Below, piece after piece: positions 1 to 64,000 of a stretch of DNA of 64,000 bases (its first letter is position 1; the number at the start of each line of letters is the position of its first letter). The translations under genes were made by a program, and so were the position numbers. The stretch is from an uncultured Prevotellaceae bacterium (GTDB lineage: Bacteria > Bacteroidota > Bacteroidia > Bacteroidales > Bacteroidaceae), in the NCBI GenBank assembly GCA_947305005.1, contig CAMZCM010000015.1, positions 1 through 64,000 of the forward strand. Reading direction: 5' to 3'. The notes beneath the pieces are model-generated. The model had not been told where the DNA came from. It saw nothing but the letters and a program-made list of their open reading frames with translations, and did no database searches.

Positions 1-1267
1 GCTCGATGCACTCAACCTCCTGAGAGATGAGGCGGAAGCGGTTGCCGAGGTCAACGACAGTTGCCTTGATGCCATAGCCGGTCTTGGAGGTGAACACGAG
101 GCGAGCGGTCTGCTGCTTGCGGATACCGATGCCGAGGAAGTGTACTTCGAGCTTGGGCTTGTCAGTAGCGATCAGCGGGCAGATCTCAAGCATGTGGCTC
201 TGCAGGCAGGAGCTGCGGTTGCCAGCGAAGTTGAGGGTGTAGTCCTCGAGGAAGGAGCAGCCAGTGGACATGCCCTGCTGGATGACCCACAGGGTGCGAT
301 AGAGGCAAGCGGTCTTCCAGTCGCCCTCGGCGCCGAAACCGTAACCCTCTTCCATCAGACGCTGTGAAGCGAGGCCAGGAATCTGGTCGAAGCCGCAGAA
401 GTTGGGATCGTCGATGTCGGCATCGCCGAGGTCGTCGAAGTTCGTGGTGAAGGCGGTGGCACCCTCGTCCTTCAGGACGCGGCGGAGGGCAATCTCAGCC
501 TTGGCTGCATTGTGAACCTTCTCCCAATATACCTTTTCGCCGCTCTCGTCGATCTTGATGGTATAGAGCTTCTTGTACTCCTCAACGAGTGCATCAGCTT
601 CTGCATCGGTGACTCTCTTGAAGTAGTCCATGAGGCAGCTGACGGGGTAGTAGTCAACATGGTAGCCCATGCGCTGCTCGAACTCTACGCGGTCGCCATC
701 GGTAACGGCAACGTTGTTCATGTTCATACCGAACATCAGACAGCGTACGTTGTGAGCATCTGCAACACCAGCTGCTACGCGTGCCCAAACGGCAATCTTC
801 TTCTGTACTTCAGCTTCCTTCCAATAGCCGCAAACCACCTTGCGAGCCACGCGCATACGGGTGCAGATGTGTCCGAACTCGATATCGCCGTGGGCGCTCT
901 GGTTCAGGTTCATGAAGTCCATGTCGATGCTGTCCCAGGGGATTTCAGCATTGTACTGTGTGTGGAAGTGGAGGAGGGGCTTTTGCAGCTGCTGCAGACC
1001 CTTGATCCACATCTTAGCGGGTGAGAAGGTGTGCATCCAAGTGATGATACCAACACACTTCTCGTCGTTGTTGGCGGCCAGCATCACCTGCTCCACTTCC
1101 TTGGAGCTGTTGGCTGTGCCCTTATAGACTACCTTTACGGGGATATTGCCACTCTCGTTCAGACCGGCTACCATTTCCTTGGAGTGAGCGTCAACTGCGA
1201 TGACTGCGTCACCTCCGTAGAGCAACTGTGCACCAGTTACCCACCAAATTTCAAAATTTTCAAACAT
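1..1267 (-). CDS. araA: L-arabinose isomerase (partial, C-terminus cut by window edge)
   Basis: Interconverts L-arabinose and L-ribulose in the cytoplasm, the first step of bacterial arabinose catabolism. About 422 codons are visible, starting MFENFEIWWVTG at 1267. The conserved segments GYGFGAEGDWK, SFLEDY and SHMLEICP carry the family's catalytic Glu, Glu and His. The last catalytic His lies beyond the window edge, so completeness cannot be judged. The family is usually near 500 residues. It lies downstream of araD on the same strand, but a foreign-looking IVP cassette separates the two. The sequence gives high certainty of function. Confidence 0.95.
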   Translation of the reverse strand, partial: MFENFEIWWVTGAQLLYGGDAVIAVDAHSKEMVAGLNESGNIPVKVVYKGTANSSKEVEQVMLAANNDEKCVGIITWMHTFSPAKMWIKGLQQLQKPLLHFHTQYNAEIPWDSIDMDFMNLNQSAHGDIEFGHICTRMRVARKVVCGYWKEAEVQKKIAVWARVAAGVADAHNVRCLMFGMNMNNVAVTDGDRVEFEQRMGYHVDYYPVSCLMDYFKRVTDAEADALVEEYKKLYTIKIDESGEKVYWEKVHNAAKAEIALRRVLKDEGATAFTTNFDDLGDADIDDPNFCGFDQIPGLASQRLMEEGYGFGAEGDWKTACLYRTLWVIQQGMSTGCSFLEDYTLNFAGNRSSCLQSHMLEICPLIATDKPKLEVHFLGIGIRKQQTARLVFTSKTGYGIKATVVDLGNRFRLISQEVECIE

Positions 1268-1282
1268 AGGGATAAATTTTTT

Positions 1283-1315
1283 AATTCACAATTCACAATT
1301 CACAATTCACAATTG
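1283..1315. repeat. Left inverted end of IVP cassette (7-bp units)
   Basis: Four perfect tandem copies of AATTCAC followed by AATTG. Read on the minus strand it matches the right end at 1732-1764 at 32 of 33 positions. It covers the last codons and the stop of the IVP-family gene and lies 16 bp from the araA start codon. Confidence 0.85.
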
Positions 1316-1724
1316 ATACCTTTGTGAGCTGGAAAAGATTCTTGTGAGTTGTTAATGAATAAAATTTTTTTTTCTTTGTAGTATTAATAATGGATATGAG
1401 AATCTTGTTCAATTCCTGACAATCCATATTCAGACTTTCATATTGTTGCTGCGTGATGTATTCCGTTTTAAAGAGCAATTCTAACCAGAAGTCAGTTTCA
1501 TTGGCTTCCTTCAAGGCTATTTTCATTTTATGAATAAAATCATCCTTGCTTTCCGCATGTTCTGCTTCTCTGATGTTAGCACCGATACTAGTTCCACATC
1601 TAAGTATTTGGGAGCAAATGGGTTGTTCTGTATAGTTCAAATTCTTAACAAGATATTTTACTAGTTTGACAATCCTCACTGCAAAATCCATGCTTTTCTG
1701 CTTGACTATATTATCAGTCTTCAT
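1293..1724 (-). CDS. Four-helix-bundle protein, 23S rRNA intervening-sequence (IVP) family
   Basis: A 143-residue protein with the family hallmark SIGANIREAEHAESKDDF near residues 48-65, followed by amphipathic helices (KMKIALKEANETDFWLELL). The family is named for ORFs found inside 23S rRNA intervening sequences and is structurally related to the Avd proteins of diversity-generating retroelements. Its biochemical role is not established. Here it lies outside rRNA, between araD and araA. The start codon is 8 bp inside the right inverted repeat and the stop is within the left one, so the gene fills the repeat-bounded cassette almost exactly. The last 20 or so residues read partly into the repeat and may not belong to the ancestral protein. 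Confidence 0.85.
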   Translation of the reverse strand: MKTDNIVKQKSMDFAVRIVKLVKYLVKNLNYTEQPICSQILRCGTSIGANIREAEHAESKDDFIHKMKIALKEANETDFWLELLFKTEYITQQQYESLNMDCQELNKILISIINTTKKKKFYSLTTHKNLFQLTKVSIVNCEL

Positions 1725-1731
1725 CGCGCAG

Positions 1732-1764
1732 CAATTGTGAATTGTGAATTATGAATTGTGAATT
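1732..1764. repeat. Right inverted end of IVP cassette (7-bp units)
   Basis: Consists of CAATT followed by GTGAATT, GTGAATT, ATGAATT and GTGAATT. It is the inverted copy of 1283-1315 with a single mismatch. It ends a few bases from the araD stop codon at 1771. The two ends could pair into a stem of about 33 bp in any transcript that reads through. Confidence 0.85.
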
Positions 1765-1770
1765 GGAAGA

Positions 1771-2481
1771 TTAATGTTTCTGACCCTTTTGACCATAGTA
1801 TGCATTTGGCCCATGCTTGCGCATATAGTGCTTCTCAATCAACAATGGATTCATGGTTAATTCAGGATTGACACTGAATGCGATGAAGGCCATCTTGGCG
1901 CACTGCTCCATGACTTTGGCGTTATACACTGCATTGTCGGGAGAGGTACCCCATGAGAAGGGACCGTGATTCTTGACGAGCACGGCAGGCGTGTGGTCTG
2001 GGTTGATCTTGCGGATGTTCAGAATCTCATCCACAATGACATTGCCCGTCTCCAACTCATACTGTCCTTTTACCTCAGCCTCGTTCATATCGCGGGTACA
2101 GGGGATATCCTTGTAGAAATAGTCGGCGTGGGTGGTGCCGATATTTGGGATGTCCTTGCCAGCCTGAGCAAAGGCAGTGGCATAGGTGGAGTGGGTGTGA
2201 ACCACACCTTGGATATTGGGGAATGCCTTATAGAGTACAAGGTGTGTAGGGGTGTCGGAAGATGGGTTCAGGTCGCCTTCGACAACCTTGCCGCTTTCGA
2301 GATCGACAACTACCATGTCGGAAGCTTTCATCTCATCGTAGCTGACACCGCTTGGTTTGATGACAACGAGACCTTTCTCGCGGTCGATACCGGAGACATT
2401 GCCCCACGTGAAGATGACCAACCCTTGTTTCACTAAGTCAAGGTTGGCTTTAAAGACTTTTTGTTTGAGCTCTTCTAACAT
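1771..2481 (-). CDS. araD: L-ribulose-5-phosphate 4-epimerase
   Basis: Converts L-ribulose 5-phosphate to D-xylulose 5-phosphate, linking arabinose to the pentose phosphate pathway. A class II aldolase/epimerase of 236 residues, the usual family size. The metal-binding HTHST motif lies near residues 95-99 and a further conserved NHGPFSWG near 170. The start [10 protein letters not shown] at 2481 is chosen because the longer frame would add 36 poorly conserved residues and overlap the regulator gene. It lies 46 bp downstream of the Nudix regulator, so the two are probably co-transcribed. No ribulokinase gene is visible in the window. Confidence 0.93.
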
Positions 2482-2527
2482 GATTATATGTATGATTAAG
2501 ATAAATAATAATAGGTGTATTCTTAGG

Positions 2528-3205
2528 TTAAAGCTTGAAAAATGGCTCTTGTTGATAGGCCGAAGTGTTGAACTGGTACAGGGCTGCACCGCGTTTGGAA
2601 CATACTCTGTCCACTTCTCCTGTCTTTTCTATGAACGCCATTTCGTTAACGCGCTTGCGGAAATTACGCTTGTCTATTTTCTCACCGAGAATCGCTTCAT
2701 AAAGCATCTGAAGCTGAGTGAGTGTGAAATAGGTAGGAAGCAACTGGAAGCCTACGGGTAAGTGACTAATCATACCTCTTAATTTCTTCAACGCTCCTTG
2801 AATCATTTCATGATGGTCAAAGAGCAATGGCGGCAAATGATTCATATCCTCCCAGTAGGCAGAATATTCATGGTGGAGATCCTTGTTGACACGATCGATA
2901 TCCAAAAGAGCAAAGTAAGCAATGGAGATGACACGGCTACCAGAATCACGACTGACAGTACCGAAAGCACCTACTTGTCTCATATAAATATTGTTCAACC
3001 CTGTCAATTGATGTAGCACACGTTGTGCCGCATGGTCAATGTCTTCGTTATCCTTGACAAAACCTCCCATTAATGACCATTCACCTTGATGAGGTTCAAA
3101 CGGACGTTTCTGAAGCAGTACTTTGAGAACACCTTGCTCAAAGCCGAAGATGATACAGTCAACAGCAACGTGGAATTTAGGATATTGGCGATAATAGGAA
3201 TTCAT
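2528..3205 (-). CDS. araR: Nudix-fold transcriptional regulator of arabinose genes (AraR-like)
   Basis: A 225-residue protein with an N-terminal Nudix fold and a C-terminal winged-helix region (about 145-215, [22 protein letters not shown]). The Nudix box starts correctly (GFVKDNE), but the catalytic REUxEE part reads RVLHQLTG. The metal-binding glutamates are therefore replaced and hydrolase activity is unlikely. This matches the NrtR/AraR type of regulator known in Bacteroides, where the dead Nudix domain senses a ligand. Its position directly upstream of araD and downstream of a sugar symporter supports arabinose as the ligand. The operator was not located. Confidence 0.85.
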
Positions 3206-3229
3206 AAATGACTTCGCATATTGAAAGGG

Positions 3230-3257
3230 TTGGGAGCTGAGGATTCTCAGCTCCCAA
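3230..3257. terminator. Hairpin between sugar symporter and araR
   Basis: A perfect 12-bp inverted repeat (TTGGGAGCTGAG arm at 3230-3241, complementary arm at 3246-3257) with a 4-base loop. It lies between the symporter stop (3266) and the regulator start (3205). On the minus strand it is followed by CCTTTCAATAT, a weak T-run. It could be a terminator, an attenuator or an mRNA-processing or stabilising stem separating the transporter mRNA from the araR-araD mRNA. Confidence 0.6.
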
Positions 3258-3265
3258 TAATGAGG

Positions 3266-4996
3266 TTACCAGAAGTACCAGTAGAAGGTAGCGCAGAGAC
3301 CCACGACAACCAATGTGCCGATGATATCCCATACACCCCAACTCTCGCGGATGCTCTTCTTGAAATCGGAGCTGAAGGTGATAGCATCAATCTGTTCCTG
3401 TGAAGGAGCAGGAGTGAAGAAGCTAACAACCACCATCAGAACGATAATGAAGACGAGCAGCCAGCACTCGAAGACGAGCCAGTTGGTCTGCCAGAACCAT
3501 GTGGTGTTCTCCCAGAAGGCACCTTCCATCACTGCCTTACCTGTATCGGTGAGTACGTTAGTGATCAAACGGAGCATACCGACTACGAAGCCGCCGATAA
3601 GACCCCATTCACCTGCCTTCGGAGTAATCTTCTTTGAGAAGATACCCAGTGTGAAGACGGCTACCATGGCGGGAGCCAACAGCGACTGAATACCTTGCAG
3701 ATAGCTATAGAGAGAGCCGAGGCTCATCATCACGGGCATCCACAGCAAGCCTAACAGAACGACAACGACAGTAGCAGTGCGGCCAACGAAGACATAGTGA
3801 GCCTCGCTCTTACCTTTCTTCATGGGCTTGTAGAAGTCCTCGGTGAAGAGAGTTGCGCAGCTGTTGAAGAAGGCTGCGAGAGAAGCAACGAGAGCGCAGA
3901 CGAAACCGATGGTCACGATACCCTTGATACCAGCAGGAAGAATGTTCTTCACCATCAAAGCGAAGGCTGCGTCGGTATCCTCCATGACGAAACCATTGAC
4001 ACCACGCTGAGCCAGAGCTGCAGCAATCATGCCAGGAATGAGGAACATGAAGCAGGGGAGGATCTTGAAGAAACCGGCGGCGATGGTGCCACGACGAGCA
4101 CGAGCCATCACAGCGGCGTTGTCCTCACCAGGTACCTGACCGAGCACACGCTGAACGATGTGCTGGTCGGTGCACCAGTACCAGAAACCGATGATGCAGG
4201 CTCCGAGGAAGACGACATAGCCAGGATATTCAGCATACATGGGATCGCCCGGATCGGTGTGGAACATGTGGTTGATGCCATAACCGTCGTGCATGGAACG
4301 AGCTGTGTCCATCATCGTAGTCCAACCTTCAGCGATGCTGCCACCGCCCAGCGTAGCCAGACCGAGGAACAACACGAGGAAGGAACCGATAATCAGAATA
4401 GGTGTCTGGATGGAGGAGAGTGTCATCACGCCTTTCATGCCGCCGAAGACGGTGAAGACTGCGGTGACGGCAATCAGACCGATAGCGCCGACCCAGAAGT
4501 TCAAGCCCAGCAGGTACTCGAAGAAGATACCACCCGTGAAAGCGGTCACAGAGACCTTGGTGAGCACATAGGCTACGAGGGTGATGATGCTCAGCCAGGA
4601 ACCCGTACGTTGGGTATAACGGAACTTCAGGAAGTCAGGCATCGTGATGATCTTGCCCATCTTGTTAATCAGCAACTGATAGAAAGGCACGAAGAGCCAG
4701 CCAAGGATGAGGATCATCCAGCCTTGCATCTCCCAGTGTGCCATGCCGACACCGTCTTTAGCACCTGTGCCGGCCAGACCTACGAGGTGCTCGGAACCGA
4801 TATTGGCAGCAAAGATAGCCATACCGATCACGTACCAGGGTTCGCCCTTACCGAAGAGGTAAGCGCTTGAGTCTTCGCCCTGTTGTGCCTTCTTGTCTTT
4901 CCAAATGGCATACCATACAGCAGCCACAACGCCCAAGAGACCAATGGCGAGGATGGCCCAGTCGAGCCATAAAAATTCATTTGAACTCCAATTCAT
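3266..4996 (-). CDS. Sodium/solute symporter (SSS family), probable sugar (arabinose) uptake
   Basis: A 576-residue inner-membrane protein with about 14 hydrophobic segments. The SSS signature region includes FGKGEPWYVIGMAIFAANIGSEHLVGLAGTG near residues 48-78, typical of SGLT-like sugar:sodium symporters. It lies just upstream of araR-araD on the same strand and 50 bp after a XylE-like porter, so sugar import is the likely job. Arabinose is inferred from context only. A hairpin follows the stop. Confidence 0.88.
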   Translation of the reverse strand: MNWSSNEFLWLDWAILAIGLLGVVAAVWYAIWKDKKAQQGEDSSAYLFGKGEPWYVIGMAIFAANIGSEHLVGLAGTGAKDGVGMAHWEMQGWMILILGWLFVPFYQLLINKMGKIITMPDFLKFRYTQRTGSWLSIITLVAYVLTKVSVTAFTGGIFFEYLLGLNFWVGAIGLIAVTAVFTVFGGMKGVMTLSSIQTPILIIGSFLVLFLGLATLGGGSIAEGWTTMMDTARSMHDGYGINHMFHTDPGDPMYAEYPGYVVFLGACIIGFWYWCTDQHIVQRVLGQVPGEDNAAVMARARRGTIAAGFFKILPCFMFLIPGMIAAALAQRGVNGFVMEDTDAAFALMVKNILPAGIKGIVTIGFVCALVASLAAFFNSCATLFTEDFYKPMKKGKSEAHYVFVGRTATVVVVLLGLLWMPVMMSLGSLYSYLQGIQSLLAPAMVAVFTLGIFSKKITPKAGEWGLIGGFVVGMLRLITNVLTDTGKAVMEGAFWENTTWFWQTNWLVFECWLLVFIIVLMVVVSFFTPAPSQEQIDAITFSSDFKKSIRESWGVWDIIGTLVVVGLCATFYWYFW

Positions 4997-5046
4997 AACG
5001 AGATTTATTAATTAATTGATTGATTAAGTAAACGATTGTTTCTTGA

Positions 5047-6519
5047 TTACTGCGCTTTTCTCTTCCAGAGATTGGTCATGTCTTCCAGCGTCTTACCCTT
5101 GGTCTCGGGAACAAGCTTCCATACGAAGACGGCAGCGACGACACAGAGGATGCCGTAGAGACCATAGGTGAACCAGTGGCCGAAGTCGTCACCTTCTGTA
5201 AGGTGCATGTTGAACATCGGCACAAAGGTGGAACTGACGATGAAGTTGAAGATCCATTGGAAGGCAACGGCTATAGCAACGGCTCCGCCACGGATTGTGT
5301 TGGGGAAAATCTCGGCGATGAGTACCCAGCAGATGGGACCCCATGAGAACATGAACGAAGCGGAGTAGATGAGCAATGAGGCGGCAGTGACCAACTCAAG
5401 GCCAGCATGACCAAAGGTGGTTGCCACACCGAAAGCACCGAGAGCCATGCCCAGAGAACCGTAGATGAGCAGCGGCTTGCGTCCCCATTTCTCAACGGTA
5501 AAGATAGCTACCAGTGTGAAGAGTATGTTGATGACACCCATGAAGACGGTAATCATCATCGGGTTATCCATACCCATATCGCCGAAGATGCGAGGAGCGT
5601 AGTAGAGGACAGCGTTGATACCGACTGCCTGTTGGAATACGCTGAGCATGATACCGATGAAGATGCACATGAAACCGTAAGTCATCAGCTTCTCGGTCTT
5701 CACAACCATCGTATCCTTGATATCCTGTAGAATCTGAGCGGCACGTGATGCACCGTTAATCTTTGTCAGGATACCCAAAGCCTTCTGATCCTGACCCACT
5801 GATACAAGGTAACGCGGGGTCTCGGGGACAAAGCAGATGAGCAGGGCGAAGAGTCCTGCGGGAACAGCCTCGGAACCGAACATGTAGCGCCAACCTGTAG
5901 TGACTGTCCATTGTGCTGCAGGATTGATGGCGGCAATGCCTTTGCCCATCTCTTCCACTAACGGCTGGATGTGTTCGCCCAGAATGAAGAAGTTGACGAA
6001 ATAGACTACCAACTGACCGAAGATAATGGCGAATTGGTTCCAGCTAACGAGCATCCCTCTGATATTTGAGGGAGCCACCTCACCGATATACATGGGGCAG
6101 ATGGCAGATGCCAAACCGACGCCAATGCCACCAATCACACGATAGATGTTGAAGGTGATGAGCAGTGAGTAGCTGGGCTGACCATATTCAAAGAACAGGA
6201 ACTCAGGGTCCATGGAACCCAATGCTGATACAAAGAACAGCAAGCCGGCGATAATGAGTGATTTCTTGCGGCCGAGGTTCGTTGCTAAAAAGCCCGATAG
6301 GGCAGAGCCGATGATACAGCCTATCAATGCACTGGCAGAAGTAAAGCCGTGCCAGCCGTCGGTGTATGCAAAGTCCTTAGCCTCCATGAAGAATGCTTGC
6401 AGACCTTTCTCTGCACCAGAAATGACCGCTGTGTCATAACCAAAAAGCAAGCCTCCCAGCACCGCTACCATCACGATGCTAATCAGATAACTCTTGCTGC
6501 CTTGATCTGATGTGTTCAT
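5047..6519 (-). CDS. xylE: MFS sugar porter, XylE-like (D-xylose/pentose:H+ symporter family)
   Basis: A 490-residue major facilitator protein with 12 predicted transmembrane segments and sugar-porter signatures: GGLLFGYDTAVISG near residue 21, GRKKSL after TM2, VPETPRYL before the central loop, GRKPLL after TM8 and PETKGKTLEDM at the C-terminus. It catalyses proton-coupled sugar uptake across the inner membrane. It lies 10 bp downstream of a lipoprotein mutarotase and 50 bp upstream of the SSS symporter, forming a three-gene transport operon. Xylose, arabinose or a hexose could be the substrate. Confidence 0.88.
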   Translation of the reverse strand: MNTSDQGSKSYLISIVMVAVLGGLLFGYDTAVISGAEKGLQAFFMEAKDFAYTDGWHGFTSASALIGCIIGSALSGFLATNLGRKKSLIIAGLLFFVSALGSMDPEFLFFEYGQPSYSLLITFNIYRVIGGIGVGLASAICPMYIGEVAPSNIRGMLVSWNQFAIIFGQLVVYFVNFFILGEHIQPLVEEMGKGIAAINPAAQWTVTTGWRYMFGSEAVPAGLFALLICFVPETPRYLVSVGQDQKALGILTKINGASRAAQILQDIKDTMVVKTEKLMTYGFMCIFIGIMLSVFQQAVGINAVLYYAPRIFGDMGMDNPMMITVFMGVINILFTLVAIFTVEKWGRKPLLIYGSLGMALGAFGVATTFGHAGLELVTAASLLIYSASFMFSWGPICWVLIAEIFPNTIRGGAVAIAVAFQWIFNFIVSSTFVPMFNMHLTEGDDFGHWFTYGLYGILCVVAAVFVWKLVPETKGKTLEDMTNLWKRKAQ

Positions 6520-6528
6520 ACGAATGGC

Positions 6529-7719
6529 TTATTTCACGGAGAACTTATAAATGCAGTGGCTGAAATAGGTCTCTTCCGGCTTGAGATTTGCCGTAGGCCA
6601 GTCTGCGTGGTGAGGAGTGTCAGGATATTTCTGGCTCTCTAAGCAGATGCTTCCCTGTTTGGGATATTTCAGTCCATGCTTGCGAAGAATGTCTGCATCG
6701 CGGCCTACACCTTGGAAGTTACCTGTATATACCTGGATGCCGGGCTCGTTGGTATAGACTTCCATAAAGATACCAGTCTCAGGGCTATAAATGCTGGCAG
6801 CAACCTGAGTGTCATCACCACGATAGGTATCCATATCATAAGTGTTCAAGCAGAAGTTGTGATCCACGCCTCCTGCATTCTTAATCTGGTCGAAAGTGGT
6901 GTCGTCAATGATTTCGCTGAGAACGCGAGCGGTACGGAAATCAAAGGGAGTACCTTCTACAGAAACGATTTCACCTGTGGGAATATAAGCGGTATCAGAT
7001 GGAGTGAAGCTGTCAGCATTCACGTACAATTCCATATTTGTGCACTTGCGAGTGAAATCACCATTCAAATTGAAGTAGCTGTGATTGGTCTGGTTGATGA
7101 CTGTTTCTTTTGTTGTTGTGGCTTCCCATGTGATGTCAAGAGCGTTGTCATCTGTCAGGGTATAAGTGGTTACAGCTGTGATTTCACCGGGGAAACCATT
7201 GTCGCCATCGGGGCTGACAATAGTCAGCTTGATGGTCTGGTCGTCAACCTGTTCTGCATCGAAGACCTGATACTGCCAGCCTGTGGGGCCACCATGTAGT
7301 GTGTTTTCTCCGTTGTTGGCAGGAAGCTTGTAGTCTTCGCCGTTAATCGTGATAACGGCTTTTGCGATACGATTGGCATAGCGTCCGATGCTGGCTCCAT
7401 AGTCGCTGGGTGAGTTGACAGCGTCTGCATATTGAGCGATGTTGTCGTAGCCCAGTACTACATCAGTAAAGTTGCCGTCACGATCAGGCACCATGATGCT
7501 GACGACACGGGCGCCGAAATTGGTAATGCACACCTCAACACCGTTGGCATTCTTAAGGGTGTACAAGGCTGTAGCCTTACCGTTGATGGTGTCAACAAAC
7601 TCTTGAGGATCCAGGCCGCTCTTTGTCAGTTCTGCGGTTGCGGTTTTCTGCTCAGTACAAGCAGCCATCAAAGAAATGGCAGCAATACCTGCTACTACAC
7701 TTTTCACAATTGTTTTCAT
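6529..7719 (-). CDS. galM: Lipoprotein aldose 1-epimerase (mutarotase)
   Basis: A GalM-fold enzyme interconverting alpha and beta anomers of free aldoses. The N-terminus is a lipoprotein signal (hydrophobic run then lipobox LMAAC, Cys near residue 21), so the enzyme should be anchored in the periplasm or at the outer membrane. Active-site regions are visible: NQTNHSYFNL, GGVDHNFCL and the Glu in SICLESQKYPDTPHH. The start at 7719 is chosen over an upstream ATG because it gives a clean signal peptide. It is the first gene of the operon with two sugar transporters. A second, cytoplasmic paralogue lies at 10478-11557. Confidence 0.92.
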   Translation of the reverse strand: MKTIVKSVVAGIAAISLMAACTEQKTATAELTKSGLDPQEFVDTINGKATALYTLKNANGVEVCITNFGARVVSIMVPDRDGNFTDVVLGYDNIAQYADAVNSPSDYGASIGRYANRIAKAVITINGEDYKLPANNGENTLHGGPTGWQYQVFDAEQVDDQTIKLTIVSPDGDNGFPGEITAVTTYTLTDDNALDITWEATTTKETVINQTNHSYFNLNGDFTRKCTNMELYVNADSFTPSDTAYIPTGEIVSVEGTPFDFRTARVLSEIIDDTTFDQIKNAGGVDHNFCLNTYDMDTYRGDDTQVAASIYSPETGIFMEVYTNEPGIQVYTGNFQGVGRDADILRKHGLKYPKQGSICLESQKYPDTPHHADWPTANLKPEETYFSHCIYKFSVK

Positions 7720-7788
7720 ACGTGTAAAGAGAATATTTGTTAGTAGATATAAATGATACAAGTAAATGATATCAGCTCAAAAACGCTT

Positions 7789-7796
7789 CAAAGATA
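7789..7796 (-). promoter_or_regulatory. -7 box of lipoprotein galM operon
   Basis: The minus strand reads TATCTTTG, matching the Bacteroidota -7 consensus TAnnTTTG. It lies about 70 bp upstream of the galM ATG at 7719. No good TTTG -33 element was found at the usual 19-21 bp spacing. Confidence 0.5.
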
Positions 7797-7890
7797 ATGC
7801 TTTTTATTTATATAGGTGTCATTTTCACACTTTTTTTTTCTTTTCGCCTATTTTTTTCCTAAATACCACTTTTATAGATTGGCGTTTCGA

Positions 7891-7923
7891 TAAAAAAAGA
7901 GCCCTGAACCATGTTCAGGACTC
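7891..7923 (-). terminator. Rho-independent terminator of galactose operon
   Basis: Hairpin 7899-7923 with a 10-bp stem, one mismatch and a CAT loop, followed on the minus strand by TCTTTTTTTA. It lies 27 bp after the galK stop, in the correct orientation. This is the clearest intrinsic terminator in the window. Confidence 0.9.
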
Positions 7924-7949
7924 AATTTTACTCCAGTAGAGGAAAAAGA

Positions 7950-9110
7950 TTAGCAAAGCTTGCGAGCTCCGTCGCCAATCACCACATCGATAATGACAGG
8001 CTCTTTACCGAATTTTGCTTTAAACTTCTCTTTTGCAGCCTTGACGAAGCTGTCATAATAGTGCTCGTCAACGAGGTTGATGGTGCAGCCACCGAAGCCA
8101 CCGCCCATAATGCGGGAACCAGTGACACCCTCTTCCTTGGCAATATCATTGAGGAAATCAAGTTCTTCGCAGCTGACCTCATATTCCTTGCTCAGGCCAT
8201 AGTGAGTCTCATACATCATCTTACCGACGGTCTCATAGTCACCCTTCTCAAGAGCATCGCAGACGGCAAGAACGCGTTCGCGCTCACCGATGACGTAGCG
8301 TGCACGCTTGTAATCCTCTTCGCTAATCTTAGTCTTGACTTCATCAAGTTGTTCGTAAGAAGCATCGCGGAGGCTCTCTACTTCAGGATGAATCTCATGG
8401 ATAGCAGCAGCAGCGCGCTCGCAGGAGAGGCGACGATCGTTGTAGGGAGAACCTACAAGGGCGTGTTTCACGTTGCTGTTCACCAGCACCAACTTGTAAC
8501 CCTTCGGGTTCCATGGGAAGTAAGCCACTTCACCACTGCGGCAGTCCATACGCATCAGGTTACCGGCCTTGCCGAGGCAGGAGATAGCCTGGTCCATGAT
8601 ACCACAGTTCACGCCGATATACTTGTGCTCTGTGCGTTGACCAACCTTGGCCAGTTCCAGACGGTCAATCTTGTTATCGCCGAAGAGGTCGTTAAGACCA
8701 TAAGCGAAGCAACTCTCAAGGGCAGCAGAAGAACTCATGCCTGCACCGAGGGGTACATCACCTGCGAAAGCAGTGTTGAAGCCTTCTACGGGAACACCCA
8801 GAGCCATCATCTCGCGGCATACACCGAAGATGTAGCGAGCCCATGTGGCCTTGGGACCTTCGGGATCGTCAAGAGAGAACTGAACGCGATCCTTTAAGTC
8901 AATGGAGTAAGCGTCAACGGTGCGAGTGCCATTGGGCTTAATCTCAGCAATCATTCCTTGTTCTACAGCTCCTGGGAATACAAAACCATTATTATAGTCG
9001 GTGTGTTCGCCGATAAGGTTAATGCGGCCAGGGGCTGCATACACATTTCCTGTGCTGCCATCGAAGTGTTTGATGAAGCGGCTGCGAACGTCTTCAATTG
9101 TCAGTTTCAT
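7950..9110 (-). CDS. galK: Galactokinase
   Basis: Phosphorylates alpha-D-galactose to galactose 1-phosphate with ATP, the committing step of the Leloir pathway. A GHMP kinase of 386 residues, the standard length. The galactokinase signature GRINLIGEHTDYNNG lies near residues 28-42, the ATP-binding loop GAGMSSSAALE near 123 and the C-terminal GHMP motif GGGFGGC near 338. It is the last gene of a galM-gluP-galK operon, with 38 bp from the porter and a strong terminator behind. galT and galE are not in the window. Confidence 0.96.
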   Translation of the reverse strand: MKLTIEDVRSRFIKHFDGSTGNVYAAPGRINLIGEHTDYNNGFVFPGAVEQGMIAEIKPNGTRTVDAYSIDLKDRVQFSLDDPEGPKATWARYIFGVCREMMALGVPVEGFNTAFAGDVPLGAGMSSSAALESCFAYGLNDLFGDNKIDRLELAKVGQRTEHKYIGVNCGIMDQAISCLGKAGNLMRMDCRSGEVAYFPWNPKGYKLVLVNSNVKHALVGSPYNDRRLSCERAAAAIHEIHPEVESLRDASYEQLDEVKTKISEEDYKRARYVIGERERVLAVCDALEKGDYETVGKMMYETHYGLSKEYEVSCEELDFLNDIAKEEGVTGSRIMGGGFGGCTINLVDEHYYDSFVKAAKEKFKAKFGKEPVIIDVVIGDGARKLC

Positions 9111-9148
9111 AATGAATTAGGTTTTATAAGTTAAAGAATAGAATTAAA

Positions 9149-10432
9149 TTAATCAACGGGGATATCCTTGTTGACGTTCTTGCAGCCGATAGCAGCGAAG
9201 AACAGGATGTAGGCAACCATTGCAACCTGGAGCCAATAGCTGGTGATAGAGTCGGTGCTCTTGGCAATGACATCCTGCAGCCAAGGCATCAAACCGCCGC
9301 CAACGACCATCATCATGAAGATACCAGAAGCGGCTTCAGTGTACTTGCCAAGACCTTCCACGGAGAGGTTGAAGATACCGCCCCACATGATAGAGGTGCA
9401 AAGACCACAAGCAGCCAGGCAGAACACTTTGACAGGAATCTCATGACCCTTGAACTCTGTAGCTACAGACTCAGGTAGGAAGATAGCAGCCAGCAACAGG
9501 CAGATGGCAACCGTAGAAACGACGGTCATCTGTGTCTTTGTGCTGACCTTACCGCTGATGAAGGTAGAGCTGAAACGGCCGATGAGCATCATGAACCAAT
9601 AGCTGGCAGCCAATGTGCCACCGATAGCAGCAGAACCTTCAAAGCCCATATTGGTAACATAGAAATTCAGGTGCATGGGAATACCAATCTCAACGCCAAC
9701 ATAGAAGAAGATAGCGATGACACCGAAGATGAGGTGACGGAAACGGAGCGCGCCCTTCATGGACTCCATCAGAGAACCGCTGTCACCGAAGTTGGGCTCG
9801 GGTATTGTAACAAAATAGATGATGCAAAAAGAAATGGCGAAGACAGCCATACCGATGAAGAGGAGCGGGGAGACGTCACTCATGCTGGTGTTAGCTGTTA
9901 CAGTGCCTACGAGGATACCTGCAAGCATAGGAGTCAGCGTAGCAGTCAGAGAGTTGAGCGTGCCACCAATCTGAATCAGCTGATTACCTTTGTTGCCACC
10001 GCCACCCAGCATATTCAGCATCGGGTTTACGACAGTGTTCAACATACATACACAGAAGCCGCAGACGAGTGCTCCAAGTAAGTAAATATAGAGGTTCAGA
10101 GCAATGGGAGCTCCGTTCATCTCATTGACATAAACATCGTCGCCATAGATGCTGGAGAAGTACTGAAGAGCCAAGCCGATAATACCCACAATGAGGGCGG
10201 CAAGAGCGGTCTTCTTGTAACCAATCTTCTTCAACAGCATACCTGAAGGGATACCCATAAACAAGTAAGCTGTAAAGTTCATGAGGTTACCCCAAGAAGC
10301 AGCAAATTCATACTTGAAGCCCCAGATGTTGCCAAAAGGAGCGCCCATGTTGGTCACGAAGCTGATCATCGCAAAGATGAAACACATCGTAATGATGGCA
10401 ACTAAATTGCCATTGTTTTTTGTTTGAGTCAT
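9149..10432 (-). CDS. gluP: FucP-family sugar:H+ symporter (glucose/galactose porter, GluP-like)
   Basis: A 427-residue MFS protein with 12 predicted membrane segments, of the FucP/GluP branch. The N-terminus reads ITMCFIFAMISFVTNMG, and the middle shows a glycine-rich GGGGNKGNQLIQIGGTLNS. It lies between a mutarotase and galK in a tight operon, so galactose or glucose is the likely substrate; this is inference from context. Spacing is 38 bp to galK and 45 bp from galM. Confidence 0.87.
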   Translation of the reverse strand: MTQTKNNGNLVAIITMCFIFAMISFVTNMGAPFGNIWGFKYEFAASWGNLMNFTAYLFMGIPSGMLLKKIGYKKTALAALIVGIIGLALQYFSSIYGDDVYVNEMNGAPIALNLYIYLLGALVCGFCVCMLNTVVNPMLNMLGGGGNKGNQLIQIGGTLNSLTATLTPMLAGILVGTVTANTSMSDVSPLLFIGMAVFAISFCIIYFVTIPEPNFGDSGSLMESMKGALRFRHLIFGVIAIFFYVGVEIGIPMHLNFYVTNMGFEGSAAIGGTLAASYWFMMLIGRFSSTFISGKVSTKTQMTVVSTVAICLLLAAIFLPESVATEFKGHEIPVKVFCLAACGLCTSIMWGGIFNLSVEGLGKYTEAASGIFMMMVVGGGLMPWLQDVIAKSTDSITSYWLQVAMVAYILFFAAIGCKNVNKDIPVD

Positions 10433-10477
10433 AATGATTGAATTATTATAAGAAAATGTTTCCTGTGTTACAAATGC

Positions 10478-11557
10478 TTATTTCTCCACACCGAATTTAT
10501 AAATGGTCGTCTGCGTGTATTCTTCGCCGGGAGCCAAGATGACACCAGGGAAGAACGGACGGTTAGGACTATCGGGGAAATGCTGTGCCTCGAAGCAGAT
10601 AGAAGAACGGCGGGGGAAAGTGGCACCGTGCTGGCCTGGATAACCAGTTGCCCAGTTATCAGTATAGACCTGCACGCCAGGCTCTGTCGTATAGACTTCC
10701 ATGGTTCGGCCAGTGTTGGGGTCGAAAATCTTGGCTGCATAACTGAGCTCACCAGGCTGTCGCTTGTTCAGCACGAAACAGTGGTCGTAGCCAGCGCCAT
10801 TTTTGGTCTGCTCGTCGTCGGCATCAATCTGATCACCGACAGCGTGCATCGTGGTGAAGTCGAAAGGCGTGCCTTTGACCGCACGAATCTCACCCGTCGG
10901 GATGCTGGTGTCGTCAATGGGAACAAAGAAGTCTGCATTGATCTGGCACTGCAGGTCCATGATGTCGGGTGTGGGATTGGCGATTCCGGAAATGGAGAAG
11001 AAGCCGTGATTGGTGAGGTTGATGATGGTTTTCTTATCCGTTGTGGCTGAGTAGTCAATGACCAATTCATTGTCATCCGTCCAACGGTAGATGACGGTAA
11101 TGTCAAGGTTGCCGGGAAAACCTTCCTCTCCGTCCGGCGACAGATAATGGAGGGAAAGTGTCTGTGCATCTGTCTGCTGTGCGTCCCATACGCGAGCATG
11201 GTAACCTGTGGGACCGCCATGCAGGTGGTTGGGGCCATTGTTGATGGCCAGGCTGTATTCCTTGCCGTCGAGAGTGAACTTGCCTTTGCAGATGCGGTTG
11301 CCATAGCGGCCGATAAGGGTAGAAAGGAAAGGCTCTGGGCTATCAACTACGCCTTGAATAGTGTCGTGACCTTGGATGACGTTGGCAATCTTGCCATTCT
11401 TGTCAGGAACCATGATAGCTACCAAAGCGCCGCCATAGTTGGTAATGCAAACTTCATTTCCCTGCTTGTTGATGAGCGTGAACAAATCTGTCTGCTTACC
11501 TTGGATAGTGGACTGAAAATCTTCACGTTTCAGTCCAGATAATTTGCTTGTTTCCAT
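10478..11557 (-). CDS. galM: Aldose 1-epimerase (cytoplasmic mutarotase)
   Basis: A GalM-fold mutarotase of 359 residues with no signal peptide, supplying the alpha anomer for galactokinase. It shows GNRICKGKFTLDGK and NNGPNHLHGGPTGYHARVW in the N-terminal half, NLTNHGFFSISG, GAGYDHCFVL, and the Glu in SICFEAQHFPDSPNRP. The ATG at 11557 (METSKLSGL) is preferred over a TTG two codons upstream. It is the first gene of the galM-gluP-galK operon. No convincing promoter was found upstream; a TTAATTTG at 11591-11598 is a poor -7 match. Confidence 0.94.
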   Translation of the reverse strand: METSKLSGLKREDFQSTIQGKQTDLFTLINKQGNEVCITNYGGALVAIMVPDKNGKIANVIQGHDTIQGVVDSPEPFLSTLIGRYGNRICKGKFTLDGKEYSLAINNGPNHLHGGPTGYHARVWDAQQTDAQTLSLHYLSPDGEEGFPGNLDITVIYRWTDDNELVIDYSATTDKKTIINLTNHGFFSISGIANPTPDIMDLQCQINADFFVPIDDTSIPTGEIRAVKGTPFDFTTMHAVGDQIDADDEQTKNGAGYDHCFVLNKRQPGELSYAAKIFDPNTGRTMEVYTTEPGVQVYTDNWATGYPGQHGATFPRRSSICFEAQHFPDSPNRPFFPGVILAPGEEYTQTTIYKFGVEK

Positions 11558-11692
11558 GGGCAAATGATTTTATTAATGACAATTATAGCGCAAATTAAGC
11601 CAAAAAGTCTGAGAGGAACAAGTCTTTAGGCAAAAAAGAAAAGTGAAAATTGCTTAAAACTCCTTCTCGGCGAATATTATTCCTCTTGTTCC

Positions 11693-11723
11693 TTGTTATA
11701 TTAAGTAAGAAAACGTAACTTTG
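11693..11723 (+). promoter_or_regulatory. Promoter of PLP aminotransferase gene
   Basis: TTG at 11693-11695, a 20-bp spacer, then TAACTTTG at 11716-11723, a good match to the Bacteroidota TTTG-N19..21-TAnnTTTG layout. The expected start of transcription is about 30 nt upstream of the ATG at 11759. Confidence 0.6.
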
Positions 11724-11758
11724 CGCAGTTTTTTTGAATAGTAATTCTTTTGCACCCC

Positions 11759-12961
11759 ATGCCAAAGATATCCGTACGTGGTTTTGAGATGCCAGCTTCG
11801 CCTATTCGTAAACTGGCACCATTAGCAAATGCTGCTAAGCAACGCGGCATTCATGTCTATCATCTGAATATCGGTCAGCCGGACCTTCCGACCCCCCGTG
11901 CTGCCCTGAATGCGATACGTAATATTGATCGCACGATCCTTGAGTACTCGCCCTCTCAGGGCTATCTCAGCTATCGGAAAAAATTGGTTGATTATTATGC
12001 GAAATATAATATTGATGTAACCCCTGATGATATCATTGTCACCAGTGGTGGCTCAGAAGCGGTGTTGTTTGCATTCCTCTCTTGCCTGAATCCCGGTGAT
12101 GAGATCATTGTGCCAGAACCGGCATATGCCAATTATATGGCATTTGCTATTTCTGCTGGAGCAGTGATTCGCACGGTGACCACAACCATCGAGGAAGGCT
12201 TTTCCTTGCCCAAAGTGGAAAAGTTTGAGGAGCTGATCAATGAGCGCACACGTGCTATTCTTATTTGTAATCCCAATAATCCTACAGGCTATCTTTATAC
12301 ACGTAGGGAGATGAACCAAATTCGTGATCTCGTCAAGAAGTACGATCTTTATCTCTTCTCCGACGAAGTCTATCGTGAGTTTATCTATACGGGTTCCCCC
12401 TATATCTCGGCTTGTCACCTTGAAGGTATTGAGCAAAATGTTGTCCTCATTGACTCGGTGTCCAAACGCTATAGTGAGTGCGGTATCCGTATCGGAGCGC
12501 TCATCACAAAAAACGAGGAAGTGCGTAAGGCCGTCATGAAGTTCTGTCAGGCCCGTCTTTCTCCTCCGCTCATCGGACAGATTGCAGCAGAGGCTTCTTT
12601 GGATGAGTCTGATGAATATAGCCGTGAGGTGTATGATGAATATGTAGAGCGTCGTAAGTGCCTGATAGATGGCTTGAATCGTATTCCTGGCGTTTATAGC
12701 CCTATTCCGATGGGCGCCTTCTATACAGTTGCCAAACTTCCCGTGGAGGATGCGGAAGATTTCTGTGCCTGGTGCTTGCGCGACTTTAACTATGAGGGCG
12801 AGACTGTGATGATGGCTCCTGCTGCAGGTTTCTATACGACGCCTGGCCTCGGCCGTAATGAAGTGCGCTTGGCTTACGTCCTGAAGAAGGAAGACCTGAC
12901 TCGTGCATTGTTTGTTCTTCGTAAAGCATTGGAGGCTTATCCGGGTCGCAAAGAGTCCTAA
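11759..12961 (+). CDS. Class I/II PLP aminotransferase (aspartate aminotransferase type)
   Basis: A 400-residue fold-type I PLP enzyme that transfers amino groups between an amino acid and a 2-oxo acid. Visible signatures: NIGQPDLPTP (substrate loop), SGGSEAVLFAF, CNPNNPTGYLYT, FSDEVYREF (PLP-binding Asp and Tyr) and the Schiff-base lysine in SVSKRYSECGIRIG. The ATG at 11759 (MPKISVRGF) is preferred over an in-frame TTG three codons upstream. The exact substrates cannot be read from the sequence; aspartate or aromatic amino acids are plausible. It is separated by 43 bp from the LolC/E-like gene. Confidence 0.88.
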   Translation: MPKISVRGFEMPASPIRKLAPLANAAKQRGIHVYHLNIGQPDLPTPRAALNAIRNIDRTILEYSPSQGYLSYRKKLVDYYAKYNIDVTPDDIIVTSGGSEAVLFAFLSCLNPGDEIIVPEPAYANYMAFAISAGAVIRTVTTTIEEGFSLPKVEKFEELINERTRAILICNPNNPTGYLYTRREMNQIRDLVKKYDLYLFSDEVYREFIYTGSPYISACHLEGIEQNVVLIDSVSKRYSECGIRIGALITKNEEVRKAVMKFCQARLSPPLIGQIAAEASLDESDEYSREVYDEYVERRKCLIDGLNRIPGVYSPIPMGAFYTVAKLPVEDAEDFCAWCLRDFNYEGETVMMAPAAGFYTTPGLGRNEVRLAYVLKKEDLTRALFVLRKALEAYPGRKES

Positions 12962-13004
12962 TCCTGATTGACATCGCTGTCTGTCATCAGTTGCTATTCC
13001 CTAA

Positions 13005-14249
13005 ATGCCTTTTACATTTTCCATAGCACGTCGGTTGTATGGCCGTCAGGAAGAGGGACATTCCCTTTCTCGTCCGGCGATACGGATTGCCATGTGGGGT
13101 ATTGCTGTGGGCTTGGCTGTGATGATCCTTTCTGTTTGCATCATTTTAGGTTTTAAGCAGGAAGTCCAACAAAAAGTCATCGGATTCGGAGGACACATTG
13201 AGGTCATTAATTACCAGAGCTTATATAGTGTTGAAGCAAAGCCCATTGTCGTTGATGAATTGCTCATGCACCGCTTGGGACGCATGGAAGGTGTGTCTCG
13301 CGTTCAGCGTTTCATCACTAAGACTGGGATGCTCAAGACGGGACAAGCTTTTAAGGGTGTAGTCTTGCGTGGTATTGCTGAGGAATATGACACCACTTTC
13401 TTGGCATCGAGTTTGTTAGAAGGTCGTCTTCCTCGCTTTTCTTCTTCAGAGGTCTCTAATGAAATAGCCATCTCTTCTTTGATGGCTCATGAATTAGGAC
13501 TTAGGGTGGGAGAGAAGGTCTATGCCTATTTCTTTTCCAATCAGGTGAAGGCGCGTCGGTTTCTCATCACAGGTATTTATGAAACACATCTGCGCGAGTT
13601 TGATAACGTACTTGTCTTCACCGATTTGCTGACTACACAGAAACTGAACGGTTGGGAGACGAATCAATGTGCAGGTGCGGAATTGCTGATTGATGATTTC
13701 GAGCAGTTGGACCAGCGCACAAACGAGGTGGTAGCTGTTATGAACCATACCCAAGACGTAGATGGCAACACCTATTCTACACATCATATTAAGGAACTCT
13801 ATCCAGGCATCTTTTCATGGCTGTCGTTACTGGACACCAATGTATATGTCATCTTGGCCTTGATGATTCTGCTCAGCCTGTTCACCATGACGTCAGGCTT
13901 GCTGATCATTATTTTAGAGCGAACCAATTTCATTGCTGTGATGAAGGCGCTTGGCGCATCTAACGGTCAGATTCGTCGTATCTTCTTGCACTTCGCTGTG
14001 TTGCTCATTTCTCGGGGCCTGATATGGGGTAATGTGATTGGTATTGGTGTGGCTGTCATGCAGCAGCAATTCAAGTTGATACACTTGGATCCTGCGACCT
14101 ACTATGTCGATGCCGTTCCTATACTGTTCTCCTGGCCACTCGTCCTTTTGCTGAATGTGGCAACGTTGCTGATTACGGTTTTTGTCCTGATTATTCCATC
14201 CTATTTAGTTACCCGAGTCCATCCTGCTCGTGTCATGCGTTTTGAATAA
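13005..14249 (+). CDS. lolE: LolC/LolE-type ABC transporter permease (FtsX family)
   Basis: A 414-residue inner-membrane protein with the FtsX/MacB layout: one N-terminal membrane segment (about 30-50), a large periplasmic domain, then three C-terminal segments from about residue 280. The N-terminal pattern FSIARRLYG is typical of lipoprotein-releasing permeases, which pull lipoproteins out of the inner membrane with LolD and LolA. No ATPase gene is adjacent, so the partner is elsewhere. Confidence 0.85.
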   Translation: MPFTFSIARRLYGRQEEGHSLSRPAIRIAMWGIAVGLAVMILSVCIILGFKQEVQQKVIGFGGHIEVINYQSLYSVEAKPIVVDELLMHRLGRMEGVSRVQRFITKTGMLKTGQAFKGVVLRGIAEEYDTTFLASSLLEGRLPRFSSSEVSNEIAISSLMAHELGLRVGEKVYAYFFSNQVKARRFLITGIYETHLREFDNVLVFTDLLTTQKLNGWETNQCAGAELLIDDFEQLDQRTNEVVAVMNHTQDVDGNTYSTHHIKELYPGIFSWLSLLDTNVYVILALMILLSLFTMTSGLLIIILERTNFIAVMKALGASNGQIRRIFLHFAVLLISRGLIWGNVIGIGVAVMQQQFKLIHLDPATYYVDAVPILFSWPLVLLLNVATLLITVFVLIIPSYLVTRVHPARVMRFE

Positions 14250-14285
14250 ATCCCAAGTCTCACCATATTATATAAAATAAAGACT

Positions 14286-15134
14286 ATGTTGACAGTAGAA
14301 GAATTAAATGATCGTCTTATAGACCTCGCCTTTGCGGAAGATATCGGCGATGGAGACCATACAACCTTATGCTGTATTCCTGCTGATGCCATGGGTAAGA
14401 GCAAGCTCCTCATCAAAGAGGAGGGTATTCTTGCCGGCATTGAGATAGCCAAAGAAGTGTTCCATCGCTTTGATCCCACGATGCAAGTGGAAGTGTTCAT
14501 GGGTGACGGCTCTCATGTGAAGCCCGGTGATGTCGCCATGATTGTTACGGGTAAGGTGCAGAGCCTCCTGCAGACAGAGCGTCTCATGTTGAATATCATG
14601 CAGCGCATGTCTGGTATTGCCACGATGACGAATAAGTATGTCCAACGTTTGGAGGGCACTAAGACACGTGTCCTTGACACTCGCAAGACCACTCCGGGTA
14701 TGCGTATGCTCGAGAAAGCAGCCGTCAAGATTGGTGGCGGTGTTAACCATCGCATCGGTCTCTTCGATATGATTCTGCTGAAAGATAACCACGTTGATTT
14801 CGCAGGCGGTATAGAAAACGCTATCAACCGCTGCCACGAATACCTCAAGGCCAAAGGCAAAGACCTGAAGATTGAGATTGAAGTTCGTAATTTTGATGAA
14901 TTGAACCGTGTGTTGGCTATCGGTGGCGTGGACCGTATCATGTTGGATAACTTCACCCCTGCAGACACCAAGAAAGCCGTTGACCTGATAGCTGGACGCT
15001 TTGAGACGGAGTCCAGTGGCGGCATCACGATTGACAATCTTCGTGACTACGCCGAGTGCGGTGTCGATTACATCTCTGTTGGTGCGCTCACTCATAGCGT
15101 GAAGGGTCTTGACATGAGTTTCAAGGCATGTTGA
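14286..15134 (+). CDS. nadC: Nicotinate-nucleotide pyrophosphorylase (quinolinate phosphoribosyltransferase)
   Basis: Makes nicotinate mononucleotide from quinolinate and PRPP, a step of de novo NAD synthesis, in the cytoplasm. 282 residues, the normal length. Conserved regions are LLQTERLMLNIMQRMSGIAT, DTRKTTPGMR (phosphate-binding Arg/Lys), KIGGGVNHRIGLFDMILLKDNH and the C-terminal SSGGI. The gene overlaps the next one by 7 bp. Confidence 0.96.
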   Translation: MLTVEELNDRLIDLAFAEDIGDGDHTTLCCIPADAMGKSKLLIKEEGILAGIEIAKEVFHRFDPTMQVEVFMGDGSHVKPGDVAMIVTGKVQSLLQTERLMLNIMQRMSGIATMTNKYVQRLEGTKTRVLDTRKTTPGMRMLEKAAVKIGGGVNHRIGLFDMILLKDNHVDFAGGIENAINRCHEYLKAKGKDLKIEIEVRNFDELNRVLAIGGVDRIMLDNFTPADTKKAVDLIAGRFETESSGGITIDNLRDYAECGVDYISVGALTHSVKGLDMSFKAC

Positions 15135-17479
15135 TGCTGCGCCGTTTCCTTCTCCTTATATTCTGTTCCCTGGCCCTGTGCTCTTCCACATGGGGCCAGA
15201 AGACGGTTTATTTTGAACGTGACATGAAGGAGGTCACGGTCAAACCTAAGCGACAGCGCTATAAGCGAAAGGGAAATCCGGCGGTAGAACTAATGCGCAA
15301 AGTCATTGCCGCCAAGGGTGAGCACTCCTTGGAGAAAAATGACTATGTCAGCTATTACAAGTACCAGCGCATCACAGCCGGCTTCAATAACATCACGCAG
15401 GAACAGGCTGATTCTCTGTCTATCCTTCAGGGGGCTTTCCTGAAACGACAGGTAGAGTATTGCCCCCAGACAGATCAGTACATCCTGCCTCTCTACTATG
15501 TGGAGACTGCCACGCACCACCTCTGGCGACGCCAACCGAAGATGGAGCGTAACTATGTGTTGGGAACCAACAGTGCTGGTTTAACAGATCTTCTGCCTAT
15601 TGGTGAGAATATTAACACCATCACGACCAGCATCTTTTGTGATGTGAACATCTACGACAACGAGATTACGATGCTGGAGCGTCGTTTCACCAGTCCATTG
15701 TCTTCGCGTGCGGCTATCTCTTTCTTCCAGTTCTTCATCGAGGACACCGTTGTTGTTGATAACAAACCTTGTATTCAGCTGAACTTCGTACCGCAGAACC
15801 CGCAGGACTTCGGCTTTAGCGGTCGTATCTGGATTCTGAATGACAGCACCTATCGTGTGCATAAGTGCTTGCTTTCCTTGCCACTACGTTCCAGCGTCAA
15901 CTATATCAACAGTTTAGCCATAGAGCAGCGTTTCACGGATCTTCCCAATGGGCAACGAGTCTTGCAGACTGATGATATGTTTGCTGAGTTGGGCCTCTTG
16001 AAAGGGCAGCGTTTTGGTATGGTACATCGTGCAACCAACTACACTCATATCAGCACCGATTCCATACCCGACGAGAAATTCAAGAAAAGTGACTTCCTGC
16101 GTGAAGGCACAGCTCGTATCAAAGACCCTGACTTCTGGGCTCAGCATCGTGTAGATACACTCTCCGGCGCAGAGAGCAACTTAAGTAACTTGGCTCCCTC
16201 CTTCAAAGACTTGAAGGGTAGCGGTTGGTTCCTCTATCTCATGCGTGCGGTGATTAACAACTATTTCGAGACTTCTGCCGTTCAGGATAACAGCTATTTT
16301 GATATCGGTCCCATCATGTCTATGATTTCCCACAACGACATTGACGGTTACCGTTTCCGCTTGGGCGGTCAGACCACCGCTTTGCTGCATCCCCAACTCT
16401 TCTTCAAGGGTTATGCGGCTTATGGCAAGCAGAGCCGGAATTGGTACGGCATGGGAGAGGTGGAATATTCGTTTTTGCGCAAGCAGCAGTCTCCGCTTGA
16501 GTTTCCCCGTAATAGTATTGCAGTGCAAGTGCAGAAGGATGTGTTCAGCCCTGCGGATATGATGTGGCAGCACGGACGTGACAAAGATAATGTCTGGACT
16601 TCGTTCAAATGGCAGAGTGTGAACCACATGATGTACCAGAAGCACGCTCTGATGCGCTATGAGGTGGAGACCAACAATCATCTCGGCTTCAAACTTCAGA
16701 CCAAGGTGGCGCAGGTTGAACCTTGTGGAGCGCTCTTCTACCGCCGGCTCGACGGTGAGATGGTGGACCATTTGAATATGACAGAGCTCATGGCGTCGGT
16801 GCGCTGGGCTCCTGGCGAAGAGGTCATCAATTCCAAGCAGCGCCGTCATGTGGTGAATCATAATAATCCCGTCTTCACCTTAGCGCATACCGTAGGACTG
16901 AAAGATGTCTTTGGCAGCGATTATCATTATAACCTGACGGAGCTGACGGCTTTTCAACGTATCTGGTTGAACTCCTATGGCCGCATTGACCTCAACCTTC
17001 GTGGTGCTGTCCAGTGGAACCGTGTTCCGTTCCCGCATCTGCTCATGCCCGTAGCCAACAATTCCTACATTATTACCCGCGACATGTTCAACATGATCAA
17101 TAACATGGAGTTTGTCAATGACCACTATCTCTCCTTCATGGCCGAGTGGGATTTATCGGGTAAGCTTCTTAACCGCATTCCACTCATCAAGAGTTTGAAA
17201 CTGCGTGAGGTCATTGGCTTCAAGGCTCTCTACGGTCATCTCTCTGACAAGAATAATCCCGATCTTCATCCTGGGGCGCACGATCTTTTTGAGATGCCTA
17301 CCATGAATGGCAATCCCATTGTGCATCAGATGGGTGATGTCCCTTATATGGAAGCCAGCATAGGTCTGCATAATATCCTGAAGATTCTTCGCATTGACTA
17401 TGTTTATCGTGTGAACTATCATGATTATCCTGGTGTGAAAAAGCATGGCGTTCGCTGTTGCATAGAGATTAATTTCTAA
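15128..17479 (+). CDS. DUF5686-family outer-membrane protein
   Basis: A 783-residue protein with an N-terminal signal peptide (RRFLLLIFCSLALCSSTWGQ) and a body resembling DUF5686, found across Bacteroidota. The N-terminal part (about 40-320) has the family-like VTVKPKRQRYKRKGNPAVELMRKVI start. The C-terminal half alternates hydrophobic and polar residues and ends in an aromatic pattern (CCIEINF), as expected for a beta-barrel. The molecular function is not established. It overlaps nadC by 7 bp and precedes a MATE gene by 6 bp. Confidence 0.8.
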   Translation: MLMLRRFLLLIFCSLALCSSTWGQKTVYFERDMKEVTVKPKRQRYKRKGNPAVELMRKVIAAKGEHSLEKNDYVSYYKYQRITAGFNNITQEQADSLSILQGAFLKRQVEYCPQTDQYILPLYYVETATHHLWRRQPKMERNYVLGTNSAGLTDLLPIGENINTITTSIFCDVNIYDNEITMLERRFTSPLSSRAAISFFQFFIEDTVVVDNKPCIQLNFVPQNPQDFGFSGRIWILNDSTYRVHKCLLSLPLRSSVNYINSLAIEQRFTDLPNGQRVLQTDDMFAELGLLKGQRFGMVHRATNYTHISTDSIPDEKFKKSDFLREGTARIKDPDFWAQHRVDTLSGAESNLSNLAPSFKDLKGSGWFLYLMRAVINNYFETSAVQDNSYFDIGPIMSMISHNDIDGYRFRLGGQTTALLHPQLFFKGYAAYGKQSRNWYGMGEVEYSFLRKQQSPLEFPRNSIAVQVQKDVFSPADMMWQHGRDKDNVWTSFKWQSVNHMMYQKHALMRYEVETNNHLGFKLQTKVAQVEPCGALFYRRLDGEMVDHLNMTELMASVRWAPGEEVINSKQRRHVVNHNNPVFTLAHTVGLKDVFGSDYHYNLTELTAFQRIWLNSYGRIDLNLRGAVQWNRVPFPHLLMPVANNSYIITRDMFNMINNMEFVNDHYLSFMAEWDLSGKLLNRIPLIKSLKLREVIGFKALYGHLSDKNNPDLHPGAHDLFEMPTMNGNPIVHQMGDVPYMEASIGLHNILKILRIDYVYRVNYHDYPGVKKHGVRCCIEINF

Positions 17480-17485
17480 GACGCT

Positions 17486-18871
17486 ATGATGAGAAAGGAC
17501 GAACTGCTACTGCGCATCCGTGAGGGAGGGAAACTTTCTACTGCCGAACAGCTGAAGCTGACGGCGGCGCTGAGTATTCCCGCTATTCTGGCGCAGGTTT
17601 CCAGCATCCTGATGTTCTATATTGACGATGCCATGGTGGGCTCGCTGGGTGCTCAGGCTTCTGCCAGCATCGGCATTGTAGCGACCACCATGTGGCTCTT
17701 TTGGAGCATCATCTCCTGTGTCGCCACAGGTTTCTCCGTACAAGTGGCTCATCTTGTAGGTGCCAACAATCTGCCCGGTGCTCGTAGTGTCTTTCGTCAG
17801 AGCCTTTTAGCGGCGTTGGTACTCTCTGTAGTCACTATGCTGGTGGGAGTCATTATCTCCTTCCCGCTGCCTCACTGGCTGGGCGGTGACCCTTCTATCT
17901 GCGCCGATGCCTCCAGTTACTTCATGATTTTTGTTCTTGGTGCTCCTTTGGCGATGATGAATATGTTAGCAAGTTCCATGCTCCGTTGTGCAGGAAATAT
18001 CAAGGTGCCGTCACTGGCTAACATCGTGATGTGTGTGTTGGACGTCGTTTTCAATTTCTTTATGATCTTCCCCATCGGTTTCGGGTTGGGCGTCCCAGGT
18101 GCCGCCATCGGCACCCTGATGGCCGAGGGCGTGGTGGCCGCCTTTCTGTTATGGTATGCCGCCACCCGCTGTCCAGAGTTGTGCCTAATGGGTGAACACG
18201 GCTCCTTCGTACCTGAGAAGCCGACGCTGCGCAAGGCGGGTAACATTGCAGGCCCTATCTTCTTGCAGCGTGTATTGATGAATATCGCCCAGATTGTGAC
18301 CACCATCATTGTGGCCCCGCTCGGAGCTGTTGCCATTGCTGCCAACGCCTTGGGCATCACTGCTGAGAGCCTTTGTTATATGCCGGGCTATGGCATTGGT
18401 GAGGCTGCGACGACACTTGTGGGGCAGAGCTTTGGTGCAGGGCGCCGCAAACTGACCGAACGCTTTGCGTGGATGACCACGCTGTTGGGTATGGCTGTGA
18501 TGACCGTCATGGGCGCCGTGATGTATGTGGCAGCACCGCTGATGATGGCCTCGCTGACCCCTGACGAAGCCGTGCGTCTTCTAGGTACAGAGTGCTTGCG
18601 CATCGAGGCTTGGGCCGAGCCCGGTTTTGCGGCCAGCATTGTGGCTATGAGTTGCTTCGTGGGCGCTGGCGACACTAAAAAGCCTGCCCTCATGAACCTC
18701 ATTTCCATGTGGGCAGTGCGCGTCACCCTTGCTGCCTTGCTGGCTCCTCATTATGGCTTACACGGCGTGTGGCTCGGCATGGCCATTGAGCTTACCTTCC
18801 GAGGCGTCATCTTCCTGGTTCGCCTGAAGTTCGGCCATTGGTTACTGAAGATTCCAGAAAGAAAAAAATAA
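17486..18871 (+). CDS. MATE-family efflux transporter
   Basis: A 461-residue inner-membrane protein with about 12 hydrophobic segments in two homologous halves. The first half shows the MATE-typical IPAILAQVSSILMFYIDDAMVGSLG (near residues 30-54). The second half opens with IAGPIFLQRVLMNIAQIVTTIIVAPLG. It exports drugs or metabolites in exchange for Na+ or H+; the substrate is not predictable. Its 3' end runs close to the DUF3737 gene, and both may share a transcript from nadC onward. Confidence 0.92.
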   Translation: MMRKDELLLRIREGGKLSTAEQLKLTAALSIPAILAQVSSILMFYIDDAMVGSLGAQASASIGIVATTMWLFWSIISCVATGFSVQVAHLVGANNLPGARSVFRQSLLAALVLSVVTMLVGVIISFPLPHWLGGDPSICADASSYFMIFVLGAPLAMMNMLASSMLRCAGNIKVPSLANIVMCVLDVVFNFFMIFPIGFGLGVPGAAIGTLMAEGVVAAFLLWYAATRCPELCLMGEHGSFVPEKPTLRKAGNIAGPIFLQRVLMNIAQIVTTIIVAPLGAVAIAANALGITAESLCYMPGYGIGEAATTLVGQSFGAGRRKLTERFAWMTTLLGMAVMTVMGAVMYVAAPLMMASLTPDEAVRLLGTECLRIEAWAEPGFAASIVAMSCFVGAGDTKKPALMNLISMWAVRVTLAALLAPHYGLHGVWLGMAIELTFRGVIFLVRLKFGHWLLKIPERKK

Positions 18872-18906
18872 GTGCTCTCCGTTTTTACAAATATTATTCA
18901 CAAACA

Positions 18907-19761
18907 ATGATCACAGACATGCAACTGATCAAAGACCAATCCTTTGGCGGCGAACGTCCGCTCTTTGCCATTCATGACACACGACTTGAGAAAGTCACCA
19001 TCACTGAGGGTGAGAGTGGCATCAAATGCTGTCGCAACATTGAGGCGGACCATTGTCGCTTCATTGGCAAATACCCTTGGTGGCACGTCAATGGATCACT
19101 CATTACCAACTGCTTCTTCGAAGTGGGCTCACGCTCTGCTATCTGGTATTCCAACGATATGGTGATGCGTGATTGTATCATCGATGCGCCTAAGTTCTTC
19201 CGCGAGATGCATGGCCTTTCGCTGGAGAACGTGCAACTCAACGATGCCGATGAGACCTTCTGGCGTGTCAAGGATCTCAAGATTCGGAATGTGAAGTTAC
19301 ATGAGGGTACCTATCCCTTCATGTTCTGTGAGAATGTGGATGTTGACGGTTTGGAGAGCGATAGCAAATACGTCTTCCAATATGTCCGCAATGCTGTTGT
19401 CCGCAATGCCCATATCGTTACCAAGGATGCTTTCTGGGAGACGGAGAATGTGACCATCTACGACTCGTTTCTCGATGGCGAGTACCTCGGCTGGCATTCC
19501 AAGAACCTGCGTCTGGTGCGTTGTCACATCGGCGGTGAACAGCCCCTGTGCTACATTGACGGTCTCACGCTGGAGGATTGTACCTTTGACCCCGCCAGTG
19601 ATCGCGCTTTTGAGGACAGCACTCTCGAGGCCAACATCAAGGGCGCCATCACAGAAATCAAGAATCCTCGCTCGGGCCACATCATTGCCGACAGTATCGG
19701 TAAGATTACGCTCGACGAGAATATCCTTCCGCCAGCTAACTGTATAATTGAGCAAAGATAA
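18907..19761 (+). CDS. DUF3737-family protein (predicted right-handed beta-helix)
   Basis: A protein of 284 residues starting MITDMQLIKDQSFGGERPLF at 18907; an upstream in-frame start would overlap the MATE gene. Throughout, it shows short repeats such as CRNIEADHCRF, MRDCIIDAP and LENVQLND, with hydrophobic residues at about 20-residue spacing. This is the look of a beta-helix with Cys/Asn ladders. There is no signal peptide. The family has no assigned enzymatic role. It is followed at 2 bp by a PatB-like gene, so co-translation is likely. Confidence 0.75.
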   Translation: MITDMQLIKDQSFGGERPLFAIHDTRLEKVTITEGESGIKCCRNIEADHCRFIGKYPWWHVNGSLITNCFFEVGSRSAIWYSNDMVMRDCIIDAPKFFREMHGLSLENVQLNDADETFWRVKDLKIRNVKLHEGTYPFMFCENVDVDGLESDSKYVFQYVRNAVVRNAHIVTKDAFWETENVTIYDSFLDGEYLGWHSKNLRLVRCHIGGEQPLCYIDGLTLEDCTFDPASDRAFEDSTLEANIKGAITEIKNPRSGHIIADSIGKITLDENILPPANCIIEQR

Positions 19762-19763
19762 TC

Positions 19764-20921
19764 ATGACCTACGATTTTGACAAACCAGTTCAGCGTCGCG
19801 GCACTGACTGCGTGAAATGGGACGAAGCAGCGCCCGGAGTGCTCCCCCTGTGGGTTGCCGATATGGATTTCGAGACAGCACCTTGCATTGTGGAGGCGCT
19901 TCGCAAGCGTCTGGAACATGGTGTTTTTGGTTACAACTATATTCCAGAATCATTCTACGAACGCATCATCTGGTGGCAAGACCATCGTCATGGCTGGAAA
20001 CCTCGCCGCGAGTGGATTCAGTACTCCAGCGGTGTCGTTCCGGCACTCTCAGCCATCATTCGTGGGCTGTGTCCTCCAGACTCTCCTGTGATGTTCTTCA
20101 CTCCCGCCTACAACTGCTTCTTCTCCTCGACGACCAACAATGGTTGCCGTCTGGTGGAGTTCCCGTTGACGTGGGATAAAAAGTATTATACCATTGATTT
20201 TGAAAGCTTCGAGCGTACGATTGTTGATGAGAAGGTTCATCTGTTTATCCTATGCAATCCTCACAATCCTACGGGGCGTGTGTGGACACACTCTGAGTTG
20301 CGCACGATTGCCGAAATCTGCGCCCGTCACAAGGTAATTGTCCTATCAGACGAGATTCATTGTGAGTTCCTGAACCCCGAGCTTGGTCGCCCGTTCCTTC
20401 CTTTTGGACCCATTGCAGACGAAACAGGTTGTCCGTGGGTGGTCACCAGCGCTCCTAATAAAGCGTTTAACATCGCTGGCCTGATGACCTCTTATATTAT
20501 CACCTCTTCACGGGACTACTATCGTCAGATTGAACGTGGCATCAATGTCAACGAGGTCTGTGACATCAATTGCTTCAGTTTCGTGGCGTTGCAGGCTGCT
20601 TATACCCCTGAGGGCGAGGAGTGGTTTGAGCAACTGAATGTGTACATCTACGACAACTACCGTCTGTTCCGCGATACCTTGCAGGCAGCTGCGCCACAAC
20701 TGCCTATTGCTCCACTCGAAGGCACCTATTTGGCATGGATGGACATCACGCCACTGGGCATCTCTTCCAAGGAACTGGTAGAACGTCTGAAAACGGAACG
20801 TAAGCTTTGGGTGAATCCAGGTGATATGTATGGCCAGACGGGATTCCTTCGGGTGAACCTCGCCACACAGCGGGCTAACGTTGAGGAAGCTTTACGTCGC
20901 CTCCTTCCGTTGCCCGTCTAA
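19764..20921 (+). CDS. patB: PatB/MalY-type PLP enzyme (cystathionine beta-lyase-like)
   Basis: A 385-residue fold-type I PLP enzyme of the MalY/PatB group, which splits C-S bonds in cystathionine or cysteine conjugates. The group-typical LWVADMDFETAP occurs near residues 29-40, CNPHNPTGRVWT near 166, LSDEIHCEF near 196 and the PLP lysine in SAPNKAFNIAGL near 230. It converges on the deoxynucleoside kinases with an 18-bp gap. Aminotransferase annotation is common for this group, but the motif set favours C-S lyase. Confidence 0.88.
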   Translation: MTYDFDKPVQRRGTDCVKWDEAAPGVLPLWVADMDFETAPCIVEALRKRLEHGVFGYNYIPESFYERIIWWQDHRHGWKPRREWIQYSSGVVPALSAIIRGLCPPDSPVMFFTPAYNCFFSSTTNNGCRLVEFPLTWDKKYYTIDFESFERTIVDEKVHLFILCNPHNPTGRVWTHSELRTIAEICARHKVIVLSDEIHCEFLNPELGRPFLPFGPIADETGCPWVVTSAPNKAFNIAGLMTSYIITSSRDYYRQIERGINVNEVCDINCFSFVALQAAYTPEGEEWFEQLNVYIYDNYRLFRDTLQAAAPQLPIAPLEGTYLAWMDITPLGISSKELVERLKTERKLWVNPGDMYGQTGFLRVNLATQRANVEEALRRLLPLPV

Positions 20922-20939
20922 GCATATAAAAGGAATCGT

Positions 20940-21563
20940 TTATTTGTTGATAGGGAACAAGCCGTAGAGCTCGGCGTCTATCATGTTTGTCACCTGCTGG
21001 AAATCCTGTGGGTTGTTGCCGAATTTACACGTGTCGCCGTCCACAATAATCAGGTTCCCCTTATAGTTCTTGATCCACTCTTCGTAGCGTTCTCCGAGTC
21101 CCTGCAGATAGTCAATGCGTATGCTCTGCTCGAATTCGCGGCCGCGCTGTTGGATCTGTGCGATGAGGGTAGGGATGGTGCTGCGGATGTAAATCATCAG
21201 GTCCGGCAACTTCACCAGTGACATCATCAGGTCAAACAGGTCACAGTAATTCTCAAAGTCGCGGTCGCTCATGTAACCCTGAGCATGCAGGTTCGGAGCG
21301 AAGATGCGAGCATCCTCGAAGATGGTTCTGTCCTGGATAATCGTCTCAGAACTCTTGGCTATCTCCACGACATCCTTGAAGCGCTTGTTGAGGAAATAAA
21401 TCTGCAGGTTGAAGGACCAGCGATTCATGTCCTTGTAGAAATCGTCCAAGTATGGATTGAAGTCAACGGGCTCAAAATGAGGCGTCCAACCATAATGAGC
21501 GGCCAAGAGCTTCGTGAGCGTTGTCTTGCCGCTGCCAATGTTTCCTGCGATAGCGATATGCAT
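20940..21563 (-). CDS. Deoxynucleoside kinase (copy 1)
   Basis: Phosphorylates deoxynucleosides for dNTP salvage. 207 residues of the dCK/dGK family: P-loop GNIGSGKTTLTKLLA at residues 6-20, the DR-containing IQDRTIFEDA near 78 and an Arg-rich lid region QQRGREFEQSIRIDYL near 137. It lies 26 bp downstream of a clear paralogue on the same strand. Specificity (dA, dG or dC) cannot be decided by eye. Confidence 0.92.
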   Translation of the reverse strand: MHIAIAGNIGSGKTTLTKLLAAHYGWTPHFEPVDFNPYLDDFYKDMNRWSFNLQIYFLNKRFKDVVEIAKSSETIIQDRTIFEDARIFAPNLHAQGYMSDRDFENYCDLFDLMMSLVKLPDLMIYIRSTIPTLIAQIQQRGREFEQSIRIDYLQGLGERYEEWIKNYKGNLIIVDGDTCKFGNNPQDFQQVTNMIDAELYGLFPINK

Positions 21564-21589
21564 GAGCGTTGATGGTTTAAAGGTTAGCG

Positions 21590-22225
21590 TTAGGGTTGCG
21601 GGGTATCGTCGGGGAACAGGCCGAATAGGGTAGTGTCTATTTTATCAATGATAGCGGCGAAGTCCTCTGTACGGTTCTGGAAGTCCATGTGATCTACATC
21701 AATGGCCAGCACGCGCCCCGGATATTTCTCGTAGATAAAATCCTCGTAAAGATGGTTGAGGTTCCTCAGATAGTCGATGGACATCGTCTGTTCATAGTCG
21801 CGCCCCCGTTTTTGGATGTTCGCCACGAGATGCGGCACTGAAGCCCGAAGGTAGATCATCAAGTCTGGATAGCGCAAGATGTCCGTCATCTGTTCAAAAA
21901 GCTCCATGTACGTCTCGAAATCTCGGTCAGAGAGATTGCCCATCAGATGGTTGTTCGTCGTGAACACATGAACACCCTCGTAGATGCTCCTGTCCTGAAT
22001 AATCGTCTCTTTTGTACGCGCCAGTTCCAGCAAGTCCTTGAAGCGCTGTTTCAGGAAATAGACCTCCAGATTGAACGACCATCGCTGTATGTCTTTATAG
22101 TAATCCTCCAGATACGGATTGTAGTCCACGTCCTCGAACTGAGCCTTCCAGCCATAATGCTGGGCTAACATGTTCGTGAGCGTTGACTTCCCACTTCCGA
22201 TATTTCCGGCAATAACAATATGCAT
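21590..22225 (-). CDS. Deoxynucleoside kinase (copy 2)
   Basis: A paralogue of the downstream kinase: P-loop GNIGSGKSTLTNMLA, IQDRSIYEGVHVF near residue 78, lid KRGRDYEQTMSIDYL near 137. 211 residues from the ATG at 22225; the longer frame would add a ten-residue extension absent from the paralogue. A TATCTTTG box lies 28 bp upstream. Tandem pairs of this family elsewhere split purine and pyrimidine substrates. That division here is inference. Confidence 0.92.
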   Translation of the reverse strand: MHIVIAGNIGSGKSTLTNMLAQHYGWKAQFEDVDYNPYLEDYYKDIQRWSFNLEVYFLKQRFKDLLELARTKETIIQDRSIYEGVHVFTTNNHLMGNLSDRDFETYMELFEQMTDILRYPDLMIYLRASVPHLVANIQKRGRDYEQTMSIDYLRNLNHLYEDFIYEKYPGRVLAIDVDHMDFQNRTEDFAAIIDKIDTTLFGLFPDDTPQP

Positions 22226-22252
22226 GGTCTCTTTGGTCAAAAGATTTCGATG

Positions 22253-22260
22253 CAAAGATA
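22253..22260 (-). promoter_or_regulatory. -7 box of deoxynucleoside kinase operon
   Basis: The minus strand reads TATCTTTG, an exact TAnnTTTG match, about 28 nt upstream of the ATG at 22225. No clear -33 TTTG was seen. Confidence 0.55.
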
Positions 22261-22473
22261 CGAATAATCTGACTCATGTGGATATGAATAGGGCGTTTTT
22301 ATGAGAAATTAGGAAATGACACGATTTACATCGTTGCCCTTTGCCTCGAAGTTGTCTCAAAAAATGATAGAGAGACGAAAAGAGGAGGTGACATTTTGAC
22401 TCTCCAAAGAGTAAAAACTGGGACTTATCACATTTTTTATATGGCAAACGACGGGAGTTTGCTGGATTATATG

Positions 22474-22481
22474 TAACTTTG
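22474..22481 (+). promoter_or_regulatory. -7 box upstream of cupin-traX pair
   Basis: TAACTTTG matches TAnnTTTG, 35 bp upstream of the cupin ATG at 22516. The nearest TTTG upstream (22458-22461) is too close to be a normal -33 element. Confidence 0.5.
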
Positions 22482-22515
22482 CGTGCAAAGTTTTCTAACC
22501 GAATAATAATTAATC

Positions 22516-23025
22516 ATGAAAGCAATGAAAAAAATGATGCACTCGGCTTTGCTGCTTAGCATGGCCAAGAATTGGGTGCTTGCTGCCACCCTCGTTTGCG
22601 GCACAACGGTCATGATGACAAGCTGCAAGGAAGCCAAGACTCATGAAGAGGAAGTCCCACAAACGGTTTCGAGTGAAGAATTGATTCGCACATCGCAGAG
22701 TTGGGACGGCGTGGAGTTGCCCGACTATCTGCAAGGGCGTCCCGAGCTGGTCGCTGTGAAGTACGTGTTTCCTGCCGGACAGAAGTTAGGATGGCATCAC
22801 CATCCCGTGATGAACTACGGCGTGCTGGTGCAGGGTGAACTGACCATCATCGGCCAGGATGGCAAAGAGAAGGTGGTGCATGAGGGCGAGGCCGTTGTAG
22901 AGATGGTGAACACTATCCACCACGGTGAGAACAGAGGCTCGAAGCCCGTTATTCTTTACATGTTTTATCTCTCACAGGATAGCCTGCCACTTGCTGTGCA
23001 ACACCCAGAGATTCCGCTGGAGTAA
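22516..23025 (+). CDS. Cupin-domain lipoprotein
   Basis: A 169-residue protein with an unusually long hydrophobic N-terminus ending in a lipobox-like MMTSC near residues 34-38, so it is probably an exported lipoprotein. The remainder is one cupin barrel: GWHHHPVMNYGVLVQGELTI (metal-binding His cluster near residue 95) and a second motif around VNTIHHGENRGSKP near 135. The ligand is unknown; small cupins of this type bind metals, sugars or act as isomerases. The stop codon overlaps the next start by 1 bp (TAATG). Confidence 0.8.
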   Translation: MKAMKKMMHSALLLSMAKNWVLAATLVCGTTVMMTSCKEAKTHEEEVPQTVSSEELIRTSQSWDGVELPDYLQGRPELVAVKYVFPAGQKLGWHHHPVMNYGVLVQGELTIIGQDGKEKVVHEGEAVVEMVNTIHHGENRGSKPVILYMFYLSQDSLPLAVQHPEIPLE

Positions 23026-23744
23026 TGATAGCAAAAGGATTGAGTGGAAATGCACTGAAGGTGATAGCCATCGTCGCCATGACGATAGACCATCTTGCAT
23101 GGGTGGGCATCGAGACCTATGAGCAGGCGGAGACACCCAAGCAAATATTCCTGCATTGTATAGGAAGGCTGACAGCTCCGATGATGATCTTCTTTGTGGC
23201 CGAGGGCTATCACCACACACATGACTTCCGCCGCTACTTTATCCGTTTGCTTATGCTTGCCGTAGTGAGCCATTTTGCCTTCTGCTACTTCAATATGTCG
23301 GGTTTCAACCCTTTGAGCAACCTGCTTTTCAACGCTACGAGCATCGCCTGGCCACTTCTGTGGGGCTTGATACTGCTGAAGGTATGGGATATGCAGCGTC
23401 TTGCACGTTGGCAGAAGGTGACTGTCACACTGGTAGCCTGTCTGCTTACATTCACGTCCGACTGGAGTTGTGCAGCTCCGCTGGCCATACTTATGATTGG
23501 GCGTAGTCGGGGCAATTTCTATAAGCAGATGCTATGGTTGATGCTGATAATCTCACTCTATGCGGTAGCCTTCTTCATCTTCCACAGCCCGACTTACGGT
23601 ATGGTTCATCTGGCCTGTTGGCTGGCAGTGCCGCTGTTGGCCATGTACAACGGACAGCGAGGTCGCTGCCGCTGGCTTGGCAAGTTCTTCTACTATTACT
23701 ATCCGGCCCACATGGCACTCATCGGACTGCTGGCCCGAAGTTGA
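23025..23744 (+). CDS. TraX-family membrane protein (acetyltransferase-like)
   Basis: A 239-residue polytopic membrane protein resembling TraX, the F-pilin N-acetylase of conjugative plasmids. Chromosomal relatives are widespread. The family-typical LKVIAIVAMTIDHLAW occurs at residues 10-25, then FFVAEGYHHTHDFRRYFIRLL near 62 and C-terminal YYPAHMALI. No conjugation genes are nearby, so pilin acetylation is unlikely and the acceptor is unknown. Translationally coupled to the cupin lipoprotein. Confidence 0.82.
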   Translation: MIAKGLSGNALKVIAIVAMTIDHLAWVGIETYEQAETPKQIFLHCIGRLTAPMMIFFVAEGYHHTHDFRRYFIRLLMLAVVSHFAFCYFNMSGFNPLSNLLFNATSIAWPLLWGLILLKVWDMQRLARWQKVTVTLVACLLTFTSDWSCAAPLAILMIGRSRGNFYKQMLWLMLIISLYAVAFFIFHSPTYGMVHLACWLAVPLLAMYNGQRGRCRWLGKFFYYYYPAHMALIGLLARS

Positions 23745-23761
23745 CGTGTACTGAATGGCTG

Positions 23762-26284
23762 TTATTTCTTTATACTATCATCATCCTTGTTGCCGTAATG
23801 GGAGGTTGAGTAGTTGCCGTAACTGCCATAATGACCATATCCGTATTTGCCGAAACGTCCATAGCCGTAATAGTAGCCGTTTTTCTTCTTCGACATGTCA
23901 ACTGCGTTGAGTATAACGCAGGCATTGGGAAGTTTTTTATCCTGAGCCAGCGAGTTGAGCAGAGTGAGGTTCGCCTTCGGCGTATAGTCGGCACGGCAGA
24001 CGAAGCAGCTGACATTGGCATAGCGGGCCAACTGCAACGTGTCGGTGACCAGTCCAACGGGAGCAGTGTCAAGGATGATGTAGTCGTACTCCTCGCTCAG
24101 CAGTTCGAGAATCTCTTTTAGGTTCTTCCTGCTCAACAGTTCTGTCGGATTCGGGGGAATAGGTCCCGACAGCAGAAGGTCAAGATTGGGATGTACTCCT
24201 GAGTCGCACGTTTCTTTGTGTAAGAGTTCTGCCGTGACGTGCTCCGCCCAGAGCAGGTTGGTGAGACCCTGTTTCTGGTTTGATGTTCCGAACAGTCGTC
24301 CGAGTGCGGGCTTGCGTATGTCGCATCCAATAAGCATAACCCTTTTGCTGAGCAATGCAAACGACACTGCGAGATTTGCAGCGAGGAACGTCTTGCCTTC
24401 GCCAGAGTTACCGGAGGTGAAGAGGATGATTTTCTCGTTCTCCTTCATCATAAACTGCACATTGGTGCGCAGCGAGCGGAAGACCTCGTCAATCTGGTCG
24501 TTTTTGTCAGCCTGTACCACGATGCCAGCTGCGGTCTTGGTTTTTTCGTTCGCCACGGGCACATCGGCCACGATAGGCACCTTGGTTAGCGAGGTGACAT
24601 CCTCTCGTCCCTCTATGCGAAAGCGCAGTAGCTTGCGGACAAACAAGATGGCAAACGGGATGAGCAGTCCCAGCAATAAAGCAGTCATAAGAATCATCTT
24701 CTTTCGTGGCCTGACCTGTCCCTGGGGCAATGGCATGGCAATGAGTTTTCCCTTGTCAGCAGTTGCAGCGAGGGAGATGCTGTTTTCCTCTCTCTTCTGA
24801 AGAAGGAGCAGATATAAGCCTGAGCGTACTTCCTGCTGGCGACCTATCTGTGTGAGAACACGCTCCTGCTCTGGCGTGTTGCCGATGCGCCCTTGATACC
24901 TGGCGTACTGGCTCTGAATGGAACTGCGCTGCATCTCGACGGAATGACGAGCTTGCGTGAGTGCTTGCCGGATAGAGTTTACCAAATCATCAAGCGAGGC
25001 GGTAAGCATCTGTACTTGTGGCGAATTTTCGTTGGAACTACGCATCAGTCGGCTGCGATCCTGCAATTTCTTGTTGTAGTCGGCTATCATCTGAGTAGAT
25101 GCCTGGTCATTCATGCCGATGTTAGTCGGTATCAGCTTATAGCGATTTTCCGGATTGTCAACATATTGCAGCAGATACTCGAGCAACTGCAACTGGGTGT
25201 TAGCATCAGCCAGACGTGTCGCGTATTGAGCCGAGAGTTGTAGGGACTGTGCTGCGTCTGCCTCTAATCGGGTGACCGAGTTGCGCCGCTTATAGTTCTC
25301 TATGGAGCTCTCCGTCGTTCCCAGTTCTGCGTCAATCTTCTCCAAGCGCTGGTTAATGAACTCTTCCGTCTTCATTGCCACCTCGTTTTTATCCACATTC
25401 GCTTGGTCATTATAGCAAATCACAAGCATGTTGATGAAATCGACACCTCTGATAATGCTCTCGTCGTTGAGGGTGATTGCAGCTATCGAGGTTTCCCTCG
25501 ATGTCGGGGCCACGTTCAACCGTCGCATATAGTCGAGCGCCACAACCATGGGCGGACGTATGGTGACGAGGAGAGCTTTCCCATCCTGGAAAGGGTCTTT
25601 CTTGCGAATTCTATACTTTGGGTTGCTCATGAAAGAGATTGTACCGTAATCTGTCTTGAGTGATGTGTCAAGCGAATCTATGTCTTCACTGTACCCTTTC
25701 ATGACCTTCCCGTTGTAAACCAGCTCAATGTCAGCGTGATAGCCCTTTCCTTTCTTTGTGATAGACATCTGTATGGTATAAAAACCTTCCAGCATGTAGT
25801 AGTCCATCGAGTCGAGCGAAACAGGGTCAATGTCAACGCTGACAGGCTGATGGGAATAGATCAGCTTTTTACTGATGCGTCCGTCAATCCGATACTCCGT
25901 ATAGAGTTTCAGTCGCTTCACGGCATCATGTACCGTGACCGGCGACGCCAGTATCTCCATTTCATTATCGAAACCGCTGGAGTTGTTCATGATGCCGAAG
26001 TCTTCCATAATTGGGAGCATCTGCTTGGACGATCTGATTGCCGATTTCTGTTCCTCATCCTTGACGAGCATTCTTGCTGTCACCTGATAGATGGGCTGGG
26101 TATAGCGCAGATAGAGGTAGGCACCGCACAAGCATATGATAACCGAAAGCAGATACCACTGCCAGTTCAGCACCAGATGTGTAAATACTTTTTGGAAGTT
26201 TAAGGTTGACTCTTGTCTTTCCTCGCCTAAGATATCTTTCAGGTCGTCGAGGTCTTCCAAATCAATTTCTACTTTGTCTGTCAT
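23762..26284 (-). CDS. wzc: Polysaccharide co-polymerase with BY-kinase domain (Wzc-like tyrosine autokinase)
   Basis: An 840-residue inner-membrane protein controlling polymer length and export of the polysaccharide made by this locus. N-terminal Wzz domain with TM1 near residues 38-58 (WQWYLLSVIICLCGAYLYL), a long coiled periplasmic part and TM2 near 535-555. A C-terminal BY-kinase follows, with Walker A FTSGNSGEGKTFLAANLA, Walker A' LIGCDIRKPAL and Walker B YIILDTAPVG. The last 35 residues are a Tyr/Gly cluster, the autophosphorylation tail. It is the last gene of the operon, 110 bp after wecG. No OPX/Wza gene is adjacent. Confidence 0.94.
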   Translation of the reverse strand: MTDKVEIDLEDLDDLKDILGEERQESTLNFQKVFTHLVLNWQWYLLSVIICLCGAYLYLRYTQPIYQVTARMLVKDEEQKSAIRSSKQMLPIMEDFGIMNNSSGFDNEMEILASPVTVHDAVKRLKLYTEYRIDGRISKKLIYSHQPVSVDIDPVSLDSMDYYMLEGFYTIQMSITKKGKGYHADIELVYNGKVMKGYSEDIDSLDTSLKTDYGTISFMSNPKYRIRKKDPFQDGKALLVTIRPPMVVALDYMRRLNVAPTSRETSIAAITLNDESIIRGVDFINMLVICYNDQANVDKNEVAMKTEEFINQRLEKIDAELGTTESSIENYKRRNSVTRLEADAAQSLQLSAQYATRLADANTQLQLLEYLLQYVDNPENRYKLIPTNIGMNDQASTQMIADYNKKLQDRSRLMRSSNENSPQVQMLTASLDDLVNSIRQALTQARHSVEMQRSSIQSQYARYQGRIGNTPEQERVLTQIGRQQEVRSGLYLLLLQKREENSISLAATADKGKLIAMPLPQGQVRPRKKMILMTALLLGLLIPFAILFVRKLLRFRIEGREDVTSLTKVPIVADVPVANEKTKTAAGIVVQADKNDQIDEVFRSLRTNVQFMMKENEKIILFTSGNSGEGKTFLAANLAVSFALLSKRVMLIGCDIRKPALGRLFGTSNQKQGLTNLLWAEHVTAELLHKETCDSGVHPNLDLLLSGPIPPNPTELLSRKNLKEILELLSEEYDYIILDTAPVGLVTDTLQLARYANVSCFVCRADYTPKANLTLLNSLAQDKKLPNACVILNAVDMSKKKNGYYYGYGRFGKYGYGHYGSYGNYSTSHYGNKDDDSIKK

Positions 26285-26394
26285 AATTTATATTATTTAT
26301 TGTTAGTATTATAATTCTCTCATTTTATATCTTTCCTATCTATAGTAGAGATCATAAAAAGCATTAAAATATGGTGTATTCCTTATATCCGAAG

Positions 26395-27183
26395 TCATGC
26401 TTGTAGTTTCTCTTTAAGAATGTTCCACAAGAACAAAGGATTTCCAACCACATACCTCCTCCACATCCGCTTAGGCTCAAAAAGCAACCTGTAGAGCCAT
26501 TCTATCGAGTGTTTCTGCCACCATATCGGAGCACGTAGTGCTGTTCCCGCATAGAAGTCGAAGACGGCACCGATGGTTCCACAGTGGCAGTGGATGTTAA
26601 GTTCGTGCCAATGCTTATATGTCCACTTCTCCTGCTTAGGTGCTGTCATACCAATCCACAGCAGATCTGGATCAGCATCGTTAATAGCCTGTATCATCGC
26701 CTGATTATCCTCTTCGGAGAACTCTGACTTGTAGGGTGGGGAATAGGTAACAACTTCCAAGTTGGGATAATCGGCAGTCGCCCGTTCCTGAATCAGCGCC
26801 AGCACTTTTTCACTTGAGCCAAGGAACATCACCTTACATCTTACATCATCCTTCTTACATCTTACATCAAGCCTTTGCATTTCAAAAGCAAAAAGATCCC
26901 ATCCAGCAATGCGTTCCTTTGGCTGGCTTTTTGCCTTCAGCCATCGGCAGGCTTTCACTATCGAGGCTCCGTCGGGAATCAGAAACTTCACACACACCGT
27001 TTTGTCATTAACCGTTAACCGTGAACCGTGAACCGTCCTCAGTGCCTCAGCAAACGCCTCATCCTTCTGTGCTACATTAAAGGAGTGTGCGTTGATAGTA
27101 TTGATGAGAACCTTACCATCAGGAATCTTGCTCAATTCTGTTTGCGAGCAGACTATATTTAGCGCTTTGAGTTGAAATGACAT
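26395..27183 (-). CDS. WecG/TagA/CpsF-family glycosyltransferase with translated 7-bp repeats
   Basis: A 262-residue GT26 enzyme that adds a sugar to a lipid-linked precursor at the inner membrane. Family signatures are INTINAHSFN near residue 27, the RIAGWDLF region near 90, YSPPYKSEFS near 148 and MTAPKQEKW near 178 (typical WVGLGSPKQE region). Two stretches (about residues 49-58 and 105-117) are translated heptanucleotide arrays (RTVHGSRLTVND and DVRCKKDDVRCKV), probably surface-loop insertions. Start and stop overlap by 1 bp with the upstream GT4 gene. Confidence 0.85.
   Translation of the reverse strand: MSFQLKALNIVCSQTELSKIPDGKVLINTINAHSFNVAQKDEAFAEALRTVHGSRLTVNDKTVCVKFLIPDGASIVKACRWLKAKSQPKERIAGWDLFAFEMQRLDVRCKKDDVRCKVMFLGSSEKVLALIQERATADYPNLEVVTYSPPYKSEFSEEDNQAMIQAINDADPDLLWIGMTAPKQEKWTYKHWHELNIHCHCGTIGAVFDFYAGTALRAPIWWQKHSIEWLYRLLFEPKRMWRRYVVGNPLFLWNILKEKLQA
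26833..26867. repeat. Heptanucleotide array inside wecG-like gene (1)
   Basis: Units CTTACAT, CTTACAT, CATCCTT, CTTACAT, CTTACAT on the plus strand, a 7-bp period. In frame in the GT26 gene, where three units make seven codons. Confidence 0.8.
27009..27036. repeat. Heptanucleotide array inside wecG-like gene (2)
   Basis: Units TAACCGT, TAACCGT, GAACCGT, GAACCGT, a 7-bp period. Translated on the minus strand as TVHGSRLTVN. Confidence 0.8.
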
Positions 27184-28256
27184 TAGCAGGTACTATAGAT
27201 ATTATTGAGTTTGTCTATATAACAATCAGGGTCAAAGTGTTCGTATATGTAGTTGCGAGATGATTTACCCATCTGTTCTAATTTTTCTCTGTGGGTATGC
27301 AGGTAAGTAATCGCATCCACGATGGATGGTGTATCTTTTACTTTGATGAGTATCCCATTCTGTTGGTCTGTTACAACAGTTGGAATACTGCCTACAGGTG
27401 TAATGACAGGAACGACGCCATAGCTCATACATTCGAGCAAAGACATTGGTAATCCCTCAAAGAAGGTAGGCATGGCAAGTACATCAAGACTTCGCAGGAA
27501 AGAGTTCTTGCTCTCTCCACTAACTATTCCAGAATACACAAACTGATTTCCGAGCACTTTGCTAAACTGCGGTAGATATTGTCCTTCAACCTCTTCTGCT
27601 CCTGCTATTTTAAGACGGAACGGGAAATGGCGTTCTTTTAACATACAACAAGCCTGCAAGAGATAGTCCATACCCTTTGTCTTGGCTATGCGGCCAAGAT
27701 AGCCTAATGTAAGAGGAGTAGAGTCATCTTTGTATTTGCGTTCAAAAGTTTGGGCATCTTTCAAATCTATACAGTTCGGTAATGACACTACGTGTTTTGC
27801 ATGGAATCTCTTTCTAAGCATTTCAGTTTCCGTCTTACTCAGTGTAATGATAGGCACGTTCCAGGAAAAAATGTATTTCAATATCTGATGGAAAGGGAAT
27901 GGGATACGCTCGGATGTAAGATATACACCTCCATGAATGTGTATTACCATCTTGTTCCTATTCTTGAGTGCCGCATGCATAAATGGTGTATCTCGTATGA
28001 TGCTTGGCTTTTCAAGGGGGAAATTATAATGTACTATTGCATCTGGATGATTCTTCAGAAGTTGCTTCCATTCTTTGAATCTTCGTATGATAGAACTAAC
28101 CCTATAGATGCCTCCCTTTTCGTCATCCTTCCGTCCCAGTTCAAAATGTATATAGTTGTGGTGTGGGTTGTTCTCTATGATGAATCTTGTCACAGAGGAC
28201 AAACCGCTAACATTCTTCGTTGGGTCAAGTGAAGGTGAAGTGATGATGATTCGCAT
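27183..28256 (-). CDS. GT4-family glycosyltransferase
   Basis: A GT-B glycosyltransferase of 357 residues adding a sugar to the growing repeat unit in the cytoplasm. The start MRIIITSPSLDPTKNVSG at 28256 puts the glycine-rich donor loop at the N-terminus, where it belongs. The C-terminal half has LGYLGRIAKTKGMDYLL near residue 195 and the GT4 EX7E region FFEGLPMSLLECMSYGVVPV near 275. 4 bp downstream of an acetyltransferase gene; its stop overlaps the wecG start. Sugar specificity is unknown. Confidence 0.9.
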   Translation of the reverse strand: MRIIITSPSLDPTKNVSGLSSVTRFIIENNPHHNYIHFELGRKDDEKGGIYRVSSIIRRFKEWKQLLKNHPDAIVHYNFPLEKPSIIRDTPFMHAALKNRNKMVIHIHGGVYLTSERIPFPFHQILKYIFSWNVPIITLSKTETEMLRKRFHAKHVVSLPNCIDLKDAQTFERKYKDDSTPLTLGYLGRIAKTKGMDYLLQACCMLKERHFPFRLKIAGAEEVEGQYLPQFSKVLGNQFVYSGIVSGESKNSFLRSLDVLAMPTFFEGLPMSLLECMSYGVVPVITPVGSIPTVVTDQQNGILIKVKDTPSIVDAITYLHTHREKLEQMGKSSRNYIYEHFDPDCYIDKLNNIYSTC

Positions 28257-28260
28257 AACT

Positions 28261-28884
28261 TTAGACTTTACACCTTGTCTTTGTTTCGGTGAATAATCTT
28301 TCCAGCTGCTCTCTTGTGAAGCGTTCCTCCTCAGGGTACAAAGTTGCCTCATGTTCCAGTATTTGGTCTATCGTCCATTTGAACTTGATGGGCTTGGCCG
28401 GTACACCGCCAGTGATGCAATAGGGAGGAACATCTTTGTTGACGACAGCGCCAGCTCCAATAATGGCACCCCTCCCGATGGTAATGCCACTAAGAAGGGT
28501 TACATTCCGTCCTATCCAGACATCCGACTCCACAATCACGTCTTTGTCGTAGCCTTTTGGTTTCTCCTCTTCAGTAATCGTGCGATAAAACCTGCCAACT
28601 ATCATGGCGTGGTTTCCTGTCGTTACGCGCAGGCCTTCAGCTGCCCCGGAGTGTTGCTTCATGATGAACCGTGCATTTTTGACCATAATATCGGCATTTC
28701 GCAATCCGTTGTCACCATAGAGGAACACGTTCTTCGGGTTGTCAATTCTTAGTGGGGGCATCAAAATGACGTCATCGGCAATATAGCCGAAACGGCTGCG
28801 CTTACAACAGCCGAAATAGTCTCTATAAAGGAAATAAATACCTCTGACGAATCTGTTTGTTCTCAATATCGAGTTTAACCACAT
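28261..28884 (-). CDS. Left-handed beta-helix acetyltransferase (CatB/VatD type)
   Basis: A 207-residue hexapeptide-repeat acyltransferase, probably O-acetylating a sugar of the polysaccharide. Repeats run from about residue 45 (FLYGDNGLRNADIMV) to 170. The C-terminal part shows VIVESDVWIGRNVTLLSGITIGRGAIIGAGAVV, followed by the conserved GGVPAKPIKFKW. A catalytic His is likely in GNHAMIVGRF near residue 91. Acetyl-CoA is the expected donor. The neighbouring genes are all glycosyltransferases. Confidence 0.88.
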   Translation of the reverse strand: MWLNSILRTNRFVRGIYFLYRDYFGCCKRSRFGYIADDVILMPPLRIDNPKNVFLYGDNGLRNADIMVKNARFIMKQHSGAAEGLRVTTGNHAMIVGRFYRTITEEEKPKGYDKDVIVESDVWIGRNVTLLSGITIGRGAIIGAGAVVNKDVPPYCITGGVPAKPIKFKWTIDQILEHEATLYPEEERFTREQLERLFTETKTRCKV

Positions 28885-28905
28885 TTTTGAAAACTTTAAA
28901 TAGTA

Positions 28906-30009
28906 TTAGCGATTGAAGAAATCCATATATTTTCTTGCACAATTCTCTATTGTATAAGAACTATTCGCTTTCATCTTTAGCGAATTCTGTCTTAATTCAC
29001 TCAAATGTTTATAAGAATATTCTAAAGCATCCAAGTATTCCTCTACTGTGTGTCCTTTACTTAATATACCATTAACCTTATTCTCAATGATATCCACAGC
29101 GCCACATACCGCAGTAGATACAATTGGAACACCAATAAGGCTTGCCTCTAATAAGGTTATAGGCATACCCTCAAAATCCGATGATAAACAGAATACATCT
29201 GCATTGAGCATATAATCACCAACATTCTTACGCGTTCCTATGAAATGTACATTATTCACCGCCTTTGCCTGAATGGATTTACCTAACTCGCTTTCGAAAT
29301 TGACACCGATGATTATCAAATCAGCATGGTAACCTTTCTCCACAAATTTGCCAAAAGCCTCTACCAAAAGCGTTTGGTTCTTTACGGGGCTGCATCGTGC
29401 CACATGAAGATAAATACGACTATCTACCGTACTTTTATATGAAGCTATTTCCTCTCTTGTCTCATCAAATCTATCCGTTGGTACTATAGGCGCCCGACCA
29501 TTGGCAATGCATACTCCCTTGATTTTTGGATAAATCTCAAGCATATCGCGGTAGTTGGTTTCGCTTAATGCTATAAACCCCATTTTCTGTTGATAGCCAA
29601 ACGTTTTAACAAGGAAACGATAGAACAAAGAATCGTATCCGTTATGAATATCGTTATGAACGGTTTGATAAAACTTTGATTTCCGATTGAGCAGGAATAT
29701 GGCCAGAATACAATAGTGAGGCATATTATCGCCGTGCAAGTGAACAATATCCGCCTTCTCATTTTTTATGGCCTTGTAGATTTTTATTACTTTATGTAAA
29801 GAATAACCTTTACTAATACCAACATTTTTGTATGTTACACGCTTAGCCAACTCGGAAGCATAAAACATATCTCGTTCTGGCTCAACAGAATTATCCTTTA
29901 TTGCCATTATGGTTACTTCATTGGTCTTTGAAAGCTCGTTTGTCAGGTCTACAGCAAAACGTTCTGCGCCACCAGGACGAAGGTTAAATACAACTTCAAG
30001 GATTTTCAT
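28906..30009 (-). CDS. GT4-family glycosyltransferase
   Basis: A 367-residue GT-B enzyme. It begins MKILEVVFNLRPGGAERFAVDL, the usual GT4 donor-loop start with GGAE. The C-terminal half has LHVARCSPVKNQTLLVEAF near residue 200 and SDFEGMPITLLEASLIGVPIV near 275, containing the EX7E pair. It overlaps the upstream GT4 gene by 4 bp (ATGA). The region is visibly richer in A and T than the flanking operon genes, a sign of separate acquisition. Confidence 0.9.
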   Translation of the reverse strand: MKILEVVFNLRPGGAERFAVDLTNELSKTNEVTIMAIKDNSVEPERDMFYASELAKRVTYKNVGISKGYSLHKVIKIYKAIKNEKADIVHLHGDNMPHYCILAIFLLNRKSKFYQTVHNDIHNGYDSLFYRFLVKTFGYQQKMGFIALSETNYRDMLEIYPKIKGVCIANGRAPIVPTDRFDETREEIASYKSTVDSRIYLHVARCSPVKNQTLLVEAFGKFVEKGYHADLIIIGVNFESELGKSIQAKAVNNVHFIGTRKNVGDYMLNADVFCLSSDFEGMPITLLEASLIGVPIVSTAVCGAVDIIENKVNGILSKGHTVEEYLDALEYSYKHLSELRQNSLKMKANSSYTIENCARKYMDFFNR

Positions 30010-31154
30010 GCTTTATAACATTTTAGATATTCATTTGCGATAGACTCCCAACCCATATCCTTCATCCATTCTTCCTTGATATTCTTTCTCATCGCATTCA
30101 GTTTTTCTTTGTTTGAATATAAGTTCATGATTCCATTTGCCAAATCGTTCACATCACAGGGCTTTACAACTATACCCGTCTTGTTGTGTTGAACAGCAAC
30201 TGCAAGAGCCCCTACATTGGTAACAATCATCGGAACCTCTAATGTGAAGGCTGTTTGAATAACACCGCTTTGCGTTGCGTCCTTGTAAGGGCAGACACCG
30301 AATTCACAAGCCCGAAGCATGCCTGCCAATTCCCTGGTACCTATATAGTGATTGATGATTTTAATATAGTCCAGTTTCTTGTAGGACTCAATGTCAAAAT
30401 AATATTTCCCGCCACCGGCTATCACCAGCATCAATTCGGGATAATGGCGATGTACAATCTTCATGGCCTCCAATAGATATTCTACCCCTTTGTATTCTAC
30501 AATTTGCCCGAAAAAGAGAATGAAAGGCCTGTCAATCTGGAATGGCAGTGGATCAACATACAGAATACTACTATACATCCCCAGTTTGTTGATAAAGATA
30601 TGATTTTGGGGAACATCATAATAGGATGCAAATGAGGAAGACTGCCTCTCGTTGAGTAATACCAGTTTGGAAATCTTCTTGAAAGCCATTCTTCTATCCC
30701 GCTCTTCCATCTTATTTGTAAAACCTGAATGTCGGAAAGGATCATGAACGGTCAATACCAATTTGTTCTTTATCAGATATAATAATTTCTGTGTCAAGCA
30801 AGGCTGTTGGGTTAAATGGATAACATCTGGCTTCTGCATCATAAAATGTATGACCAATCTTACCATCAAAAGTAGGTTGACAGGATGAAATTTCTGTTTG
30901 TACTTTTGATTAACGATATATACATGCGAAAGGTCGAGAATATTATGGAAATCATTGAACTCCTTGTATATTTCCGTTGCGGGATAAATGCCTGTATGCA
31001 GATACAATTCTTTTAAGTCAATCAGTGTTGACCGCTTGCTAAAAGATGCAATAGAGATGTAATATCTTACATCATGGCCTTTACGCTGCAACTCTCCTAT
31101 CAAAGGAAAATCGCAGTCGGCATAAAAAGGCGAACTATAATAAATAATTTTCAT
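30006..31154 (-). CDS. GT4-family glycosyltransferase
   Basis: A 382-residue GT-B enzyme of the GT4 family. The N-terminus has MKIIYYSSPFYADCDFPLIGELQRKGHDV. The central region has KPDVIHLTQQPCL, and the C-terminal half LFFGQIVEYKGVEYLLEAM near residue 212, followed by YKDATQSGVIQTAFTLEVPMIV. The EX7E region is less canonical than in its neighbours (SGVIQTAF). The sugar is unknown. It overlaps the next gene by 4 bp and follows the GT2 gene by 3 bp, indicating tight co-translation. Confidence 0.87.
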   Translation of the reverse strand: MKIIYYSSPFYADCDFPLIGELQRKGHDVRYYISIASFSKRSTLIDLKELYLHTGIYPATEIYKEFNDFHNILDLSHVYIVNQKYKQKFHPVNLLLMVRLVIHFMMQKPDVIHLTQQPCLTQKLLYLIKNKLVLTVHDPFRHSGFTNKMEERDRRMAFKKISKLVLLNERQSSSFASYYDVPQNHIFINKLGMYSSILYVDPLPFQIDRPFILFFGQIVEYKGVEYLLEAMKIVHRHYPELMLVIAGGGKYYFDIESYKKLDYIKIINHYIGTRELAGMLRACEFGVCPYKDATQSGVIQTAFTLEVPMIVTNVGALAVAVQHNKTGIVVKPCDVNDLANGIMNLYSNKEKLNAMRKNIKEEWMKDMGWESIANEYLKCYKA

Positions 31155-31157
31155 TTT

Positions 31158-32126
31158 TCACTCTTTAATATCTCCATACAGCCAATAAAACCTTTCCCTG
31201 ATTCGGAAGTAAATCCCATCAACAAGAAAAGCAAACAGATATATCAGCAGCCAATCCCCTTTACGTCCATGTACTTTAAAGAAAGAGGTAAATGCTTCCT
31301 TGAGACATTCCTTACTCACATGTTTCTTGTATTGATGTATCTTATAAATAAAGATAGCTCTGTTTACGTTGTATATGTCTGGTTCCATGCCAAAATACTG
31401 ATATGCCCAATTCAGCAGATTTTGGTCTGCCCTTAACTTACGTTCTGCTATCTGTCGTGAATAATTGGGTGAAATATTCTGTGAACTCTGACGCCATTTT
31501 ATCCTTGCATGAGGTACGGTACACATTCCCTTTTCCCCGCAAAACACAATCCATGTGGCTATGTCACTGCCCCATGCCAGATCATATTTCATAAAGCCCC
31601 CAAATCGTTCATAAACTTTTCGTGAGAATATATTCTCCACTACAAAAGCAGAAAGTCTCATCGAGTTCTTGCCACAGTAGAAACGATATGCTGAAAGCAC
31701 TGCCGGATAATCTTGATTCCGGAATTTAAACGCTCCACGTTCATCAATTACATCTACATTGAAGTGATACAGGTTATAAACTCCCTTCGTTTTCTCTATC
31801 TGTCTGAATAGTTCCTCCACACAATTCGACTCCATCACATCATCATCACTGAATAGCCAGATATAAGGCTCATCCTGACTCATGGCAATGCACCGCTCCC
31901 ACTGGGCTACAAGGTCTTTGCCTCCTAAATTGGTGTCAAACCGCTTATAAACCAGCTCTATCTTGTCTCTGTATTGCTCAACAATATCACTTATCGGCTC
32001 AGGACTGCAGTCATCACCTACATACAGGGTGAAGTCCTTGCACGTCTGCATGGCAATAGAGTCAAGCGCAGCGGGCAGAAATGTAGCCTTGTAGGCAGGG
32101 ATGATGATGGCAAGTCGATGTGTCAT
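31158..32126 (-). CDS. GT2-family glycosyltransferase
   Basis: A 322-residue GT-A enzyme. It starts MTHRLAIIIPAYKATFLPAALDSI, then YVGDDCSPEP (nucleotide-binding Asp) near residue 37 and the DXD-type WLFSDDDVME near 95. The start at 32126 is chosen because the longer frame overlaps the polymerase gene and lacks conservation. The acceptor-side specificity is unknown. 3 bp upstream of a GT4 gene. Confidence 0.9.
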   Translation of the reverse strand: MTHRLAIIIPAYKATFLPAALDSIAMQTCKDFTLYVGDDCSPEPISDIVEQYRDKIELVYKRFDTNLGGKDLVAQWERCIAMSQDEPYIWLFSDDDVMESNCVEELFRQIEKTKGVYNLYHFNVDVIDERGAFKFRNQDYPAVLSAYRFYCGKNSMRLSAFVVENIFSRKVYERFGGFMKYDLAWGSDIATWIVFCGEKGMCTVPHARIKWRQSSQNISPNYSRQIAERKLRADQNLLNWAYQYFGMEPDIYNVNRAIFIYKIHQYKKHVSKECLKEAFTSFFKVHGRKGDWLLIYLFAFLVDGIYFRIRERFYWLYGDIKE

Positions 32127-32130
32127 GCTT

Positions 32131-33579
32131 TTATCTCTTATAACTTGTGTTGTTTGAGTTCCCTGCAAGTCTATGCCGCGATAGAGCCAATCGCAGCCGT
32201 AAGATCTTTTGTCTAAGCAAGGATGATGATGACGAGCCGCTTCTTATTTGTTTCAGTCTTACAAGCAACTTATACAGTTTCTTGAGTTTCTGATATTCGA
32301 TAGCCTTGATAACAAAGCCGAGTAATAGCATTGTAGGATAAACAGACCCTAACTCTCCCGTCCCTATTGAGAAAAACAGGTACAAAGAAAGGATAGAAAC
32401 TCCCAAGCCTGTCAGTTTCTTTCTTCTTTTACGATTCCTACAAAAATAGATGAAAATGACTGTATAAAAAGCCGCCCATAAAACCAGACCGATGATACCC
32501 CGTTCAAGCAAATTCTGTAGAATAACACTTTCTACACCATAGAGACCACGGATTGACTCTCGATCCTTAGCGTATATATGCTCCCAATATCCTTTTCCCA
32601 ACCCTAACCATTCATGTCCTTGTGCGTGGATAAGTACATACCCGTATTGGGACATTCGCAATTCAATAGAGCTCCCTTCTGTTTCACGATTTTCAGCGAA
32701 AATATCAGTCACCTGGTTGACTTTTTCCTCGACGGCAGGAATGGTATGATAGGATAATATCATAAGTATCATGGCAACAATGCCATACATCACATTTCTG
32801 CTCAGTTGAAAAGCCCACATGTAGTAACAGGCGATTGATAATGCAGCACTCATCCATACTGTGCGACATCCACATATCAATATTCCGAGTGAACAACATA
32901 CAAGGGCTATAATAAAAGCCCTTTTGCTTTCCAAGTGCCGATACCATCCATGTAAATGAAGCAATAATATGGCAGAACATATATAGCCATAATCAAAAGG
33001 ATACTGAAACATGGACTGTGTTCTGATCCGTTCACTTTCATTATAAACATCACCAAGAGCGATTCCTTCATATATATTACTTGTCAGGCCTTCTGTCACC
33101 GCATTGACAAACATGGCACTTTTTGTCATGTAATTAAGCACTCCAAAGAAAGTAAGTACAATTAAGCAATATATTGAAATGCGCAATATAGGCTTTAATG
33201 ACTTTTCATCCTTAATAGACCAGAAGGCATAGACGATGGCAAAATACTTGAACAGAAGTTCGGACTTTAAGGTTTCTTTTATTCCTGTATATGGACTGGT
33301 CAAAACTGCCAACAGTGCCGAGAAACAAACTATCAGAAGTGAAATCCATAGATAAGGTGTATATCGCAATCTGTTGAAATATCGTGGAATATCTCTCCAT
33401 TCTGATAGAAGGAAAGCCACTTGTAGTAAGTAGTTCGCATTGCGCAAAGGAATACCGGGGATGTTCACCAGCGTCAGCGTCATAGCGCCCATGACTAGTA
33501 GTGCCGCCTTCCATTCCCGCTTCAGGTAGAACATCAGACCACAACACACCAAGGTGACTATGATGGCAATAATCTTCAT
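32131..33579 (-). CDS. wzy: O-antigen polymerase/ligase-like membrane protein (Wzy-like)
   Basis: A 482-residue polytopic membrane protein with about 11 hydrophobic segments. Its large extracytoplasmic loop carries the WzyC/RfaL-like signature (GHEWLGLGKGYWEH near residue 312, after the KVNQVTDIF segment). It would link repeat units on the periplasmic face after flipping. It is the only polymerase candidate in the locus. The last 45 residues are basic and serine-rich (SGSSSSSLLRQKIL) and probably cytoplasmic. Confidence 0.82.
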   Translation of the reverse strand: MKIIAIIVTLVCCGLMFYLKREWKAALLVMGAMTLTLVNIPGIPLRNANYLLQVAFLLSEWRDIPRYFNRLRYTPYLWISLLIVCFSALLAVLTSPYTGIKETLKSELLFKYFAIVYAFWSIKDEKSLKPILRISIYCLIVLTFFGVLNYMTKSAMFVNAVTEGLTSNIYEGIALGDVYNESERIRTQSMFQYPFDYGYICSAILLLHLHGWYRHLESKRAFIIALVCCSLGILICGCRTVWMSAALSIACYYMWAFQLSRNVMYGIVAMILMILSYHTIPAVEEKVNQVTDIFAENRETEGSSIELRMSQYGYVLIHAQGHEWLGLGKGYWEHIYAKDRESIRGLYGVESVILQNLLERGIIGLVLWAAFYTVIFIYFCRNRKRRKKLTGLGVSILSLYLFFSIGTGELGSVYPTMLLLGFVIKAIEYQKLKKLYKLLVRLKQIRSGSSSSSLLRQKILRLRLALSRHRLAGNSNNTSYKR

Positions 33580-33612
33580 CGTATTATCTCCGACATATTG
33601 GTTAAAACAATC

Positions 33613-34329
33613 TTAATACAATCTCACAGACTTACCATCAAAAACATAACGTAGGTCACGCGGACGTTCATTAACCTTTCTTGCAGGAATACCGGCGACC
33701 ACAGCGAATGGTTCAACATCCTTTGTTACAACGCAACCAGCACAACAGACGGCTCCTTCCCCTATATTGACTCCAGTTAAGATGATGGCATTACTGCCAA
33801 TCCAGACCCGATCACCTATTGTGATGGGGCGTGTTTTTTCAGGAGTACTACGAAAATAGGGGTCGCGATGGTCATGCTCACCCGAATAAATGGAAACATT
33901 TGATGAAAGGTTCACATTCTCACCGATAGTCAGTCCACGTTGAGCTGCCAGCAATGCATTGTCGCCAATAATTGTACCAGCACCAATCTTCAGACGATGT
34001 ATGCCACGTATCTCTGTGCGAAAATGGAATACTACATTCTTTCCTATCTCGGCACCGAGAGCTTTATAGACAAATCTGCGTATATGACGTGATGGAACTA
34101 ACCCTACCTGGAACAGCATATATCTTTGCCATCCATACCTAAAAAAACTTTCCCAGATTCTGTATGGTTTTTTTATAATTTTATATCTCAGAGGAATGTC
34201 TTTACCGTCCCCCCATCTTTTCAGAACTTGACCATGAACAACCTGAAAAGGGAACACCACGATGATAAGCATCCACTTTAAGTAAAGTAGCGTCACTAAT
34301 ATAGCGAGAATTATGATGGCTGTTTCCAT
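33613..34329 (-). CDS. Left-handed beta-helix acetyltransferase (WcaF/maltose acetyltransferase type)
   Basis: A 238-residue acyltransferase with an N-terminal hydrophobic segment (about 1-25), suggesting membrane association. Hexapeptide repeats run from about residue 90 to 210 (IGDRVWIGSNAIILTGVNIGEGAVCCAGCVV) and end in the conserved VVAGIPARKV. The catalytic His is probably in YSGEHDHRDP near residue 155. O-acetylation of the polymer is the likely role. Its start lies 10 bp from the stop of the upstream GT2 gene, whose end is formed by a 7-bp repeat array. Confidence 0.87.
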   Translation of the reverse strand: METAIIILAILVTLLYLKWMLIIVVFPFQVVHGQVLKRWGDGKDIPLRYKIIKKPYRIWESFFRYGWQRYMLFQVGLVPSRHIRRFVYKALGAEIGKNVVFHFRTEIRGIHRLKIGAGTIIGDNALLAAQRGLTIGENVNLSSNVSIYSGEHDHRDPYFRSTPEKTRPITIGDRVWIGSNAIILTGVNIGEGAVCCAGCVVTKDVEPFAVVAGIPARKVNERPRDLRYVFDGKSVRLY

Positions 34330-34333
34330 TTGT

Positions 34334-34382
34334 CAATTCTCAATTTAAAATTCTCAATTTAAAATTCTCAATTTTCAATTTA
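34334..34382. repeat. Heptanucleotide array spanning the end of a GT2 gene
   Basis: Seven 7-bp units alternating CAATTCT/CAATTTA/AAATTCT. It encodes the C-terminal KIENFKLRILN and provides the stop codon of the GT2 gene. Confidence 0.85.
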
Positions 34383-35347
34383 ATAAAGGCTATAGGCAGC
34401 AAAAAGCACGAAAGAGGACTGACGCTAAGCGTGTCCTTTCTAAGCTGATGATCTTTTCTGCTCAAAGCCCTCATAAGGATAAGAGTCTTAAGATTAATGC
34501 GTTGAACTAACGACAACGGCTTGCATCGCCCGTTCATTACCAATCCAGCATAGTAGCGGTAGATGTCTTGAACCCAGTGTGCACCTTTACGCCAGCCTGA
34601 TTGTATGATTCCGTTCTCCAATATACGATAGCAACCCGTCTGCTCCGGTAACCAAATGAAGTCCCCCATCAGGGCGGCACTCAGTGTAGTGGCAAAATCC
34701 ATACTTACTGGACTGTTCGCTAAAGATTCGGACAAAAATACCTTATAACGGTACATAGTAGTTAGTACCATGATGTAGTTACCATAGCGGAGCAATGTAG
34801 GTAGGTTGTCGCCGGAATGGGAACGTCCGGGAAAATCTTTAATAAAAGGTCTGATTATCGGATTGCCTTCACCATCAATGGTACGAAAGTTGGTATAGAC
34901 CAATGTTGCTTGAGGGTTGGCATCCAAGGCATCTGCCTGCTTTTGCAGTTTATGCTCGTCAGTCCAATAGTCATCGCCCTCACACTGGGCGACATAATCT
35001 ATCTCGGTTGCCACTTCCCGATAATATTTCAGTCTTTTTTTCTTAATGCTGTAATGATTGTATTTCAGCAGATAGACCGCAAAGTAGCAGTTCTTGTTCT
35101 CCTGATGGCGAGCCAAAGTGAGGTGGTAGTCATCAGTTTCCTTTGTCCACCTCGTTTCAAAATAATCGTGCAGATATTGTTTAATAACCTCTGGTTCACC
35201 GTCTGTGCTGGCATCGTCCATAATAAGGCAGACAAAAGGGGACTGCGTCTGCTGTATGCAGAACCCCTCCATTGTATCCTTGATATAGGATGCTTGGTTG
35301 TATGTGTTGCACCACACACAGACCTTATAATACTCTGGCGTATCCAT
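34340..35347 (-). CDS. GT2-family glycosyltransferase
   Basis: A 335-residue GT-A enzyme: VCVWCNTYNQASYIKDTMEGF near residue 8, IMDDASTDGEPEV near 42 (nucleotide-binding Asp) and the DXD motif CEGDDYWTDEHKL near 118. The final dozen residues and the stop codon lie within a heptanucleotide array, so the native end may have been replaced. Its start overlaps the CapA-like gene by 23 bp. Confidence 0.9.
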   Translation of the reverse strand: MDTPEYYKVCVWCNTYNQASYIKDTMEGFCIQQTQSPFVCLIMDDASTDGEPEVIKQYLHDYFETRWTKETDDYHLTLARHQENKNCYFAVYLLKYNHYSIKKKRLKYYREVATEIDYVAQCEGDDYWTDEHKLQKQADALDANPQATLVYTNFRTIDGEGNPIIRPFIKDFPGRSHSGDNLPTLLRYGNYIMVLTTMYRYKVFLSESLANSPVSMDFATTLSAALMGDFIWLPEQTGCYRILENGIIQSGWRKGAHWVQDIYRYYAGLVMNGRCKPLSLVQRINLKTLILMRALSRKDHQLRKDTLSVSPLSCFLLPIAFIKLKIENFKLRILN

Positions 35348-36617
35348 CTTTCAGTTCAAATTGAGTTCCGTAATTTTCATTTGACAGTTTGCAGAAATAG
35401 TCAAGGATTCTCCCCGTTTTATCTATTACTGGCCACCCACGTTGCGAACGGCCTTTCTCAAATCCTAAAGACACAGGATAAACTTTAATTTCATTCACTT
35501 GATGATTTGCAAAGGAAACACTTGCCGCAATCGCCTCCCATGCTTTGTAATCAGCAGACAAGCCACGAGTACCTCCTTTGCTTCTAAGATTCATTCCTAA
35601 TCCGACATAATCATATTTAGATGGCTCCTGGTGAACCCTCTCATAAAATTCAAAAGGTAAAGCCTCTTGCATCTCATTATGCAGGATGAACTCATTAAGG
35701 CCATAGAAAATGGGAGCATTCTTGTAAATTTCCAACCCTCTTAACTCATGGGATCCATGACCAAATATAACATTGGCACCAGCATCTATACAGGCATGAC
35801 AGAACTCGACGATAAATCCTGCCGGTTTATCAGCACTTCCATTCATTTGATGGGAATGGAAACTGATAACCACACAGTCTGCCTGAATGCGTGCTTCCTG
35901 TATGGCGTTCGTCACCCGCTCCATGTCAGCAGGAAGAGGATGGTTGACCATTCGATTACATTCGCCTTTCACAAACTTCAACTCCCGAAGGGAGAGACCG
36001 TCGCTTTCTTTTCTATAGCCATTGGCAATCGCCCATTTATAACCATCGTTCATGCCCGTTTCTTCCGCAACTTTGCTCAGGGCCTGATAGTTTTCTTCCG
36101 TCACCTCATAATACTCAATCCTTCTGAGAGGATTGATACCCGGTCTTCCTGAAACGATTCCACCTTGAGGGCCTGCAGCATCCGTGTCATGGTAGGAACT
36201 GGTGATTCCAATAAAGGCAACCCTGCCTTCCCGACATTCCACATATTTGGGAATAGATGCCTCAACCAGATTTCTGCCTGCTCCTACGTATGTGATTCCC
36301 GCCTCCTTCAGGTTCCGAATCGTTGCCTCCAAACCTTTGTGGCAATAATCAAGAGCATGATTGTTGGCAATATTCAGCACATTAAAGCCAAATTCCTTTA
36401 AGTCACCAAGAATGGCGGGATCAGCCATCGCATATCCGCCACCAGGGAAAGCTGACGGATATCCCTCATTGTCATGGACTGTTGTCTCGAGATTCGCAAA
36501 GCAGGCATCATGGCTGCATATTAAGTCCTTAATCTCGTCAAAACCGCTGTATCTTTTCTCGGGCAATCTTTTGGCGACAAAGATGTCCCCAACACCAAGA
36601 ATGCTAATATCAGACAT
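35325..36617 (-). CDS. CapA-family metallophosphatase-like protein
   Basis: A 430-residue member of the CapA/PGA_cap family, with a calcineurin-like fold. N-terminal metal-binding pattern ILGVGDIFVAKRL, then CFANLETTVHD near residue 38, NIANNHALDY near 82 and VIFGHGSHELRGLEIYKNAPIFYGLNEF near 285. In Bacillus CapA supports poly-gamma-glutamate capsule export. In Gram-negative sugar clusters the role is unclear. No signal peptide is seen, so it is probably cytoplasmic. Phosphatase action on a lipid-linked or amino-acid-modified intermediate is an inference. Confidence 0.85.
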   Translation of the reverse strand: MSDISILGVGDIFVAKRLPEKRYSGFDEIKDLICSHDACFANLETTVHDNEGYPSAFPGGGYAMADPAILGDLKEFGFNVLNIANNHALDYCHKGLEATIRNLKEAGITYVGAGRNLVEASIPKYVECREGRVAFIGITSSYHDTDAAGPQGGIVSGRPGINPLRRIEYYEVTEENYQALSKVAEETGMNDGYKWAIANGYRKESDGLSLRELKFVKGECNRMVNHPLPADMERVTNAIQEARIQADCVVISFHSHQMNGSADKPAGFIVEFCHACIDAGANVIFGHGSHELRGLEIYKNAPIFYGLNEFILHNEMQEALPFEFYERVHQEPSKYDYVGLGMNLRSKGGTRGLSADYKAWEAIAASVSFANHQVNEIKVYPVSLGFEKGRSQRGWPVIDKTGRILDYFCKLSNENYGTQFELKDGYARVL

Positions 36618-36628
36618 AATTCTTTATT

Positions 36629-38107
36629 TTATATTTTTCGTGTGAGTACATCCTTTATCTCTTTATATTCGTTCATCTTGAACGACTTGCAGAAAGTGAA
36701 AAACACTGCGGCTCCTACAGTAATCTGCATTGGAAGTACAATCCAATAATTCAGTGGTAGGTATTTCAAGAACCATACAGACAGGGCTATGACCATAGCC
36801 AAAGCGTAAGAGGGGGCAATATCACGCAACTGCATCCAAGAACTATACCCCAGCAGACGGCCTGAGTAATGGGAGTTGAGGAAGTAGGCTATGATGCCAA
36901 TCACGATGTTGGTTAAGAGCATGGGCATGATGCCTATGAAAGCACCGATGAACAGGGGCACCAAGGCGATGATTTTCTTGATGACCTCGAGGCCGAGGAA
37001 CAGGTCGCTTCTTCCCTGAACCTGCAGCATATTCAGGTTGATGGCATGGAGCGGATAGAGGCTGTAAGTGATGCAGATGAGCGGTAGATAGGTCGAGGCT
37101 TCATGCCATTTGGGACCTATCATGCAGTAGATAAGCGGTTCGCTGACAGCACCGAGAGAGAACAGGGCCACGGTGGTGATGAACATACTGGTGCGGATCA
37201 TGCGGCGATAGGCCGAGACCATACGCTCCTTATCGTCCTGAATACTACTCAGTACAGGGTAGGTGACTCGCTCCATCACCGCTGTCAAGTTCTGCGAGAA
37301 TAGTTGTGCATAGTGTTTGGCGCGGGTATATTGACCCAAGGTGGCTGGATTATAGAACTTACCCACTACTACCTGATACAATTCCTTCCACACAGCATCG
37401 AGCAATATACTTACCATCATCTTCCATCCGAAGCCAAACAACTCATGGAAACTTTCTATGGAGAAACGCAAACGTGGCAGCCATCTATGAGCCTCACCCC
37501 CATCCCCTCTCCCGTGGGCGAGGGGAGAATCAAAGACATAAAGGAGTAGGGTTGTTATGATTTGCGATGTGAGTTGCTGACCCACCAATGCCCAGACGCC
37601 GAACCCCGTCAGAGCCATGCCGATGCCCACAATGCCGCTCAAAGCCGTAGCAACAATCGTTATCTTGGTCTGCGTTTTGAAGTCGATGCGTTTGGTGAGG
37701 CGCGTCTGCTGCACTATGCCCAAAGCCCCGATGATTAATCCTAATGAAGAGACTCGTACCAGTGGGATGAGCTCTTCGCGCTCGAAAAAGCCGGCTATCA
37801 GGGGCGCACAGAGGAATGTTACCCCGTAGAGCAGCACGCTCATCGCGAGGTTGCAGATGAACACCGTGTTGTAATCATCATCGGTGGCATCCTTCTTTCG
37901 TATCAAGGCTGTGGTGAATCCGCCGTTGACCAGTGCTGTGCATACCACGGTGACAATGCCCACCAGTCCCAACAGTCCATAGTCATTGGGCGACAGCAGA
38001 CGGGCCAGCACAATGCCTATCATGAACTGCATGCCGTATCGCGCGGCATTGTCCAAGGCTGACCAGCCTAATCCTTTTATGGTCTTATTTTTCAGCGATT
38101 CTGCCAT
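36629..38107 (-). CDS. wzx: Polysaccharide flippase (MOP superfamily, WzxC-like) with translated REP-like insert
   Basis: A 492-residue membrane protein with about 14 hydrophobic segments. The N-terminal NKTIKGLGWSALDNAARYGMQFMIGIVLARLLSPNDYGLLG is typical of Wzx flippases, which move lipid-linked repeat units across the inner membrane. Around residues 193-206 (DSPLAHGRGDGGEAHR) the DNA is a GC-rich, partly palindromic repeat unlike the rest of the gene. It falls in the loop between two membrane segments and keeps the frame open. 34 bp downstream of the ATP-grasp gene. Confidence 0.92.
   Translation of the reverse strand: MAESLKNKTIKGLGWSALDNAARYGMQFMIGIVLARLLSPNDYGLLGLVGIVTVVCTALVNGGFTTALIRKKDATDDDYNTVFICNLAMSVLLYGVTFLCAPLIAGFFEREELIPLVRVSSLGLIIGALGIVQQTRLTKRIDFKTQTKITIVATALSGIVGIGMALTGFGVWALVGQQLTSQIITTLLLYVFDSPLAHGRGDGGEAHRWLPRLRFSIESFHELFGFGWKMMVSILLDAVWKELYQVVVGKFYNPATLGQYTRAKHYAQLFSQNLTAVMERVTYPVLSSIQDDKERMVSAYRRMIRTSMFITTVALFSLGAVSEPLIYCMIGPKWHEASTYLPLICITYSLYPLHAINLNMLQVQGRSDLFLGLEVIKKIIALVPLFIGAFIGIMPMLLTNIVIGIIAYFLNSHYSGRLLGYSSWMQLRDIAPSYALAMVIALSVWFLKYLPLNYWIVLPMQITVGAAVFFTFCKSFKMNEYKEIKDVLTRKI
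37492..37528. repeat. REP-like GC-rich palindrome translated within wzx
   Basis: Reads CCTCACCCCCATCCCCTCTC then GTGGGCGAGGGGAG-like on the plus strand; the CCCCTC and GAGGGG arms form an imperfect hairpin. Its composition and codons differ from the surrounding gene. Similar CCTCACCCC...GAGGGGAG elements are, to my recollection, common between genes in Bacteroidota. Confidence 0.65.
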
Positions 38108-38141
38108 TAATACACCTTATAGTCTCTTATAAGCAAGCGAA

Positions 38142-39323
38142 TTATTCAATGTTCTCGAATCGCGAAGGGTATTTCCCTTGCCACCAATATTTCTTGGTGG
38201 ACTTGTAGCCGATGAGCTGTTCGAACTCCTCACGCATTCCCCTATGGAAAATCAGCTGGGGGCTACTTATTTCCGCATTCTCATTACCTTCCATCACAAT
38301 CCACTCTCCGTCCTTGTCATAGACGAAATCCCATCCAATGTAACGCAATGTGGGCAAACGCTCTGCCAGCTCAAAGGCTTTGTCGCAAAGCTTGCGCCAT
38401 CGGGGAATCTTGATGCCCTTGATTTTGAAATGGGTATTAGGGTGTACATCTATAGTCTTTGCCAACTTGTCAAACCCCGTTGTTTCCACCATGCCTGTAC
38501 CCGCATTGATACATGCAATAATTCCACCAGTTGATGCTGAGCTAATGAAATTTCCGCCTAATCCTACACGGATGAATGGATACCATAGGCGGATGTCTCC
38601 CTCGCCCAGGTTGATGGTGTGCATTCGCACGCTGTTGACACTTGCCGGATGAAGTATGGCCATCTCCTCGCCCTGCTCTATTACTTCCTCCACCAGCATG
38701 CCTCCTCTGATGGCACTGCTAAAATGACTGTTGAGTGCCTCGGTTTCAGCAAACAGCTCATTAAAGAGTGTATGGAGATCCGCATCGCCAACTTCCACTT
38801 TGCGGACTCCCATTGACATTCCGAGTCCGATGGGCTTGAGCACAAAAGAGGGGTGACGATGGCAGAATGTTTCAAAGGCAGGGAAATCCCGCTCGCCCTC
38901 GAGCAGCAGCACCTCGCGCCGGTAAGCTTCCTTCAGCAACTGGTAGGCATGCCATTTGTTGCGGAGCAGGTGCATATCTTCCTCCTTATTCAAATAATCG
39001 ATGTAGTTGAAACGTTCCCTGAAGGTGATATACTGACGTTTCTTTTCGTGGGAGGCTCCTAACTGCTCATGATAAAATTCCTCGGTGGGCCCGATACCGT
39101 ATTGCCAATAGTCATAAGTGGCAATGGCAAAGATATCCTCTATGCTCCTGCCGCCTGTCAAGTCGGGCCGAGACTGGGCACACGCCTCCAATTTGTGCTT
39201 AATGTCCTGAATGGTCCAGGGATTGTAGAGCTCAGGATAAGCTGTTACGATTTCATGACCAGTACGGATCTGATAGGCCTCGTCTTCACTTGCATATAGT
39301 GTCATACTCACGAACCTTTTCAA
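38142..39323 (-). CDS. Sugar-transfer-associated ATP-grasp protein
   Basis: A 393-residue protein resembling the ATP-grasp family found beside sugar-transfer genes (ATPgrasp_ST). ATP-grasp features: SFVLKPIGLGMSMGVRKVEV near residue 160 (nucleotide-binding Lys), GGMLVEEVIEQGEEMA near 208, and the metal-binding end RYIGWDFVYDKDGEWIVMEGNENAE near 328. It would join a carboxylate to an amine or similar acceptor with ATP; neither substrate is known. The start overlaps the DegT gene by 38 bp. An alternative ATG lies at 39305. Confidence 0.8.
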   Translation of the reverse strand: MKRFVSMTLYASEDEAYQIRTGHEIVTAYPELYNPWTIQDIKHKLEACAQSRPDLTGGRSIEDIFAIATYDYWQYGIGPTEEFYHEQLGASHEKKRQYITFRERFNYIDYLNKEEDMHLLRNKWHAYQLLKEAYRREVLLLEGERDFPAFETFCHRHPSFVLKPIGLGMSMGVRKVEVGDADLHTLFNELFAETEALNSHFSSAIRGGMLVEEVIEQGEEMAILHPASVNSVRMHTINLGEGDIRLWYPFIRVGLGGNFISSASTGGIIACINAGTGMVETTGFDKLAKTIDVHPNTHFKIKGIKIPRWRKLCDKAFELAERLPTLRYIGWDFVYDKDGEWIVMEGNENAEISSPQLIFHRGMREEFEQLIGYKSTKKYWWQGKYPSRFENIE

Positions 39324-40416
39324 TAATGAACTCCAAATCGTTATCGGTCAGGGACTGATGCATTGGAAGGTTTAGTGTGTGGTCTGCGGCATAATCTGCA
39401 TTCGGGAAATCACCGGTCACACCATAACCAGGCACACGATGAAGCGGATAATATCTATAGGTCGTATAAATACCATTCTCACGCAAGAATCTCGCAAACT
39501 CATCACGCTTGCCGTTCTTAATCTGAATGTGATAGAAATAGTAAGATGTCTCTACATAATCAGGCAAGACAGGTGGTAACGCTATCCATGAGAATTGCCT
39601 CAGATGTTCATTGTAGTACAGATGTATCTCGGCACGCCTTTTCATATATGCAGGCAGTTTCTTCAGTTGTTCCAATGCCATAGCCGCTGTTATGTCATTC
39701 ATAATAGCACGATGACCAAAACTGGAAATGTCGAACTCCCACCATTTCTGAGCCACGCTGTTTGCATAGCCACTCTTGGTTTCAAGGCCAAAATAGAGCC
39801 AGCGGTCTGCCTTCTTGCGAAGTTCAGGTGTGTTGAAATGCAGCATGGCACCATCTCCGCATACCAAAATCTTCATGGCATCAAACGACCACATACCCAT
39901 GTCGCCGAAAGTACCGACTGCTTTCCCCTTGTAGAAAGAACATACGCCAGCGTTGGCATCCTCAATGACTTTGATATCATGTTTCCTGCAAAGCGCCATG
40001 ATTTCATCCATTTCACAAGGTATTCCTCCATAATGCAGAAGCAAAAGGGCTTTTGTCTTGGGAGTAATCACCTTTTCAATATCCTCAGCACGAGCATTCA
40101 AAGTGTGAGGATCCACATCACAAAGCACCATTTTGGCACCATGGGCACAAACGGCATTGCCGGCTCCAATAAAACTGATGGTAGGAAGAATGACTTCATC
40201 ACCTGGTTTTATGTCCAGAAGGTGCATGGAGGAAAATAATCCCTCGCTACAGCAGTTAGTCGTTAAAAGCAGGTCTTTCGAGGATTTGATTTGCTCGGCA
40301 TACTTCTCTTCAAATTCTGCTACTCGTTTGCCCTTCCCAAGCCAATTGGACTCAAACACTTTCTCAATAGCAGCCAGTTCTTCTTTTCCTAATGAAGGCT
40401 GATAAACATTAATCAT
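39286..40416 (-). CDS. DegT/DnrJ/EryC1/StrS-family PLP aminotransferase
   Basis: A 376-residue PLP enzyme that aminates a keto sugar nucleotide to give an amino sugar. N-terminus VYQPSLGKEELAAIEKVFESNWLGKG (family SGxxxxG-like entry), DVDPHTLNARAEDIE near residue 100, VIEDANAGVCSFYKGKAVGTFGDMG near 150 and the likely PLP lysine in SFDAMKILVCGDG near 182. It provides the only amino-sugar step seen in the locus, so the precursor and partner dehydratase must come from elsewhere. Sits between WbqC and an ATP-grasp gene. Confidence 0.9.
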   Translation of the reverse strand: MINVYQPSLGKEELAAIEKVFESNWLGKGKRVAEFEEKYAEQIKSSKDLLLTTNCCSEGLFSSMHLLDIKPGDEVILPTISFIGAGNAVCAHGAKMVLCDVDPHTLNARAEDIEKVITPKTKALLLLHYGGIPCEMDEIMALCRKHDIKVIEDANAGVCSFYKGKAVGTFGDMGMWSFDAMKILVCGDGAMLHFNTPELRKKADRWLYFGLETKSGYANSVAQKWWEFDISSFGHRAIMNDITAAMALEQLKKLPAYMKRRAEIHLYYNEHLRQFSWIALPPVLPDYVETSYYFYHIQIKNGKRDEFARFLRENGIYTTYRYYPLHRVPGYGVTGDFPNADYAADHTLNLPMHQSLTDNDLEFIIEKVREYDTICK

Positions 40417-40437
40417 AATTATCCTTGTTTAATATAT

Positions 40438-41157
40438 TCATACGAAGTGATAACGGTCCAACATGTCATGCAACTCTTCGCGCGAACAGTACATCATCGC
40501 GTCGATGATGCTCAGGTCGGGGACAAACTCCTCACAGCGTTGCTTGTAACGGATGTCATCGTTGCGACGTAGGAATTGAAGGTTGATACCCATCTCGCGG
40601 AAAGATTCTTTGTCGTAGTACTTCGTTCCGGTGATAGAGTTAATATAGTTGGTTATTCCGAAGTGCTCGCAAGTACGACGGATGACTTCTGGAGCCCTGC
40701 AATCCCAGCGTGCTGACACCTCAGAGAGCAACCTGATTTCCGTCTTGATGCCCAGATATTCGACCACAGCCCTCAGTTGTTTGACAAGATAGCGTGTCAG
40801 GTCAGGTTCTTCGTCCAACAGGATAGGCTTGATGACCTCCATCGCTTCGTTGTAGTGCGGCGCTTTGCTGTAGTAGTACTCCAGCACCCGGCACATTTTG
40901 TCAGCACGTTTAAGGTTGACCACCCGGCTCGTCTCACAGATGAGGCGATTGCAGGAAGCATGGCTGACTTCAATGCCGAAGTACTGCGGCTGCCCCCCTT
41001 GACCCAAGATGTGGTTGTGGTAAATCCTGCTGTTCTGGATAAAGTGAGCATTGTCGGCAACTAAAAACAAATCAACGGCATTGATGAGCTGCCAATAGCC
41101 GATGTAAGGGAAGAAGTACGGCTGCCAGATGGCTATATGTTGTTTTCCTTCAATCAT
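40438..41157 (-). CDS. wbqC: WbqC-family protein
   Basis: A 239-residue protein matching the WbqC family found in O-antigen and capsule loci. The family start is HIAIWQPYFFPYIGYWQLINAVD, followed by LVADNAHFIQNSRIYHNHIL and, near residue 150, YINSITGTKYYDKESF. The biochemical activity of the family is not something I can assign. The ATG at 41157 overlaps the upstream TGA by 4 bp (ATGA), which fixes the start. Located next to a DegT aminotransferase, as in other O-antigen clusters, so action on an amino sugar is plausible. Confidence 0.87.
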   Translation of the reverse strand: MIEGKQHIAIWQPYFFPYIGYWQLINAVDLFLVADNAHFIQNSRIYHNHILGQGGQPQYFGIEVSHASCNRLICETSRVVNLKRADKMCRVLEYYYSKAPHYNEAMEVIKPILLDEEPDLTRYLVKQLRAVVEYLGIKTEIRLLSEVSARWDCRAPEVIRRTCEHFGITNYINSITGTKYYDKESFREMGINLQFLRRNDDIRYKQRCEEFVPDLSIIDAMMYCSREELHDMLDRYHFV

Positions 41158-42401
41158 AACACGTAACACTTTGTTTTCATTGTTTTTTCAAATTCCTCGT
41201 CAACACTATGGATAACGCACATTTTACGGTCGTCCACCTTATTAGTCACTGGGGCGCTACTGGTACGAAACACACCGCTGTCGAAATAGCGGTCGTCCAT
41301 ACACAGCATCATGCCACACACATACTCGTCGTAATGCTTGCCCTCCCACACGCAGGGATAGGTGCGCTGGTGGATGAAGGGCTGGAGGATGTTGTTGGAA
41401 TTGAAAATTGACAATTGAGAATTGAAAATTGCATTTCTCCACGTATCCTCATCGGTCATCACGCCGGCATACAGGCCTACACTTTTGCCGAGGTCGTAGG
41501 GCTTGAGAATGTATTTGTCCTTGTGTCTCAAGGCATCCTCCCATATCTCCTTACACATATTATTATATAAATAGGTAGGGATGGTGTGCTGGCGCAGGAA
41601 TGCCGTTTCCTCTTCCGTAAGACACTGGCGTGTAAAATCATCCACGAAGATGAGGTGCAGGAAGCGCTTGTCGTGAGCCAGGAAGATGGTGCGGAAGTCG
41701 TTCAGCATCCGCACATCTATCATGGCCTGCAGGGTCTCCATCTTGAAGGACAGCAGGTCATGCTGGTTGAGCGCACTGAATACCACCGCGTCGTGGCTCC
41801 ACTGGTCGATATTCGCTTCCACCTCGGCGGCCTCATAGACGGTCACCTCATGCCCGTAGTACTCATAGAACTTCGTGTAGAAAGTACTCTCGCTACCTCG
41901 GTCGCTGCTCTTTAGCACATAAAGTGGACGGCCTGCGGGGATGATGTCGCGCATGTAGGTCAGCAATTCGTCGTAGCTGCTCTCCCAAGATGCTCCGGGA
42001 TGCTCAGCCATGAACTGCTGTGCCATGGCCTCCGAGGGATAGTTAGCCCAGATGCCGTGTCCGAAGAACCGGCTGGTGATTTCAACAAACAGCAGCCGTC
42101 CGTCGTCGCTGATGAGATAGTCCGGACGGTAGGCTCCTGCACGGAAGGGATAGCGACTCTGTCGGTCCAGAATCTCCATCACCTTCTCGTCTAATGGCAT
42201 GTATTCCGGCACCCATTCGCGGTAATGCTCCGCCATATAGACGATACATTTATAGAGCAGGGCCTGCATGCGCCGCAGTTCGTCGCGCCGCTCCGAGGTA
42301 ATCAGCATTGGCTTGGCGTGATACCAATGATGGTAGTAGTCGGTCTTGTCAGCGAACAGCTGAAAGCAAATCTCTTGACACGAAATATCTTCACGCTTCA
42401 T
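41154..42401 (-). CDS. Putative ATP-grasp protein with translated 7-bp repeats
   Basis: A protein of 415 residues (start MKREDISCQEI at 42401; 30 bp more upstream is in frame). The C-terminal half looks ATP-grasp-like: KYILKPYDLGKSVGLYAG near residue 300, then ILQPFIHQRTYPCVWEG and YVCGMMLCMDDRYFDSGVFRTSS, loosely resembling glutathionylspermidine-synthase-type ligases. The N-terminal half has EITSRFFGHGIWANYPSE near residue 110. Residues near 323-335 (AIFNSQLSIFNSN) are a translated heptanucleotide array between two core segments. A ligase role is inferred from fold only. Confidence 0.6.
   Translation of the reverse strand: MKREDISCQEICFQLFADKTDYYHHWYHAKPMLITSERRDELRRMQALLYKCIVYMAEHYREWVPEYMPLDEKVMEILDRQSRYPFRAGAYRPDYLISDDGRLLFVEITSRFFGHGIWANYPSEAMAQQFMAEHPGASWESSYDELLTYMRDIIPAGRPLYVLKSSDRGSESTFYTKFYEYYGHEVTVYEAAEVEANIDQWSHDAVVFSALNQHDLLSFKMETLQAMIDVRMLNDFRTIFLAHDKRFLHLIFVDDFTRQCLTEEETAFLRQHTIPTYLYNNMCKEIWEDALRHKDKYILKPYDLGKSVGLYAGVMTDEDTWRNAIFNSQLSIFNSNNILQPFIHQRTYPCVWEGKHYDEYVCGMMLCMDDRYFDSGVFRTSSAPVTNKVDDRKMCVIHSVDEEFEKTMKTKCYVL
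41398..41432. repeat. Heptanucleotide array inside ATP-grasp-like gene
   Basis: Units GAATTGA, AAATTGA, CAATTGA, GAATTGA, AAATTGC, a 7-bp period. Translated on the minus strand as NFQFSIVNFQF in another frame and FNSQLSIFNSN in the gene frame. Confidence 0.85.
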
Positions 42402-42418
42402 GGGTGCGGTAGCAAATT

Positions 42419-42446
42419 CTTCACTCTTCACTCTTCATTTTTCACT
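42419..42446. repeat. Heptanucleotide array at radical SAM / ATP-grasp junction
   Basis: Units CTTCACT, CTTCACT, CTTCATT, TTTCACT, a 7-bp period. It covers the last codons (KSEK) and stop of the radical SAM gene and the spacer before the next start. Confidence 0.75.
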
Positions 42447-43805
42447 CTTAAACAGTTTCGACTGGTAACCTAAGCACTGGAAGCCGTTGCGGTTAATGAT
42501 AGGGATGATGCTGGTGGGCACCTGCAGCTGGTTGCGCACCCAGAAGCAGATGCTGGTGGACATGCCAATGGTCTCGGTGTATTTCATCAGCCGTTGGATG
42601 TTCTCAATGGAGAGCGCACGGTTGGGAGCAGTACGTCCGCGCTGCTTGCGGTGGTCGGCATTCTTCGGGCTGATATAGTCCATATAGAGGTCGCGCTCCA
42701 TCGTCTTGTCGAAATGGCCGAGCCACTGTCCCAACTGTGCCAGATTCTCCATGCAGGCAGTAAGGAATTCCGGCTTGTAGTTGATGATGCCGGCATCGTG
42801 GAGCATGTCGAAGAACTCCTTGATGTGCTCGTCGGTGAGGTAGGGCACAAAGATGGGCTGAACCAGGGCCGAGTTGGCCTGAATGCCACGCTCCTGGCAC
42901 ATCTTGACAGCGGCCAGACGCTCCTCTATAGGTGCTGCGTAGGGCTCCAGCAGGTCGCGGAAGGCTTTGGGCATGATGCTCACCGAGGTGTTGAACTGCA
43001 TCTTGTCCTTCAGCTGCTCGAAGAGGTCGAGGATGGTCTCACCCTCGTTCTCCACCAAGAGGTGCTTGGTGCCGGCCTTCGATGCGATGAAGAGGCGGGC
43101 GTTGGAGTTGGGATATTTCTTGAAATGGGCGATGAACTCACGCAGGATGCGGTGGGCGATGCCCGTGTAGAGCGTCGGCTCCTGCAGGGCCTCAGTCTTG
43201 GGTGTGAAGTAGTAGTAGTGATTCCAGTTCTTGCCGCGGCTTAGTACTACAATCTTCTGTTCTATCTCCTTTTTCTTTTCCGGTGCCTCGACAATGGCTT
43301 TGGCCAGTTCCTGCAGCAGCCGGTTGCGCTCCTGTATGTCTTCCTTCGTTACAGCATTGGGATTTTCGCTGCAGGCACCGTTCATCTCCTCCAAGAGCTT
43401 GCGCACATAGAGGTGGTAGTTCTCGTAGGCCACCAGCTTCTGCTCGTGTACGCCGTCGGTAACCAAGCAGTACTGGCAACCAACGTGACAGCCCTTGATG
43501 GGGTTCACCTCGAAGGTCAGCGTTGGGCAACGGCCCGTGTAGTTGTGGATTTCAGTCTCCACAGCGTAAGGATCGCAATCCTCTAAGTAAAGCACTGACT
43601 TGGGGATGACGGTGTGCTCCTCCAAGCGTCTCATAAACAGTTTCGACCCTCGGATGAGTCCTTGCAATGTTTCCTCTGAGGGTTCAATCGTTACGCCAAG
43701 TTGTTTCAGGTACTCGGCATCGACAATCTGGGGCTTGAAGCCTTTCAGATTGTAGGCGTCAGTCTCATGCTCATAGAGATGACGCATTTCTATGGGATCT
43801 TTCAT
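42435..43805 (-). CDS. Radical SAM protein of the spore-photoproduct-lyase-like group
   Basis: A 456-residue protein with a three-cysteine cluster CHVGCQYC near residues 105-112, fitting the CxxxCxxC motif that holds a 4Fe-4S cluster and SAM. The surrounding layout (LTFEVNPIKGCHVGCQYCLV, later RLFIASKAGTKHLL and SVSIMPKAF) resembles SPL-type radical SAM enzymes. There is no reason to expect spore DNA repair here: the organism type does not sporulate and the gene lies second after the initiating transferase in a polysaccharide operon. A radical reaction on a sugar or lipid-linked intermediate is inferred from context. The last codons are made by a 7-bp array. Confidence 0.78.
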   Translation of the reverse strand: MKDPIEMRHLYEHETDAYNLKGFKPQIVDAEYLKQLGVTIEPSEETLQGLIRGSKLFMRRLEEHTVIPKSVLYLEDCDPYAVETEIHNYTGRCPTLTFEVNPIKGCHVGCQYCLVTDGVHEQKLVAYENYHLYVRKLLEEMNGACSENPNAVTKEDIQERNRLLQELAKAIVEAPEKKKEIEQKIVVLSRGKNWNHYYYFTPKTEALQEPTLYTGIAHRILREFIAHFKKYPNSNARLFIASKAGTKHLLVENEGETILDLFEQLKDKMQFNTSVSIMPKAFRDLLEPYAAPIEERLAAVKMCQERGIQANSALVQPIFVPYLTDEHIKEFFDMLHDAGIINYKPEFLTACMENLAQLGQWLGHFDKTMERDLYMDYISPKNADHRKQRGRTAPNRALSIENIQRLMKYTETIGMSTSICFWVRNQLQVPTSIIPIINRNGFQCLGYQSKLFKSEK

Positions 43806-43861
43806 TTTTGTGAATTTGTTTAATTATTCAATTTATTTTTGTTCGTTTTTATCAATAGTTT

Positions 43862-45256
43862 TTAATAAGCTTTATCGTCTCTCTTGAAGACGGTCTTAAC
43901 CGTCATCCAAATGATGCGCAGGTCGAGCCATAGGCTCCAGTGCTGGGTGTACCAGATGTCGCGCTCCACACGTCCCTCCATCTGCCAGAGTTCACGGGTC
44001 TCTCCACGAAAGCCCGTTACCTGAGCCCAGCCGGTGATGCCGGGCTTGACGAAGTGGCGCACCATATACTTGTCTATCAGTTTGTCGTACTGTTCCGTAT
44101 GTGCCAGCATATGAGGCCGAGGTCCCACGATACTCATGTCGCCACGCAATACGTTCCAGAACTGCGGCAGCTCGTCGATGTTGGTCTTGCGCATGAAATC
44201 ACCAAAGGGGAACTTCCGCGGATCGTCCTTGGTGGCCTGCAGGCGGTCGGCATCATTATTAACATGCATGGAGCGGAACTTATAGCAATAGAACTCGCGG
44301 CCGTCAATACCCGTGCGCAACTGGCGGAAGAACAAAGGCCCAGGGCTCTGGCGCTTTATCGCCAACACGATGAACGGCAGCAGTAATACTGAAGGAATCA
44401 GGCACAGGATGGAGAAGACGATATCGAATAATCGCTTCAACACCCTGTTCAACGGCTCTTCCAGCGGACTGGTGTAGGTGGTCATGACCCCGATGTCGTC
44501 GATGAGAATGGGTTGCAGGTTCAGTTTCTCTTCTGCAGTAGGCAGATAATAGAACTTAGCCATGCGGTGGTCGCAAAGACGAGCTGTCTGTTCAATCAGC
44601 TCACGCTCATTGCGAGGCACGCACAGGTAAACCTCATCGCCCAACTGCAAATCATCCGGCCGTGATAGTAATGCCTCGAAATCGCTGATGCTGCCGTCTG
44701 GGGTCAGCTCCCCAATGTCTCCATAAATGTGACTAACCCTGTAACCATAAGTAGGGTTGCTCTTGAGTTTGTAGTATAGGCGCAGCAGTTCTTTGTCCTC
44801 GCCAACAAGCGTGACACTACGTGTGTTGTAGCCCGACTGCCTGAATTTCTTTACCAACCATCGCTCTATGAAGCGCAACAGAATGATGGTAACAAGCATG
44901 ACAAGCCCCATGATGAACAATTGCCAGCCCAGTCGGGACGTGAAGTGAATGGCACGCAGCAGCAGATAGGATAGCAAGGTATGCATCGCTACAAGCATCG
45001 TACTGCGGCGCAGTATGTCGTTAGCACCCACCACACGCTCATGAATGACAGAGGGAAATAAATACTCGGCAACAGCGAAGGCAAAGGTGCATACCATCCA
45101 GAACGCCCGTCCCTTTTCTTCGTCCCAGCCTTCCGACTGAGGAATGGTGCCTACTACAAAGTAGAGCAGCACCCATAGAACCACAAAGTCTCCTGTAATG
45201 ATAAGTAGCTGAATCAGCCTGTTCGTATGATTGTTATTCCTTATTCTTATATGCAT
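43862..45256 (-). CDS. wcaJ: Polyprenyl-phosphate sugar phosphotransferase (WcaJ/WbaP type, initiating)
   Basis: A 464-residue inner-membrane enzyme that transfers a sugar 1-phosphate to undecaprenyl phosphate, starting repeat-unit synthesis. Four to five N-terminal membrane segments (residues about 15-130), a CoA-binding-like middle domain, a membrane hairpin near 280 (FDIVFSILCLIPSVLLLPFIVLAI) and the catalytic C-terminal domain. The latter shows SPGPLFFRQLRTG, KFRSMHVNNDAD, RKTNIDELPQFWNVLRGDMSIVGPRP and KPGITGWAQVTGFRGE. Second gene of the operon, 9 bp after UpxY. Confidence 0.95.
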   Translation of the reverse strand: MHIRIRNNNHTNRLIQLLIITGDFVVLWVLLYFVVGTIPQSEGWDEEKGRAFWMVCTFAFAVAEYLFPSVIHERVVGANDILRRSTMLVAMHTLLSYLLLRAIHFTSRLGWQLFIMGLVMLVTIILLRFIERWLVKKFRQSGYNTRSVTLVGEDKELLRLYYKLKSNPTYGYRVSHIYGDIGELTPDGSISDFEALLSRPDDLQLGDEVYLCVPRNERELIEQTARLCDHRMAKFYYLPTAEEKLNLQPILIDDIGVMTTYTSPLEEPLNRVLKRLFDIVFSILCLIPSVLLLPFIVLAIKRQSPGPLFFRQLRTGIDGREFYCYKFRSMHVNNDADRLQATKDDPRKFPFGDFMRKTNIDELPQFWNVLRGDMSIVGPRPHMLAHTEQYDKLIDKYMVRHFVKPGITGWAQVTGFRGETRELWQMEGRVERDIWYTQHWSLWLDLRIIWMTVKTVFKRDDKAY

Positions 45257-45265
45257 GGCTTAGTC

Positions 45266-46006
45266 TTAATCAATAGGCCTTAAAAAAGCAGTTGGAATAT
45301 AAGCTGTTGCAATGAGGCCAATGCTTGACAAAGAGATAACTACTCGCTGTTGGCCAGCTACACGAGCGACCTTTCCCTCTGTCCCTTTGAAGAGACCGTC
45401 AATGACCTTGACGATCTCACCTCCCTTGAAATGGCACTGTGACTCATTTACAAACTTCAAATGCTCACTGTTATTGCATGTGGCAATGATGAAATTCTCC
45501 ATCTCCTTACATGAAACCGTCAATGGAGGATTCCTCTGGTCATCGACCAGCTCAAAATGATTATAGTAAAAGGTGAGATACGACAGGGCTGGTGTTTTCT
45601 TGACATACTCCTCGGCCTTATCTTCTGTGGTATATACGAAAAGAAGGTTCGGGATTAAAGTCTCCAGAACCTTCTTTTGTTTGCCGTTTACCGTCTTGAG
45701 AGCATAACGCTTGGCGATATATACAAATGCACCGTCTTCTACTATATAATCCTTTGCGCGGTCTTCTCTACCATATGAGGCACGTAGTACATACCACCTC
45801 TTGCCAGGTGTAGGCACATACTTTACCGACACCCCTGTTTGTGAGCTCCTGGCTTCGGGGATGGTATCAGATGCAACTCTGACACTCGGAGGATTAGCCT
45901 CGCCTCTTCGAGTTTCCACATTAGACAATGTGCTCATATCGGACCTTTTGGGTACGTTGTCGGCTCGATGCTTGACAAAAAACGTCGTAAACGCTTTTTG
46001 TGTCAT
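45266..46006 (-). CDS. UpxY-family NusG-like transcription antiterminator
   Basis: A NusG paralogue that, in Bacteroides, associates with RNA polymerase in the 5' leader of its own capsule operon and prevents early termination. The NGN domain starts near residue 75 (PGKRWYVLRASYGREDRAKDYIV), with LIPNLLFVYTTEDKAEEYV near 125. A C-terminal KOW-like part follows (GGEIVKVIDGLFKGTEGKVARVAGQQRVVISL). The 70-residue N-terminal extension is low-complexity and serine/arginine-rich, so the true start may be the ATG at 45937 or later. First gene of the 22-kb polysaccharide operon. No UpxZ-like gene follows. Confidence 0.88.
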   Translation of the reverse strand: MTQKAFTTFFVKHRADNVPKRSDMSTLSNVETRRGEANPPSVRVASDTIPEARSSQTGVSVKYVPTPGKRWYVLRASYGREDRAKDYIVEDGAFVYIAKRYALKTVNGKQKKVLETLIPNLLFVYTTEDKAEEYVKKTPALSYLTFYYNHFELVDDQRNPPLTVSCKEMENFIIATCNNSEHLKFVNESQCHFKGGEIVKVIDGLFKGTEGKVARVAGQQRVVISLSSIGLIATAYIPTAFLRPID

Positions 46007-46291
46007 TTCCCGCTTCTCACCTCATACGGAATCACCTTGTGGCTTTTTCCGATGTTGCCCGCCTCGTTCGACTCCATCCGAAGACTTCGCCTCTCTTAGC
46101 ACGGCGGAGCAGTCTTGCTTTCAAATAGCCGTTTAAAACAGCAATCATCCAACATAGAACGCGGAAAATCATTGCAAGGTTAGTGAAAAAAAGTCAAATA
46201 ATCGCATAAACCTTCGGATTTTTCGATTTATTCACACTTTTTCTCTACTTCTCATGCGAATAGCTATCTTGTATGCTATTCCGACTTTGTT
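46007..46291 (-). promoter_or_regulatory. Leader/promoter region of polysaccharide operon
   Basis: 285 bp between lrgB and upxY without a convincing gene. The minus strand has TAACCTTG at 46175-46182, one mismatch from TAnnTTTG, giving a leader of about 160 nt before upxY. TTTG at 46195-46198 is too close (12 bp) to serve as the usual -33. A 7-bp inverted repeat at 46258-46281 lies just after the lrgB stop and may be its terminator, but no T-run follows. No long inverted repeats typical of invertible capsule promoters were seen. Confidence 0.35.
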
Positions 46292-46984
46292 TCAGATTCC
46301 CATCAGCTTGAGAATCATTGGGGCGAGTAGGGCTGTGAGCAGTCCGTTGAGAATGAGCCCAAGAGACGCATAAGCTCCATAGGTCTGTCCTTTCTCCATT
46401 GCTCTTGAGGTTCCTACTGCATGAGAGGCAGTGCCGATACTGAGACCTTGTGAATAGGGATTCTTGATGTGCCAGACCTCCAACACCTTGAATCCAAAGA
46501 CAGCACCGAATAATCCTACGGTGACAACAATGGCTGCTGTGAGCGACGGGATGCCTCCCATCGCCTGACATACTTCCATGGCAATGGGTGTCGTCACGGA
46601 TTTGGGAGCAAGTGAGATGATAGTCTCACGAGAAGCACCTGTCAGCTGTGCAATTAGGACAACGCTGACCACGCCGACGATACACCCTGCTAATTGTGAG
46701 AGAAAGATAGGAAGGAACTGGCGACGGATCTGCCCGAGGTGCTGGTAGAGAGGCACGCCCAAGGCGACAATGGCAGGCTTCAACCAAAACTCGATGTAAC
46801 CTCCGGCATGGGCGTAGGTCTCATAGCTGATGCCGCTGACTTTCAGCAAACAGATCAACACGGCAATCGTCACAAGGATGGGGTTCAACACAATCCATCC
46901 TGACCATTTTTGCAACTGGCGGGCACCATAGTAGATGCCGAAGGTCAGTGCCAGCAGGATGATGTTATTCTGCAATATCTCCAT
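46292..46984 (-). CDS. lrgB: LrgB/CidB-family membrane protein
   Basis: A 230-residue membrane protein with about seven hydrophobic segments. Family-typical features are SLAPKSVTTPIAMEV near residue 127, GGIPSLTAAIVVTVGLFGA near 146 and GTASHAVGTSRAMEKG near 185. LrgB with LrgA has been tied to murein hydrolase control and, in more recent bacterial and plant work, to transport of small organic acids. It overlaps lrgA by 20 bp. Confidence 0.92.
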   Translation of the reverse strand: MEILQNNIILLALTFGIYYGARQLQKWSGWIVLNPILVTIAVLICLLKVSGISYETYAHAGGYIEFWLKPAIVALGVPLYQHLGQIRRQFLPIFLSQLAGCIVGVVSVVLIAQLTGASRETIISLAPKSVTTPIAMEVCQAMGGIPSLTAAIVVTVGLFGAVFGFKVLEVWHIKNPYSQGLSIGTASHAVGTSRAMEKGQTYGAYASLGLILNGLLTALLAPMILKLMGI

Positions 46985-47315
46985 GCTTCTTGAACAATTG
47001 ATGAGTCCAACCAGTAATGATGAGCACCAACACAGTGCTCACGACCGTTGCTACCACGATGGGCACGAACTCTGCCTTGATAATGTCGAGGTAAAGCATC
47101 AGTGCTACACCGGGTGGAACGAAGAAGAAACCCATATTGGAGATGAGGAAGTCTGACATCCCTTTCACCCATTCCAGCTTGATAGCTTTCATTTGCAAAA
47201 GGGATGCCAGCAAGAGCATTCCGATAATACTGCTCGGGATGGTGATACCTGTCAACCATACAATGAGCTCACCCAAGGCCAGACAGCCGAAGATGATAAA
47301 GCATTGTCGAATCAT
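46965..47315 (-). CDS. lrgA: LrgA/CidA-family membrane protein
   Basis: A 116-residue protein with four hydrophobic segments, the LrgA size and layout: LALGELIVWLTGITIPSSIIGMLLL at 11-35 (family PSSIIGM motif), FLISNMGFFFVPPGVALM at 56-73 and a C-terminal segment. It works with LrgB. It overlaps both the upstream DASS gene (4 bp) and lrgB (20 bp), so the three proteins are very probably made together. Confidence 0.92.
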   Translation of the reverse strand: MIRQCFIIFGCLALGELIVWLTGITIPSSIIGMLLLASLLQMKAIKLEWVKGMSDFLISNMGFFFVPPGVALMLYLDIIKAEFVPIVVATVVSTVLVLIITGWTHQLFKKHGDIAE

Positions 47316-48820
47316 GCGATGAATCCGTACTTGCCGATGAAGAAGAGCAGGACATAGCCCATAGCAAGGCCGATGACACCCATGATGATACCAACACGCA
47401 TCATCTGCTTCTGGTCAATGAGACCTGTAGCGTGAGCAAGTGCATTGGGAGGTGTGGAGATGGGCAGAATCATCGCCAATGATGAACTGAGGGCTACGCC
47501 AATAAGCAAGGTGCTGACTCCGCCGAATGGGGCAAGCGTCTCACTCGTTGACAAACCGGCAAGTGCAAGTATGGGGAAGAGCAGGTTAGCGGTAGCTGTG
47601 TGGCTGATGAAGTTGGCCATTGCATAGCAGAGGATACCGCTGCCTAAGATCATCAACAGAGGTGACCATGAACCGAAGGGGATAGCGGCGATGAGATGCT
47701 GCGCAAGATGGGAATCCTGAAGAGCCAGACCTAAGGCAAAACCGCCGGCAACCATCCACAGCACAGACCAGTTGATTTCCTCAAGGTCACGACGGGTGAT
47801 GATGCCACAGGTACAGAACACGCCCACGGGCAACATTGCGACAACATTGGAATTGACACCTGTATATTTATCAAGCATCCAAAGGAGGACGGTGATACCG
47901 AAGGTGACGTAAACGACCACAGAACGCCAGTCGCTCTTGGTCTCGCCTTCGATGTTGAGTTCAATCTTCTTTTGTGTAAAGGGGAACAAGGTCCTCAGGA
48001 TGAACCAAGAGATAAAGAGCAGAACGATGACATAAGGGCACATCATGGCCATCCATTGACCGAAGCCAATCTGCATGTTCAAGCCGTTAGGATCAGCGAG
48101 ATAGGAGAGGGCGATAGAGTTGGGAGGTGTGCCGATAGGTGTGCCGATGCCACCGATATTCGCGCCGATGGGGATGGCCAACGCCAATGCAATTTTACCC
48201 TTACCATTAGCGGGTAGAGACTTCAGCACGGGAGCTAAGAAGGTGAGCATCATTGCTGCAGTGGCGGTATTACTGAGGAACATGGAGAATAGACCTGTTA
48301 CGAGAAGGAAGCCCAGTAACACATTCTCAGACTTGGTGCCGAAAGGTTTCAACAGTACCTTGGCCAACTTCACATCCAAACCGCTCTTAGTGGCTGCAAT
48401 AGCGAGAATGAATCCGCCAATGAACAGCATGATGATGGGGTTGGCGAAGCAGGCCATAATGGACTTGTAGGAAATGACGCTTCCCAATTGCTCGGCCGGA
48501 GAGTCAACGAACCATTTGAGGGCGCTGTCACTGCACGTGAACAGCAGGATGACAATAATGGCGACTGAGGTGGTCCACGATGGAATGGCCTCGGTAATCC
48601 ACATCAATGTAGCAAAGCAGAAGATGGCAATCACACGCTGCTCGATGAGGGTAAGGCCTTCAATCCCGAATGTCTCTGTCGGGAGAGCCCATAAGACAAC
48701 ACCAATGGAAATGGCAATGAGTAGTTTGATAACCTTGGCAGCGACGTTGTCGTTACGCTTTTGTTTCTTGTTGCGATGATAGGCCTCAACGAGGTGATTA
48801 CCAGTAAATATCTTGAACAT
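47312..48820 (-). CDS. DASS (SLC13/CitT-like) sodium:dicarboxylate transporter
   Basis: A 502-residue inner-membrane protein of the divalent anion:Na+ symporter family with about 12 segments. The two SNT-type motifs are visible: LFSMFLSNTATAAMMLTFLAPVL near residue 155 and NFISHTATANLLFPILAL near 414. It also has PIGANIGGIGTPIGTPPNSIAL near 196 and STPPNALAHATG near 463. Imports C4-dicarboxylates, tricarboxylates or sulfate; the substrate is not decidable. Its coupling with lrgAB suggests organic acids. Confidence 0.92.
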   Translation of the reverse strand: MFKIFTGNHLVEAYHRNKKQKRNDNVAAKVIKLLIAISIGVVLWALPTETFGIEGLTLIEQRVIAIFCFATLMWITEAIPSWTTSVAIIVILLFTCSDSALKWFVDSPAEQLGSVISYKSIMACFANPIIMLFIGGFILAIAATKSGLDVKLAKVLLKPFGTKSENVLLGFLLVTGLFSMFLSNTATAAMMLTFLAPVLKSLPANGKGKIALALAIPIGANIGGIGTPIGTPPNSIALSYLADPNGLNMQIGFGQWMAMMCPYVIVLLFISWFILRTLFPFTQKKIELNIEGETKSDWRSVVVYVTFGITVLLWMLDKYTGVNSNVVAMLPVGVFCTCGIITRRDLEEINWSVLWMVAGGFALGLALQDSHLAQHLIAAIPFGSWSPLLMILGSGILCYAMANFISHTATANLLFPILALAGLSTSETLAPFGGVSTLLIGVALSSSLAMILPISTPPNALAHATGLIDQKQMMRVGIIMGVIGLAMGYVLLFFIGKYGFIA

Positions 48821-48873
48821 AATATTTTGTTTTTATATCCTCCGTTATCTATTTGCCGTAGATCTGTCGGTCG

Positions 48874-50088
48874 TTATTTCACAATCGCTTTCACTACGGA
48901 ACCGTCGGGCTTCTTCAGGATGTTGAAACCGCGCTTGAGCGTTTGTTTCACACCGTTGAGACTATAGATCAATGGCTCACCATTGATGTTTGACACGGTT
49001 GTCGGTTCAACGCCTGACAGACGTTCATATTCTTCCATGCTGACAAAGTGCATGGTGGCGTTGATGAGAACGTACTTCTTGTTGGCAAGGAACACAAAGC
49101 TGGCCTTGTAGTCTGAACCCTCGTCGCAGCGATATCTGCGGAGATACTGTGTGACGGTACCGTCGCCATTGTCCCAATCCCAGATGATGCTTTGGTTATG
49201 TGTTTCAGGAGCATAACGCTTCACACCAGAACCCGTACCCGGAACCACTGTGGGATCGTTGGGGTCATACTCTTTCCAAGAGTCATAGAAGAGATAGACA
49301 ACGGTGTCATACTTTTCTGTGAACTGGATGCTATAGACAGCGGGGTAGGGCTTATGGCCAATGATGTCGCGATAGAGCTGGCCGTCGCTGCCCCACCAGT
49401 TGGTGTAGTCACCGTCAGCATCGCGCCAACCGTAATAATAGTCGTAGCCGATATCCTCACGGGTGAAGGCTCTGTTGTAGGAACCGTTAGCGTTGAGACC
49501 GATGAACTTCGCTTCGCCTATTTCGTTGATGCCGAGAGCTGCGCATACCTCATCGGTGTTGATGAAGGAATAGGTGGGCTGATAGTCTGGATTAACAATA
49601 GAAAGAGACATATAAGCCTCGACATCAATCGTCTTGACCAATTCAGGACCATTGATAGTGAAGCTGATCTCGTAGGATGCGGTATTGTTGATAGAGATGG
49701 TGTCGGTGGTGTAAGTAGCCATGTTCGCCTTTACCAGACGGGACTCTGTGGTGACAATCTTATAGCTGTGACCTTCCACGAAGGGATAGTCAAAGTTAAC
49801 GACGAGGCCCTGACCTGGCTCAGAAGAGGCTGCGGTCTGGATGGGCGTCTCGGCACCATCCACGAAGAGGTCATAGCTGATGACCAGCATGTGGTAGAAT
49901 GTGATGGAGTAGCTGTTGGGGTTGGTGTAAGTAAGCTTGAGGCCATTCTTATCAAATGCGTTGATGTCATCGTAAACGGCACCGTTCTGAATGTTCCATG
50001 AGGCAGTTCCCCAAACGAACTCCTTTTGCTGGGCCTGAGCGCCAAGGATGGCTGCAAAGGCTATGAGTGTAAGTAAAAATCTTTTCAT
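48874..50088 (-). CDS. Secreted protein of unknown function with Prevotella-type C-terminal domain
   Basis: 404 residues from the ATG at 50088, which gives a clean signal peptide (KRFLLTLIAFAAILGAQAQ). The middle is rich in aromatic and acidic residues with beta-sandwich-like stretches; no catalytic motif was recognised. The end (IYSLNGVKQTLKRGFNILKKPDGSVVKAIVK, read in parts) resembles the short C-terminal beta domain common in secreted Prevotella proteins (LNG...KKGLNIV..GKKVLVK pattern). Cell-surface or periplasmic location is expected. It has no clear operon partner; guaA follows upstream on the same strand at 49 bp. Confidence 0.7.
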   Translation of the reverse strand: MKRFLLTLIAFAAILGAQAQQKEFVWGTASWNIQNGAVYDDINAFDKNGLKLTYTNPNSYSITFYHMLVISYDLFVDGAETPIQTAASSEPGQGLVVNFDYPFVEGHSYKIVTTESRLVKANMATYTTDTISINNTASYEISFTINGPELVKTIDVEAYMSLSIVNPDYQPTYSFINTDEVCAALGINEIGEAKFIGLNANGSYNRAFTREDIGYDYYYGWRDADGDYTNWWGSDGQLYRDIIGHKPYPAVYSIQFTEKYDTVVYLFYDSWKEYDPNDPTVVPGTGSGVKRYAPETHNQSIIWDWDNGDGTVTQYLRRYRCDEGSDYKASFVFLANKKYVLINATMHFVSMEEYERLSGVEPTTVSNINGEPLIYSLNGVKQTLKRGFNILKKPDGSVVKAIVK

Positions 50089-50137
50089 AGAGTATTTGAA
50101 TATTGAATTGATAACTAATATGATTATTTCCTGATTC

Positions 50138-51679
50138 TTATTCCCACTCAATGGTGGCTGGTGGCTTTGAGGAGATGTCGTAGCAGACGCGATTGACACC
50201 ACGGACGTGGTTGATGATGTCGGTGGAAACACGCGCCATGAAATCGTAAGGCAGGTGTGCCCAGTCGGCGGTCATGGCGTCTGTTGAGGTGACGGCACGC
50301 AAAGCTACGGGATGCTCGTAGGTGCGCTCGTCGCCCATCACACCTACGCTACGGACGGTAGCGAGGAGGATGGCACCAGCTTGCCACACTTTATTATAAA
50401 GAATCTCACCGTCCTCGCAGACGTATTCACGCATGGCACGAATATAGATATCATCAGCATCTTGAAGGATGCGGACGCGTTCGGGAGTGATATCACCCAG
50501 AATGCGGACAGCCAAACCAGGGCCAGGGAAGGGGTGACGTGTGATGAGGTGTTCGGGCATTCCGAGCTGACGGCCTACGCGGCGTACTTCGTCCTTGAAC
50601 AACCACTTCAGGGGCTCACAGAGCTGCAGGTGCATCTCTTCGGGAAGTCCACCGACATTGTGATGACTCTTGATGACCTTGCCTGTGATGTTGAGCGACT
50701 CAATGCGATCAGGGTAGATGGTGCCCTGTGCCAGCCATTTGGCATCGGTGATCTTCTTGGCTTCTGCATTGAACACCTCCACGAAGTCGCGACCGATGAT
50801 CTTGCGTTTCTTTTCAGGCTCAGTAACACCTGCAAGGTCGCTGAAGAACTTCTCTGAAGCATCGACACCAATCACATTCAGTCCGAGGCAACGGTAATCT
50901 TCCATGACCTGTTGGAACTCGTTCTTGCGTAACATGCCGTGATCCACGAAGATACACGTCAGGCGATTGCCAATGGCTTTGTTGAGCAATACAGCGGCAA
51001 CGCTGCTATCGACACCACCGGAGAGACCCAGGATGACGCGGTCGTTGCCCAGCTGTTGCTTCAGCTCTGCCACGGTGGTATCTACGAAGGAAGCGGCGCT
51101 CCAGCCTTGCTCACTGCCGCAGATATTGACCACGAAGTTCTTCAAGAGCAGGGAACCTTGCGTGCTGTGGAACACCTCAGGATGGAACTGCACACCCCAC
51201 AACTGTTCGCCCTCAGCCTGATAGGCGGCATTGGCAACAGACTCGGTGGCGGCGATGGTCTTGAAACCCTTGGGGAGAGCAGTGATGGTGTCACCGTGGC
51301 TCATCCACACCTGTGAACCTTTTTCGAAACCCTGAAAGAGCGGATTGTCGAGGTCGATGGTGGTGAGGTGCTGACGTCCGTACTCGCGAGAGGGAGCCGG
51401 CTCTACGCGGCCGCCCAGCGTGTGACTCATGAACTGAGCACCGTAGCAGATTCCGAGAATGGGGTAGCGCCCACGAATGGCTGCCAAGTCAATCTTGAAA
51501 GCCTCAGGGTCATAAACGCTGAAGGGCGAGCCACTGAGGATGACACCGATGACATCAGGGTCATTCTCAGGGAACTTGTTGTAAGGGAGGATTTCACAGA
51601 AGGTGTCCAATTCGCGCACACGACGTCCGATGAGTTGTGTGGTTTGGGAACCGAAATCGAGAATGATGATTTTTTGCAT
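50138..51679 (-). CDS. guaA: GMP synthase (glutamine-hydrolysing)
   Basis: Converts XMP to GMP with ATP and glutamine, the last step of guanine nucleotide synthesis. 513 residues, the usual length. An N-terminal class I glutamine amidotransferase domain has the nucleophile region [16 protein letters not shown] near residue 77 and the catalytic His/Glu [11 protein letters not shown] near 170. Next come the PP-loop [19 protein letters not shown] near 220 and a C-terminal dimerisation domain ([16 protein letters not shown] near 390). Six bp downstream of the nucleotidyltransferase gene, so co-transcribed. Confidence 0.98.
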
Positions 51680-51685
51680 AGAGGA

Positions 51686-52441
51686 TTATTGGATTTTGCC
51701 CGCAGAGGGACCTGCGGGAATAGTATCGGAGGATAGGGTGGTGAGGAATGTCTCGGCTTCAGCAAGGGTGTCAAGCTTGCCGACATCCATCAGACGGAGG
51801 TCGGCTTGAGGAACACCCATGATGAGATGGTCGGCGCAGACGCTGAGGTAGAAGTCGATGATGGAGAAACGGTCAGGCCAACAGTCCATGAGCGGAAAGA
51901 GCGAGGGGTGGAAGAGATGGATGCCGGAGAAGGCAAGAGCCTGAGCACCCTTCTGACCACGCAGCTCGCCAGTCTTGATATTCTCCCATCCGATGAGACG
52001 ATATGTGTCGTCAAACTGGAGATAACGGGTTGTCTGACGCGGAGAAACGAGCAGTGCCGACTGTGCCGACTGCACGGCATAGAGGTCGTCGAGACGGGCG
52101 TTGGAGAGAATGTCCACGTTGTGGATGAGCACGGGGCTGGAAGGGTCGAAGAGTGGACGGGCTTTCTTGATGCCGCCACCTGTCTCTAACAACTCGGCGC
52201 GCTCGTCGCTGATGCGGATGTCAAGACCGAAATGATTGTTGGCCTTGAGGAAGTCGATGATTTGTTCACCGAAATGGTGAATATTGACTACAATGCGCTC
52301 AAATCCATTAGCTTTTAGACGCAGCACCACATGCTCCAAAAGTGGGCGTCCAGCGACGGGAACGAGCGCTTTTGGCATCGTGTCGGTAAGGGGCTTCAGT
52401 CGTGTACCGAGTCCTGCGGCGAAGACCATTGCTTGTTTCAT
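51686..52441 (-). CDS. Sugar-phosphate nucleotidyltransferase
   Basis: A 251-residue GT-A-like nucleotidyltransferase with the N-terminal motif MVFAAGLGTRLKPLTDTMPKAL followed by PVAGRPLLEHV, and the metal-binding HNVDILS near residue 108. The short size and pattern resemble MurNAc-1-P or mannose-1-P nucleotidyltransferases (MurU-like). A -7 box ends only a few bases before the ATG, so the mRNA may be leaderless. Followed by guaA at 6 bp. Confidence 0.85.
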   Translation of the reverse strand: MKQAMVFAAGLGTRLKPLTDTMPKALVPVAGRPLLEHVVLRLKANGFERIVVNIHHFGEQIIDFLKANNHFGLDIRISDERAELLETGGGIKKARPLFDPSSPVLIHNVDILSNARLDDLYAVQSAQSALLVSPRQTTRYLQFDDTYRLIGWENIKTGELRGQKGAQALAFSGIHLFHPSLFPLMDCWPDRFSIIDFYLSVCADHLIMGVPQADLRLMDVGKLDTLAEAETFLTTLSSDTIPAGPSAGKIQ

Positions 52442-52445
52442 GGCG

Positions 52446-52453
52446 CAAAGATA
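52446..52453 (-). promoter_or_regulatory. -7 box of nucleotidyltransferase-guaA unit (near-leaderless)
   Basis: The minus strand reads TATCTTTG and is followed by GCGCC and then the ATG at 52441. With a transcription start 5-8 nt after the box, almost no 5' UTR is left. Confidence 0.6.
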
Positions 52454-52517
52454 CGAAAAAGTTTAATGTTTATCATCCCTTTTCACAAAAAAAGAGTAGG
52501 GAGACAGTCAGAATACC

Positions 52518-54701
52518 TTATGTATGGTAGGTCGCCACGAGTTCCAGAATGTCGGCACCGTAGTCTTTGGCCGTTTTGTCACCGATACCAGGAATGGTCA
52601 GCAGCTCGTCGAAGGTGCGGGGTTGCATATTGGTAATGCCGATGATGGTGTGGATGGGCATAATATAGGAGGCGGGCAGTTTTTTCTGTGCTGCAATCGT
52701 TTTTCGCCAGGCGAGGATGTTGCGGTAGAGCGTCTGGTTGCGGATGACCTCGTAGTCGATAACAGCCTTGGCGCTACGAGATGAGCGCTTGCGAACGGGG
52801 GCATCGGAACCGATGGAGGCATCATCGGATAAGCTGAAGCCGATAGCCTTGCGCTTACGAGTCGCTTTCTTTTTCGTTGTCTCTTCGGTCATTGCGGCGC
52901 GCGCTTTGGCATCCCAGTAAGCATCAAGGGAGAATTCATTGATGCAGGCGATGAAAATGGCCATCTTCTCGTTGTAGTCGTTGCGGAGTGTCTTGTATTC
53001 GTTCTCCACCTGTTCGCGGATGCGGGCATTATCGATTTCCGGCAGTTCCTGTTCGAAGAGTTCACCTAAGCTCTGTGCCGTAGCTTTCGCATAGTAGGCC
53101 GTAGCCTTACGCACTCGCTCACGTAAGGAGTGGTTCTCGCTATAGGACTCAGACAGTGGCATCAGTTGATGAATCTGCTGTTGAAACTTCACACCTACGG
53201 CCATCAGTTCGCTATCTACTTGAGTCGCCATAGAGGCTACCATACGGGCATAGGCAGGGAAATAGTTGGAGAGGTGTTCGGCGGCCAGGCGAGAGAAGTA
53301 GCGAAGGCGCATGGAGATGGCGCTGAAATCAAAAATGTCGCACAGAATCGCCTCGATAAAGGAGCGGCGGTCTCGGATGTAGGTCTCGGCAGTGGGGATG
53401 CTCGCAGAGGCTTGGTCGTTGAACATCACAACATCAGGGTCCGTGGTGATGATGTCTGGAGTGATGGGCGTTGATAATACTAACCCTTCGAGTGTGCGGC
53501 AACGGGAAAGTGCCACATAGACCTGCCCATGGGAAAAGGCACGACCGGCATTGATGATAGCGCGGTCAAAGGTCAGTCCCTGGCTCTTATGAATGGTGAT
53601 GGCCCATGCCGTGCGAAGGGGAATCTGTGTAAACGTTCCTACGGTCTCTTCGCTGATGGTTCCTGTGGCGGCATCGGTTGTGTATTTGGTATTGGTCCAA
53701 GTGAGAGGCCCGACGACAATCTTGCTGCTACCGCAACGGACGGTGACCTTTTCGCCGTTGATCTCCTCGATGGTACCGATGCGTCCGTTGTAGAACGCTT
53801 TCGCTGTTGAAGGATCGTTTTTGCAGAACATCACCTGTGCACCGACCTTCAGTGTCAGTTGTGCATCGGTGGGGTGCGAGGTTTCAGGGAACTCGCCTGT
53901 GATTTTGGCGGTAAAGTTGACGGGTTCTGTAGGCAGCGCCTCAAGGTTCCGTGTGTTCAGCTGTTGTGCCTGATGGTTATGGGTAGTCAGGACAATCCAG
54001 TCTTCATCTGCTGGCGGCTGAAACTGAGGACGATAACGAGCGTTGAGCGCCTGCATGATAGCGGGTGTGAGACGATTGTCGCGCACCGTATTGAGAAGCT
54101 TGACAAAGTGATCGTCCTGCTGGCGATAAACGTGCTTGAGCTCTATATAGACGAAATCTGTCTGGGCTAGCGCTGTCGAAGAGAAGAAATAAGGAGTCTG
54201 ATAGAATTCTTTCAGGAGCGGCCATTCGGTATCTGTGGCCACGGGCGCTAACTGCTGCAGGTCACCGATGAGCAGCAGCTGAACACCACCGAAAGGTTTG
54301 GAACGGTCTTGGTAGCGACGTAGTACATCATCAATGGCGTCGAGCAGATCAGCTCGCACCATGGAAATCTCATCGATGACCAAGAGGTTCAAGGAACGGA
54401 GGATGTTGATTTTCTGCTTTGAGAACGTGTAATGGCTTTTGGTTTCGCGACCAGCAACCATCTTGCCAGGAAGAAACAGGCCTGGAGCCAGTTGGAAAAA
54501 TGAATGGATGGTGACACCGCCTGCATTGATAGCTGCTACGCCAGTAGGCGCAACCACAATCATGCGTTTCTTTGACTCTTCTTGCAGACGACGTAGAAAA
54601 GTGGTTTTCCCTGTGCCTGCCTTGCCCGTGAGGAATATGTTTCGGTGGGTGTAGAGTGCGTAGTTTCGTGCGAGCTCTAATTCAGCGTTGTTCGGTTCCA
54701 T
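52518..54701 (-). CDS. PIF1-like AAA/superfamily 1 helicase with C-terminal HRDC domain
   Basis: A 727-residue DNA helicase. Motif I (Walker A) FLTGKAGTGKTTFLRRL near residue 23, VAPTGVAAINAGGVTIHSFF near 50 and DEXX-type LLVIDEISMVRADLLD near 107. LLIGDLQQLAPV follows near 140, and the C-terminal RecA-like AWAITIHKSQGLTFDRAIINAGRAFSHGQVYVALSRC near 375. An HRDC domain ends the protein (about 650-725, with FDELLTIPGIGDKTAKDYG). Start MEPNNAELEL at 54701; the longer frame reads through a 7-bp repeat array. Likely acts on DNA structures such as forks, R-loops or G-quadruplexes. Confidence 0.92.
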   Translation of the reverse strand: MEPNNAELELARNYALYTHRNIFLTGKAGTGKTTFLRRLQEESKKRMIVVAPTGVAAINAGGVTIHSFFQLAPGLFLPGKMVAGRETKSHYTFSKQKINILRSLNLLVIDEISMVRADLLDAIDDVLRRYQDRSKPFGGVQLLLIGDLQQLAPVATDTEWPLLKEFYQTPYFFSSTALAQTDFVYIELKHVYRQQDDHFVKLLNTVRDNRLTPAIMQALNARYRPQFQPPADEDWIVLTTHNHQAQQLNTRNLEALPTEPVNFTAKITGEFPETSHPTDAQLTLKVGAQVMFCKNDPSTAKAFYNGRIGTIEEINGEKVTVRCGSSKIVVGPLTWTNTKYTTDAATGTISEETVGTFTQIPLRTAWAITIHKSQGLTFDRAIINAGRAFSHGQVYVALSRCRTLEGLVLSTPITPDIITTDPDVVMFNDQASASIPTAETYIRDRRSFIEAILCDIFDFSAISMRLRYFSRLAAEHLSNYFPAYARMVASMATQVDSELMAVGVKFQQQIHQLMPLSESYSENHSLRERVRKATAYYAKATAQSLGELFEQELPEIDNARIREQVENEYKTLRNDYNEKMAIFIACINEFSLDAYWDAKARAAMTEETTKKKATRKRKAIGFSLSDDASIGSDAPVRKRSSRSAKAVIDYEVIRNQTLYRNILAWRKTIAAQKKLPASYIMPIHTIIGITNMQPRTFDELLTIPGIGDKTAKDYGADILELVATYHT

Positions 54702-54706
54702 GTGTG

Positions 54707-54714
54707 CAAAGGTA
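54707..54714 (-). promoter_or_regulatory. -7 box of PIF1-like gene (near-leaderless)
   Basis: The minus strand reads TACCTTTG followed by CACAC and ATG at 54701, leaving almost no 5' UTR. Confidence 0.6.
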
Positions 54715-54719
54715 AGGAA

Positions 54720-54750
54720 AAGTTGAAAGTTGAAAGATGAAAGATGAAAG
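54720..54750. repeat. Heptanucleotide array upstream of PIF1-like gene
   Basis: Units AAGTTGA, AAGTTGA, AAGATGA, AAGATGA, AAGTTTT on the plus strand. Roughly inverted relative to the array at 54787-54821, both lying between two divergent promoters. Confidence 0.8.
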
Positions 54751-54786
54751 TTTTTTGAGGAAAACATATCATTTTTCTCTTTTCCC

Positions 54787-54821
54787 TTTTCATTTTTCAT
54801 CTTTCGTTTTTCATTTTTCAC
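54787..54821. repeat. Heptanucleotide array upstream of nitroreductase gene
   Basis: Units TTTTCAT, TTTTCAT, CTTTCGT, TTTTCAT, TTTTCAC. Ends 9 bp before the TACCTTTG -7 box of the nitroreductase gene. Confidence 0.8.
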
Positions 54822-54830
54822 TTAAATCTG

Positions 54831-54838
54831 TACCTTTG
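54831..54838 (+). promoter_or_regulatory. -7 box of nitroreductase operon
   Basis: TACCTTTG, an exact TAnnTTTG match, 46 bp before the ATG at 54884. The region where a -33 box should be is occupied by the 7-bp array. Confidence 0.55.
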
Positions 54839-54883
54839 CACTCGCAGAAACAAAAATCAAGATTCAAAAATCAATTAAGGTAT

Positions 54884-55411
54884 ATGGAAAGCTTTTCTGA
54901 ATTGGTCAGGCTGCGTCGCTCAATGCGCAAGTTCACAGAAGAACAACTGACGCCGGACGAGGTGACAACGCTTCTGAAGAGTGCTTTAATGGCGCCCTCC
55001 AGCAAAGGTAAACATGCTTGGCATTTCATTCTCGTGGATGACAAGGAGATGCTCAAGGCTTTGTCGGGTGTGAAAACAGTAGGTTCTGATTGGCTGGAAG
55101 GTGCTCCCTTGGCCATCGTGGTCGTTGGTGACCCCTCGGAAAGCGATGTGTGGATTGAGGATGCCAGTGTCGCAACGACCATTCTGTTGTATCAGGCTGA
55201 AGATCTTGGGCTTGGTGCTTGTTGGGTACAGATTCGCAAACGCTATAATCCCGAGGGTATTCCATCAGATACATTGGTGCGCGACTTGCTGAATATACCA
55301 GAGCCGCTTCGTGTCCTGTCCATTGTTGCCGTAGGGCATAAGGGGATGGAACGCAAGCCTTTCAATGAGGATCGCTTGCTGTGGGAAAAGACCCACGTAG
55401 ATAAGTTCTGA
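54884..55411 (+). CDS. Nitroreductase-family flavoprotein
   Basis: A 175-residue FMN-dependent oxidoreductase. N-terminal LVRLRRSMRKFTEEQL near residue 7 (FMN-binding Arg-Arg-Ser), MAPSSKGKHAWHFILV near 37 and the C-terminal GLGACWVQIRKR near 112. The start MESFSELVRL is chosen because an upstream frame reads through a repeat array. Physiological substrates may be quinones, nitro compounds or flavins. It heads a plus-strand run with the DUF2520 gene 2 bp behind. Confidence 0.92.
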   Translation: MESFSELVRLRRSMRKFTEEQLTPDEVTTLLKSALMAPSSKGKHAWHFILVDDKEMLKALSGVKTVGSDWLEGAPLAIVVVGDPSESDVWIEDASVATTILLYQAEDLGLGACWVQIRKRYNPEGIPSDTLVRDLLNIPEPLRVLSIVAVGHKGMERKPFNEDRLLWEKTHVDKF

Positions 55412-55413
55412 AG

Positions 55414-56202
55414 ATGAAGGTTGCAGTCATCGGAGCTGGCCGTGTTGCCACGAATCTCGTACTTGCCTTGCAGCAGAGTGGGGTAGAAGTGGTGGAAGTA
55501 TGGAGCAAAAACCGTACTTCTGCAGAGGCGTTGGCCCAGCGTGTGGGCTGCAAGGCTGCCTGGGGCGATTTCAGCGGTGTCGTGTGTGATGCAGATCTAT
55601 ATCTGCTGTCGGTAAAGGATTCTGCTTTGCCGGAGGTGATTCGTCAGTTGCATAGTGGTCGCGAGGAGGCCCTTTTTGCGCATACGGCAGGTTCTATGCC
55701 CCTCTCACTCTTTGCAGATGCAGGTCATAAACGTGGTGGCGTTTTTTATCCGATGCAGACGTTTTCCAAAGAACGAACCGTTGATTTCTCTACTGTTCAT
55801 TTTTTTGTTGAGGCTACGCAAGGGTCTGATACTCAACAACTGATGTCTTTGGCTGTGATGCTGACAGGTCATGAGGAGTATGTTCACTCTTCTACTTCAG
55901 CTTCGCGCCGACAGTTGCATCTCGCAGCTGTCTTTGCCTGTAATTTTGCCAATCATTGTTGCACGGTGGCGGATGATATCCTCAGAGACAATGGCATAGA
56001 TTTCTCAGTGATGCTCCCGCTCATTGAAGAGACGGTGGCTAAACTGCATGAATTGTCGCCTGCTGAGGCACAGACGGGACCGGCCGTCCGAAGGGATGAG
56101 AATGTGATGGGGTTGCAGCGCGCTATGCTTTCCCATCGTCCGGATTTGCAACAACTCTATACGTTACTATCACAAAGTATTCAACGCTATGATAAACTAT
56201 GA
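55414..56202 (+). CDS. Rossmann-fold NAD(P)-binding protein with DUF2520 domain
   Basis: A 262-residue protein. N-terminal dinucleotide-binding [24 protein letters not shown] (GxGxxA), then [12 protein letters not shown] near 69 and [32 protein letters not shown] near 90. A helical C-terminal DUF2520 region follows ([24 protein letters not shown] near 152). Resembles pyrroline-5-carboxylate/6-phosphogluconate-type dehydrogenases; the substrate is unknown. Overlaps the KdsC-like gene by 14 bp. Confidence 0.88.
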
Positions 56203-56707
56203 CTTAACGAAGATAAGAGCCTTGCTCTTCGACATAGACGGCGTGCTCAGTGCCGAGACCATTTCACAAGGCCTCGACGGCGAACCAGTCCGCACTGTGA
56301 ACATCAAAGACGGCTACGCTCTTCGTCTGGCGCAGATGAGCGGTCTGCACATCGCCATCATCACGGGTGCCCGTCCTGAGGCCATCCGTCGGCGCTATGA
56401 GCTCTTGGGTATTAAGGATATCTTCCTCTCTTGCTCCGTCAAGATGGAGACTTATGAAAAGCTGAAAGCCAAGTATGATCTCAACGATGAAGAGGTGCTC
56501 TATATGGGCGATGATATTCCCGATTATGAGATCATGAGTCGTGTAGGCTGTCCCGTATGTCCTGCCGATGCGGCCCCTGAAATCAAAGCCATCTCCGTTT
56601 ATATCAGTCACTTGAAAGGTGGCTACGGATGTGGACGCGATGTGGTGGAACAAGTGCTGAAAGCACAGGGAAAGTGGATGTCAGATCGTAAAGCATTTGG
56701 CTGGTAA
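56189..56707 (+). CDS. kdsC: KdsC-like HAD phosphatase (KDO 8-phosphate phosphatase)
   Basis: A 172-residue C0-type HAD phosphatase without cap, the KdsC size. The nucleophile motif [10 protein letters not shown] lies near residue 13, motif [14 protein letters not shown] near 55, the motif III lysine in [10 protein letters not shown] near 83 and motif [21 protein letters not shown] near 101. It removes phosphate from KDO 8-phosphate on the way to lipid A core sugar. Related enzymes act on other sugar acids (KDN, NeuNAc 9-P), so the exact substrate is likely but not certain. Co-translated with the DUF2520 gene. Confidence 0.9.
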
Positions 56708-56715
56708 CCAACCAA

Positions 56716-57315
56716 ATGCTTTACTTAACAATTGAAACATTGAAATATAAATTAATATTAGCATCTAACTCCCCTCGTCGTCGCGAGCTCTTAGGCGGCC
56801 TTGGCCTTGATTTCGAGATACGTGTGCTTCCTGGTATCGACGAGAGTCATCCTGCGGACTTGCAGGGTGGAGATATACCTCTTTATATTAGTAAGGAGAA
56901 GGCAAACGCCTACATCGGGCAGTTGCGTGATGACGAATTGCTGATTACAGCAGATACCATCGTTTGGCTGGACGGCGAAGTGTTGGAGAAACCTAAGGAC
57001 GAAGCCGATGCCTGCCTGATGCTTCACAAACTATCTGGCAAGACACATCAGGTGTTCACAGGTGTCTGTCTGACCACCACGAAGAAACAGGTTGCGTTCT
57101 CCTGCCGCTCCGATGTCACCTTCTGTCAGCTGTCAGACGATGAGATTAATTACTATGTTCAGCACTATCGTCCGCTTGACAAAGCTGGCGCTTATGGCGT
57201 TCAGGAATGGATAGGATATGTGGGCGTAGAACGCATTGAGGGCTCCTTCTTCAATGTCGTAGGTCTGCCTGTGCAACGTTTATATAAAGCATTAAAACAA
57301 AACTTTAATATATGA
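56716..57315 (+). CDS. maf: Maf-family nucleoside triphosphate pyrophosphatase
   Basis: A 199-residue Maf protein that hydrolyses non-canonical or dTTP/UTP nucleotides. Motifs: LILASNSPRRRELLGGLGLDFEI near residue 13, ITADTIVWLDGEVLEKP near 75, SGKTHQVFTGV near 107 and DKAGAYGVQEWIG near 155. The conserved Asp and Lys/Gln positions of YhdE-type dTTP/UTPases are present. Overlaps the next gene by 4 bp (ATGA). Confidence 0.94.
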   Translation: MLYLTIETLKYKLILASNSPRRRELLGGLGLDFEIRVLPGIDESHPADLQGGDIPLYISKEKANAYIGQLRDDELLITADTIVWLDGEVLEKPKDEADACLMLHKLSGKTHQVFTGVCLTTTKKQVAFSCRSDVTFCQLSDDEINYYVQHYRPLDKAGAYGVQEWIGYVGVERIEGSFFNVVGLPVQRLYKALKQNFNI

Positions 57316-57749
57316 AATTCAAAACATTGATAACCTTGCTGTTGCCTGTAGTTGTAGTGGCAATATTCCTCTCTTGTGAAGAGGATAAAGAAGAGTATGT
57401 TCATCCTATCTTTGGCAAGATGATACAAGAACCCAATAAGGTATTACCTGGTGAGGTCGTTACATTGACAGTCCCTCAGCAACAGAAAGGAAATGGCATA
57501 GAGAAAACGACCTATACTTGGACCTTTAAGGCGCTTGTTCCTGCAGAGGGATCTATCAAGGATACTGTGTTTATAGAACGTACCAATTATGATGGTTATG
57601 GCAAAGCAGATCCTGTTCTTAAGTTCCGCGTTCCGAGCACTTGCACAGCAGGTTCCTACAAAGTCCAATTGAGAGCAGAATATTCTGGTTATATCGGCAA
57701 TAACCTATGGGATGAAGCATCAACGTGGGGCACACTAATCATTCAATAA
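57312..57749 (+). CDS. Small lipoprotein of unknown function
   Basis: A 145-residue protein with a lipoprotein signal (KTLITLLLPVVVVAIFLSC, lipobox LSC near residue 22) and an acidic stretch EEDKEE right after it, the kind of acidic motif associated with surface export in Bacteroidota. The rest looks like one Ig-like beta sandwich (PGEVVTLTVPQQQKGNG, then YTWTFKALVP). Coupled to maf upstream and 3 bp from an M64 peptidase downstream; it may work with that peptidase. Confidence 0.75.
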   Translation: MKFKTLITLLLPVVVVAIFLSCEEDKEEYVHPIFGKMIQEPNKVLPGEVVTLTVPQQQKGNGIEKTTYTWTFKALVPAEGSIKDTVFIERTNYDGYGKADPVLKFRVPSTCTAGSYKVQLRAEYSGYIGNNLWDEASTWGTLIIQ

Positions 57750-57752
57750 ACG

Positions 57753-59048
57753 ATGATGTATAAGCATTTCTTTCTCTTACTCGTTGCCTCCCTATTGGCT
57801 CCTATGGCCTTTGCCCGACCTGTTGTCTTTGACGAAGTTTTTACAGATTCCACACTTCGTCTTGACTATATCTTCTCGGGAACCAATAAAACACAGCATA
57901 TCGCCTTGACCGCTTTGTCCAAGACGGCTGGGTGGTTTGGCCGTCGCCATCAGTTGGACCGTCTCCTGTTGAGAGGAAACGGGCAGTTGACAATGGTTGA
58001 CCCGGCCACGGGCGACACGGTTTATTGTCATTCCTTTTCTACGCTTTTCCAGGAGTGGCAATCTACGGAAGAAGCCACCAAGCTGGAAAGGAGTTTTGAG
58101 AATCCCTTCATCGTCCCTTTACCCAAGCGACCTGTCGATGTCATCTGTACCCTCACGGATGTCCACAACCGCGTCACATCGCAGTTGCGTCATCACATAG
58201 ATCCGGCTGACATTCTGATTCGCGACCGTAGTGTTGAGCAGCAGACTCCTTGGCGCTATATCCGCAAAGCCGGCGATTCACGCGACTGTATTGATGTGGC
58301 TTTTGTAGCAGAGGGATTTGCAGAGGATCAGATGGATGACTTCCTGGCGATGTGCGACAGTAGCATCCAGGCGCTGACGGCTCATGAGCCCTATCGATCT
58401 CTCATAGATCGCTTCAATTTCGTCGCTGTGATGCCTGTATCAAGGCAGAATGGCGTTTCTATTCCTCGACGGAATGTATGGTTTGATACGGCGCTGAGCT
58501 CGCATTATGATACCTTTTACACGGATCGCTATCTGACCATCCCTTCTGTGGGTCGCCTCTATGACCTCTGTACTGGAATCCCCTTCGAGCATTTCATCAT
58601 CTTGGCCAATACAACCGAATATGGTGGCGGCGGCATCTTCAACTGTTATACCATTGCTTCGGCCAAAAGCCCTCGCGCGAAGCTGGAGGTGATAGTGCAT
58701 GAGTTCGGTCACAGCTTCGGCGGTTTGGGCGACGAGTACTATTATGACGATATGTATGATACCTGGTACCCGGATGATACAGAGCCGTGGGAGCCTAACC
58801 TCACGACTCTTGTGGATTTTGACAGCAAATGGAAGGATATGCTTCCTGCTGGCACGAAGATTCCCACAAAGCCTTCTGGCAAGAACCTGACGACGGAAGT
58901 GGGTGTCTATGAAGGTGGTGGTTATCAGAGTAAAGGTGTTTATCGCCCAACGCAGGAGTGCCGCATGAAAATCAATCAGGTGAAGGAGTTCTGTCCTGTC
59001 TGTCAGCGTGCCATTCGCAGACTTGTTGATTACTATACAAAACCATAA
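57753..59048 (+). CDS. Secreted M64-family metallopeptidase
   Basis: A 431-residue exported protease with signal peptide (KHFFLLLVASLLAPMAFA). The zinc site is HEFGHSFGGLGDEYY near residue 316 (HExxH-like HEFGH plus GDE), the M64 signature first seen in a Clostridium IgA peptidase. An N-terminal beta-rich domain (about 25-170) precedes it, and C-terminal CRMKINQVKEFCPVCQRAI may be stabilised by cysteines. The substrate is unknown; cleavage of IgA is known for the clostridial relative only. Confidence 0.92.
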   Translation: MMYKHFFLLLVASLLAPMAFARPVVFDEVFTDSTLRLDYIFSGTNKTQHIALTALSKTAGWFGRRHQLDRLLLRGNGQLTMVDPATGDTVYCHSFSTLFQEWQSTEEATKLERSFENPFIVPLPKRPVDVICTLTDVHNRVTSQLRHHIDPADILIRDRSVEQQTPWRYIRKAGDSRDCIDVAFVAEGFAEDQMDDFLAMCDSSIQALTAHEPYRSLIDRFNFVAVMPVSRQNGVSIPRRNVWFDTALSSHYDTFYTDRYLTIPSVGRLYDLCTGIPFEHFIILANTTEYGGGGIFNCYTIASAKSPRAKLEVIVHEFGHSFGGLGDEYYYDDMYDTWYPDDTEPWEPNLTTLVDFDSKWKDMLPAGTKIPTKPSGKNLTTEVGVYEGGGYQSKGVYRPTQECRMKINQVKEFCPVCQRAIRRLVDYYTKP

Positions 59049-59051
59049 ATT

Positions 59052-59978
59052 ATGAATGTGAAGGTCAAAGGAGTCACACTCGGGAGTATCGCAGCTGCCA
59101 GTTACGGTTTGAATCCCTTGTTTGCATTGCCGCTGTATGCAGATGGCATGTCGGCCGATTCCATGCTTTTCTTCCGTTACGTCTTTGCCATCCTGATGAT
59201 GGGGGGTATGATGACCATTCAGGGAAAGAGTTTCCGTTTGCACAGGAGACAGCTTTTCTCTGTGGCGTTGATGGGTATTGTCTTCAGCGCTTCGTCGCTG
59301 CTCCTTTTCCTCAGCTATCAGTATATGGATGCAGGCATCGCTTCCACCATTCTTTTTGCCTATCCGCTGTTGGTGGCGCTCATCATGTGGCTGGTCTTTC
59401 ATGAGCGGGCGAGCTTACTGACTTGGGTGTGTATTGTGATGGCCTTCATCGGCATCGCCTTGCTCTATCGTGGTAAACCCGATGCCCCCTTATCTACTAT
59501 CGGTGTGGTGTTGGTGTTGTTATCATCGCTCAGCTATGCCATTTATATCGTTGGCGTGAACCGTTCTGTGCTGAAGAAAATGGATTCCAGTACGCTCACT
59601 TTCTATGCTTTGCTCTTCGGTTCCAGCCTTTATATCATCCGTTTGACGGGCATTGATCTCGATGCGGCTTCCTTCACTTTTTCTTTGCAGTTGCCCCACA
59701 ATCATTGGCTATGGGTGAATCTCGTGTGCCTGGCCTTGTTCCCCACGATTATCTCGTTGGTGACCATGAACCTCAGTATTCACTATATCGGTTCTACGTC
59801 AGCTGCTATCCTCGGAGCTTTGGAACCGATTACCGCTCTCGTGATCGGCGTGTGTGTCTTTGGCGAGACTTTAACACCTCGTATTATTCTCGGCATTGTC
59901 TTGGTGCTGGCGGCTGTCACGTTATTGGTGGCTGGTAAGAAGCTACTAAGCCTTTTAAAAGTGAAAAGTGAAGAATGA
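59052..59978 (+). CDS. EamA/DMT-family transporter
   Basis: A 308-residue inner-membrane protein with ten hydrophobic segments in two EamA halves. The first half has AAASYGLNPLFALPLYADGMSADSMLFFRYVFA near residue 11, and the second ends PITALVIGVCVFGETLTPRIILGIVLVLAAVTLL. Exports or imports small metabolites; the substrate is not predictable. Last gene of the plus-strand run starting at 54884; its tail is followed by a 7-bp array. Confidence 0.92.
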   Translation: MNVKVKGVTLGSIAAASYGLNPLFALPLYADGMSADSMLFFRYVFAILMMGGMMTIQGKSFRLHRRQLFSVALMGIVFSASSLLLFLSYQYMDAGIASTILFAYPLLVALIMWLVFHERASLLTWVCIVMAFIGIALLYRGKPDAPLSTIGVVLVLLSSLSYAIYIVGVNRSVLKKMDSSTLTFYALLFGSSLYIIRLTGIDLDAASFTFSLQLPHNHWLWVNLVCLALFPTIISLVTMNLSIHYIGSTSAAILGALEPITALVIGVCVFGETLTPRIILGIVLVLAAVTLLVAGKKLLSLLKVKSEE

Positions 59979-59986
59979 AAGAGTGA
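59959..59986. repeat. Heptanucleotide array at end of EamA gene
   Basis: Units AAGTGAA, AAGTGAA, GAATGAA, AGAGTGA. Encodes the last residues KVKSEE and the stop of the EamA gene. Confidence 0.7.
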
Positions 59987-59997
59987 AAAATAAGAGT

Positions 59998-60005
59998 TAC
60001 TTTTG
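59998..60005 (+). promoter_or_regulatory. -7 box of GH43 gene
   Basis: TACTTTTG matches TAnnTTTG and lies 29 bp before the GTG start at 60035. No -33 TTTG was found. Confidence 0.5.
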
Positions 60006-60034
60006 TTAATCGTTTAATTGTTAATCCATTCATC

Positions 60035-61030
60035 GTGTCCCGTCATTTTATCTATTTATTATTTATCATCTGTTATTTCTCCTTTGCTCCCGCTTCTGCC
60101 CAACCGCGTTTTCCACGCTATCGCGAAGGAGTGCCAACGGACAGCATCCGCTTGAGCGACCCCTTTATCCTTGCTGATTCTGCTACGCATACTTATTATA
60201 TGACGGGGACAGGTGGGTTGATGTGGACATCGAAGAACCTGCGGACGTGGGATGGTCCCCGTAATGTCGTTGAGTTAGACACTACCTCATGGATGGGGCG
60301 TCACCCTCAGATATGGGCGGCTGAGTTGCATCATTACAAAGGTAAGTATTATTATTTTGCAACCTTCACCAATAATGCTATCACTATTGATTCTGTCGCA
60401 GGTCGCCGCATTCCGCGTCGCGCCTGTCATATCTTGGTGAGCGATAAACCAGATGGCCCTTATCGTCCGATGCAAGACCCTGTTTATCTTCCAGCCTTCA
60501 AACCAACCCTTGATGCCACCTTGTGGATTGATACTGACGGACTTCCTTATATGGTGTATTGTCATGAATGGTTGCAGAATGGCAATGGTACTGTGGAGAA
60601 GATTCGTCTGACAGACGATCTCAGCGGGAGCGTAGGATATGGACAAGTAATGTTCCTTGCCAGTGATAGCCCTTGGAGTCGCGACGATAACGGCACAGGA
60701 CCAAACATCGTTACGGATGGCCCTTGGCTCTTCCGCACTCAAAGCGGACGGCTCGGCTGCTTATGGACCAGTTGGGTCGGAAAGGATTATACGATGGGTG
60801 TTGCTTATAGCAAAAGCGGAACGCTCGATGGCCCTTGGGTGCAGGAAAAGAAACCCATTACGCCTCCGAATTACGGACACGGGATGATGTTTGAGGATTG
60901 GGTTGGACATCTGCTTTTGGTGTTGCACGAGCATCGAGAAGTCAATGGCCGTACTGTTCGTACGCCACATTTCTTCTTGATGGACAACGAAGGTGACCGT
61001 CTTCGTCCCATTGCCAATTTCATACCATAA
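60035..61030 (+). CDS. Secreted GH43-family glycoside hydrolase
   Basis: A 331-residue enzyme, five-bladed beta-propeller type, likely an arabinofuranosidase or xylosidase. It starts at a GTG with signal peptide (FIYLLFIICYFSFAPASAQ). The catalytic Asp base is probably in RLSDPFILAD near residue 40, the pKa-modulating Asp in LDATLWIDTDGLPYMVYCHEW near 168 and the catalytic Glu in HEW near 188. A later HGMMFEDWVGHLLLVLHEHRE holds a conserved His. Matches the arabinose/xylose genes at the other end of the window. Confidence 0.88.
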   Translation: MSRHFIYLLFIICYFSFAPASAQPRFPRYREGVPTDSIRLSDPFILADSATHTYYMTGTGGLMWTSKNLRTWDGPRNVVELDTTSWMGRHPQIWAAELHHYKGKYYYFATFTNNAITIDSVAGRRIPRRACHILVSDKPDGPYRPMQDPVYLPAFKPTLDATLWIDTDGLPYMVYCHEWLQNGNGTVEKIRLTDDLSGSVGYGQVMFLASDSPWSRDDNGTGPNIVTDGPWLFRTQSGRLGCLWTSWVGKDYTMGVAYSKSGTLDGPWVQEKKPITPPNYGHGMMFEDWVGHLLLVLHEHREVNGRTVRTPHFFLMDNEGDRLRPIANFIP

Positions 61031-61047
61031 GAGAATAGAGGAATAGT

Positions 61048-61785
61048 CTATACCTTGGTAATGACTCTTTTAAACGTCTCGAAATCAGTATCAAGGCGTG
61101 ATAATTCGTAGGGCTGAATATTCAGAGAAAATGTTCCACGAATATCAGGAAGATCAAAATAAGTACGTAGCAAGCTGGCGAGATTAAAGCTGATGCTATC
61201 CGCCTTTCCCATCGTATGTGAAAGTGTAGAGGCACGCTGGATGAGCTGGCGACAGACAGAAGAGAGATAATCTGTGTCGTGTTCTTCAAAGCGAAGCGTT
61301 TTCAGCAACATGAAGGCAGCTGGGATCCCATCCATGCGAAGCAAAAAATCTACGCGACGATGTGACTGGTGAACGCCTAATGTATTAAAGAGCTTTTCCA
61401 TCGTCTCAGGTTGAGTAGCAATAGGAAGCCATTGCAGCAGCATTTTTTCGCGGTCAATCATGTGCTTGTCATCCTGTAGTGTTTCGGTCAGTGTGCAGAA
61501 GCCAGCATCCTGCAGTGATAATGTGCCATTGGTGAAACGCAAGGCAGCCGCTTTTGATAGGGTGACGGTAAATGCTTTGGGATTCCACAAGATGAGTCGT
61601 GTGAACACCTCCCAGAACGTATCCGGTGTCACCTCAGAGAGTAATCGTTCGCCGATGATATATCCAGCCGTACGGAAATGAGAGTGGGAGAGACCTTGGA
61701 GGTAGGTCACAAGTGCGTCCCAATCAGATGCCTCAAACAATTGGCGCAGACGAGCGTAGATGATAGGATGATAATGTTGATCCAA
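61048..61785 (-). CDS. Conserved protein of unknown function
   Basis: About 245 residues from a TTG at 61785, the only plausible start after the -7 box at 61805-61812 (no ATG exists there; the longer frame would start before the promoter). Mainly alpha-helical, with no signal peptide and no motif I recognise (WEVFTRLILWNPKAFTVTLSKA and RMDGIPAAFMLLKTLRFEEHD give its flavour). Diverges from a small ORF at 61903 and converges on the GH43 gene. Confidence 0.65.
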   Translation of the reverse strand: MDQHYHPIIYARLRQLFEASDWDALVTYLQGLSHSHFRTAGYIIGERLLSEVTPDTFWEVFTRLILWNPKAFTVTLSKAAALRFTNGTLSLQDAGFCTLTETLQDDKHMIDREKMLLQWLPIATQPETMEKLFNTLGVHQSHRRVDFLLRMDGIPAAFMLLKTLRFEEHDTDYLSSVCRQLIQRASTLSHTMGKADSISFNLASLLRTYFDLPDIRGTFSLNIQPYELSRLDTDFETFKRVITKV

Positions 61786-61804
61786 GGTGACTGTCTTTGT
61801 GCTG

Positions 61805-61812
61805 CAAAGGTA
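61805..61812 (-). promoter_or_regulatory. -7 box of unknown gene 61048-61785
   Basis: The minus strand reads TACCTTTG, exact TAnnTTTG. It places the transcription start near 61799 and forces the start codon to lie downstream of it. Confidence 0.55.
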
Positions 61813-61818
61813 CAAAAA

Positions 61819-61846
61819 AAGTTGAAAGATGAAGGATGAAAGTTGG
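61819..61846. repeat. Heptanucleotide array between divergent promoters
   Basis: Units AAGTTGA, AAGATGA, AGGATGA, AAGTTGG. Lies between the divergent -7 boxes at 61805 and 61878, the same arrangement as at 54720-54821. Confidence 0.7.
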
Positions 61847-61851
61847 TAGTT

Positions 61852-61885
61852 TTTGCTAATTAGTGGGATTAATTGCGTACTTTTG
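61852..61885 (+). promoter_or_regulatory. Promoter of small ORF 61903-62097
   Basis: TTTG at 61852-61855, 22-bp spacer, TACTTTTG at 61878-61885. Close to the TTTG-N19..21-TAnnTTTG consensus. Confidence 0.55.
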
Positions 61886-61902
61886 CAGCGCAAAAAGGTT
61901 TC

Positions 61903-62097
61903 ATGCTCATGAGCGACGGAAATTTCAATAGAGCTTTATTGCCACATACTCCCTATGCCAGTGGCTTGAAAATGGGACAGACGATGGCACGTGCGAAAGC
62001 GGAACAGGCCTTTGTAGCGTGGCTAAAAAACGAGTACCCCCAGCTGACAGAGGAAGAAGTCAAGGAGAAACTGGCTTCTTTCAAGCAGCGGCTGTGA
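61903..62097 (+). CDS. Small protein of unknown function
   Basis: 64 residues from the ATG at 61903 (an ATG at 61909 gives 62). The N-terminal half is polar with FNRALLPHTPYASGLKMGQ; the C-terminal half is a charged helix (RAKAEQAFVAWLKNEYPQLTEEEVKEKLASF). Its own promoter, just upstream, supports expression. No function is assigned. Confidence 0.7.
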   Translation: MLMSDGNFNRALLPHTPYASGLKMGQTMARAKAEQAFVAWLKNEYPQLTEEEVKEKLASFKQRL

Positions 62098-62130
62098 GCA
62101 TATTTTTCTCGGATGTACAAGTGTTGACAC

Positions 62131-62318
62131 AAAAAACCGCATCGGTGATGTGATGAGAACTCCGAGTATAAATGATTTGAGTGCTCACTTCCTTTGTAAT
62201 CTGCCGGCCTTTTTGCAAAGGTTACCCGAAGGTGCAGCCCGCCATTGGATAGCGAAACGTTCTCGGTTTTCTAAATGTAATTGATGAGTCTCCCGATCAA
62301 ACCGATGCGGCTATAGTT
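62131..62318 (-). ncRNA. Structured non-coding RNA candidate (6S-like / Bacteroidales-1-like architecture)
   Basis: About 185 nt. A perfect 10-bp closing stem pairs 62301-62310 with 62137-62146 and is followed at once by six T residues on the minus strand, a terminator arrangement. Inside, a CCGAG/CTCGG pairing (62262-62266 with 62162-62166) brackets an apical part with a C(UUCG)G hairpin (62224-62233) and a GCAA-capped hairpin (62208-62221). The length, long closing stem, internal asymmetric bubbles and dedicated promoter recall 6S RNA, which binds housekeeping RNA polymerase. That identity is inference, and the fold was done by eye. Confidence 0.6.
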
Positions 62319-62324
62319 GTATTT

Positions 62325-62355
62325 CAAAGAACTTCTTGTTTTTCTGTGTTGCAAA
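62325..62355 (-). promoter_or_regulatory. Promoter of ncRNA candidate
   Basis: The minus strand has TTTG at 62355-62352, a 19-bp spacer and GTTCTTTG at 62332-62325. This is the right layout with two mismatches in the -7 box, and predicts a start about 8 nt before the closing stem. Alternatively TATCTTTG at 62359-62352 is itself a perfect -7 box and would give a leader of about 35 nt. Confidence 0.5.
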
Positions 62356-62439
62356 GATAAGTGCCTTTTGTGGTTTGTGCAAGTTTTATTTGTGGAAAGT
62401 GCAATTTTTATAGGCTGAGTGCAACTTTCTGCCTGAAAA

Positions 62440-62471
62440 TTTGCAGATACTCATAATATTTTCTTACTTTG
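62440..62471 (+). promoter_or_regulatory. Promoter of glycoside hydrolase gene
   Basis: TTTG at 62440-62443, 20-bp spacer, TTACTTTG at 62464-62471 (one mismatch from TAnnTTTG). Predicted 5' UTR about 70 nt. Confidence 0.5.
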
Positions 62472-62548
62472 TCCTCGATTTAGTGTTTTCTAGCACGTAC
62501 CCCTTTTCTGCACTCATCTCTTTTCACGCTATTAATTTTCATTGCTTT

Positions 62549-64000
62549 ATGAAGTCTCGTCTGTTTTTATTCTTGGTGGCACTCGTGTTAGCTGTAGCTC
62601 CGATGAATGCTCAGATCATGTCTGGAGCCACGAATACGATGGCCACAGAGGTTCCGCATACTACCGTTCCCTTTCGCATTGATGACGAAGGTACGAAACT
62701 GCCCGATATCTCGTGGGGTCTTGACCTCGCATGGATTAGCGAGGGCAATTTGGCTCGTGGCGTGAACTACGCGGGCAAAGAGATGATTGATTTAGTCCGT
62801 CTGAGTTTCCAGACAACGGCACCTGTCACTGACGGCACGCTTTCGAAGGGTCAGAAAGATACGCTTGATATGCGCATTGGCTATGTCAAGAAATGGGCAC
62901 CCGGAACGCCTGTTAACCTCAACTCCGACCAGGAAGCAGGTGTCCTTAGTTGGTACCACGTCTATCGCTCTGAGAGATATGTCAGCACGTATGCTCCCCG
63001 TTGGGCTGCGTTGATTGCTGCCACGAAGAAATATGTTGAGTCCAAAGGCTTGAAGGTAGCCAGTGTATCACCCTTCAATGAACCCGACTACGGTGAGGGG
63101 CAGACGTGGGGTTGGCATCAGGGTTCCAAGGCAGAGATGAAGGAGATTTGCCGTCTGTTGCGTGAGGACGAAGCTTATGCCGATGATTTCAAGGATGTGA
63201 AACTTTGTGGTGGTAATACCCTCAACTGTGATCCTGCATGGGACTGGTATAATTATAGTAAAGACTATTTAGACGAGGGTAATACGCATCAGTTGGCAGG
63301 TACCTTTGACAACTTCGCTGCCTTCTACCAAAAGGTGAAAGCTGACGGTAAGGTAGGCGTGGGCGATGAGTTGCATAACACGATGGAGTGCATGGTGGGT
63401 TCCGAATACGGGCTTACCAAAGGTATCTGGTGGGGAACCTGTGAGCATACACGCACCCAGTTCATGAAAGCTAGTCGTGGCAAACGTCTGGGCTATGCCG
63501 AGAACCGTGACCGTTGGACTGCTGCTTCTGTCTATCGTCATGCCGAAGGCTATCGTGAAGGCTGTGATGTGCAGGGCTTCGTAGGTACTTCGGAGCGTCA
63601 GGCCGGAAAGACCACTTTCCGTTTTGCAGCCCTCGATCATGATGTCTTCTATAATGGTGTGGGTCCTACTCGCGAGTATATCGTTACGACTCCTGGCTGG
63701 CCCAATGGCGCAGGTTATGATTCTGACGATGAACATTATTGCACGAATGCTGAGGGACTTGTGAACATCCAGAGTGGTGATGACATCATGCCGCCATTAC
63801 CTACAAAAACAGGCACTTATCGAATCGTCAACCGCCTGAGTGGATTGTCGTTGGCCCCCTCAGGCAATACAGTTGAACAGTCGAAGAAACTGGTACAGAT
63901 TAAAAATGCAAAAGGCAATCAGGCGCAGCATTGGATTATCACTCCTGACTCGGTCAACATAGGTGGTGACTTTACCCATTATCTCTTTGCCAGTGCCAAG
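62549..64000 (+). CDS. Secreted glycoside hydrolase, clan GH-A/GH30-like, with lectin-like domain (partial, 3' end cut)
   Basis: 484 codons are visible, open to the window edge. Signal peptide KSRLFLFLVALVLAVAPMNAQ. The catalytic region shows LDLAWISEGNLARGVNYAG near residue 55, the acid/base motif VSPFNEPDYGEG near 170 (NEP of clan GH-A) and a possible nucleophile region VGVGDELHNTMECMVGSEYG near 267. From about residue 415 the pattern GTYRIVNRLSGLSLAPSG and QAQHWIITPD looks like a ricin-type beta-trefoil start. It probably cuts plant or mucin glycans such as galactans or xylans. The family assignment is by eye. Confidence 0.75.
   Translation, partial: MKSRLFLFLVALVLAVAPMNAQIMSGATNTMATEVPHTTVPFRIDDEGTKLPDISWGLDLAWISEGNLARGVNYAGKEMIDLVRLSFQTTAPVTDGTLSKGQKDTLDMRIGYVKKWAPGTPVNLNSDQEAGVLSWYHVYRSERYVSTYAPRWAALIAATKKYVESKGLKVASVSPFNEPDYGEGQTWGWHQGSKAEMKEICRLLREDEAYADDFKDVKLCGGNTLNCDPAWDWYNYSKDYLDEGNTHQLAGTFDNFAAFYQKVKADGKVGVGDELHNTMECMVGSEYGLTKGIWWGTCEHTRTQFMKASRGKRLGYAENRDRWTAASVYRHAEGYREGCDVQGFVGTSERQAGKTTFRFAALDHDVFYNGVGPTREYIVTTPGWPNGAGYDSDDEHYCTNAEGLVNIQSGDDIMPPLPTKTGTYRIVNRLSGLSLAPSGNTVEQSKKLVQIKNAKGNQAQHWIITPDSVNIGGDFTHYLFASAK

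Follow-up and report, generated by a model that had tools for sequence, protein, structure and literature searches.

The window analysed here, a 64,000-nucleotide stretch of an uncultured Prevotellaceae genome, carries near its start a gene for a four-helix-bundle protein of the IVP family, which lies between two genes of an ara operon and is accompanied on either side by inverted tandem arrays of a 7-bp unit. The features of the locus are as follows.

1..1267, minus strand: araA (L-arabinose isomerase), the downstream neighbour, which runs off the contig start.
1283..1315, minus strand: downstream arm, an inverted array of the upstream arm's unit (AATTCAC x4.6), overlapping the end of the IVP ORF.
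1293..1724, minus strand: IVP gene (PF05635/TIGR02436, four-helix-bundle), 143 aa, named from profile matches and belonging to a subfamily with a GTSIGAN motif.
1733..1765, minus strand: upstream arm as read on the coding strand, built of AATTCAC-type units (AATTGTG x4.7), 8 nt before the IVP ATG.
1771..2478, minus strand: araD (L-ribulose-5-phosphate 4-epimerase), the upstream neighbour; the ORF call extends to 2589 with a GTG start.
2528..3205, minus strand: NUDIX/AraR-type regulator, a profile match, given for context.

The araD stop codon ends at 1771 and the araA ATG lies at 1267, leaving a 503-bp gap in which the IVP gene separates the two, as the first-pass annotation had proposed. We take the downstream neighbour to be araA from its position and its residues. 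The best ungapped inverted repeat at the IVP gene spans 33 bp with one mismatch (score 30), each arm holds five AATT cores by manual count on the sequence, and a 21-nt array pattern allowing up to three mismatches finds six overlapping matches in the 64-kb window, all inside the two arms, against 0.02 expected. The annotation's description of inverted 7-bp-unit arrays, identical at 32 of 33 positions and bounding the gene at 1293-1724, is confirmed by the AATTCAC x4.6 and AATTGTG x4.7 arrays. Its further statement that the ORF almost exactly fills the space between them holds in that the ORF lies between the arms, but the last 22 nt of the ORF, with its final codons, form part of the downstream array.

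The encoded protein scores 103 bits against PF05635 (cut-off 33.8) and 113 bits against TIGR02436. Its closest solved structure, and its one significant match, is 2RLD (E 1.3e-42), deposited with five chains; 2GSC, also of five chains, was matched at E 0.36 only, and PMC4990558 describes the Xanthomonas protein of 2GSC as a homopentamer. The gene carries PF05635 only, with no Y1 tyrosine transposase of the RAYT/REPIN kind, and no catalytic domain was found in the cassette. Ribosomal RNA families gave no match to positions 1-6000 of the window.

A cassette of this form could have been an isolated oddity, a possibility ruled out by similar framing in genus, order, phylum and named genomes. Framing was scored as an inverted repeat with a score of at least 14 between 250 bp before and 300 bp after the IVP domain, a threshold that corresponds to 14 matched bases and that two units already reach. 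A detector of strict heptamers proved unsuitable, since units of 8 bp or more are frequent and most arms escape it. The source genome itself, about 86% complete, holds one other IVP gene, which is framed by inverted heptamer arrays of another unit, AAAGTGA. Within the genus, 126 of 139 genomes contain IVP matches (1 to 17 each, 639 in all), and arms frame 81/98 IVP ORFs as compared with 7/300 mismatched flank pairs; these 98 are only a part of the 639, taken mostly from the best-scoring places among the matches listed, and come from close species, so that they are not independent, and L063, which is the same as the window, was dropped before counting. Control ORFs from twenty 20-kb stretches passed in 4/260 cases, one of them itself an IVP gene, which leaves 3/259. 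Among best matches from wider samples, arms frame 17/30 order loci and 14/31 phylum loci (null 2/300 each), and in named genomes, many of them metagenome-assembled, 54/80 IVP loci as compared with 11/400 mismatched flanks. By group labels that are our own, the named set divides into Bacteroidota 16/28, Firmicutes 17/21, Proteobacteria 5/7, deltaproteobacteria 2/2, Acidobacteria 3/4, Planctomycetes 3/4, Verrucomicrobia 3/3, Spirochaetes 1/2, SAR324 1/2, Nitrospirae 1/2, CPR 1/3, unknown 1/1 and Cyanobacteria 0/1; further loci of other phyla gave 9/11. Below the threshold lie 17/98 genus and 26/80 named IVP genes, and rows with cut flanks (e.g. L192, L230 and second hits in L188 and L209) were kept as misses throughout these counts. 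Because weak family members carried arms in 9/20 cases, the association of IVP genes with arms is strong and not universal. Inverted short tandem arms are thus a common feature of IVP genes. The expectation that other IVP genes would be flanked by the same inverted heptamers was therefore right as to architecture (81/98 genus, 54/80 named) and wrong as to sequence, since units differ from element to element. The arms of one Planctomycete IVP gene (L309), built of GTGGACG units, match over 198 bp and are far longer than usual.

Most arms repeat with a period of 7 or 8, and some lineages of the genus have periods of 9 to 12. The unit sequence varies between elements while being common to both arms of any one element. 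Loci scoring below 14 were dropped from the polarity and unit counts that follow, as well as from the wobble, mirroring and similarity counts given further on. Read from the outside in, the arm strand is G-rich at 150 loci, C-rich at 13 and equal at 3; the window shows the reversed polarity, with a C-rich upstream arm, as do 7 of 81 genus loci. Arms of 4-5 units occur upstream and downstream at 33/74 and 39/74 loci in the genus, 26/51 and 22/51 in the named set, and 6/12 and 6/12 in the phylum set; the 16 loci of the order sample, with medians of 5.1 and 6.4, do not show this peak. In the genus, loci of period 7 and of period 8 have much the same median number of units, with arms of about 30 bp and 35-37 bp respectively. 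The named set, which has 7 loci of period 8, does not show this clearly, and at loci of period 9-12 the unit number is not clearly kept. Runs of an in-phase trinucleotide are most commonly 4 or 5 long, except at those 7 named loci of period 8. Whether the unit number might reflect the threshold of the scan was also considered: two units suffice to reach it, and the genus and named counts peak at 4-5, but those of the 16 order loci do not.

The sequence of the unit, in turn, follows the protein. When IVPs of equal period at different sites are compared in pairs, the more alike the proteins, the more alike the units tend to be (Spearman 0.21, 834 pairs): mean unit similarity is 0.55 below 30% protein identity, then 0.58, 0.62 and 0.61 (the last at 50-60%), 0.77 at 60-80% (23 pairs) and 0.90 at identities of at least 80%, where there are 5 pairs, some of them probably one site misread. 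Pairs sharing a site with 40-50% identity have a unit similarity of 0.51 (46 pairs); site labels in this test are blurred by antisense ORFs picked as neighbours. The same pattern appears between subfamilies, where AAT occurs in the units of 8/10 GTS[IV]G IVPs, the window's type, as against 12/118 canonical SIPxNIAEG IVPs, although the GTS[IV]G class was hand-picked after the contrast had been noticed, omits L002 (GTSIHAN) and includes three further araD-araA IVPs. In the script's wider class AAT occurs in 10/20 units, and AG is found in the units of 106/118 canonical IVPs. Sequence comparison thus demonstrates that the array unit goes with the IVP protein lineage and not with the site.

Arrays of such units are also found beyond the arms, and their genomic distribution bears on whether the arms have anything to do with the protein. 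In the genus, AGTTGACR arrays occur in 66/126 genomes with IVP matches and 0/13 without, and AATKCAC arrays in 91/126 and 1/13, counts that include the elements' own arms and are uncorrected for kinship and completeness. Window counts of arrays correlate with IVP number at Spearman 0.33 (AGTTGACR) and 0.53 (AATKCAC). When at least 10 windows are required, the comparison becomes 28/126 against 0/13 for AGTTGACR (p 0.07) and 54/126 against 0/13 for AATKCAC (p 0.002), again with own arms counted and kinship uncorrected. Own arms are not the sole source of these counts, because a genome with one IVP match (G006) has AGTTGACR arrays on five contigs and the source genome has nine AATKCAC-like sites outside its own IVP elements. 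Among 20 genomes of other phyla, of whose IVPs only part were read, AGTAGYC arrays occupy 140 windows in the genome where this unit belongs to an IVP, 33 in a second one with a similar unit and 0-2 in each of the other 18. AGTGGTT arrays are present in 8/20 of these genomes, with G274 (39 windows) and G272 (8) among those lacking a seen cognate IVP; in G275 they are the element's own arms only, and G277, which has a similar unit, has none. Twenty array sites were fetched, and at 12 of them two arrays lie inverted to each other across a spacer of 14 to 195 bp; a long open frame overlaps four of these 12 pairs. Only one of the seven sites taken from the source genome is such a pair. One AATKCAC inverted array pair of the same genome (L375, at G000:C2:5526-5739) has no IVP hit and no spanning ORF and is possibly a non-coding derivative of the window element. 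Elsewhere in the window, period-7 arrays of other units, with no unit-matched inverted pairs, lie at 27008-27036, 41399-41431, 42418-42444, 54719-54750 and 54773-54820.

These distributions speak to a reading in which the arrays are pre-existing intergenic tandem repeats, that is, slippage hotspots at which IVP genes insert or survive by chance and without recognition. Such repeats plainly exist: unpaired heptamer arrays occur in the same genomes, the window included, AGTGGTT arrays are present where no cognate IVP was seen, and tandem heptamers are widespread in prokaryotes according to PMC6344855. However, a strict detector run over 464 kb of window and control DNA found three pairs of inverted, unit-matched arrays (period 7 or 8) no more than 1.5 kb apart, and two of these surround IVP genes (the window's own and that of L157), the third lying in L171 without an IVP; moreover, units track protein lineage rather than site, and the 13 genomes without IVP matches have almost no arrays of the two test units. 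We therefore regard chance association as improbable.

The araD-araA junction in related genomes provides a view of how the window element behaves over time. Among 84 genomes with araD, 30 junctions were fetched and 26 could be read (L073, L078, L080 and L082 could not); judged by eye, four of these carry an IVP ORF, the window included, one an internally deleted IVP, three array remnants, and 18 no array. Gap lengths vary from 30 to 948 bp, and no target duplication was noticed at boundaries judged by eye. The cassette is accordingly not a fixture of the site in all relatives. The four araD-araA IVPs fall in one clade together with two IVPs of other sites, one of them the source genome's second copy, in a tree of few columns and long branches. 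In one relative, a decayed copy of the window element lies between genes that we take to be rnfE and rnfA, where AATTCAC arms surround an internally deleted IVP with 77% identity to the window element over 191 bp; the araD-araA junction of that relative has no array. The terminal repeats of this copy and of close IVP relatives consist of the same unit, while other lineages have other units. The decayed copy indicates that the window element, arms included, has occupied two operons and so moves, and its mobility is well supported by this one copy and a variable junction. The suggestion of the first-pass annotation that this is an IVS-like or mobile-like unit is accordingly strengthened by the variable junction and the second site, by similar ends at most IVP genes read and by the heptamers of the Coxiella 23S rRNA IVS. 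The junction is also insertion-prone, because other small open frames without arrays occupy it in some relatives (L065, L070 and L076, about 940 bp; L087, 467 bp). Just before araA, many relatives (L065, L068, L069, L070, L071, L072, L076, L077, L083, L084, L087, L088, L089 and L091) have a C-rich/G-rich hairpin-like stretch, gacccattgcccc...ggtcttcccc...gggggataagaggggggcc and variants, which is apparently another intergenic repeat.

IVP genes tend to lie in the direction of their neighbours. In the genus, 92/96 upstream neighbours share the strand of the IVP gene, as against 181/260 for control ORFs, and both neighbours do so in 72/89 cases as against 131/260. The downstream neighbour is co-directional in 75/91, which is a low estimate because antisense ORFs were picked by mistake, for example at the sdhA-sdhB and etfA sites. 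Genus sites include araD-araA as well as sdhA-sdhB and etfA-acyl-CoA dehydrogenase, names that come from our own reading of the sequences.

Co-directionality would be expected if the arms paired in the operon mRNA, were cut by RNase III and released the IVP ORF, separating the araD and araA messages, with pairing under selection. Consistent with such excision, the predicted fold contains a long, near-perfect stem of 33 bp that encloses the IVP ORF, and the number of units in one arm correlates with that in the other (Spearman 0.45 in the genus, 0.36 in the named set). A precedent is provided by the Coxiella 23S rRNA IVS, whose terminal stem of 28 bp is cleaved by RNase III and which has tandem heptamers (GACAGAT, in two or three sets by strain) just before the S23p ORF (PMC4990558). 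However, mismatches between arms show no G-U bias (110 wobble vs 154 non-wobble transitions), and unit variants are not mirrored between arms in a test that included a power check, covered periods 7 and 8 only and dropped arrays too short or too uniform. Neither the wobble nor the mirroring test, then, supports arms kept as a co-evolving RNA stem, a reading that we reject, and selection on the ends for pairing in mRNA is not supported, the stem and the arm-count correlation notwithstanding. Processing of the araD-araA mRNA is possible, but the sequences do not point to pairing as a kept property, and excision from mRNA as the reason for the architecture seems to us unlikely.

The reading that we favour, with a confidence only a little better than even, is that of an IVS-type selfish or semi-domesticated mobile cassette whose homopentameric IVP recognises about five tandem cores at each end. 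The cassette would consist of the IVP gene and two inverted tandem arrays that belong to it, each with about five units, and the IVP, a homopentamer in solved relatives, would form a ring that binds nucleic acid and reads its sequence, one core of 3-4 nt per subunit, AG-containing for canonical IVPs and AATT-like for the window's subfamily. Such a ring could recognise both ends of its own element as well as other arrays of the same unit, and may mark, bridge or protect the ends while an enzyme supplied in trans moves the element. The element would depend on the operon around it for expression, which would account for the strand bias, and the IVP perhaps regulates its own expression via the array just before its start codon. 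We infer that the pentamer reads the arrays because this best brings together the number of units, their polarity, the match between unit and lineage and the association across genomes.

Regulation could also be the whole of the function, with the IVP binding only the RNA or DNA array by its own start codon, controlling its own or the operon's expression, and the second arm persisting as a by-product of past mobility. The closeness of the upstream arm to the start of the ORF, 8 nt away in the window, and its five cores for a likely pentamer would suit an autoregulator, but the second arm is as long as the first (median units upstream and downstream 4.1/4.3 in the genus and 4.4/4.4 in the named set) and bears its core on the opposite strand, and we consider this account very improbable.

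Extended beyond the window, recognition of both ends by a pentameric ring leads to a more general proposal that we advance tentatively and hold to be somewhat short of even: that IVPs are pentameric readers with one core per subunit and lineage-specific AG- or AATT-type cores, that widespread intergenic heptamer arrays are largely their sites in the form of element ends, remnants and dispersed pairs, and that 23S IVSs are a minority that landed in rRNA. Our confidence in the cassette and in this extension is the more cautious because the order sample has no unit-number peak and the genome-wide association is weaker at high counts. The work suggests that the tandem 7-base repeats of bacterial genomes, so far unexplained, have a partner in IVP, and joining the two gives both the genes and the arrays a directly testable role. 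The intervening sequences of rRNA would then be one special case of an element found widely, and the link offers lineage-matched protein and repeat pairs for simple work on binding specificity.

Several known systems share parts of this architecture. In RAYT/REPIN systems a gene is framed by inverted copies of a short motif of which further copies are dispersed in the genome. The IVP cassette is similar in having its gene between inverted copies of a motif whose arrays are dispersed in many genomes with IVP matches, AGTGGTT being less clean, but IVP is not a Y1 transposase and the motif is a tandem array that varies between elements. TRAP is a ring protein that reads evenly spaced short cores, one per subunit. 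The model proposed here would likewise involve a ring with one core per subunit, but with an unrelated fold and about five cores at 7-8 nt spacing. Avd, the accessory protein of DGRs, is a four-helix-bundle relative of IVP, and PMC10053308 treats Avd and 2GSC as homologous; the bAvd profile PF22296 was matched below its cut-off by 4/6 IVPs scanned and gave no hit to the window IVP, and the window cassette is without a reverse transcriptase.

Short tandem arrays resembling the IVP arms have been described in several bacteria. In Xanthomonas, GGGAATC tandem heptamers have mostly four units and form 70-75 inverted pairs per genome (PMC4692102); in Geobacter, five heptanucleotides occur in 15/16 class 3 sites, within strand-switching pairs of predicted global-regulator sites (PMC2700814); TAACTGA repeats are found in Beggiatoaceae, Cyanobacteria and Bacteroidetes (PMC4679880); and the SPADE survey, across many prokaryotes, found heptamers to be the most abundant tandem repeats between genes, with function unknown (PMC6344855). 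A general link of tandem heptamers to IVP genes was not found in the accessible open-access literature; in our data the link appears in the genus, order, phylum and bacteria-wide samples.

A further close counterpart is the 23S rRNA IVS of Coxiella, Leptospira and others, which shares with the window cassette an IVP/S23p ORF, a length of about 430-500 nt and a sporadic distribution. Both have terminal inverted repeats of about 28-33 bp and tandem heptamers before the ORF, those of the 23S elements being known from Coxiella (PMC4990558), and the window combines an IVP/S23p-family ORF (PF05635, 103 bits) with terminal repeats capable of forming a stem. It differs in lying between the protein genes araD and araA instead of within 16S or 23S rRNA, and in having about five units per arm, and it is thus an IVS-type cassette outside rRNA.
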